Assembly (NCBI GenBank): GCA_021161465.1
Contig: JAGHAM010000039.1
Coordinates: 1-30,835 of the forward strand
From: Candidatus Iainarchaeum sp.
Lineage (GTDB): Archaea > B1Sed10-29 > WALL01 > JAGHAM01
DNA: 30,835 nucleotides
Direction: 5' to 3'
Made by a program: the position numbers and the translations under genes. Position 1 is the first letter of the stretch; each line of letters opens with the position of its first letter. The notes below the pieces were generated by a model. That model made no database searches, was not told where the DNA came from, and saw only the letters and a program-made list of their open reading frames with translations. Below, in pieces: positions 1 through 30,835 of the stretch.

Positions 1-309
1 ACCCGTAAGATATATGAGACCTTGAGGAAACTTAACGAGGCAGGAAAAACCATCATAGTTGTAGAACATAAGACAAACTTTTTATCGGAGAATGCTGATA
101 GGATACTCTTTCTTGATGGCGGTAAGCTGGTTTACGACCTACCACCAGACAAGCTATTCCAGAATGTAAAAGCGATTGAGAAACGTGGTGTTGAAATCCC
201 CGTACCTTACTTACTTTCCCACAAACTCAAGTCTGCGGGTAAGGACGCAAGTTTTTCCAATTTAGATGATGTCCTTGAGTATTTAGTTAGGAGGTCAACC
301 AGTGATTGA
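1..309 (+). CDS. ECF transporter ATP-binding protein EcfA, C-terminal part (5' end outside window)
   Basis: The reading frame is open from base 1, so this is the last 102 residues of a longer protein. It supplies ATP hydrolysis for an energy-coupling factor vitamin or metal importer on the inner face of the membrane. What is visible is the end of an ABC nucleotide-binding domain: the strand IIVVEHK, whose His matches the ABC switch (H-loop), followed by the usual DRILFLDGGKLV strand pair and a C-terminal extension typical of EcfA/CbiO proteins. The Walker A, Walker B and signature motifs lie upstream of the window. It overlaps the next gene, an EcfT, by 8 nt, which supports the ECF assignment over other ABC importers. 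The substrate cannot be told because no S component is in view. Confidence 0.85.
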   Translation, partial: TRKIYETLRKLNEAGKTIIVVEHKTNFLSENADRILFLDGGKLVYDLPPDKLFQNVKAIEKRGVEIPVPYLLSHKLKSAGKDASFSNLDDVLEYLVRRSTSD

Positions 310-928
310 GTACTTCAATAGGCCATCTGTCGTGCATCGCCTGCCTCCATTGGTAAAGCTGATTGGATTAATAGTTTTGATGCTTTTGTCAATTTGTTTT
401 GCCAACCTTGAGTTGCAGGTATTACTCCTTGCAGTGGTGCTTCTGGTTTTGTTAGCTGCTAGGTTACCATGGAAGCCGGTATTACATTTTTCTGCCCCTT
501 TTTTGCTTTTAGCATTTGTTGTGTTCTTCATCCAGGTTTTCCTGTATCCCTCAGCGCACGGGTCATTTGAAATTTTTGGGTTAAAGGCTTCTCATGAAGG
601 AGTGGTCATCGGTATTATTGTTGCTTTACGACTTGTGATAATATCGGTTTCTGTTCCATTAATTCTAATGACAACAAAGCCCTCTAACCTTGCCAAATCC
701 TTGAGGCCGGTTCTTCCAGGTTTTATGGTTTTTTCTCTGATTCTAATTTTTAGATATATACCTATCTTTCAAGAGGAATTCACTGCTATAAAATCAGCTC
801 GGGAGTCGCGTGGGGCGGTATTGAAACCGTCTAAGCTTCACACACTGTTTGCACCTTTGTTTTTCAAGGCGTTCAAAAGGGCAAAGACCATGAGCTGGAG
901 CGTAGAGAGCAGAGGTTTTAAAGTTTAG
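302..928 (+). CDS. ecfT: ECF transporter transmembrane protein EcfT
   Basis: EcfT is the membrane scaffold that couples the EcfA ATPases to a substrate-binding S component. The 208-residue product has about five hydrophobic segments between residues 15 and 150. It also has the two Ala-Arg-Gly-type coupling motifs of the family, seen here as SARESRGA near residue 165 and SVESRGF at the C terminus; these helices contact the ATPase grooves. The start is GTG at 302, inside the end of ecfA, with a good Shine-Dalgarno site (AGGAGGT, 289-295) six bases before it, so translation is probably coupled. Length and motif positions match full-length EcfT proteins. The next gene is after a gap with its own TATA-like box, so this is probably the end of the operon. 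Confidence 0.88.
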   Translation: MIEYFNRPSVVHRLPPLVKLIGLIVLMLLSICFANLELQVLLLAVVLLVLLAARLPWKPVLHFSAPFLLLAFVVFFIQVFLYPSAHGSFEIFGLKASHEGVVIGIIVALRLVIISVSVPLILMTTKPSNLAKSLRPVLPGFMVFSLILIFRYIPIFQEEFTAIKSARESRGAVLKPSKLHTLFAPLFFKAFKRAKTMSWSVESRGFKV

Positions 929-942
929 CGCAGTCTAATGGC

Positions 943-952
943 AAATTTTATT
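943..952 (+). promoter_or_regulatory. TATA-like box of the kaiC-family gene at 978
   Basis: An A/T-only stretch (AAATTTTATT) is centred about 30 nt before the ATG at 978. No Shine-Dalgarno sequence precedes the ATG, so the transcript is probably leaderless or has a leader of only a few bases. Confidence 0.45.
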
Positions 953-977
953 AACCACTACCACTTAAACTAATTTA

Positions 978-1871
978 ATGGCAGCCCGCAAGAAAAAGCC
1001 GTTTGCAAAGGCAAGCTTCGATGAGATAGCTTTAGACGAGTTAGAGACGCTCTCAGACACTGATATAGAAAAGCAACACAAACAGATGGTCAAAGTAAGA
1101 GATAAGTTCAAGGAAGCCCCTGTAGAGCCAAGACCTACAAGCAATATAGAGCGCGTGCCGACGGGAATTCCTGGCTTCGATGAGCTCATTGAGGGAGGCC
1201 TTGAGAGAGACTCAACAGTACTGGTAATTGGTGGTGCAGGAACTGGCAAAACGACACTTGTTCTGCAATACCTCTACAACGGTGCAGTTAGATACAAGCA
1301 TCCTGGAGTCTTCCTGTCATTTGAGGAGCCAAGGGAAAAGCTTTACAAACATATGCAGGTTTTTGGCTGGGACTTCGCTGAGCTCGAGAAAAAGAAACTG
1401 TTCACCTATCTACAGTATGCTCCCCATCAGGTTGAGAAAATCATGGAGGAAGGTGGGGGGACCATACGGGATGCAATTGAGGACATGGAGGGAGGGTCTC
1501 CTGGGACAGTTAGGTTTGGCATGGATTCATTGACGTCATTCATAACCATGTTTCACAATGAGTATGAAGCTAGGGAAAATGTTGTCCGGTTTATAGAGAA
1601 CCTCGCGGATTGGAATTGCACCTCCCTGGTAACTGTTGAGCCTCGTCATGTTTCTCCTGACACGCCCTCTACTGAAATAGGGGTTGAGTTTATGGTAGAT
1701 GGCGTTATAGCCCTTTATATGATAAAGTCAGGTGACAGGCGGGAAACCGCGCTTGAGGTTTTGAAGATGAGAGCAACAAAACACTTAAGGAAAATCTGCC
1801 CATATAAGTTTGACAGGGCGGGAATAGTTGTTTACCCAAAAGAAACCATTTTTGGAGCAAAACTATTTTAA
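978..1871 (+). CDS. KaiC-family (RecA-fold) ATPase with N-terminal extension
   Basis: This 297-residue protein is a single KaiC/RadA-type ATPase domain after a charged, probably helical extension (residues 1-55). Visible motifs are GIPGFDELIEGG at the domain start, Walker A GGAGTGKTT (85-93), the KaiC catalytic glutamate pair in SFEEP (114-118), a Walker B-like strand ending GMDSL, and a C-terminal strand IVVYPKETIFG. It lies upstream of a type IV pilus locus. ArlH/FlaH, the regulator of the archaellum motor ATPase, belongs to the same family, so a role in controlling the pilus ATPase at 7360 is possible, but this is inferred from context only. A second KaiC-type gene (12591-13346, minus) lies beyond the far end of the pilus genes. 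Confidence 0.85.
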   Translation: MAARKKKPFAKASFDEIALDELETLSDTDIEKQHKQMVKVRDKFKEAPVEPRPTSNIERVPTGIPGFDELIEGGLERDSTVLVIGGAGTGKTTLVLQYLYNGAVRYKHPGVFLSFEEPREKLYKHMQVFGWDFAELEKKKLFTYLQYAPHQVEKIMEEGGGTIRDAIEDMEGGSPGTVRFGMDSLTSFITMFHNEYEARENVVRFIENLADWNCTSLVTVEPRHVSPDTPSTEIGVEFMVDGVIALYMIKSGDRRETALEVLKMRATKHLRKICPYKFDRAGIVVYPKETIFGAKLF

Positions 1872-1917
1872 TAACTCTGCTAGTATGCGTGGTTGCAGGT
1901 GTTGGTGTGTAGTTAGG

Positions 1918-1938
1918 TCATTAGTTTAGGTATGCCTC
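1918..1938 (+). repeat. Direct repeat copy 1 upstream of the adhesin/pilin operon
   Basis: This 21-nt sequence has the core TTAGTTTAG followed by TATGCCTC one base later. It recurs at 1987-2007 with 19 of 21 identical bases. The copies are 69 bp apart, both upstream of the TATA-like box at 2024, as paired regulator-binding sites would be. Confidence 0.55.
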
Positions 1939-1941
1939 GCT

Positions 1942-1967
1942 AGCAATTGCTGTCCTAACACTAGTGT
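1942..1967. promoter_or_regulatory. Two 10-bp perfect palindromes between the direct repeats
   Basis: AGCAATTGCT (1942-1951) and ACACTAGTGT (1958-1967) are both perfect 10-bp palindromes with centres 16 bp apart. They sit between the two 21-nt direct repeats in the 184-bp gap before the adhesin gene. They could be operators for a dimeric regulator; no regulator gene is adjacent. Confidence 0.35.
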
Positions 1968-1986
1968 AGTCCTTGATTGTTACGGC

Positions 1987-2007
1987 TCCTTAGTTTAGTT
2001 ATGCCTC
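1987..2007 (+). repeat. Direct repeat copy 2 upstream of the adhesin/pilin operon
   Basis: Second copy of the 21-nt repeat described at 1918-1938, differing at two positions. It ends about 17 bp before the TATA-like box of the gene at 2056, a position suited to an activator or a BRE-proximal regulator. Confidence 0.55.
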
Positions 2008-2023
2008 AATGGTAACACATAAC

Positions 2024-2033
2024 CTTTTTAATT
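2024..2033 (+). promoter_or_regulatory. TATA-like box of the pilus operon
   Basis: CTTTTTAATT is centred about 28 nt before the ATG at 2056 and fits the archaeal TATA box spacing for a leaderless transcript. It is the most likely promoter for the tightly packed genes 2056-7315. Confidence 0.5.
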
Positions 2034-2055
2034 AAGCCAGTATCATATTTATTTG

Positions 2056-4275
2056 ATGGACAAATCCCAGGCAGCCACTGAGATGCTGATAGTGCTTGCA
2101 GTTGGGCTCATAGTCATAGCGATAGTTCTTTCTTACAGCTCGAGACAGATTGTGACGGTTTCCACTATGAAGAGAGTTTCACAAGCTAGGGCGACCGTTG
2201 AAGACATAGCAAAAGCAGCTAATGAGGTTTATTCGGAAGGAGTTGGTTCGAGGAAGGAAGTTTTTGTTGTTATCCCATCGGGTATAAATGAGTCTAGAAC
2301 ATATGTTGGAAAATCGGCTTCAGCGTCGGTCACAACACCAGCAAAATCCATTAATATTGGTGTTCTCCTAGGCAATACCACAAACGATGTATGGGCTACA
2401 ACGAACTATGAGGTTAGGGGTTCACTTCCAACAACACCTGGTGGACATTGGGTAGTAATTGTTGCGCGGGAGGGCTATGTGCAAATAGGTAGTTATAACC
2501 TTGTTGTTACTCCCGTAGGTGTGTCTGCGTTCATGCATCCAGGGAACATCACCTCCAAGGAGATCACTCTCAAGAATGAAGGTGGTGATAATATGAGTGT
2601 GTTGCTAACACCCTCTTGGAGTAGCACAGAGGTTTCCCTAGATGTAAATGAATCCTCATTCATACTCACTCCGGGCGAATCTAAAAATGTGAAAATCACC
2701 TTTAATGCCTCATCAAGCGCGCTGGATGTTTACTCAGGCACACTTCAGGTGAATGGCACAATAGGCTCTGATACAGATGTGATTGATGTGTCATTGCTTG
2801 CAGTTGTATCTGTAGAGCAGAGGACAAAGATATCCGTATACCCCAACGAGTGGTTGGTTAACCTAAATACTGGAATGGGAACATCAAAAATATTTACTGT
2901 TTGTAACGACTTTAACAGCAGCAAGCTGGTTGACCTAAACATAACTGGGAATGCGTTCGTGTCCTTCACACAACAGGGAACTAACCTTACAGACTCCATG
3001 ACTATTGGCAAGGGTTCATGCAGTAGTGTAGTGGTATATATGTGGGTTCCAGGAGGAACCTCTGGTGGGGAACATGTAGGTTACCTTATAGCCAGCTCAA
3101 CTGGATACAGTGACAGCTCAAGGATAACTGCTAACGTCACTCAGGATGTTTACCCCCCTGGGATAACTATAGTTTCACCATTGAATGCAACCTATCCACA
3201 TTCTTGGGTATGGGCCAATCTGACTTTAAATGAAACAGGAGTTGCATGTTGGTACTCCATTGATAACGAGAGCAATCAGACCATGTCTGAGGAGACGGAT
3301 ACAAAATTTTATTCAAATATCAGCGGGTTGAACGAGAGCGAGCATAAGCTGAATTTCTATTGCAATGACACTAGTGGCAACATAGGGAACGCAACTATTA
3401 ATTTCACCTACGCAGAAACCGATTACCCACCCGTGATAATGATTAACTCACCAGAGAATATAACTTATGGTCATAACTGGGTGTGGGCAAACATAAGCCT
3501 TAATGAGCCGGCGAGCTTGTGCGAGTATTCATTTGATGGCAACCCGCTTGTCAGGATGAACAACACCACGGGTAATACCAGCTTTTATGAATTGATGGGA
3601 AATCTCAGCATGGACCAGCATAACATAACATTTTACTGCAACGACTCTATTGGACAGTGGTCAAATGAAACAGTCTGGTTCACTTATGACTATGTAACGG
3701 AGAACCTAACCATCACAAGTACATCTGGAAAGAAGTGTGTTGAGGGGTGTGAGCCAGAGGACTTGAATCCGCCACTTGACTATAGCTATGAGTCCAAACT
3801 TGACCACACATCAGGAAGCTATGATGTTGTCCCAATGTCATTCAGCAACCTGACAGGTGCAAATGTTACTGACGTTGAAATCTACGTAGATGCGGGATAC
3901 GCCGACATAGGTTGGCTTTTGGGCTATCCAAAAATATGTAGCAATTCCATGTGGATATACATATCAAACAGCTCGTATCCAAATGATGGCACTATCTATT
4001 GTGAGAAGAAATACACTCCTATTTCTGGTGACTGGGCGCTTGTTTGTTCGGGTGGCAGCTGTCACATAGAAAACCATCAAAACGCAACCGTTGTGGTATT
4101 TGACTGTGAAGATAATATTGTAGATGCACCATTGGATACAGTTGACAAAGTAAATACAATGTATGTGCACATAGAGAATCATGATAAGGATTCCTGGTAT
4201 GGGGATTGTGCCCTATCCTGGGGCTACCAGGCTTTCCGGGTCGATTCTGTGGTAGCTCAAGTCACTCACAATTAA
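2056..4275 (+). CDS. Large pilin-like adhesin with class III signal peptide and Ig-like repeats
   Basis: The 739-residue protein begins MDKSQAATEMLIVLAVGL, a class III (type IV prepilin-like) signal: a short basic start, a predicted cut before Gln5, Glu at position +5 of the mature form, then a hydrophobic helix. The rest is extracellular beta-rich sequence. Residues about 365-455 and 456-545 form two tandem Ig-like repeats, each with a WVWAN...LNE motif, a Cys near C-x-YS and a Cys in FYCND, which probably form one disulfide per domain. The last 190 residues have several more Cys, and N-x-S/T sequons are very frequent, so heavy N-glycosylation is likely. ATG 2056 was preferred to TTG 2053 because the promoter spacing fits and no Shine-Dalgarno site exists. 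It probably caps or decorates the pilus as an adhesin; no ligand can be inferred. Confidence 0.78.
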   Translation: MDKSQAATEMLIVLAVGLIVIAIVLSYSSRQIVTVSTMKRVSQARATVEDIAKAANEVYSEGVGSRKEVFVVIPSGINESRTYVGKSASASVTTPAKSINIGVLLGNTTNDVWATTNYEVRGSLPTTPGGHWVVIVAREGYVQIGSYNLVVTPVGVSAFMHPGNITSKEITLKNEGGDNMSVLLTPSWSSTEVSLDVNESSFILTPGESKNVKITFNASSSALDVYSGTLQVNGTIGSDTDVIDVSLLAVVSVEQRTKISVYPNEWLVNLNTGMGTSKIFTVCNDFNSSKLVDLNITGNAFVSFTQQGTNLTDSMTIGKGSCSSVVVYMWVPGGTSGGEHVGYLIASSTGYSDSSRITANVTQDVYPPGITIVSPLNATYPHSWVWANLTLNETGVACWYSIDNESNQTMSEETDTKFYSNISGLNESEHKLNFYCNDTSGNIGNATINFTYAETDYPPVIMINSPENITYGHNWVWANISLNEPASLCEYSFDGNPLVRMNNTTGNTSFYELMGNLSMDQHNITFYCNDSIGQWSNETVWFTYDYVTENLTITSTSGKKCVEGCEPEDLNPPLDYSYESKLDHTSGSYDVVPMSFSNLTGANVTDVEIYVDAGYADIGWLLGYPKICSNSMWIYISNSSYPNDGTIYCEKKYTPISGDWALVCSGGSCHIENHQNATVVVFDCEDNIVDAPLDTVDKVNTMYVHIENHDKDSWYGDCALSWGYQAFRVDSVVAQVTHN

Positions 4276-4285
4276 GGTTTGGCAA

Positions 4286-5539
4286 ATGGCATTTGAGAAA
4301 GCTCAGACAACGACAGAGTTTCTAATAGTGCTGGCTTTAATCTTTTCAATGTTCTTCTTGGTATTTGCAATGACGCAGTCTAGATACTCTAATGTCCAGA
4401 AGACTGAAACTCTCCTGAGTGCAAAGGAGATAGCTTCTAGGGTTGGGAGGTCCATAAACCAGGTTTACAAGGCCGGGAATACAAGCTATAAGGTCGTTAA
4501 ACTGGAGCCGACTCTTTATAGCAAAAAACCATACAACATATCCATAAAATACAGGAGAGTTGAAATCAGTTGGGATGGTGGAGTTTACCAATACCCTACC
4601 CTTACAGAGCGCGTCTATTTCCAGGGGAATGATACATTCAATATATCCTCGCTGACGCACATGTATTCAAGTGTTTCTGCGTTGACCATTGGGGATGGTG
4701 ATAACGATGGGAAAGAAGATATCTTCGCGGGACAAAAGAATGACAAGGACCTTTACAAGGTTTTGCAGGATGGCACATTCATAGACCTTGGTGGGACTGG
4801 GTTCAAGATTTTCTCCATTTGCGTTGCAGATGCTGATCCAACCTATCCTGGAAATGAGGTTTATGTTGGTGACAAAAACAGGCATATATACCAGTACGCC
4901 CATGTGGGGGGTTCTTGGATTATAAACGATTTGGGTGAGCAGCCAAAAGACATAGTTGCGATGGCCTGTGGTGATGCCGATAATGATGCCCAGGATGAGA
5001 TTTATTACAGCTATCTGAATGAGGGTAATGTTACAAAGCTAAGTTATGATATGGGCTGGAAGACAGAGGGTATTGGGGGGGTTGGGTTTAAAACAATATC
5101 CCTGGCAGTTTGTGATTTAGGCTCTGATGGCAGGAATGAATTGTATTCGGGCGATGAAGATGCCCATATATACCGATATGATTTGTTCTCAACTTGGAAC
5201 ATAACAGATGAAGGCGAGCAATCCGATGATGTGTTAGCTTTGGCATGTGGTGACGGAAACAATGATGGTAGGGATGACCTTTATTTTGGAGTGAGAAACG
5301 ATGCCAACCTGTATGAGTTACTTTCCAATGGCTCAGTGAGGAACAATGGGGGGATAGGGTTTAAGGTGTCATCAATATGTGTGGGTGATGCAGAACCAGA
5401 CCCCCAAGGGTACAATGAAATTTACATTGGTGATGATAACTATAACATATACAAGTATGTACTCCCTTATTTTGAGCTTTCGGGGAGAATCATGGAAATA
5501 TACAACGATGGCGGGGTGATTCTTGTTGACTTCCTCTAA
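4286..5539 (+). CDS. Pilin-like protein carrying a six-bladed FG-GAP-type propeller
   Basis: The 417-residue product starts with a class III signal (MAFEKAQTTTEFLIVLALIF; predicted cut before Gln7, Glu at +5). Residues 30-125 look like a pilin helix and beta region. Residues 131-391 hold six blades of about 30-45 residues, each with an Asp-rich calcium-type loop such as GDGDNDGKED, GDADNDAQDE or GDGNNDGRDD, ending in an aromatic strand (DLYKV, HIYQY, NIYKY). The blades alternate in type: 1, 3 and 5 resemble each other, and so do 2, 4 and 6, giving three units of about 92 residues. The last 25 residues (FELSGRIMEIYNDGG...) may complete the pilin sheet. It follows the adhesin by 10 nt and overlaps the next gene by about 14 nt. 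FG-GAP-like propellers often bind ligands or calcium; the ligand here is unknown. Confidence 0.75.
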   Translation: MAFEKAQTTTEFLIVLALIFSMFFLVFAMTQSRYSNVQKTETLLSAKEIASRVGRSINQVYKAGNTSYKVVKLEPTLYSKKPYNISIKYRRVEISWDGGVYQYPTLTERVYFQGNDTFNISSLTHMYSSVSALTIGDGDNDGKEDIFAGQKNDKDLYKVLQDGTFIDLGGTGFKIFSICVADADPTYPGNEVYVGDKNRHIYQYAHVGGSWIINDLGEQPKDIVAMACGDADNDAQDEIYYSYLNEGNVTKLSYDMGWKTEGIGGVGFKTISLAVCDLGSDGRNELYSGDEDAHIYRYDLFSTWNITDEGEQSDDVLALACGDGNNDGRDDLYFGVRNDANLYELLSNGSVRNNGGIGFKVSSICVGDAEPDPQGYNEIYIGDDNYNIYKYVLPYFELSGRIMEIYNDGGVILVDFL

Positions 5540-6038
5540 AGCTCAGGTGTATTCTACAGATTTTTTGGTTGGGGTTGTAGCTTTCCTATTTGTGCTTTCC
5601 TCTTTTATAATATTTTGGAATGCTACAGTCACAAGGATTTCCTATCTGGAGAGCGAGCGCTGGAGAGATGAAACCGCTAGGACAGTTGCTGAGCAGTTGG
5701 TAGAGAGTCCTGGATACCCGAGTCACTGGGAGCAGATATCTTTTTTGACGGATACCAATATACGGTCGTTGGGGCTTGCAGATGAAAGGAACGTCCTCAG
5801 CCAAACCAAAATCCAAAGGCTGCTGCAATTACAGGATGGTCAGAACTATTCATTCATAAAGAAGGTTTTGGGAACATCCAAATATGACCTTGAGGTGAAA
5901 ATCTCTCCGCTTGTTGGGAGTGGCTCTTCTTACACTTATGGCAGGGCACCAACAGCAGATAGCAAGGTTTCTCTGGTTTCCAGGCTGGCATTGCTTGATG
6001 GCAATATTGTGGAGGTGTCCACTTATGTATGGGAATAA
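5526..6038 (+). CDS. Pilin-like membrane-anchored protein (minor pilin candidate)
   Basis: The 170-residue protein has an N-terminal KAQVYSTDFLVGVVAFLFVL stretch followed by an amphipathic helix, as in type IV pilins, and a short beta-rich C-terminal domain. The Gln and acidic residue are one position further apart than in the Q-x-x-x-E consensus, so processing by a prepilin peptidase is plausible but unproven. The start is TTG 5526 (TTG 5523 is possible); a GGGGTGA Shine-Dalgarno-like site lies at 5513-5519 and no in-frame ATG is available, as a stop precedes at 5517. It overlaps both neighbours by about 14 nt, so it is translated as part of the pilus operon. I do not recognise the C-terminal domain. 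Confidence 0.68.
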   Translation: MTSSKAQVYSTDFLVGVVAFLFVLSSFIIFWNATVTRISYLESERWRDETARTVAEQLVESPGYPSHWEQISFLTDTNIRSLGLADERNVLSQTKIQRLLQLQDGQNYSFIKKVLGTSKYDLEVKISPLVGSGSSYTYGRAPTADSKVSLVSRLALLDGNIVEVSTYVWE

Positions 6039-6447
6039 GGCGTTCCTCATAACTGTTGACTCTATCCTAGCTGTCCTGCTGGCAGGGTTGCTCTTGATTT
6101 ATGCAAACAACATGGTAAATTCGATGCAGTCAGATGCCTGGAAGGATAACCACCTACAGAGATATTCCATGGATTTGCTTACTGTTCTGGAGAAAAGCAA
6201 CATGCTTGAAACAGCAGTAACAACCAAGGACTACACTAATGTTAGGACAGCAATCAGCGAAACAGCACCATCTATCTGTATGCTTCTGGAAGTTTGGGAT
6301 TCCAATAATGTGGTCGCTTCAGTGGAGAAGCAGGATTGCGCTCCAACTGGCAGGAGGAGACTCACCACTAGGAGGACATTTATTGCTGTTGGAGATGCTA
6401 CCAAAGTTTACACAGCAAAACTTTATTCCTGGTATAAGGAGGCATGA
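6025..6447 (+). CDS. Small pilin-like protein of the pilus operon
   Basis: This 140-residue protein opens MYGNKAFLITVDSILAVLLAG, a single hydrophobic N-terminal helix preceded by Lys, and has a short extracytoplasmic domain with two Cys (SICM and QDCAP) that could pair. It lacks the Gln/Glu processing motif of its neighbours and shares the pattern KA-aromatic-LIT with the next protein. ATG 6025 was chosen because GGAGGTG (6011-6017) lies seven bases upstream; the open frame extends further upstream but only as non-genic sequence over the previous gene. It overlaps the previous gene by 14 nt and ends one base before the next start. A minor pilin or pilus-assembly component is likely. Confidence 0.65.
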   Translation: MYGNKAFLITVDSILAVLLAGLLLIYANNMVNSMQSDAWKDNHLQRYSMDLLTVLEKSNMLETAVTTKDYTNVRTAISETAPSICMLLEVWDSNNVVASVEKQDCAPTGRRRLTTRRTFIAVGDATKVYTAKLYSWYKEA

Positions 6448-6448
6448 T

Positions 6449-7315
6449 ATGAAAAAAGCTTATCTAATCACAATTTCAACATTCCTCTTGTTTTTAACAC
6501 TTATAAGTTTTCTGAGCTACTATAGCATATGGAACTATAGGGTTGAAGGCAGTGTTGCAAAGCTGAAGAACCTAGACAAGATGCCGTTCATATTTGATGA
6601 TGTGCAATACTCAATGAGGGAAATACTGCAGTTGCATCCCAGTTTCCAGAACCGTAAAGGTGTATTTACCGTTAGTTTCGATGACTTCGTCCCAGCACCA
6701 ACAAACATAACCACATTATTGCAGCAGTACAAGTCTTTCCTTGAAGGGGACTATGCCAGGAATTACAATATCATACTTGACCTAAACCAGACGGACTTGC
6801 TATCCCATCCGCGAATACTGTTTTCCAATGGAATCATATATGAATATGATGACGCGCAGAAAAATACAATTTTCCTGCATGGCGGTGGGCAATTTACATC
6901 AGCCATAGTCTTAAAGATAAGGGCAGACAAGAAATGGAATACTACTCAGGCTAACTGGAATTGGAACTCATCCGGGGGAACATATGTCATCTTTGATATG
7001 AAGGATTCTGAGGGGAACATCATCCCTGTAAATGGTTCTACCCAAGGTTGGATAAGCGCTTATGATAACAATAATGTGACTCTAAATTTCGCCAATGAAG
7101 GCACAGTCACGCCTAAGATACAAATTCAGGCTGGAGATGTTGATGGGGAGATTGGAGGGGTAAAGGTCAAAAGAATCGGCCCTGTGGATTATGGCATAAG
7201 TTTAACAGAGAACGTAACGAGCTATGGTCCTGTAACTGCTTATTTGCCAGCATTCTTAAATGTGTCTGATGGTGTTGTTTTCGTCTTTGGTAGGATAAAC
7301 TTGGAGAGGATGTAA
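6449..7315 (+). CDS. Secreted or anchored protein of the pilus operon, pilin-like N terminus
   Basis: The 288-residue product begins MKKAYLITISTFLLFLTLISF, one hydrophobic anchor after two lysines, followed by a 260-residue beta-rich extracytoplasmic domain with several N-glycosylation sequons and no strong domain signature that I recognise. The N terminus resembles that of the preceding gene (KAFLIT versus KAYLIT). The start at 6449 has an AAGGAGG Shine-Dalgarno site six bases upstream. It is the last gene of the tight pilin-like run and precedes the secretion ATPase by 44 nt. The genomic place suggests a pilus subunit or assembly factor; it could also be an unrelated anchored surface protein. 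Confidence 0.65.
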   Translation: MKKAYLITISTFLLFLTLISFLSYYSIWNYRVEGSVAKLKNLDKMPFIFDDVQYSMREILQLHPSFQNRKGVFTVSFDDFVPAPTNITTLLQQYKSFLEGDYARNYNIILDLNQTDLLSHPRILFSNGIIYEYDDAQKNTIFLHGGGQFTSAIVLKIRADKKWNTTQANWNWNSSGGTYVIFDMKDSEGNIIPVNGSTQGWISAYDNNNVTLNFANEGTVTPKIQIQAGDVDGEIGGVKVKRIGPVDYGISLTENVTSYGPVTAYLPAFLNVSDGVVFVFGRINLERM

Positions 7316-7359
7316 CTAATAAATACGTTCTCTGCTTTTTAACTAAATATGGTGGTTTA

Positions 7360-9105
7360 ATGCTTGAAACCAAGATAGATAAGTTCGTTAAGATGGCTGA
7401 GAAGGGGCCCGTTACTCTAAAAGATGCCTCCAAAGCTATTAATTGGGATGTTGAGAAGATAGAGGAGGTTTCAAGGTTTCTTAGTTCGGTTGGCACTCTT
7501 GATCTGGTCTATCCCGTAAACTTCTTTTCTGAGCCTTATATCACGGTGAAAAGAAAGGAAGAGGTAAAGCCTGAGGAAATGCCAAACGGAAAAGTACTTG
7601 AGAAGTATCCAGTTAATGTTGACAACGTTGCTGGTTATGTAACTATATATTTCCTAAGGGGGGAAGGCAGACCTTTTTACCATATCTCCCTTCCGAAGGT
7701 CGGGCCTTACACTAAAATTTTCATGAATCATCTGAAGGAGGCCATTGCTGAGAACGTTCCAATCCAGGTTGAGGATATCTCTGACCCTAAAAGGATACTC
7801 ATGCTCAAAGGGAAATTCTATTCAGAAACAAAGAGGGCCATAAAGATGAGCCTTGAAGGTTTATCTGAGAAGGACTATGATGTCCTCGCAGCTACACTCT
7901 TTCATGATATGTTTGGGCTTGGCGATATTGAGGTTTTGATGGGAGACGACTGGCTTGAGGAAGTTGCGATTAACAAAGCAGGGGACCCCATAGTTGTTTA
8001 TCACAGAAAGTATGGGTGGATGAAGACAAATTTGACTATAGACAAAGAGGAGGAGGTTCTAACACTTGCCAGCCAGATTTCAAGGAAGGCAGGCAGGGAA
8101 ATAAACCTAATGAACCCAATAGTAGATGCTTACCTCACAACTGGTGACAGGGTAGCTTCAACAATGTTTCCAATATCTTCAAAAGGCAACACAATAACCA
8201 TAAGGCGTTTTTCAAGGAATCCATGGACGATGATACATTTCATAGACCCAAAAATGGGGACAGTGTCCAAAGAGGTAGCTGCTTTCCTATGGCTTGCAAT
8301 GCAGTATGAGTTGAATATACTGGTTACGGGAGGTACTGCATCAGGCAAGACAAGTATGCTGAACGCAATCTGTAACTTTATTCCGCCACATCATAGGGTT
8401 ATCACTATAGAGGATACAAGGGAGATAAATCTGCCCCTCTACCTAGATTGGAATTGGGTGCCTTTGGTTACAAGGGGTGCAAACCCTGAGGGCAAGGGGG
8501 AAGTATCTATGCTTGACCTGATGGTAGCATCACTTAGGATGAGACCTGATAGAATTATAGTTGGTGAGGTCAGGAGAAGGCGCGAGGCAGAGGCTTTGTT
8601 TGAGGCAATGCACACAGGTCACTCAGTGTACTCAACGATACACGCAGATACTGCCGCACAGGTTATCAGGAGGTTAGTGGAGCCGCCGATAGAAATCCCA
8701 GAAACGGAGCTTGAAGCACTCCATCTTATAGTTACTCAATATAGAGATAGGACGAAAAACAAGAGGAAAAACTTAGAGGTGGCTGAGATAGTACCACGTG
8801 GAGTTGCTGGCTCGAATGCCCAGGCGAACTACATCTATAGATGGAGGGCAAGGACAGATGAGTTTTCTAGGATAGGTGAGCCTACTAGAGTTACTGAGAT
8901 ACTAAACTTACACACAGGAATGACAGTCAGGGAAATAGATGAAGACCTTAGCGATAAGGAGAAAGTGCTTCAGTGGATGCTTGACAACAAGCTCTCTTCA
9001 ATACAGGATGTTGGAAGGGTGTTAAAAGCTTATTACACAAGACCTGATGAGATTGTTGGAGCTGCAGCGAAAGGATTAAAGCCGTCTAGGGTTTTAGGTG
9101 ATTAA
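7360..9105 (+). CDS. Type II/IV secretion system ATPase (pilus assembly, TadA/GspE-like)
   Basis: This 581-residue cytoplasmic hexameric ATPase powers pilus assembly. Residues 1-60 form a small helical, possibly winged-helix, region; an N-terminal domain follows to about 190; the ATPase core runs from about 250 to 480. The core contains Walker A GGTASGKT (324-331), the Asp box TIEDTREI (349-356), Walker B RIIVGEVR (398-405) and the His box MHTGHSVYSTIHADT (417-431), all intact. ATG 7360 has a GGTGGT site just upstream. It overlaps the next gene, a TadC-type platform protein, by 8 nt. Archaeal relatives include the ATPases of adhesive pili and of the archaellum (ArlI). With pilins and two platform proteins around it, a type IV pilus function is the best reading. 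Confidence 0.93.
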   Translation: MLETKIDKFVKMAEKGPVTLKDASKAINWDVEKIEEVSRFLSSVGTLDLVYPVNFFSEPYITVKRKEEVKPEEMPNGKVLEKYPVNVDNVAGYVTIYFLRGEGRPFYHISLPKVGPYTKIFMNHLKEAIAENVPIQVEDISDPKRILMLKGKFYSETKRAIKMSLEGLSEKDYDVLAATLFHDMFGLGDIEVLMGDDWLEEVAINKAGDPIVVYHRKYGWMKTNLTIDKEEEVLTLASQISRKAGREINLMNPIVDAYLTTGDRVASTMFPISSKGNTITIRRFSRNPWTMIHFIDPKMGTVSKEVAAFLWLAMQYELNILVTGGTASGKTSMLNAICNFIPPHHRVITIEDTREINLPLYLDWNWVPLVTRGANPEGKGEVSMLDLMVASLRMRPDRIIVGEVRRRREAEALFEAMHTGHSVYSTIHADTAAQVIRRLVEPPIEIPETELEALHLIVTQYRDRTKNKRKNLEVAEIVPRGVAGSNAQANYIYRWRARTDEFSRIGEPTRVTEILNLHTGMTVREIDEDLSDKEKVLQWMLDNKLSSIQDVGRVLKAYYTRPDEIVGAAAKGLKPSRVLGD

Positions 9106-9985
9106 AATAAGAATTCCACTTATGATATTGCAGCCCGAGAAGGGAAAGAATGTAACCCGAAGATTTATTGGGATAGGGCAACTTATCTCAAGACCTTTCA
9201 AGTGGCTTGATAGCGACCTTGTTAAGATAGGAATGAAGACGAGCAAATCGCATTATTTCCTTATGAGTTTCATCAATGCACTTATTTGGTCGGTTTCGTT
9301 GTTTGCTTTGCTGTTCGTTTTGCTTTATGTGCAGAGTGGTGAGCCTGCCCTTATGGGTCCAGGCTTGCTTGGTGGTGTGGTATTCCTAATTTTCTTTGGT
9401 GTGTTTCTCTACTATCCAAGGGTACTTGTGAAGAAACGGGCTGAGAACATAGACAAAAATTTGGCTTATGCATTGAAGGACCTTCTCCTGCAGGTTAGCT
9501 CAGGTGTTTGTCTCTTCAATGGAATGGCGAACGTATCTGTTGGTGACTACGATGAGATATCAAAAGAGTTTGATGCGGTTGTTAGGGACATAAATGCTGG
9601 CATGAGTGAAATAGATGCTCTGGAAAAGATGGGTGTCAGGACAGAATCGCGGTTTGTCAAGAGGACGATATGGCAGCTTGTGAATGTCATGCGTTCTGGG
9701 GCCAGCGTTGTAATGGCTTTGAGGAATGTTGTAAGTTCACTTGTCCTTTACCAGCAAAAGCAAATAAGGGACTTTACACAGGAGCTTAACATGTGGTCCC
9801 TAGTTTACATGATTTTTGCTGTTATCCTGCCAACGCTTGGGGTCACTATGCTGGTGGTGCTCTCGGCTTTTAGCCAAGCTGGCGTCAGCAAGGGGCTGTT
9901 TATAGCTGTAATTGCAGTTTCGTTTTTTGCACAGGTTGGAGTAGTTGGCTTTGTGAGAAGCAGGAGGCCGATCATATATGGCTAA
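9098..9985 (+). CDS. Type II secretion F-family (TadC-like) pilus platform protein, short form
   Basis: The 295-residue integral membrane protein has a membrane hairpin near residues 60-108, a cytoplasmic T2SF helical domain (about 120-225, with LAYALKDLLLQVSSG and a central VMRSGASVVMALRNV), and two C-terminal membrane segments (about 230-285). This is the platform that organises pilin entry at the base of the pilus and docks on the ATPase. The GTG start at 9098 overlaps the ATPase gene by 8 nt; an ATG at 9121 is an alternative that would remove eight residues. It overlaps the second platform gene by 8 nt, so the three machinery genes are translationally coupled. Confidence 0.85.
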   Translation: MIKIRIPLMILQPEKGKNVTRRFIGIGQLISRPFKWLDSDLVKIGMKTSKSHYFLMSFINALIWSVSLFALLFVLLYVQSGEPALMGPGLLGGVVFLIFFGVFLYYPRVLVKKRAENIDKNLAYALKDLLLQVSSGVCLFNGMANVSVGDYDEISKEFDAVVRDINAGMSEIDALEKMGVRTESRFVKRTIWQLVNVMRSGASVVMALRNVVSSLVLYQQKQIRDFTQELNMWSLVYMIFAVILPTLGVTMLVVLSAFSQAGVSKGLFIAVIAVSFFAQVGVVGFVRSRRPIIYG

Positions 9986-11537
9986 GAAAACTAAGGGAAA
10001 ACCTCTTGGGAAGGGGCACATTGGGAAAAAGCCTGTGAAGAGAAAGCCAATTAAGAAGGCCATTGTGAAAAAACCTGGCATCCCCCCTTCCAAGAAGCCA
10101 AAGAGGCACACAAAGATACCTAAGGCCATTAAGGAAAAGCCGAAAGTGCCAGTGAGGCACAACAGGATAGCAAAGACTGGAATCCAGGAGAAGAAGCCTG
10201 AAAAGAATGTTGAGATTGGCCATCACGTGGCTGGTTTCTTCAGGGATATTTTCATATTGACTGGGCGCATCTTCCCTAGTTCTATCAGGAAGAAGGTGTA
10301 TCACATGCTTGTCCTATCTGGGGATGATACCCTTCCAGAGGAGTGGCTTGGAGCAGCAATGATAATGTCATTCGTCTATTCTATCCTTGCCGTTCTGGTT
10401 TTCCTGTTTTTGTTCAAGCTGGAATTGTTGTTCCAAGCTGTGGTCGGTCTGGCTGTGTTCCTGCTTACTTTCTCTTCCTATTTCGTTGCCCTTCAGTATG
10501 CCCTACAAAAAGCCACCAAACACCAGGGATATCTATTCCTGAGAAGAAGGTTTTTCGTAAGGATGTTCCAGTCGATAAGTAAATTCTATCCATGGAACTT
10601 CAGAGAGAACATAAGGAAGTTGTTGCTTTACTCTGGGGATAGGAAATCCACTCCTGAGTATTGGGTTGGCGCTTCCTCGCTTGTTGCTTTACTCTATGCT
10701 CTAGTGGCTGCTATTCTTGTATACGGGTTCTTGCCGTATCCCATTTACGCGCCCATACTTACATTTTTCTCAACCTTTGTTGTTGGCTTAGTAGTTAGAT
10801 ACATGCTCTTATATTACGCCACAGAGGGCAGGAGAAAGCTTGTAGAGCGCATATTGCCCGATTTCCTGCAGTTGATAGCAGCGGATATCAGGGCAGGGGT
10901 AACACCTTTTGCTGCCCTAAGGGCTTCAGCCAGGAAAGAGTTTGGACCCCTAGAATATGAGGTTCAGTATGCCACTGCTAAATCCCTAGGCACAGGGTCA
11001 TTCTCGGATGCACTTGAGGAGATAAGCCGCACGATACATTCAAGGGTCTTTGAAAGAGTTATAAAGCTATTCTCTACTGGCATTAAATCAGGCGGTCAGC
11101 TGTCAGCTCTTTTGGAAAACTCCGCTCATGACATAACAGAAACTCAGGAGTTAAACAAGCAACTGGTGTCAAGCACCAAAATGTATTCTATCTTCATACT
11201 TTTCAATATAGTAGTTGGAAGTCCACTCATGCTTGCCATTTCCCTCCAGTTCGTTGATATGGTGTCAACTTTCAGCAGTTTTTCTAGTGGAGGGGAGTCC
11301 ATAGAGGGGCTTGGGATTATGGGCGGTGGGGAAACCCTGCCACCAGAGTTCCTGTTCCAATCAGCAATTGTTATCATTGTACTCACTTCCCTTATGGCCA
11401 GTGCTTTCATGGGTGTTATAAATGATGGAAGTGTTAGGAATGGGCTTAAGTACTTCATACCCCTCTCTGTGATATCCTTGGTGATGTTTTCCATCTTTAA
11501 AGTCCTGGTTAACCAAATAATCGGCTCTATGATTTGA
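9978..11537 (+). CDS. TadC-like pilus platform protein with Lys/Pro-rich N-terminal tail and duplicated membrane hairpin
   Basis: The 519-residue product starts with about 78 residues dominated by Lys, Pro and Ile (for example KKPVKRKPIKKAIVKKPG), probably a disordered cytoplasmic tail. Two related modules follow: residues 101-180 (IRKKVYHMLVLSGD...PEEWLGA) and 205-282 (FRENIRKLLLYSGD...PEYWVGA), each a short helix plus two membrane segments. The T2SF domain is at about 290-395 (LPDFLQLIAADIRAGVTPFAALR) and the C terminus has about three membrane segments. Usual TadC proteins have one hairpin before the domain, so this is an internal duplication. ATG 9978 has AGGAGG at 9962-9967. With the gene at 9098 it probably forms a two-protein platform. 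Confidence 0.85.
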   Translation: MAKKTKGKPLGKGHIGKKPVKRKPIKKAIVKKPGIPPSKKPKRHTKIPKAIKEKPKVPVRHNRIAKTGIQEKKPEKNVEIGHHVAGFFRDIFILTGRIFPSSIRKKVYHMLVLSGDDTLPEEWLGAAMIMSFVYSILAVLVFLFLFKLELLFQAVVGLAVFLLTFSSYFVALQYALQKATKHQGYLFLRRRFFVRMFQSISKFYPWNFRENIRKLLLYSGDRKSTPEYWVGASSLVALLYALVAAILVYGFLPYPIYAPILTFFSTFVVGLVVRYMLLYYATEGRRKLVERILPDFLQLIAADIRAGVTPFAALRASARKEFGPLEYEVQYATAKSLGTGSFSDALEEISRTIHSRVFERVIKLFSTGIKSGGQLSALLENSAHDITETQELNKQLVSSTKMYSIFILFNIVVGSPLMLAISLQFVDMVSTFSSFSSGGESIEGLGIMGGGETLPPEFLFQSAIVIIVLTSLMASAFMGVINDGSVRNGLKYFIPLSVISLVMFSIFKVLVNQIIGSMI

Positions 11538-11550
11538 TTAAAACCAAAAT

Positions 11551-11560
11551 CTTTTTAAAT
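11551..11560 (+). promoter_or_regulatory. TATA-like box of the class III pilin gene
   Basis: CTTTTTAAAT lies about 37 nt before the ATG at 11593. The expected transcript start is near 11581, giving a leader of about 12 nt that would contain the AGGTGA ribosome site at 11583-11588. Confidence 0.5.
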
Positions 11561-11592
11561 GAGTAGTGATTTAGTGATTGCAGGTGAAAACT

Positions 11593-12045
11593 ATGAAGAA
11601 AGCACAAGCATCAACCGAATACCTGATAATACTAGCAGTGGTCATAATTGTGGCTTTGATAGTTGTTGGTGTTATGGGATGGTTCCCAAGCACTAGTGGT
11701 TCAGTGAAAGAACAGCAAAGTAAGACTTATTGGAGTACAGCAACACCGTTTTCGATTACTGACGTGAAGTACTCCGGTACAACTTTGGAATTGTCTCTGC
11801 AGAACAAGATGCAGGACAAGCTTGAGTTGACTGGCGTCACTGTTGCAGGGACTGCCGGTACTGTCACTGATACAAACTTCACTGCAGGTGAAACAAAGGC
11901 AATAACAATCACTGGCGTTCCGTCCTGTGGAACTGCAGGTGATCCATACTCAATAAGCTTGACTTTCACTTACAACAACATAGATTCAGGCATATCCAAC
12001 AATACACAGACAGGTACTCAGGAATACATAGGCAAATGCAGTTAA
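11593..12045 (+). CDS. Class III signal peptide pilin, probable major subunit
   Basis: This is a 150-residue archaeal type IV pilin. It starts MKKAQASTEYLIILAVVIIV: a basic tetrapeptide, a predicted cut before Gln5, the consensus Q-A-S-T-E-Y-L, and a long hydrophobic helix that packs in the fibre core. The remaining 110 residues are Thr/Ser/Gly-rich beta strands. Two Cys (PSCGT and the final GKCS) could form a disulfide closing the head domain. ATG 11593 was chosen over TTG 11578 because AGGTGA lies five bases upstream. It has its own TATA-like box and is followed by a strong hairpin terminator, so it can be transcribed at a high level apart from the machinery genes. This is why I call it the likely major pilin. 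Confidence 0.85.
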   Translation: MKKAQASTEYLIILAVVIIVALIVVGVMGWFPSTSGSVKEQQSKTYWSTATPFSITDVKYSGTTLELSLQNKMQDKLELTGVTVAGTAGTVTDTNFTAGETKAITITGVPSCGTAGDPYSISLTFTYNNIDSGISNNTQTGTQEYIGKCS

Positions 12046-12057
12046 AGACAGTGAAAT

Positions 12058-12119
12058 ACTAACCACGCTTCCGTATGGAAGCGCCCCCTCTTTATTTTTA
12101 TAGTATTGGTTAGTTTTTA
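12058..12119 (+). terminator. Nested hairpin terminator after the pilin gene
   Basis: A 7-bp perfect stem (12066-12072 with 12077-12083, CGCTTCC/GGAAGCG, loop GTAT) is followed by a C/T-rich run to 12100. Directly outside it, ACTAACCA (12058-12065) can pair with TGGTTAGT (12107-12114), which is followed by a T run (12114-12118). Either T-rich stretch could serve as the release site. Confidence 0.6.
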
Positions 12120-12158
12120 GAGTCCTCTACTACCTTACTTGGAGGAGCTGCATAGGAT

Positions 12159-12578
12159 TCAGGCGCTGTTTCCAGTGCTATTCAAAAAGTCCTCAGCCTT
12201 TCTAAGGACATTCCTATCATTGTCGAATCCCAACTGCTTTAGTGCATCTTCATACCTCAACCATCTGTATCCTATGTGCTCAAAAGAAAGTTTGACGTTC
12301 TTGTTCCCCGCTTTTGCGAGGAAGAAATCTACCTTCTTGCGTATCAGTATATTTCCACGGCGAAAGAAATAATTTATCTCCTCATGGAAAGATGGCACAA
12401 ACTCCACATTAAGATTCGTCTCCTCAAAAATCTCGCGCTTGGCTGTTTCCATTGGCTGTTCACCAGGCTCAATCTTGCCTTTTGGAAGGCTCCAGTGACC
12501 CTCTTCATAGTGGAGTACAAGGTACTCCCTTTTTTCACCGCCTCTGAAAACTATAGCCCCAGCTGAGTGTTCATCCAT
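12159..12578 (-). CDS. Nudix hydrolase (Ap4A hydrolase-like)
   Basis: The 139-residue enzyme hydrolyses a nucleoside diphosphate linked to another moiety. The Nudix box runs from Gly34 to Leu56 (GKIEPGE, then REIFEETNL) and fits G-x5-E-x7-RE-U-x-EE-x-G-U, except that the late Gly is Asn55; the catalytic Glu residues are all present. The sequence around it (HWSLPKGKIEPGE) resembles bis(5'-nucleosyl)-tetraphosphatases, but the substrate is not certain. ATG at 12578 was chosen over TTG at 12587 because the only purine-rich ribosome site (AAGGA) abuts the TTG and is well spaced from the ATG. It follows the KaiC-type gene by 12 nt on the same strand and is probably cotranscribed. Confidence 0.88.
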   Translation of the reverse strand: MDEHSAGAIVFRGGEKREYLVLHYEEGHWSLPKGKIEPGEQPMETAKREIFEETNLNVEFVPSFHEEINYFFRRGNILIRKKVDFFLAKAGNKNVKLSFEHIGYRWLRYEDALKQLGFDNDRNVLRKAEDFLNSTGNSA

Positions 12579-12590
12579 ATAACCCAATCC

Positions 12591-13346
12591 TTAGGGATTC
12601 GTTCCGCTTAGACCAAAGACTTGTTGTTCTGGATATACCACGATACCTTCATCCGTTATTTGCATCGCAGCTATTTTTTTCTGGTGTTTGGTCCCTCTGA
12701 GCTTCAAGACCTCAACAGCGCTTTCCCTTATATCTCCCTTCCTAATGTTGTATAGGACTATAACCCCATCGGCCATGAATTCCTCAAATGTTGATGGCGT
12801 ATGGATAAAAGGGTCTTTCTCAACAATAAGCAGTGACATTGCCTTGGTCTTCTCCAGAGTCCTGAATAACTCCTCGATGTATACTCTATATTCAGACATA
12901 TTATCCGAGAAGAAGGAGGATATTGCTGTTAGTGAGTCTATGACTATAAGGTCAGGTTTGAAATCCTTTGGTATGAATTCTAAGCCCTTAAGCATCACGC
13001 CAGATTGGGATACTATCTCGACGCCCTTTCTCTTTCCGACTGAGTATTTTAGCGATAGACCAACATCTGTCACATCCATCCGTTTCAGCAGAATGTCTTT
13101 GTTTGACTCATCTTCCCACCCGAGTGATTTCATATGTTCTCTTAATTTTTCCTCGGGCTCCTCAAAGCTGAGGTAGAGACACTTCTTTCCCTGTAAGGCG
13201 AAATTTATGCATGTCTGCAGACAAAATATAGTTTTACCGCTGCCAGGCCCACCTTTGACAACTACGGAGGATCCGGCTGGTATGTCCTTTTCTATAAGGT
13301 CATCAAAGCCGCGTATCTCTGTTTTAAGACGCTCTTTGGTTTCCAT
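12591..13346 (-). CDS. KaiC-family (RecA-fold) ATPase, single domain
   Basis: This 251-residue protein is a compact KaiC/RadA-type ATPase: Walker A GGPGSGKT (32-39), the catalytic pair in SFEEP (60-64), Walker B DLIVIDSLTA, and a C-terminal strand IVVYPEQQVFG. It resembles the protein at 978 in order of motifs and in its tail (VEVLK-R-TKH then IVVYP), so the two are paralogues, but it lacks the N-terminal extension. An upstream in-frame start at 13430 exists; ATG 13346 is preferred because the protein then begins at the normal domain edge (METKERLKTEIRGFDDL) and a TATA-like CTTATAAAA (13377-13385) gives a short leader. Role unknown: KaiC-type proteins in archaea include signalling ATPases and pilus or archaellum regulators. 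Confidence 0.85.
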   Translation of the reverse strand: METKERLKTEIRGFDDLIEKDIPAGSSVVVKGGPGSGKTIFCLQTCINFALQGKKCLYLSFEEPEEKLREHMKSLGWEDESNKDILLKRMDVTDVGLSLKYSVGKRKGVEIVSQSGVMLKGLEFIPKDFKPDLIVIDSLTAISSFFSDNMSEYRVYIEELFRTLEKTKAMSLLIVEKDPFIHTPSTFEEFMADGVIVLYNIRKGDIRESAVEVLKLRGTKHQKKIAAMQITDEGIVVYPEQQVFGLSGTNP

Positions 13347-13376
13347 ACAAACACCAAATAAACTTAACGACTTGTC

Positions 13377-13385
13377 TTTTATAAG
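13377..13385 (-). promoter_or_regulatory. TATA-like box of the kaiC-Nudix operon
   Basis: CTTATAAAA on the minus strand is centred 35 nt before the ATG at 13346, implying a leader of about 10 nt. It shares the divergent gap with the radical SAM gene promoter. Confidence 0.45.
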
Positions 13386-13427
13386 AGTTTCTGCTGTCCT
13401 TCCAGCTGTCAGTTTAAACCAGCAAAG

Positions 13428-13437
13428 CATTTAAACC
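13428..13437 (+). promoter_or_regulatory. TATA-like box of the radical SAM gene at 13458
   Basis: GCATTTAAAC is centred about 26 nt before ATG 13458 with no Shine-Dalgarno sequence, so the transcript is probably leaderless. Confidence 0.45.
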
Positions 13438-13457
13438 ATGACATCGTTTTACTAACT

Positions 13458-14204
13458 ATGTACGTGCTGCTTGGTGGGATAAAGCCCCTTGTCACTGAAG
13501 TTATGGGCAGGAAGGCTACTAGGATATATATGGGTGGCTGCAACTGGAAATGCCCTTACTGTTATGTTCCAACCCTCCTTAATGAGAAGAAGTGTATGAG
13601 GGTAAATATGTCAGAGCTCATCGACTTGCTTGGCCAGATTAAGGGTATGGAAGCTGTTGAGATAACTGGAGGGGAGCCAACCAGGCAGGACGAGCAGTTA
13701 GAGATGCTCTGCAGGGTTTGCAAGGAGAAAGGCTGGCTGGTGAAGATACACTCAAATGGCTCCAACCCGGGAGTTTTAGCTAATCTTGTTACCGAGAACC
13801 TGGTTGATGTTCTAACCCTGGATGTGAAGGCACCTCTGGATGATGAGGATATGTGGAAGCACATAACTGGTGGTAGGGCTAACCCACAGAAGGTCAGGGA
13901 ATCAATAGATGTGGCCCACATACGCTCGTTTGAAGGCTTGCTTGAGATTGTTGTCCCTGTTCTGCCGGGAGTCAACGATAAGGCTGAAATCATAAAGAAG
14001 ATAGCGAAGGATGTCAGATACTGTGGGATATTCACGCTGAGAGGGTTTGACCCGAACCATGACCTGGTTGATATAAAGTGGAAGGAGAGAGTACCACCTT
14101 CCCACAACAAACTGATAAAGCTTGCCAAGGCAGGGAGAGACGCGCTTTATAATGTCGAGATAGTCATGATAGAGAGCGTGGAGAAGGGCATAGAGACAAT
14201 TTAG
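13458..14204 (+). CDS. Radical SAM protein, activating-enzyme-like
   Basis: The 248-residue protein contains the radical SAM cluster motif C28-x3-C32-x2-C35 (GGCNWKCPYCY), followed by ITGGEPT, the GGE motif that helps bind S-adenosylmethionine, and later strands typical of a partial TIM barrel (LTLDVKAPLDDED, IVVPVLPGVND). Its length and motif arrangement resemble glycyl-radical-enzyme activating proteins (PflA or NrdG types). No glycyl radical enzyme lies next to it, so the target is not known. It is transcribed divergently from the KaiC-Nudix pair and convergently with the MscS gene, 35 nt away. No auxiliary Fe-S cluster motif is evident. Confidence 0.82.
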   Translation: MYVLLGGIKPLVTEVMGRKATRIYMGGCNWKCPYCYVPTLLNEKKCMRVNMSELIDLLGQIKGMEAVEITGGEPTRQDEQLEMLCRVCKEKGWLVKIHSNGSNPGVLANLVTENLVDVLTLDVKAPLDDEDMWKHITGGRANPQKVRESIDVAHIRSFEGLLEIVVPVLPGVNDKAEIIKKIAKDVRYCGIFTLRGFDPNHDLVDIKWKERVPPSHNKLIKLAKAGRDALYNVEIVMIESVEKGIETI

Positions 14205-14239
14205 TGCTTTCATATTAAAACAACAGAGAGCCAATGCAT

Positions 14240-15352
14240 CTAATCCTTCTTTAAGTGTACATCTGTTTGGGGGTACGGTATCTCAATTCCCTCTTTATCA
14301 AAGGCCTTTTTCAGCCTTTTTATGAATTCATGCCTTAGCAGGAACATATTGCCCCTAGCTTTGGCCCGTAGCCCAACACTGAAGTTTATGGAAGAGTCGC
14401 CGAATTCCTTGTATCGCACATATGGCTCAAAATCAGGAACCCCTCCCTCAACATCCTTCATAACGTCATTGGCAACTTTCAGCACAACCTTCTCAACCTT
14501 ATCCAGATTGCTTTTGTAACTTACCCCGATGGGCACCCAAAAGGATAGCTCCGGGTGTGGGCCTTCATAATTTGTTATTATCGAGTTTGCCAGTTTTGAG
14601 TTTGGTATAACCATCAGGTTGTTCTCAACGGTCCTTATTTTTGTGCTCCTCCAGCCAATTTCCTCAACATAACCCTTTTCCTCGCTTGAAATCTGTATAA
14701 AATCACCAATTCTTATTGGCTGTTCTGCTGTCAGGTATACCCCCGCAAAGAAGTTGGTTAGAGTATCCTGAAGTGCAAGCGCAACGGCAAGGCCACCAAT
14801 GCCAAGTCCAGCAACCAAAGGTCCTATCTCAATCCCAATGCTACTGAGAATTATCAGGAATCCAATTGCATAGACAACTATGGCTATAATGTTCTTTGAG
14901 AACTTGAAAACTGTTTGCCTCCTTCTTTTCCTTCCCTGCAACATGTCAAGCAGATACCAGTCGAAGAACGCATTTGAGAGCCTCACTGCGGCATAGGTGA
15001 ATAGAAGGATACCCACCATCAGGAAAAACGTGTTTGATGCCTCCAGTAACGTTACGCCATGGGCAATTTTTTGTCCAGCTTCCATAGTGTAAATTTGATA
15101 AACTATTTGCTTGCCCATTTCAGGGAAGAGTTCAGTTATCGTATAGTAAACAGCAAGATATAGTCCAGTGGCAACGAATATTAGTTTAAGGGGTTTTTTG
15201 GAGTATTCTATCATTCTATCATCAAGTTTTGTTGCTGTGTGCCTTGCAACTCTCTCAAGCTTGGATAACAGAAATACCCCTACATAGGACAGCAAATACA
15301 TCAAAGGAATAAGCAGGATAGGTATCAGGTATTCCAGCCATTGTGGAGTCAT
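14240..15352 (-). CDS. MscS-family mechanosensitive channel
   Basis: This 370-residue membrane protein releases solutes on osmotic down-shock. Three or four membrane segments precede the pore helix, seen as AGLGIGGLAVALALQDTLTN with its Gly/Ala packing pattern, and then the MscS beta domain (FFAGVYLTAEQPIRIGDFI, VEEIGWRSTKIRT) and the alpha/beta C-terminal vestibule (to KKAFDKEGIEIPYPQTDVHL). All landmarks of a complete small-conductance channel are present. ATG 15352 lies about 25 nt after a TATA-like box on the minus strand (15374-15381) with no ribosome site, so the mRNA is probably leaderless. It stands alone as a transcription unit. Confidence 0.93.
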   Translation of the reverse strand: MTPQWLEYLIPILLIPLMYLLSYVGVFLLSKLERVARHTATKLDDRMIEYSKKPLKLIFVATGLYLAVYYTITELFPEMGKQIVYQIYTMEAGQKIAHGVTLLEASNTFFLMVGILLFTYAAVRLSNAFFDWYLLDMLQGRKRRRQTVFKFSKNIIAIVVYAIGFLIILSSIGIEIGPLVAGLGIGGLAVALALQDTLTNFFAGVYLTAEQPIRIGDFIQISSEEKGYVEEIGWRSTKIRTVENNLMVIPNSKLANSIITNYEGPHPELSFWVPIGVSYKSNLDKVEKVVLKVANDVMKDVEGGVPDFEPYVRYKEFGDSSINFSVGLRAKARGNMFLLRHEFIKRLKKAFDKEGIEIPYPQTDVHLKKD

Positions 15353-15373
15353 GATAGTTTCTTGAACTGCTAG

Positions 15374-15381
15374 TTAAAAAA
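15374..15381 (-). promoter_or_regulatory. TATA-like box of the MscS gene
   Basis: TTTTTTAA on the minus strand is centred 25-26 nt before the ATG at 15352, the spacing expected for leaderless transcription. Confidence 0.5.
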
Positions 15382-15517
15382 GCTTTCGTGTGGTGTTTTA
15401 TTTGTTTGGTGTTTATGCCCTAACAGCAACAAGCGATGCGTGATATACCTCCCTTTGTAGGGGATGGTTTCAAATATAGCTAATCTTTAATACATCCTTG
15501 GCTAAAACAATACTCAC

Positions 15518-15940
15518 ATGGACTACGAATTCTTTGAGCATAAAGCAGACCAAGGGATACGCGGCTTTGGAAATACAATGGAAGAAGCCTTTGAGAATGG
15601 AGCGATAGCTTTGTTTGAGATAATGTGTGACACAAGCAAAGTGGAGCCAAAGAAGAGGGTTGCAATACATGTTTCAGCAGCCAGCCTGGAAACGCTCTTC
15701 GTAGAGTGGCTTAATGCGTTGCTTGCGGAAAGTGATGTCGAGGGTATGTTGTTCTCGAGATTCAAGGTGGAAATAAAAAAAGAGGGGGATAAATACACCC
15801 TGACTGGTTCAGCGGCTGGAGAGGAACTGGATGGAGATAAACATTACGTCAAAACAGAAGCAAAAGCAGCCACCTATTCCGGTCTAAAGTCAGGAGAAAA
15901 AGATGGGAAAAAGTTTTTTCAATGTGTGATTGATGTTTAG
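15518..15940 (+). CDS. Archease
   Basis: Archease is a small protein that activates the RNA ligase RtcB by promoting its guanylylation. The 140-residue sequence has the family's N-terminal pattern (FFEHKADQGIRGFG), the middle SLETLFVEWLNALL, and the acidic C terminus ending FFQCVIDV, where conserved acidic residues bind divalent metal. It is upstream of rtcB by 11 nt, and an AGGAGGT ribosome site for rtcB begins within its stop region, so the two are clearly an operon. A TATA-like CTTTAATA (about 15485-15492) lies about 30 nt before the start codon. Confidence 0.95.
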   Translation: MDYEFFEHKADQGIRGFGNTMEEAFENGAIALFEIMCDTSKVEPKKRVAIHVSAASLETLFVEWLNALLAESDVEGMLFSRFKVEIKKEGDKYTLTGSAAGEELDGDKHYVKTEAKAATYSGLKSGEKDGKKFFQCVIDV

Positions 15941-15951
15941 GAGGTTTTTAC

Positions 15952-17382
15952 ATGAAGTTTGTAGAGAAAGAAAAATTCGTCTGGGAAGTGCCAAAAGAGG
16001 GGGATATGCTTGTTCCGGCTAGAGTTTACGCTGATGAAACAATAGCGAACCATCTGAAAGCCGAGCTGACAGGTGAGTGGAGCGCGCTCAGGCAGCTGGT
16101 CAATGTAGCTTCGCTGCCGGGAATCCAAAAAGCAGCGATAGCCATGAGTGATGTCCATCCAGGCTATGGCTTTCCTATAGGTGGAGTTGCTGCATTTGAT
16201 GTGGATGATGGAGTAATAACCATGGCTGGAATCGGTTTTGATGTTAACTGTGGTGTTAGGACCATAAGGACACCACTCAAAAAAGAAGATGTTGAGAAAA
16301 AGAAGGAGGAGCTTGCTCAAAAGCTATTTGAGCATATACCTGCAGGGCTTGGCTCTACGGGAAAGCTCAAGCTTGATGAAAATCAGATAGATGAAGTTTT
16401 GATTAAGGGTTCGGAGTATGTGATAGAGCAGGGATACGGCCTTCCTGAAGACCTTGAATACACAGAGGAGAAGGGACGGATAAAGGGGGCAGATCCCTCA
16501 AATGTGTCCCACAAGGCAAAGAAAAGGCAGTATAAACAGGTTGGTACTCTCGGCTCTGGAAATCATTACCTTGAAGTGCAATATGTTGAGGAAGTCTTCG
16601 ATGAAAAGGCTGCGAAAGTTTACGGCCTGGAGGAAGGACAAGTAGTTGTTTCCCTGCACTGTGGCTCGAGAGCGCTTGGTCACCAGGTTGGCACTGATTA
16701 CCTGCAGGTCTTGGAAGAAGCCAGCAAGAAGTATGGGATACCTGTAAAGGAGAGAGAACTTGTGAGCGCGCCTTTCCAGTCTCCCGAGGGGCAGAAGTAT
16801 TTTTCAGCAGTGAATGCTGCAATCAACTGTGCATTCGCGAACAGGCAGGTCTTAAATCATCTTGCACGTGAGTCTTTCAACGATGTTTTCGGCCTTGCCC
16901 ATGAAGAGATGCCTTTGCTTTATGATATCGCACACAATACCTGCAAGCTGGAGGAACATGAGGGGAAAAAACTCATAGTGCACAGGAAGGGTTCAACCAG
17001 GGCGTTCGGGCCTGGGAGGAAGGAGATACCCAAAGCTTACCGCAGCATAGGGCAGCCTGTGCTTATTGGTGGAACTATGGGCACACATTCCTATATACTG
17101 CATGGCACAGAGTTTGGTATGAAAGAGGCATTTGGAAGTGCGTGCCATGGAGCAGGCAGGAGGATGTCAAGGGCTAAGGCCAAGAGAGAGTGGTGGGGCG
17201 AGAGCATACAGAAGAAACTCCTGAGTCAGGGTATAGTGGTGAAGGGTCATTCACGGGCAGGACTTGCTGAGGAGGCACCCGGTGCGTACAAGGATGTGGA
17301 TAGGGTTGTGAACATAATGCATGATGTCGGCCTTGCCAGGAAAGTAGTTAAACTGAAGCCAATGGTTTGCATCAAAGGGTGA
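15952..17382 (+). CDS. rtcB: RNA-splicing ligase RtcB
   Basis: RtcB joins 2',3'-cyclic phosphate (or 3'-phosphate) and 5'-OH RNA ends, using GTP and Mn2+, and seals archaeal tRNA exons. The 476-residue sequence shows the metal-binding DVNCGVR (Asp97, Cys100), SGNHYLE (202-208), HCGSR (236-240) and the guanylylated His399 in CHGAGR (398-403). It ends in the family's VVKLKPMVCIKG. Length matches intein-free archaeal RtcB, and there is no intein. The Shine-Dalgarno site AGGAGGT at 15939-15945 is six bases from the ATG. Coupling with archease upstream makes this the tRNA-ligation unit. Confidence 0.97.
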   Translation: MKFVEKEKFVWEVPKEGDMLVPARVYADETIANHLKAELTGEWSALRQLVNVASLPGIQKAAIAMSDVHPGYGFPIGGVAAFDVDDGVITMAGIGFDVNCGVRTIRTPLKKEDVEKKKEELAQKLFEHIPAGLGSTGKLKLDENQIDEVLIKGSEYVIEQGYGLPEDLEYTEEKGRIKGADPSNVSHKAKKRQYKQVGTLGSGNHYLEVQYVEEVFDEKAAKVYGLEEGQVVVSLHCGSRALGHQVGTDYLQVLEEASKKYGIPVKERELVSAPFQSPEGQKYFSAVNAAINCAFANRQVLNHLARESFNDVFGLAHEEMPLLYDIAHNTCKLEEHEGKKLIVHRKGSTRAFGPGRKEIPKAYRSIGQPVLIGGTMGTHSYILHGTEFGMKEAFGSACHGAGRRMSRAKAKREWWGESIQKKLLSQGIVVKGHSRAGLAEEAPGAYKDVDRVVNIMHDVGLARKVVKLKPMVCIKG

Positions 17383-17390
17383 TACTCTTT

Positions 17391-17406
17391 GGTGCCTGTT
17401 GGCACC
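17391..17406. other. Perfect 6-bp inverted repeat after rtcB
   Basis: GGTGCC and GGCACC (loop TGTT) form a hairpin 8 nt after the rtcB stop. No T run follows; instead a TATA-like CTTAAAC begins at 17408. It may be a weak terminator, an mRNA end-protecting hairpin or an operator. Confidence 0.35.
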
Positions 17407-17434
17407 CCTTAAACACGTTGTGCACTAGCATAGT

Positions 17435-17818
17435 ATGCAAAACTTTATTAATGGGATTTTGATAACCATAATTGGTGATTTCTTGCTGGACGCATTAACT
17501 GTAATAGGTTTTGTATTGTTTGCAGCTTCAAGCGGGTCAGGAGCTGCGGGTGACATACTATCATTGCTATTCGCACTTCCATTCTTGTTGTTTGGGACAT
17601 TTTTTGTTGGTGGCTTGGTGATTTGGGCTTTTGTCATGTTGATGGTTTTAGCTAGCATTGTCCTTATAGTTTTGGCTGTAATTGACTGCGCGAAACGCGA
17701 AACATTTCATTCAATTAAAGGTGAAAACGCGAAGATAATATGGATATTGATAATCCTCATCGGTGGTATCTTTGGAGTTATTGCCTATTACTTTGCTGAG
17801 AAAAAAAGGATAAGTTAG
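17435..17818 (+). CDS. Small membrane protein with PLDc_N-like C-terminal module
   Basis: The 127-residue protein is almost entirely hydrophobic, with three or four membrane segments. Residues about 75-123 (VLIVLAVIDCAKRE, a polar loop, then IIWILIILIGGIFGVIAYYFAEKK) match the pattern of the PLDc_N (phospholipase D N-terminal) membrane module: a short hairpin with an Asp, a charged loop, Trp, Gly and Tyr. The phospholipase catalytic domain is absent, as is usual for such small proteins. The next gene codes for a protein with the same module. A TATA-like box (17408-17414) suggests this gene begins a unit. Function unknown. Confidence 0.65.
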   Translation: MQNFINGILITIIGDFLLDALTVIGFVLFAASSGSGAAGDILSLLFALPFLLFGTFFVGGLVIWAFVMLMVLASIVLIVLAVIDCAKRETFHSIKGENAKIIWILIILIGGIFGVIAYYFAEKKRIS

Positions 17819-17855
17819 AGGTTCCCGTTGAACGACAATAGCAGGTTTGTTTCAC

Positions 17856-18197
17856 ATGATAAACTTTGTTCCCTTGGCGGCTATAGAATCCAGTTCGGCT
17901 TCATCTGTTGGCACGGCTGCGACTCTAATATTTCTGGCTTTCTTTCTGGTGATAGCTATCTTCTGGTTGGCTACTATGTTATTTTGGGTCTGGACTATCA
18001 TCGATTGCATTAAGCGCAATGAGTTCAAGCTGGGTGGGCAATCCAAAGCGATTTGGCTGGTGGTTCTGATAGTTTTTGGTGTCCTAGCATCTATAGCTTA
18101 CTATCTCATTGAGATGAGAGATAACAGTTGGTATCCCAATAGGCCTAACTTACCCAGTAACGGAGGTCAGATAGGGCAAAAGCCACTAAGGCCATAA
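17856..18197 (+). CDS. Small membrane protein with PLDc_N-like module, paralogue of the preceding gene
   Basis: The 113-residue protein has one membrane segment at about 20-50 that runs into WTIIDCIKRNEFKLGG, then AIWLVVLIVFGVLASIAYYLIE, and ends in a Pro/Asn/Gly-rich cytosolic tail. The IIDC-x-KR ... IW ... G ... IAYY order is the same as in the protein at 17435, so the two arose by duplication. ATG 17856 was chosen; a TTG at 17847 would add three residues. An AGGT at 17843-17846 is the only candidate ribosome site. Function unknown; PLDc_N-only proteins are common and uncharacterised. Confidence 0.62.
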   Translation: MINFVPLAAIESSSASSVGTAATLIFLAFFLVIAIFWLATMLFWVWTIIDCIKRNEFKLGGQSKAIWLVVLIVFGVLASIAYYLIEMRDNSWYPNRPNLPSNGGQIGQKPLRP

Positions 18198-18210
18198 GCC
18201 TCCCAAAGCT

Positions 18211-18218
18211 ATTTATTT
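18211..18218 (+). promoter_or_regulatory. TATA-like box of the sppA gene
   Basis: ATTTATTT is centred about 27 nt before ATG 18242, consistent with leaderless transcription of the SppA gene. Confidence 0.45.
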
Positions 18219-18241
18219 GAAGAAGGATTAACAATACCATC

Positions 18242-19153
18242 ATGAGAGTTGGAAAACACTTGGTTTCATTGTTTTTGTTGGCACTACTACTCCTGACACT
18301 ATTGTTTGTGATACTGTTTTTCTCCAATATGGGAGCCGTGATGGAAGGAGGTTATGTTGGGGTTGTCCCCGTTAAGGGGGAGCTTGTCACTGATACCACA
18401 GATTCGTTCTTTGGTCAGACCATGGGAGTTAGGGAAACAATCAGGGAGCTTAAAAATGCAGATGATGACCCTTCGGTTAGTGTTATCTTGCTTGATATAA
18501 ACTCTGGTGGTGGCTCGGTGGTTGCAAGCAAAGAGCTTATGCGCGCGGTAAGGGAAGCTAAAAAACCAGTGGTTGCTTACATAGGCGATGTTGGTGCTTC
18601 GGGGGCTTACTATGTTGCTTCAGCTGCTGATTCTATAGTTGCTGATGAGGATTCAGTAACTGGCAGCATCGGCGTTGTGGCTATGTTGCCAAATTATGCC
18701 TCTCTTTTCAAGAAGATAGGGGTGAACATGACGATACTGAAGGAGGGCAAGAACAAGGTTATGGGGAATCCCTATGAGAATCTCACTTCTGAGCAGAGGG
18801 AAATCTTTCAAACAATAATACAGGATGCTTACAAGAGCTTTAAGGAGAACGTTATTGAAAACAGAAATGGCAAGATATCCACTGACACTTTTGACAGCAT
18901 AGCAGACGGCAGAATTTTGAATGGCAGGCAGGCCCTTGAATATGGGCTGATAGATGCAGTAGGCTCGCGTGAACTTGCCCTTGAGAAAGCAGCAGAGCTT
19001 GGGGGTATCACAGGCGAGCCAAAGGAAAAGGTATTCGCCCCGTCACATAGTATATTGAGTGGGCTATTTGGTGATATCGGATATTCTGTTGGGAAGGGGT
19101 TCATTGATGGCCTTCAGGAAAACACTCCAAAATTGAGCGCTAAGGTGATTTGA
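18242..19153 (+). CDS. sppA: Signal peptide peptidase SppA (S49 family serine protease)
   Basis: SppA is a membrane-anchored serine protease that degrades leftover signal peptides and some membrane proteins. One N-terminal anchor (residues 8-30) precedes the protease domain. Landmarks are LLDINSGGGSV (83-93), the nucleophile Ser120 in VGASGAYYVA, and GSIGVV. Lys172 lies exactly 52 residues after the Ser, the spacing of the Ser-Lys dyad in characterised short SppA enzymes. The 303-residue length matches archaeal and Bacillus SppA (one catalytic domain) rather than the double-length E. coli enzyme. The domain probably faces outward. The stop overlaps the region where the next gene may start. 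Confidence 0.93.
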   Translation: MRVGKHLVSLFLLALLLLTLLFVILFFSNMGAVMEGGYVGVVPVKGELVTDTTDSFFGQTMGVRETIRELKNADDDPSVSVILLDINSGGGSVVASKELMRAVREAKKPVVAYIGDVGASGAYYVASAADSIVADEDSVTGSIGVVAMLPNYASLFKKIGVNMTILKEGKNKVMGNPYENLTSEQREIFQTIIQDAYKSFKENVIENRNGKISTDTFDSIADGRILNGRQALEYGLIDAVGSRELALEKAAELGGITGEPKEKVFAPSHSILSGLFGDIGYSVGKGFIDGLQENTPKLSAKVI

Positions 19154-19178
19154 GCTGGAGTCGGAAAAGAAAAAGAGT

Positions 19179-19400
19179 GTGTTAAAAGCGTTCTTGTTAG
19201 GTTTTGTCATATCCTCAGTGATAATCGTTGCATTCCTTTTGTTTGCAAACAGCTTTGGCCTGGACTTTCGCATGGGTTTTCCGCTATGGCTCATTGAGAG
19301 GAGAGACAGCTTGACTGGTTTTGTAGTTTATATATCATGGTTTATCCCTTTCATAGTTGGGCTTGTCTTTGCTTTTTTTGATTTCTTATCGATGCTTTAG
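19179..19400 (+). CDS. Small two-to-three-segment membrane protein
   Basis: The 73-residue product has a hydrophobic segment at residues 3-24 and a second hydrophobic region at 47-70, joined by a loop with IERRDS. It resembles no family I recognise. The start is uncertain. GTG 19179 is the only standard start in frame, but it has no good ribosome site. The frame is open back to 19149, where a strong site (AAGGTGAT, 19142-19149) stands five bases before an in-frame CTG at 19155. That longer form would begin with a Lys-rich segment before the first helix. It lies directly downstream of sppA and may act with it. Confidence 0.5.
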   Translation: MLKAFLLGFVISSVIIVAFLLFANSFGLDFRMGFPLWLIERRDSLTGFVVYISWFIPFIVGLVFAFFDFLSML

Positions 19401-19401
19401 T

Positions 19402-19409
19402 CTTTTATG
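19402..19409 (+). promoter_or_regulatory. TATA-like box of the primase-ribosomal operon
   Basis: CTTTTATG is centred 26-27 nt before the priL ATG at 19432 with no ribosome site between, pointing to leaderless transcription of the long operon that follows. Confidence 0.5.
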
Positions 19410-19431
19410 CCACTATTTTCATAATTTAATC

Positions 19432-20415
19432 ATGGCTACCCACGATGAGCTTGTAGAAGCGGTTAAGTTTCCATTCACAGCTAGAGCCAAGGAGATAGCC
19501 GAAGAGGCTGGCTTCAGTTTTGACAACCCAAACGAGGTTGTTCTTGAAACAGCAAAGATGAGGGTGTTAAGCGCGGTGAAGCCAAGTGTGCGCTTTCGCC
19601 TTGGGGAAAGCGTTTCCGAAACTGGGCTGGTGGTAGAGCTTTTGTCATTTCCTGTAGCTAAAATCTTTGTTTCATTGGCCCACGACTATACCCTAAGCAA
19701 GAAATTTGCCCAGTCTGAAAGTGATAGGCTTAGAAGGAATCTCCAGCTGAGCGGAGACCCAAGTCTTTACAAGAAACTCGCAGCTGAGATAGGGATAAAG
19801 CTGGTCAATGGCAAAGTTAGGTTCACAGATTATCTGAGGGCATTACCCAACAAAAAGTTGGTCAATACAGATATGGATGGGGGGTTTATCCCTGTGGATG
19901 ACGCGCTCTTGGTGGAATTAATCGCTAATACCTTTAAAAGCAGAATATTGTCAGAGCATTCAAAACCCACCAAGCTGCCAAAGATATTCCAGATATACAC
20001 TAAAGAGATAAAGGATGAAATCAATGTGGTTTCATATGAGCAGGATTTTGGCTCCCTTAATGTTGATGCATTTCCGCCATGCATCAAGGCGCTAATCGCT
20101 GAGGCAAGGTCAGGGAAAGATATGCCACATCAAAATCGTTTTGTTTTATCCACTTTTTTGGTCAATGTGGGAATGCCTACGGAGCAAATAGTAAAAGTCT
20201 TCTCAGCTACACCAAATTTCAACCAGAAGAAGACAAGGTATTATGTTGAGTACTCTGCAGGGAAGAAGGGCTCCAACGTTAAATATACCCCACCGTCATG
20301 CAAAAAAATGCAGTACTACGGGTTGTGCAGGAACAAGGATTCCCTGTGCCAGAGGGTGGGCCACCCATTAAGTTATTACGCTATGAAGAAAAAATCCTCA
20401 GGGGGAGTTAGGTGA
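19432..20415 (+). CDS. priL: DNA primase large subunit PriL
   Basis: PriL is the regulatory, iron-sulfur subunit of the archaeal/eukaryotic DNA primase; it helps start RNA/DNA primers with PriS. The 327-residue sequence is mainly helical, and its C-terminal domain carries the four Cys expected for the [4Fe-4S] cluster: Cys217 (PPCIKAL), Cys290 (PSCKKMQ), Cys299 (YGLC) and Cys306 (SLCQ), followed by GHPLSYY, a conserved end of the domain. The true start is ATG 19432 (MATHDELVEAV), as the earlier in-frame region overlaps the previous gene and encodes a sequence unlike PriL. It overlaps priS by 4 nt (GTGA), so the subunits are coupled in translation. Confidence 0.95.
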   Translation: MATHDELVEAVKFPFTARAKEIAEEAGFSFDNPNEVVLETAKMRVLSAVKPSVRFRLGESVSETGLVVELLSFPVAKIFVSLAHDYTLSKKFAQSESDRLRRNLQLSGDPSLYKKLAAEIGIKLVNGKVRFTDYLRALPNKKLVNTDMDGGFIPVDDALLVELIANTFKSRILSEHSKPTKLPKIFQIYTKEIKDEINVVSYEQDFGSLNVDAFPPCIKALIAEARSGKDMPHQNRFVLSTFLVNVGMPTEQIVKVFSATPNFNQKKTRYYVEYSAGKKGSNVKYTPPSCKKMQYYGLCRNKDSLCQRVGHPLSYYAMKKKSSGGVR

Positions 20416-21524
20416 ACCAAGATTTTATTTACCGGAAGTTCAGGGACTACTATTCTAGAGTTGAGGTAAAGGCCCCATCGCAGATAGAGCAGAGGGAATT
20501 CGGTGTTGGAAAGGATAAGAAGATAGATTCCAGGCACCTAATGTTTAAGTCACAGGATAAGCTTAACTTTTATTTGCGCTCTGCGGTCCCGTTTTACATA
20601 TCCTATTCTGCTGCTTATTATGAGTTTCCAGATGCGAGGCCAATGCCAAACAAGCACTGGCTTGGTTCTGATTTAGTCTTTGACTTAGACACTACTGATT
20701 TGGACCTTAGCTGCGACCACCCCCATGATATGGTTTGCAAGAAGTGCATGCGCCAGATAACTATAGAGTGCTCTAGGCTGGTAAATCAGTTCTTGAGGAA
20801 GGATTTTGGCTTCAAAAAGGATAAGATGCGAGTAGTCTTCTCAGGAAATAGGGGTTTTCACGTGCACGTGTTTGACGATGAAGTTTTTGACCTATCTCAG
20901 GAGGCAAGGAGAGAGATAGTCGATTATATAACCGCAGAGGGTCTAAAGGTTACCCGAAGGGGCGAGGGCAAGCAGGTGCTTGGTCCGAAAGTTGGTTCTT
21001 CAGGCTGGGGTGGGCGCATCGCCCTTGTGTTGCAGGATTCAATAGAAAACTCTGCAAATGCAAAGGAATTTGTCAGGAAGACAGGTATCGGTATGAGTAG
21101 AACCATTAGTAAAATATTTAAGAATAAGCAAAATAGTCTGGAAGCATTGAGCACTGGAGTATGGAGCAAAGCACAACTCACAGAGGAAAACTGGGATGGA
21201 CTCGTGCTTGAGGTTGCCAGGAAGTTGCGTGTTAACCTTGACAGAAATGTAACAGCAGATATGGCCAGGCTGATGCGGCTTCCTGGTTCTTTACATGGGG
21301 GGACAGGATTGGTTGCGTGTGAAATAAAGGATGTGCGATCTTTCGACGCGTTCTCTGACCCAGTGGTATTTGGCGACGAGACTGTTGCAACAATTGGAAA
21401 GAAGGATATGCAGTTCACGCTTAAGGGAAAAGATTTTGAGATAGAGAAGGAGCATAAAATTAACCTACCGGAATATGCCGCGGTTTATGCTGCCTGTAAG
21501 GATTTGGTGAATATAATTGAGTGA
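20412..21524 (+). CDS. priS: DNA primase catalytic subunit PriS
   Basis: PriS makes the primer. The 370-residue protein shows the catalytic Asp91 and Asp93 in LVFDLDTTD, a zinc-binding segment CDHPHDMVCKKC soon after, and the motif SGNRGFHVHVFD (144-155), which binds nucleotide and the template. Further on, MARLMRLPGSLHGGTGL matches the conserved RxPGSLHGxTGL region with its catalytic-site residues. GTG 20412 is the start and overlaps priL. The gene ends 8 nt into the GINS gene, placing primase and helicase-associated functions in one operon, as is common in archaea. Confidence 0.96.
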   Translation: MNQDFIYRKFRDYYSRVEVKAPSQIEQREFGVGKDKKIDSRHLMFKSQDKLNFYLRSAVPFYISYSAAYYEFPDARPMPNKHWLGSDLVFDLDTTDLDLSCDHPHDMVCKKCMRQITIECSRLVNQFLRKDFGFKKDKMRVVFSGNRGFHVHVFDDEVFDLSQEARREIVDYITAEGLKVTRRGEGKQVLGPKVGSSGWGGRIALVLQDSIENSANAKEFVRKTGIGMSRTISKIFKNKQNSLEALSTGVWSKAQLTEENWDGLVLEVARKLRVNLDRNVTADMARLMRLPGSLHGGTGLVACEIKDVRSFDAFSDPVVFGDETVATIGKKDMQFTLKGKDFEIEKEHKINLPEYAAVYAACKDLVNIIE

Positions 21525-22077
21525 CTTTGGGTTTGAAGAGTTAAGGAGCCTCCACAGGAGAGAGAAGGAGGAAAATAACATATCTGAGTTAGGCAACAAT
21601 TTCTACAAGAGGCTAGCCCTCCTTATAAAGAATACTAAGGAGAGTTATGAGGGAAGTCCCGATGCAAATAAGCTAAGGCAGCTTGAAAACATAAAAAAGC
21701 TAGCTGAGGACTTGTTCACGCTGAGGGAGCAAAAAATGGTTTTAAAGGCCCTGCGCTCCATTCGAACGGGCAAGAAGGAGGAGCACCTAACACCAGAGGA
21801 AGAGAAAGTGTTCAACACCATGGTTGATGCCTTGATGAAAAATCGCTCGTTTTTCAAAAGTATTCTTGGTGGTGTTTATCCAGAGGAGGAAATTCCGAAA
21901 ACTATTTTAAATAAAGAGGAACATAAAATAGTCCTCATTAGGATAGTCAAGGAAGTTCCTCGTTTCGTAGGGGCAGACTCTAAGGAGTATGGTCCATTTG
22001 GCAAGAATGACATGGTCAAATTGCCCGAAGCAGAGGCAAATATTCTAGTTAAACGAAACTTAGCAGAGGTTGTGTGA
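21517..22077 (+). CDS. Archaeal GINS subunit (Gins51/Gins15 type)
   Basis: GINS joins Cdc45/RecJ-like proteins and MCM in the replicative helicase. The 186-residue protein has a helical A domain (residues about 1-125, with LRQLENIKKLAEDLFTLREQK) and then a small beta B domain (IVLIRIVKEVPRFVGADSKEYGPFGKNDMVKLPEAEA). The A-then-B order is that of Sld5/Psf1, hence Gins51 rather than Gins23. TTG 21517 is the start, with GGTGA at 21506-21510; the frame overlaps priS by 8 nt. No Gins23 is seen in this window, so the complex may be a Gins51 homotetramer or the partner may be elsewhere. Confidence 0.88.
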   Translation: MSDFGFEELRSLHRREKEENNISELGNNFYKRLALLIKNTKESYEGSPDANKLRQLENIKKLAEDLFTLREQKMVLKALRSIRTGKKEEHLTPEEEKVFNTMVDALMKNRSFFKSILGGVYPEEEIPKTILNKEEHKIVLIRIVKEVPRFVGADSKEYGPFGKNDMVKLPEAEANILVKRNLAEVV

Positions 22078-22080
22078 GAC

Positions 22081-22368
22081 ATGAAAATTCCTGAGAAGAT
22101 AAGAACGTATTGCCCTTACTGCAGAAAGCATACAGTGCATAAGGTAAAAGTGTACAAAAAAGGTAAGACCAGGTCTACTGCTGCTGGTCAGATGAGGCAC
22201 GAGCTGAAGACAAAGGGTTACACCAGCAAAATAGCGGGTAAAGTTATGGTCTACAAGCAGGCAAAAAAGCCAACATTGCTTTTAACCTGTTCTGTTTGCG
22301 GCAAAAAACACTATAAAGTTGTTAACAGCAGGACTAAGAAGCCTATTGAGCTGGAGAAGGTGAGCTAA
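22081..22368 (+). CDS. rpl44e: 50S ribosomal protein L44e
   Basis: The 95-residue basic protein has the L44e zinc ribbon: YCPYC at residues 10-14 and CSVCGKKH at about 71-78, with the typical KVYKKGK and QTK/RHELKTKGYTSK-like central region (here QMRHELKTKGYTSK). L44e binds near the ribosomal E site. It lies 3 nt after the GINS gene and overlaps the S27e gene by one base (TAATG). The L44e-S27e-aIF2alpha-Nop10 order is a conserved archaeal cluster, which supports all four calls. Confidence 0.96.
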   Translation: MKIPEKIRTYCPYCRKHTVHKVKVYKKGKTRSTAAGQMRHELKTKGYTSKIAGKVMVYKQAKKPTLLLTCSVCGKKHYKVVNSRTKKPIELEKVS

Positions 22369-22541
22369 TGGGAAAAGATTCTCATTTCCTACTGGTGGTT
22401 TGCCCCGAATGCGGGAACAAACAAAGAGTCTTTGAGAGAAGCAGTACTGAAGTAAAATGCACTAAATGTAATGCCGTTCTGGTGAAACCTCGTGGCGGAA
22501 AAGCCGAGATAAAAGGGAAAATAGCCAAGGTGTTTGATTGA
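22368..22541 (+). CDS. rps27e: 30S ribosomal protein S27e
   Basis: This 57-residue protein begins MGKDSHFLLVVCPECGNKQR. It carries a C4 zinc finger: CPEC (residues 12-15) and CTKC (31-34), separated by VFERSSTEV. The rest (VLVKPRGGKAEIKGKI) matches archaeal S27e. It starts within the L44e stop codon and its stop overlaps the ATG of the aIF2alpha gene by one base, so the three are tightly coupled. Only the short length makes it easy to miss. Confidence 0.95.
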   Translation: MGKDSHFLLVVCPECGNKQRVFERSSTEVKCTKCNAVLVKPRGGKAEIKGKIAKVFD

Positions 22542-23296
22542 TGGAAGGATATCCCCGAGAAGGAGAGCTTGTGGTATGCAAGATTAGACGTATTGAGAGG
22601 TATGGGGTATTTGTTGATTTGATAGAGTACAACAAGGAAGGTTTTGTCCACATATCAAACATAACTTCAGGTTGGGTTAAGAACATAAGGAGCCACGTTA
22701 GCGAAGGCCAGCTGAGAGTGGGGTATGTTGTGAGGGTCGATAAGGCTAAAAACCTTATTGACATATCGTTTAGAAAGGTCAGGCCAAACCAGGAAAGAAG
22801 AAGGATGGAAGAGTGGAAGAAGGGCAAGCATGCAATGAAAGTAATAAACAAGGTAGCTGATGACCTTGGAGAAAGCTTTACTGATTCTATTGGAAAGGTG
22901 GTTCCTCCATTGGAGGAAGTTTATGGGGAATTGTATGCAGCTTTGGAGGCATGTAGTATAGATGGCCATAAGGCTTTGGAGGGCATCAAGATACCAGATA
23001 ACTGGAAGAAAGCGTTGGTTGAGGAAGCTAGAAGGAGCATCACACCACCATCAGTCCAGATAGATGGGAAGTTGACCATGCAGTTTTACTCACCTGATGG
23101 AGTTGAGAAGGTAAAGCAGGTTGCAAAGGAGATAGCCTCAAATGGTGTTTCAATAGGTTACGTTAGCGCTCCGCAGTACAGCATCAGTATAACAGCACGT
23201 GACTATCCTACAGCTGAGAAAATCCTGGGGAATGCAATGGAACAAGCAGAGAAACAGGTCAAGTCCCATGGGGGCTTATTTGAGTTTAAGAGGTAA
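22541..23296 (+). CDS. eif2a: Translation initiation factor aIF2 alpha subunit
   Basis: aIF2alpha helps aIF2gamma deliver initiator Met-tRNA. The 251-residue protein has an N-terminal S1 RNA-binding domain (residues about 8-80: PREGELVVCKIRRIERYGVFVDL, GFVHISNI), a central helical domain, and a C-terminal alpha/beta domain (about 165-250) that binds the gamma subunit. ATG 22541 shares its A with the S27e stop codon; an adjacent TTG at 22538 is less likely. The S1 fold and place after S27e make this call firm. No sign of truncation. Confidence 0.96.
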   Translation: MEGYPREGELVVCKIRRIERYGVFVDLIEYNKEGFVHISNITSGWVKNIRSHVSEGQLRVGYVVRVDKAKNLIDISFRKVRPNQERRRMEEWKKGKHAMKVINKVADDLGESFTDSIGKVVPPLEEVYGELYAALEACSIDGHKALEGIKIPDNWKKALVEEARRSITPPSVQIDGKLTMQFYSPDGVEKVKQVAKEIASNGVSIGYVSAPQYSISITARDYPTAEKILGNAMEQAEKQVKSHGGLFEFKR

Positions 23297-23304
23297 CTTT
23301 CTTG

Positions 23305-23451
23305 ATGAGATTGAGGTATTGTGAAGTTTGTGGCTCTTACACACTAAAAGAAGAGCATTGCGGGAAAAGAACACGTTCTGGCCACCCCCCCAAATTTTCT
23401 CCAGTTGACAAATATGGTGAGTATCGTAGAAAAGCAAAAGGGATGTTATGA
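23305..23451 (+). CDS. nop10: Ribosome biogenesis protein Nop10
   Basis: Nop10 is part of the H/ACA ribonucleoprotein that makes pseudouridine in rRNA with Cbf5, Gar1 and L7Ae. The 48-residue protein begins MRLRYCEVCGSYTLKEEHC, with the archaeal zinc ribbon (C6, C9, then C19), and continues GHPPKFSPVDKYGEYRRKAKG, the helix that packs on Cbf5. Fourth zinc ligand is possibly a His rather than Cys. The start follows aIF2alpha by 8 nt and the stop overlaps the start of the PAC2-family gene, matching the conserved archaeal order aIF2alpha-nop10-PAC2. Confidence 0.94.
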   Translation: MRLRYCEVCGSYTLKEEHCGKRTRSGHPPKFSPVDKYGEYRRKAKGML

Positions 23452-24224
23452 TGGAAGAGTTCGAGGTAGTTATAGAGAAAGAAGTGAAGCTGAATAAACC
23501 CATCCTAATTGAAGGCCTTCCGGGGCTTGGTTTGGTTGGGAAGATAGCAGTGGAACACATAGTGAAGGAATTAAAGGCTGAGAAGCTTGCTACAATGTAT
23601 TCTGTTTATTTCCCTCCACAGGTTGTCATACAGGAGGATGGGACTGTCAGGCTGATGAAGAATGAGTTTTACTACTGGAAGTCTGGCAAGAAGAGCCAGA
23701 GGGACCTATTGTTCATAATTGGGGATACCCAGGGGTCTAGTCCGGAGTCTCATTACAAGCTATGCAACAAGATACTTGATGTTGCTGAGATGTATAACTC
23801 TGATATGGTTTACACTCTTGGTGGATTTGGGGTTGGCCATATGGTGAAGAAGCCAAAAGTCTTTGGTGCTGTGACACATAAGACACTTTTAAGGCCCCTG
23901 AAGCAGGTTGGAGTTTCCTTTGAGAAAACTGGTGGCGGCATCATTGGAGCTGCGGGGTTGCTCCTGGGTTTGGGAAAGCTTAGGGATATGAAAGGCGTTT
24001 GCCTTATGGGGGAAACTCACGGCCAGATAATAGACGCGCGTTCTGCAAAGGCAGTCATTGATGTCATCGGGAAAATTTTGAAGGTGGATATCGATACTAA
24101 GGAGCTTGATAAGAGGGCGAAGGAAACAGAGAAGGCACTGAAGAGAGTGCAAAAGCTTGAGAAACAAAGGATGTCGGTTGAGTCATTCCCAATGGAGTCA
24201 GAAAGCCCAAGTTACATACGGTAA
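23448..24224 (+). CDS. PAC2-family protein (proteasome assembly chaperone-like)
   Basis: The 258-residue protein has the PAC2 fold signature: KPILIEGLPGLGLVGKIAVEHIV near the N terminus, LLFIIGDTQGSSPESHY, VYTLGGFGVGHM, and FEKTGGGIIGAAGLLLGLG. Archaeal members such as PbaA/PbaB are related to eukaryotic proteasome assembly chaperones, but the role of the nop10-linked copy is not established. A C-terminal charged helix (about 213-245) may be a coiled coil. It starts at ATG 23448, overlapping the nop10 stop; ATG 23451 is an alternative. The gene is in the conserved nop10 cluster. Confidence 0.9.
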   Translation: MMEEFEVVIEKEVKLNKPILIEGLPGLGLVGKIAVEHIVKELKAEKLATMYSVYFPPQVVIQEDGTVRLMKNEFYYWKSGKKSQRDLLFIIGDTQGSSPESHYKLCNKILDVAEMYNSDMVYTLGGFGVGHMVKKPKVFGAVTHKTLLRPLKQVGVSFEKTGGGIIGAAGLLLGLGKLRDMKGVCLMGETHGQIIDARSAKAVIDVIGKILKVDIDTKELDKRAKETEKALKRVQKLEKQRMSVESFPMESESPSYIR

Positions 24225-24229
24225 TCTTT

Positions 24230-25447
24230 ATGCTGGTCAGAACAGACCTTCACATACATGGGCCATATTCAAGAGGGACTTCTAAACAGCTAAGCATACC
24301 AAACCTTGAGAGATATGCAAGGCTTAAGGGCATTGATGTCCTCGGGACAGGCGATTTCACCCACCCTGGATGGCTGGCCCACCTGAGGGAACACCTTGAA
24401 GAGAGGGATGGGCTCTTGTACACAAAGACCGGCTTCCCGTTTATGCTTACTACGGAAATATCCAGCATTTATTCACAGGATGGAAAAACCAGGAAGATAC
24501 ACCAAGTGGTTTTTGCCCCTGGCTTTGAGGTGGTTGAGCAGATACGGGCTGAGCTTTCTAAGCATGGTCGGCTTGACTACGATGGCCGGCCAATATTTGG
24601 GTTATCTGCCCCTGAGATAGTTGAGATAGTCATGGGTGTGAGCAGAGAGTGTTTCATCTTTCCGGCACACGCATGGACGCCATGGTTCTCTTTGTTTGGC
24701 TCTAACTCTGGTTTTGACAGCATCAAGGACTGCTACCAGGACCAGTTGAAACACATTCATGCTATAGAAACAGGCTTGTCCAGCGACCCACCGATGAACT
24801 GGCGGTTGTCTCAGCTGGATGGGTTTACTCTGGTTTCGTTTTCGGATTCTCATTCCTTCTGGCCATGGAGGATTGGGAGAGAGGCCACAACGCTTGACTG
24901 TGAGCTTTCCTACAAAGGCATAACTGATGCTATTAAAGAAAATAAAGTTGAGTATACTGTTGAAGTTGACCCTGCTTATGGCAAATACCATTGGGATGGG
25001 CACAGGAACTGTGGCATACAGATGTCCCCTAAGGAAGCGTTGAAGCATAACAACATCTGCCCTGTCTGTGGTAAGCCGCTGACCATCGGTGTTCTTCACA
25101 GGGTGGAGGCTCTTGCTGACAGGCCGGAGGGCTTCAAGCCAAAAGGTGCGCGCCCCTTCAAAGAGCTGCTTCCGCTATCTGAGCTTATATCTGCAACGAT
25201 TGGGAAATCCCTTAACTCAAAGGCAGTCTGGGTGGAATTTAACGCGCTGACACGTTCTTCTAACGAGTTTGAGGTTCTCCTGGATATGCCTGAGGAGGAG
25301 CTAAGCAGGAGGACGCGTCCTGAAATTGCAAGCGCGATAATGAAGAACCGCTTTGGGCAGGTGAAAGTCAATCCTGGCTATGATGGTATTTATGGGGAGC
25401 TAGTGCTTGAAACAGCTGGTGTCCAGAAAAAGCTATCTGAGTTTTGA
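24230..25447 (+). CDS. Endonuclease Q-like PHP-domain DNA repair nuclease
   Basis: EndoQ cuts DNA on the 5' side of deaminated bases (uracil, hypoxanthine, xanthine) and abasic sites. The 405-residue protein has a PHP metal site in RTDLHIHGPYS (His8, His10), TGDFTHPGW, FPAHAWTPWFS (His147) and SDSHSFWPWRIG (206-217). A zinc-finger-like segment follows: HRNC (258-261) and CPVCGKPLTIGVLHR (277-291). This arrangement is the EndoQ order (PHP core, Zn finger, then a C-terminal domain). It ends the replication/translation operon, 5 nt after the PAC2 gene. The last nine codons and stop lie in the 37-bp direct repeat 25419-25455. Identity with EndoQ is by motif; activity is not shown. Confidence 0.88.
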   Translation: MLVRTDLHIHGPYSRGTSKQLSIPNLERYARLKGIDVLGTGDFTHPGWLAHLREHLEERDGLLYTKTGFPFMLTTEISSIYSQDGKTRKIHQVVFAPGFEVVEQIRAELSKHGRLDYDGRPIFGLSAPEIVEIVMGVSRECFIFPAHAWTPWFSLFGSNSGFDSIKDCYQDQLKHIHAIETGLSSDPPMNWRLSQLDGFTLVSFSDSHSFWPWRIGREATTLDCELSYKGITDAIKENKVEYTVEVDPAYGKYHWDGHRNCGIQMSPKEALKHNNICPVCGKPLTIGVLHRVEALADRPEGFKPKGARPFKELLPLSELISATIGKSLNSKAVWVEFNALTRSSNEFEVLLDMPEEELSRRTRPEIASAIMKNRFGQVKVNPGYDGIYGELVLETAGVQKKLSEF

Positions 25448-25455
25448 GTTCTTCA
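25419..25455 (+). repeat. 37-bp direct repeat, left copy (end of endoQ)
   Basis: The 37 bases from GTGTCCAG to AGTTCTTCA recur without mismatch at 26559-26595, 1,140 bp away. This copy codes for the last residues and stop codon of the EndoQ-like protein. On the other strand it contains the same bases that end the gene at 26573, so it looks like an ancestral convergent gene overlap that was duplicated. Confidence 0.95.
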
Positions 25456-25649
25456 GCTTCGACCAATTCAACGGCAATGGAATCAACTGCGTTCATTACT
25501 TGCAATTCCTCGACTTCCAGTTCAACACCTTTTGGAGAAACTCCCCTGGATATATTCTCCATTCCTATAACTTTCCTCATCTCTGCCGAAACAGTCTATT
25601 GCGAAGACTACCAAAGAGGCAATCAAAAGAACCCAGCAACTCTTTTCAT
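25433..25649 (-). pseudogene. Possible remnant of a small lipoprotein gene
   Basis: Downstream of the intact lipoprotein, a GAGGGA ribosome-like site and an ATG at 25649 begin MKRVAG, but the frame stops at once. One base's shift opens a hydrophobic stretch (VLLIASLVVFAIDCFG) that looks like a lipoprotein signal with a Cys, then RDEESYRNGE, ending at a stop near 25522. A third frame (ORF from 25580) continues with acidic sequence (VELEVEELQVMNAVDS) into the repeat. This suggests a decayed gene with two frameshifts. Sequencing error or chance open frames are alternatives; the Asp before the Cys is unusual for a lipobox. Confidence 0.3.
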
Positions 25650-25691
25650 GATGTTCCCTCAGCCACTATTTCTCATAAATATCGGATAGAG

Positions 25692-26510
25692 CTACCAAGG
25701 GATTTTTTCAACTTCTTCAATGCAATCCTGGCGGTCTTCTTCGTCTTCTAGGTTAGCGCAGATTGACTTGTCTCTGCGGTAAGTTGCAGCGGTTCTATAA
25801 CAATAGTTTTTGGCGATTCCCGTCTCGCAGAAAGAAAGGTTTCCAGTTATGGCTGCCTCACACCCGTGATCCCTGGCTAAATAATGGCAGTGTTCTTTTT
25901 CACCGTAGTTGAAAGCCACCGCGTTATTGCATTTCCACTCACTGGCCCCTGTTTTCCTACATAATGAGATATCATGATTCCTAACTGCAACGTCTATGAT
26001 GCAATCTATTTGATCGAAATGCTCTAATCCCGAACAGTCTTCTGATGTTTCTGCGACCCAAGAAACCCCGCGCATGCAATAAGGACTGAAGAGGATTTCT
26101 CCGTTAAGGATACCCTCCCCCCATCCATAACACTTGCTGGAATTCTTGGTTATCATGGCTTCTAAAGTCTTGCTCTCTTCTCCCTCTCCAAGCAGGTAAA
26201 GGCAGTAATCGTACATGGGGCCAGACAATTTATTGCAAACTTCTTTATCTTTGGTCCTAACTGCTATACCCATTATACACTCCGTTCTTATCTCCCCTTT
26301 ACAAGCTTCTATGTCCTCGCTTGCGACTGCTTTCTTGCAATAGCCAACGTAGTCCTCCCTTTTTGCATCCCTCGCAACAGCCCTTTCACATAGCTCTATG
26401 CCAGGCCCTGAAATAGAGCTCCCTTCAGAAGAACCTCCGTTTTCTCCCCCAATACATCCAACTAAAACCAAGGAGGATATAAGCATAATCAAGCAAGCGA
26501 CTTCCCTCAT
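25692..26510 (-). CDS. Cysteine-rich repeat lipoprotein
   Basis: The 272-residue protein has a lipoprotein signal peptide with the lipobox LVGC (Cys19), then a Gly/Ser linker (about 20-38), then a domain with 18 Cys residues, an even number that could form nine disulfides. The Cys recur in a helical pattern such as C-I-x2-[IV]-AVR-x2-D-x3-C (CIMGIAVRTKDKEVC; CIIDVAVRNHDISLC) with variants (CYRTAATYRRDKSIC). The repeats may make a disulfide-stapled helical solenoid on the outer face of the membrane. ATG 26510 is preferred over 26525 because GGTGAT stands four bases upstream. A TATA-like box is at 26544-26552 inside the island. No function can be assigned. Confidence 0.75.
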   Translation of the reverse strand: MREVACLIMLISSLVLVGCIGGENGGSSEGSSISGPGIELCERAVARDAKREDYVGYCKKAVASEDIEACKGEIRTECIMGIAVRTKDKEVCNKLSGPMYDYCLYLLGEGEESKTLEAMITKNSSKCYGWGEGILNGEILFSPYCMRGVSWVAETSEDCSGLEHFDQIDCIIDVAVRNHDISLCRKTGASEWKCNNAVAFNYGEKEHCHYLARDHGCEAAITGNLSFCETGIAKNYCYRTAATYRRDKSICANLEDEEDRQDCIEEVEKIPW

Positions 26511-26543
26511 TTTATCACCGCACATGATATTAAATCCTAACAG

Positions 26544-26552
26544 TTTTTAATG
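26544..26552 (-). promoter_or_regulatory. TATA-like box of the lipoprotein gene
   Basis: CATTAAAAA on the minus strand is centred about 38 nt before ATG 26510, leaving a short leader that contains GGTGAT. It lies within the island, just inside the right-hand repeat, so the lipoprotein gene carries its own promoter. Confidence 0.4.
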
Positions 26553-26558
26553 CTTACC

Positions 26559-26595
26559 GTGTCCAGAAAAAGCTATCTGAGTTTTGAGTTCTTCA
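26559..26595 (+). repeat. 37-bp direct repeat, right copy (end of the gene at 26573)
   Basis: Identical to 25419-25455. Read on the minus strand it encodes the last residues (LKNSKLR) and the stop of the unknown basic protein. Beyond the repeat, the two copies show a short, gapped similarity (ACTTTCGCTCAAATTC versus GCTTCGACCAATTC), which may be a decayed extension of the duplication. Confidence 0.95.
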
Positions 26596-27670
26596 ACTTT
26601 CGCTCAAATTCTCTCATAGATATGCTCTTGACTTTTTTAGTTTTGCCCCCAACAGTCATAGTTTCAAATTTCATGTTTTTCAATATGGCATCCAATGCAT
26701 TAACTTGGTTGTGAAGTCCAATGTCTTTGCTTTGCGGCTTCCTTGCCTTCTCCAGTTGCGAAGCTTTCCTGACGAGTTCCCGGAGTTCCTGGTGTTCAAA
26801 TGGCTTTATGCCCTTCTTCCGCACGAAGGCTTCAAGCTCTTTGTTCTTCTTGATTTCTTCGTTTATTGCCCTGGCCAAGTTTTCTGCAGCTGCCATTCCA
26901 CTGAGCTTGGGACTAAGCCGTTTTTTCAGTATGGTTGTAGTTCTAACCATATACTCCTTTCTAGAATCATGTGTCTTTGCATGGCGGGTGTATTTTTTGA
27001 ATGCTCTCTTGATTTCCTCCCTTTCTTCATCGTTAAGCTTGCTCCACCTCACCAGCGCTTTACCCCCGGTTTCCCTTATAATCTGTAGCATCCCTATCGT
27101 TTCTTTCATTATGGGTGTAGCATGCCTCTTCATTACCTCAAATTCCGACATCTCCGAGTAGGGTATATTCCTGTCAACGAATTCCTTTTCCTTCTTCTCA
27201 CCTTTCTTTATATTGCGGTAGGTATGCGTGCTCAAGAATGAGTTTATACCATTTGCATAGAATTTTCCGATAGAGCCTTTTATCAGGTCTCTAAAGACCC
27301 TCCCAGGAACTTTTATCTCCACGGACGGCAATCCTTTCCATTCACTTGTAGTGAGCTTACCGCGTTTTATCAAATCTTCAACGAATTTGTCCCCTTCCTT
27401 TATCTCAAAGACAGGGAAGATTTTAGTTCCACCCTTCACCTTGGCTTTTTCTTCAAGGCCCTCCCAGAGCTCCCTAATCTTGAAGCCATAGTCCCCGCCA
27501 TGATATGTTAAAAATAAGAGTGGCCTTCTGATAGTTTTAGGACCCTTTCCTGTCATTATTTTAGTTTCTACCTCGGTGCTGGTTACCAGTATAGTATCCT
27601 TCCTACCTTTTTTGCCTTCGTGTACAATCTTGGCAGAGTAAGCATATCCAGCTTTTGGCTTTTCAACCAT
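26573..27670 (-). CDS. Unrecognised basic, charged protein downstream of hisS
   Basis: The 365-residue product is very rich in Lys, Arg and Glu with no membrane segment or signal peptide. Residues 1-130 look mixed alpha/beta (for example RRPLLFLTYHGGDYGFKI, IFPVFEIKEGDKFV); residues 170-365 look helical with coiled-coil potential (EEREEIKRAFKKYTRHAKTH, LARAINEEIKKNKELEAFVRKKG). I do not recognise the family. ATG 27670 lies 12 nt downstream of the hisS stop, so the two genes form an operon. A nucleic-acid-associated role would fit the charge, but there is no motif to support a specific call. Its last codons lie in the 37-bp repeat. Confidence 0.7.
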   Translation of the reverse strand: MVEKPKAGYAYSAKIVHEGKKGRKDTILVTSTEVETKIMTGKGPKTIRRPLLFLTYHGGDYGFKIRELWEGLEEKAKVKGGTKIFPVFEIKEGDKFVEDLIKRGKLTTSEWKGLPSVEIKVPGRVFRDLIKGSIGKFYANGINSFLSTHTYRNIKKGEKKEKEFVDRNIPYSEMSEFEVMKRHATPIMKETIGMLQIIRETGGKALVRWSKLNDEEREEIKRAFKKYTRHAKTHDSRKEYMVRTTTILKKRLSPKLSGMAAAENLARAINEEIKKNKELEAFVRKKGIKPFEHQELRELVRKASQLEKARKPQSKDIGLHNQVNALDAILKNMKFETMTVGGKTKKVKSISMREFERKLKNSKLR

Positions 27671-27682
27671 AGATGAACTTTC

Positions 27683-28984
27683 TCAATCAGATTTAATAAC
27701 TGTTTTGATGAAGGACACCAGTTGGCTTAGGGGGATATTCTTTTCATTGCCGGATGCCATGTCCCTGACTGTCACTTTGCCATTCTCAAGGTCCTTTGGG
27801 CCGATTATAACTACTTTTTTGGCGCCTATTGAGTCCGCATATGCAAACTGCTTGGCAAGCTTCCTGCCCATCAAGTCAGTTTCAGTAGGAATGCCAGCAG
27901 CCCTTAGTTTCTGCGTTATCTCTAAAGCTTTATCCCGCACTTTATCATTGACTGGAGCTACATAGATGAGCTCTTGTGGAGCCTCAGAGAATAATCCCCT
28001 CTCATCCATCAGCTGGATTACTCGCTCGATACCGATGCTCATGCCTGTTGCTGGTGTTGGTCTCCCCCCATATCTCTCTACAAGATTGTCGTACCTGCCA
28101 CCGCCGGCTACGCTCCACTTACCACCTTCGACGGCACCCTCAAATACATTGCCAGTGTAATAGTCAAGTCCTCGCGCCAGGCTCAAGTCAACTATAATTT
28201 TCTTCTCAAACGTTTGTGTAAATCTGACTAATTCAGTTAGTTCCGTGATGCCTCTGGTCATCAGTTCGTTTTTTCCCAAGGGTTTAATCTGTTTTAGGAC
28301 GTCTACTAGCTTGCCATTAAGCTCAGTTGCATCCAGCAATTTCTTGGTTACGTTTGCTTCAAAACCCTTTTCAGCTAATTCTCTCTCAACGCCATCTCTG
28401 CCTATCTTATCCAGCTTATCCAGAGACCTGAAGACATCAACCATCTCTTTTTCCCTGAAGCCGCACAGGAGAGCTAGCCCTTCCAGGAGTTTCCTGTTGT
28501 TTACCCTAACCTTAAAGTCCTTAAAGCCAAGTTCTTCCATGACATCACACACAGCAGCCAGGCACTCAGCATCTGCAAGCGCGCTTTCACTTCCAAAGGT
28601 GTCGATGTCGGCTTGCCAGAATTCCCTGTACCTCCCAGCTCCTGGCCTGTCGTATCTCCAGACCCTACCTAACATCATTCTCTTGAAGGGCTTTGGCAAG
28701 TTTGGGTTTGAAGCCACTACGCGGGCAGTTGGCACTGTCAAATCGAATCTAAGCCCGAGTTCCCTGTCACTCTGGTCTTTAAAGTAGTATAATTCTTTTT
28801 TGATATCTTCTCCACCGCCGCCCTTGCGTGACAAGAGCTCGAAGTATTCAACAGCTGGAGTTTCCATCAGCTGAAATCCATACCTCTTGAATATGGTCCT
28901 GGCTACACCAAACACATACTCTCTCTTGCGCATATCTTCTGGAAGGAAGTCGCGCATTCCCCGAACCGTTTGATAGTTCACCAT
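27683..28984 (-). CDS. hisS: Histidyl-tRNA synthetase
   Basis: HisRS charges tRNA-His. The 433-residue class II synthetase shows motif 1 near FLSRKGG-like sequence (here FELLSRKGGGGE), motif 2 RMMLGRVWRYDRPGAGRYREFWQ split across residues about 102-125, the histidine-specific LARGLDYYTGNVFE, motif 3 GMSIGIERV, and a C-terminal anticodon-binding domain (IYVAPVNDKVRDKALEI...). ATG 28984 was preferred over GTG 28990 because the latter sits inside the Shine-Dalgarno-like AAGGTGG. A TATA-like box lies about 27 nt upstream within a small inverted repeat (29001-29022). Confidence 0.96.
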   Translation of the reverse strand: MVNYQTVRGMRDFLPEDMRKREYVFGVARTIFKRYGFQLMETPAVEYFELLSRKGGGGEDIKKELYYFKDQSDRELGLRFDLTVPTARVVASNPNLPKPFKRMMLGRVWRYDRPGAGRYREFWQADIDTFGSESALADAECLAAVCDVMEELGFKDFKVRVNNRKLLEGLALLCGFREKEMVDVFRSLDKLDKIGRDGVERELAEKGFEANVTKKLLDATELNGKLVDVLKQIKPLGKNELMTRGITELTELVRFTQTFEKKIIVDLSLARGLDYYTGNVFEGAVEGGKWSVAGGGRYDNLVERYGGRPTPATGMSIGIERVIQLMDERGLFSEAPQELIYVAPVNDKVRDKALEITQKLRAAGIPTETDLMGRKLAKQFAYADSIGAKKVVIIGPKDLENGKVTVRDMASGNEKNIPLSQLVSFIKTVIKSD

Positions 28985-29000
28985 ATCCACCTTTTGTTTA

Positions 29001-29022
29001 GTGGAGTTTTTATTATTTCCAC
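29001..29022 (-). promoter_or_regulatory. hisS promoter: TATA-like box inside an inverted repeat
   Basis: On the minus strand, GTGGA and TCCAC form a 5-bp inverted repeat around AATAATAAAA, a TATA-like box centred about 27 nt before ATG 28984. A regulator bound here would block transcription factor access; this is speculative. Confidence 0.35.
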
Positions 29023-29070
29023 TTCTTTCGCGACACGTATGTGCCCCAATTACCTATATGCCTGTGCAAT

Positions 29071-29081
29071 AAGTTTTTTAA
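29071..29081 (+). promoter_or_regulatory. TATA-like box of the histidine kinase gene
   Basis: GTTTTTTAATT is centred about 30 nt before ATG 29106 with no ribosome site, consistent with a leaderless or very short-leader mRNA. Confidence 0.45.
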
Positions 29082-29105
29082 TTCGTTAAACCATAACTAA
29101 AACCA

Positions 29106-30008
29106 ATGGCGAAAAATAAAGAGAGTAAAGAGTATCTGAGTAAAGAGTACCTTTTACCTTGGGCTTATGATAGGCACGATTTGTTGAATTACCTGCAAAT
29201 GGCGGCCGGATATGTTGGTCTGGTAGATGGAAAAATGGAGAAGGACATCAGAGATATGAAAGAAAGATTGGACATGGCGAAAGGCTACCTGATACAACAA
29301 AAACTCAGGCACAAACCGTTTGATATTGAGACCAGTAAACCTTACCATCCAGAACTCGATAAGGACGAGGAAGAAGCGAAGTTAGCATCCGAGATTAAGG
29401 AGATTCATAAAAGAGTTAAAAAAGTGTTGAGGAAAATAGGGGATAATCCATCTAATGAATACTTGAGGAAGGGCAGGATGGCTCTTGAAGATGCAAATAG
29501 GTTGCTTGAAGTCCAGAAGGCACGTTTGGAAGGGCGGGTTATCCCATATAGGGAGGCAAGTTTGAAGGAGGTAATTGAGAGGGTAGTTTCAAAGCACCAA
29601 AGAAACGCGGATTTTGAGGTCGAGCTGGATCCCGAAGTGAATTTGAAAGTTTCTGGTTCGCACTTTGAAAGAGCCCTTGACAATCTTGTGATTAACTCAA
29701 AAAGGGCATTTAGTGAGTGGAAGGAGAGAACTGGGGAGAAACCAAGAATCAAGATAAGTTTAAACAAGAAAGATTCGGATGTCCTCCTCCACATATCTGA
29801 TAATGGCCCCGGGTTTTCTGAGGATGTATTGAAAAGGGACCCCTTTAAGCTTGGTGTTACAAGCAAGGAGCGAAAGAAAGGTGGCGGAACAGGCTTGGCG
29901 ATTGTGAAGAATATCGTTGAATCCCATGGGGGCAGTATCCACATACTGGACAAAAGACCAGGAGCTCACTTTGAAATGAAATTTAGAAGAATATCCAGAA
30001 AGAGGTAA
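29106..30008 (+). CDS. Soluble sensor-type histidine kinase with Spo0B/DcuS-like H-box
   Basis: The 300-residue protein has no membrane segment. Residues 20-70 contain RHDLLNYLQMAAGYVGL (His24) followed by a second helix (DGKMEKDIRDMKERLDMAKG). This matches the R-H-D-x2-N-x-LQ pattern of Spo0B/DcuS-type dimerisation domains, with His24 as the likely phosphorylation site. Residues 80-150 are an extra, charged helical region. The ATPase domain follows: N box ERALDNLVINSKRA (188-201), G1 DNGPGF (232-237), G2 GGGTGLAIVKNIVESHGG (259-276). No sensor or receiver domain is fused. The next gene is 46 nt downstream with a ribosome site and may be its partner. Confidence 0.85.
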   Translation: MAKNKESKEYLSKEYLLPWAYDRHDLLNYLQMAAGYVGLVDGKMEKDIRDMKERLDMAKGYLIQQKLRHKPFDIETSKPYHPELDKDEEEAKLASEIKEIHKRVKKVLRKIGDNPSNEYLRKGRMALEDANRLLEVQKARLEGRVIPYREASLKEVIERVVSKHQRNADFEVELDPEVNLKVSGSHFERALDNLVINSKRAFSEWKERTGEKPRIKISLNKKDSDVLLHISDNGPGFSEDVLKRDPFKLGVTSKERKKGGGTGLAIVKNIVESHGGSIHILDKRPGAHFEMKFRRISRKR

Positions 30009-30054
30009 TAAGCTAAACATCTTAACTTATGACAAGAACTTAACAGGTGATGAA

Positions 30055-30513
30055 ATGCCATTGTATGAACATCCAAAAGGCGAATTCCAAACGAGGAAAG
30101 TCAGAGTGAATGAGAAGTTTTCCCTGAAGGGAGATATCGGACCTTCCAAGAGGAAGATTGAGTTCCAAAGTAAGTACCATCCGTTGAATAAGGGAGGTCT
30201 CGGCGAGGATTTCAGGGCGAAGATGAGCAGAGGAGAAGCGCATCATGACAGGATAATGGTAAACCCGAATGAGAACGAGTTTCTTGATATAGTGACGGAG
30301 AAAAAAGGAATTGGGCAGCATGAAACCAGGGTAGCTCGTATTCGTTTCAATGAGGATACAGGCAACTACAGGGAGATTGGTAGTGATATGATTGGGTTGT
30401 CACCCGATGTGGACAAAGCCAGGAATTTCCATAAGGATGTGATTGATGCTGTGATGAAGTCTGATAGGATTGAAGGCATCCTCGATAAGCTCAAGAGGAA
30501 ATACAACAAATGA
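30055..30513 (+). CDS. Unknown small protein downstream of the histidine kinase
   Basis: The 152-residue protein is charged and soluble with no membrane helix. It begins MPLYEHPKGEFQTRKVRVNEKF and contains a histidine pair in RGEAHHDRIMVN, a beta-like middle, and a C-terminal helical part (ARNFHKDVIDAVMKSDRIEGILDKLKRKY). I do not recognise a family; it is not a CheY-like receiver, as the Asp and Lys pattern is absent. ATG 30055 has AGGTGAT (30046-30052) just upstream. It sits between the kinase and an AmrS-like gene that begins within its stop codon, so it could belong to either. Confidence 0.65.
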   Translation: MPLYEHPKGEFQTRKVRVNEKFSLKGDIGPSKRKIEFQSKYHPLNKGGLGEDFRAKMSRGEAHHDRIMVNPNENEFLDIVTEKKGIGQHETRVARIRFNEDTGNYREIGSDMIGLSPDVDKARNFHKDVIDAVMKSDRIEGILDKLKRKYNK

Positions 30514-30835
30514 TGAAGGTAAAAGAAGCTTTGCTGTGGGAGCCATTTGGGGAAGAAACCGGGAAACTAGTCAAGTGTCATCTCTGTAGGCATGGCTGTG
30601 TTATTGTACCTGGGAAGCGCGGCCTTTGTCGCGTGCGGGAAAATCGTGATGGTAAGCTGTACGCGCTTACCTATGGGAGACCCTGTTCTACAGCTGTGGA
30701 CCCAATAGAGAAAAAGCCATTGTTTCACTTTCTTCCAGGCACCGATGCTTTTTCTATAGCAACTGTTGGCTGTAACTTTCGCTGTCTCCACTGCCAAAAC
30801 TGGGAGATTTCACAGGCAAATCCTGAAGATGTGCC
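30510..30835 (+). CDS. amrS: AmrS-type radical SAM enzyme (AmmeMemoRadiSam system), N-terminal part
   Basis: The window ends inside this gene; 108 full codons are visible. The N-terminal region has an extra Cys cluster (CHLCRHGCVIVPGKRGLCRVREN), then LTYGRPCSTAVDPIEKKPLFHFLPG, then the radical SAM cluster motif C-x3-C-x2-C in GCNFRCLHCQNWEISQ. This order is that of the radical SAM member of the AmmeMemoRadiSam system, which occurs with AMMECR1 and Memo proteins; the biological role is not settled. Start is ATG 30510 or the adjacent ATG 30513. It overlaps the gene before it by 4 nt. The partner genes would be expected beyond the window. Confidence 0.9.
   Translation, partial: MMKVKEALLWEPFGEETGKLVKCHLCRHGCVIVPGKRGLCRVRENRDGKLYALTYGRPCSTAVDPIEKKPLFHFLPGTDAFSIATVGCNFRCLHCQNWEISQANPEDV

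Follow-up and report, generated by a model that had tools for sequence, protein, structure and literature searches.

The 3' end of endoQ occurs twice in this archaeal genome, as a pair of identical 37-bp direct repeats that bracket a gene for a cysteine-rich lipoprotein within the window (the whole 30,835-nucleotide stretch of DNA analyzed here). We regard the locus as real and most likely the outcome of an unremarkable type of genome accident; the idea, raised in the original prediction, that the mechanism might be new is not substantiated. Our tentatively favored explanation is a recent illegitimate insertion of ~1.1 kb at the endoQ 3' end, accompanied by duplication of 37 bp of the target.

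The repeat pair and the genes it terminates

The two copies are identical at 37 of 37 positions, exactly at the coordinates first proposed (Table 1), and the match extends to 41 bp with one mismatch. A chance origin is ruled out by the expected number of 37-bp match pairs, which is 4e-14 for the window and 4e-11 for the genome. A genome-wide search for the 37-mer, suggested alongside the original prediction, returned these two copies and none elsewhere in the 976,286-bp, 40-contig assembly with up to three mismatches allowed. Wherever the endoQ tail of a relative can be read, it is never repeated downstream, and these two results together exclude a multicopy attachment site or a MITE. A longer duplication that has since diverged on either side of the 37 bp is likewise rejected, as alignments of the flanks score at the level of shuffled sequence; anchored extension beyond the repeat gives P=0.052 downstream and 1.0 upstream. 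The 37-mer contains no inverted repeat of at least 8 bp, so it has neither dyad symmetry nor inverted recombinase-binding sites, and it folds no better than its shuffles (z-scores of 0.29 and 0.66). Its core is absent from the viral contigs searched.

Both copies end a gene, as originally described, with each stop codon inside its copy. The left copy holds the endoQ stop (25445-25447) and encodes the C-terminal, PCNA-binding PIP box, VQKKLSEF, directly followed by that stop. A PCNA-interacting box has been reported at EndoQ C-termini (PMC4858679), and the endoQ tails of relatives carry the same type of motif, such as QKTLSDF, QKTLGEF and QKSLGKF. Because it encodes this conserved box, the left copy belongs to endoQ, which rules out its derivation from the minus-strand gene on the other side, here called gene X. 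Consequently, the right copy must either derive from endoQ or formerly have overlapped it. The right copy consists of the last codons of X, its stop (26573-26575) and 14 bp past the stop, and under either of the two main models discussed below the tail of X is ultimately antisense endoQ sequence. Removal of one repeat and the 1,103-bp spacer gives the geometry that had been claimed: the X stop falls at 25433, endoQ and X become convergent with a 15-nt overlap, and both genes remain complete. Overlaps are found in 32 of 69 close convergent gene pairs in a crude gene set.

Table 1. Features of the endoQ–hisS region and of a second repeat-flanked cassette (positions refer to the window unless a contig is named)
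Feature	Position	Strand	Remarks
endoQ (endonuclease Q, 405 aa)	24230..25447	+	PDB EndoQ chains 5zb8/7k30/7k31, E about 1e-56
Left 37-bp direct repeat copy	25419..25455	.	judged native to endoQ
Spacer/insert, 1,103 bp	25456..26558	.	GC 0.442 vs genome 0.440
Probable N-terminal stump of OB-fold (Ssb-like) gene	25461..25532	-	similarity to G000:C40:54749
Cys-rich lipoprotein gene, 277 aa	25692..26525	-	paired-Cys relatives in G012 (L093), L054
Right 37-bp direct repeat copy	26559..26595	.	at 3' end of gene X
Gene X, 365 aa, function unassigned	26573..27670	-	homologs between Hjc and hisS in G012, G015
hisS, conserved convergent partner of endoQ in relatives	27683..28990	-	TIGR00442, E 2.9e-125
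23-bp direct repeats	G000 contig C2, 8421-8443 and 8990-9012 (L153)		bracket HicB-like/HicA pair

The endoQ–hisS boundary in relatives

The closest relative compared (G001; same or sister family, 88% complete) has an endoQ 70% identical to the one studied here. In this relative, endoQ and hisS converge with no gene between them and share 15 nt at their ends; the hisS stop is the complement of the CTA leucine codon in the endoQ PIP box, the same geometry that X would adopt if the repeat were collapsed. The shared 15-nt overlap therefore indicates that a convergent overlap is a natural state at the end of endoQ. Neither X nor the lipoprotein has a match at E<=0.001 in this 88%-complete genome. 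In relatives whose endoQ and hisS share a contig, the interval between the two varies from an overlap of 28 nt to more than 4 kb; it is a naturally variable boundary.

Two further relatives from the same order (G012 and G015) carry a hydrolase and a Holliday-junction resolvase (Hjc) between endoQ and the X homolog, and neither of these two genes was found in the genome under study. The X homologs (L137 and L138, respectively) directly adjoin the Hjc-like gene within the hisS-side cluster. The endoQ and X stops lie about 1.03 kb apart in G012 and 1.13 kb apart in the genome under study. Given this comparable spacing, the region may have arisen by replacement and not by insertion.

Such a replacement is the basis of a templated-duplication model, in which the lipoprotein region took the place of an ancestral hydrolase–Hjc segment and the final 37-41 bp of endoQ were copied by repair synthesis to the 3' end of X; the right copy would then be derived, and X and endoQ would never have overlapped. 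This model agrees with the separation of X from endoQ in both X-bearing relatives and the missing hydrolase–Hjc segment, and also with the C-terminus of X, which extends roughly 50 residues beyond its homologs in G012 and G015 and whose last codons are endoQ antisense. Against it, the X reading frame would have to meet a stop by chance within the copied stretch, and the probable gene stump described below stops at the edge of the left repeat, a position for which the model calls for only the replacement junction. On balance, we consider templated duplication possible but rather unlikely.

The same relatives bear on the insertion model. None of the relatives compared shows an empty site in which a single repeat copy goes with overlapping X and endoQ; wherever X is present, the hydrolase and Hjc separate it from endoQ, and no congeneric genome was found. 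The original reading of an insertion that duplicated its target thus stands as the simplest one, with a likely gene fragment at the edge of the left copy in its favor, but the empty site it predicted is absent from the relatives compared.

Contents of the insert

The lipoprotein gene more likely starts at 26510 (MREVACLIMLISSLVLVGC), and its product has a VGC lipobox followed by 18 further cysteines after the lipobox cysteine. Distant relatives with a matching paired-cysteine pattern occur in G012 and on another archaeal contig. The codon usage of the gene is host-like (37th percentile), as is its GC content, and it therefore carries no mark of foreign origin. The stretch upstream of it (26526-26558) is A/T-rich, with a GC content of 0.27, and from its composition could contain a promoter. 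Searches of Pfam, PHROGs and NCBIfam gave no match for the lipoprotein or for the OB-fold stump.

This second element, at the left edge of the insert, is probably a truncated OB-fold gene of which the 5' stump survives and the rest would have been lost beyond the left repeat copy; it has moderate support from a short match. Its predicted translation is 54% identical over 24 aa to the genome's own Ssb-like gene, or 48% over 31 aa when the residues encoded by the repeat are included, and the match scores 31.2 bits against 26.9 for the best of 300 shuffles. The similarity extends to the DNA (score of 22 against 19 for the best shuffle), where it takes in sequence immediately 5' of the start codon, and it stops where the left repeat copy meets the insert. 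That the stump stops at the repeat edge suggests a real breakpoint there.

Mobile elements and assembly

Direct repeats of target sequence also flank insertion sequences, transposons and casposons; here, in contrast, no transposase or casposase is seen in the insert, whose coding content comprises the lipoprotein gene and the gene stump and gives no transposase family match. Terminal inverted repeats are also lacking, the best local alignment between the insert ends being 5 bp. A repeat of 37 bp exceeds the usual length of a transposon target duplication.

An alternative first voiced in the original prediction is that the repeats are an att-like pair of a tiny integrated element. The endoQ 3' end would have served as attB and the 37-bp copies as attL and attR, with the integrase and most of the cargo since lost. 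Integration into the 3' ends of protein-coding genes has archaeal precedent in the integrated mobile elements of thaumarchaea (PMC6563490), in which, as here, the insert lies between direct repeats and the target gene has its 3' end restored intact. The present locus differs from these elements in its size of only 1.1 kb, its single cargo gene, the lack of dyad in the repeat and the lack of a detectable integrase. Searches for tyrosine (PF00589) and serine (PF00239) recombinases at E<=0.001 found none in the genome, which is 93% complete. Relatives of the lipoprotein are absent from phage, plasmid and viral contig collections, which hold little from this lineage, X is absent from viral contigs, and the endoQ tail is single in the relatives in which it can be read. 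The att-like reading is weakened by the failure to detect a tyrosine or serine recombinase in the genome and by the lack of a dyad and of terminal repeats; we judge it unlikely. As a separate observation, no tyrosine recombinase of any kind, even of the Xer type, was detected in this 93%-complete genome, and such enzymes were present in 14 of 14 control genomes.

A false join or merged strain variants could in principle produce a spurious repeat, and the assembly is metagenome-like, with 40 contigs. Several contig pairs share ends of exactly 127 bp (108 consecutive shared 20-mers), which suggests assembly with k=127, well over the repeat length. With that k, a 37-bp repeat with copies 1.1 kb apart should not confuse the assembly graph. 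Both flanks carry complete genes within one 30.8-kb contig, and the endoQ–hisS order is conserved in relatives, all of which makes an artefact highly improbable.

A second repeat-flanked cassette

The whole genome was scanned for isolated direct repeats of at least 16 bp lying 150-5,000 bp apart, which yielded 17 pairs. When pairs within genes and the dispersed GGGTGCAACCC family are excluded, two pairs of at least 20 bp are left, the lipoprotein locus and a site on contig C2. A search for other repeat-flanked islands had been suggested alongside the original prediction. The C2 site carries 23-bp repeats around a HicBA-like pair. It has the same layout as the lipoprotein locus and sits in a toxin-antitoxin cluster. 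Its HicA match is barely over the Pfam cut-off, and the HicB part has no Pfam match. The pair adjoins apparent AbiE-type and ParE/MazE-like genes, and the left repeat copy lies inside an inverted repeat (CCTAGAC...GTCTAGG). One could propose that the lineage repeatedly gains cassettes of one or two genes by a recombinase-free process that duplicates 20-40 bp of the target, the lipoprotein (37 bp) and HicBA-like (23 bp) loci being two instances. We regard this generalization as very doubtful; two cases are insufficient to establish a recurring process and enough to make one worth testing.

The core AAAGGGTGCAACCCTTCT of a dispersed repeat occurs in 12 exact copies, with a longer form of 45 bp, on contigs C5, C12, C16, C20, C25, C30, C34 and C40; it is in places tandem, with a 78-bp spacing, and is also found at some contig ends. 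Within the window, positions 1946-1987 and 6213-6254 form a 42-nt inverted repeat whose arms, 4.2 kb apart, are 93% complementary.

A model of illegitimate insertion

The favored insertion would have begun with endoQ and X convergent and their 3' ends overlapping. An illegitimate, recombinase-independent event at the endoQ 3' end, in the form of a break with staggered ends, would then have captured a ~1.1-kb fragment that held the 5' stump of the OB-fold gene together with the lipoprotein gene and, probably, a promoter belonging to the latter. Fill-in of both single-stranded ends would have duplicated the 37 bp and left endoQ and X each with a complete 3' end. We infer three parts of this model, namely the former overlap of X and endoQ, the filling-in of a staggered break and the origin of the fragment. 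A direct target duplication flanking non-mobile DNA, which is what insertion by staggered-break fill-in is expected to leave, is present at the locus.

Small tandem duplications arising from filled-in staggered double-strand breaks are known from mammalian cells and plants (PMC8355091 and its reference list). They resemble the present repeat in measuring tens of bp, in their arbitrary sequence and in involving neither repeats nor a recombinase; they differ in that a 1.1-kb fragment lies between the copies here, and for DPANN archaea the pathway would be hypothetical. The insertion is probably recent. The coding roles of the copies differ, the left one being the PIP box and the right one the tail of X, and since they are identical without a shared coding constraint, they are too similar for an old duplication, and the event is recent relative to the divergence from G001.

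The host is a small uncultured DPANN-like archaeon with a compact genome, and the locus offers a readable snapshot of a surface gene gained at a convergent gene boundary with neither neighbor broken. If relatives confirm this account, it would give DPANN archaea, in which the repair pathways involved are poorly known, a datable case of gene gain without a recombinase.
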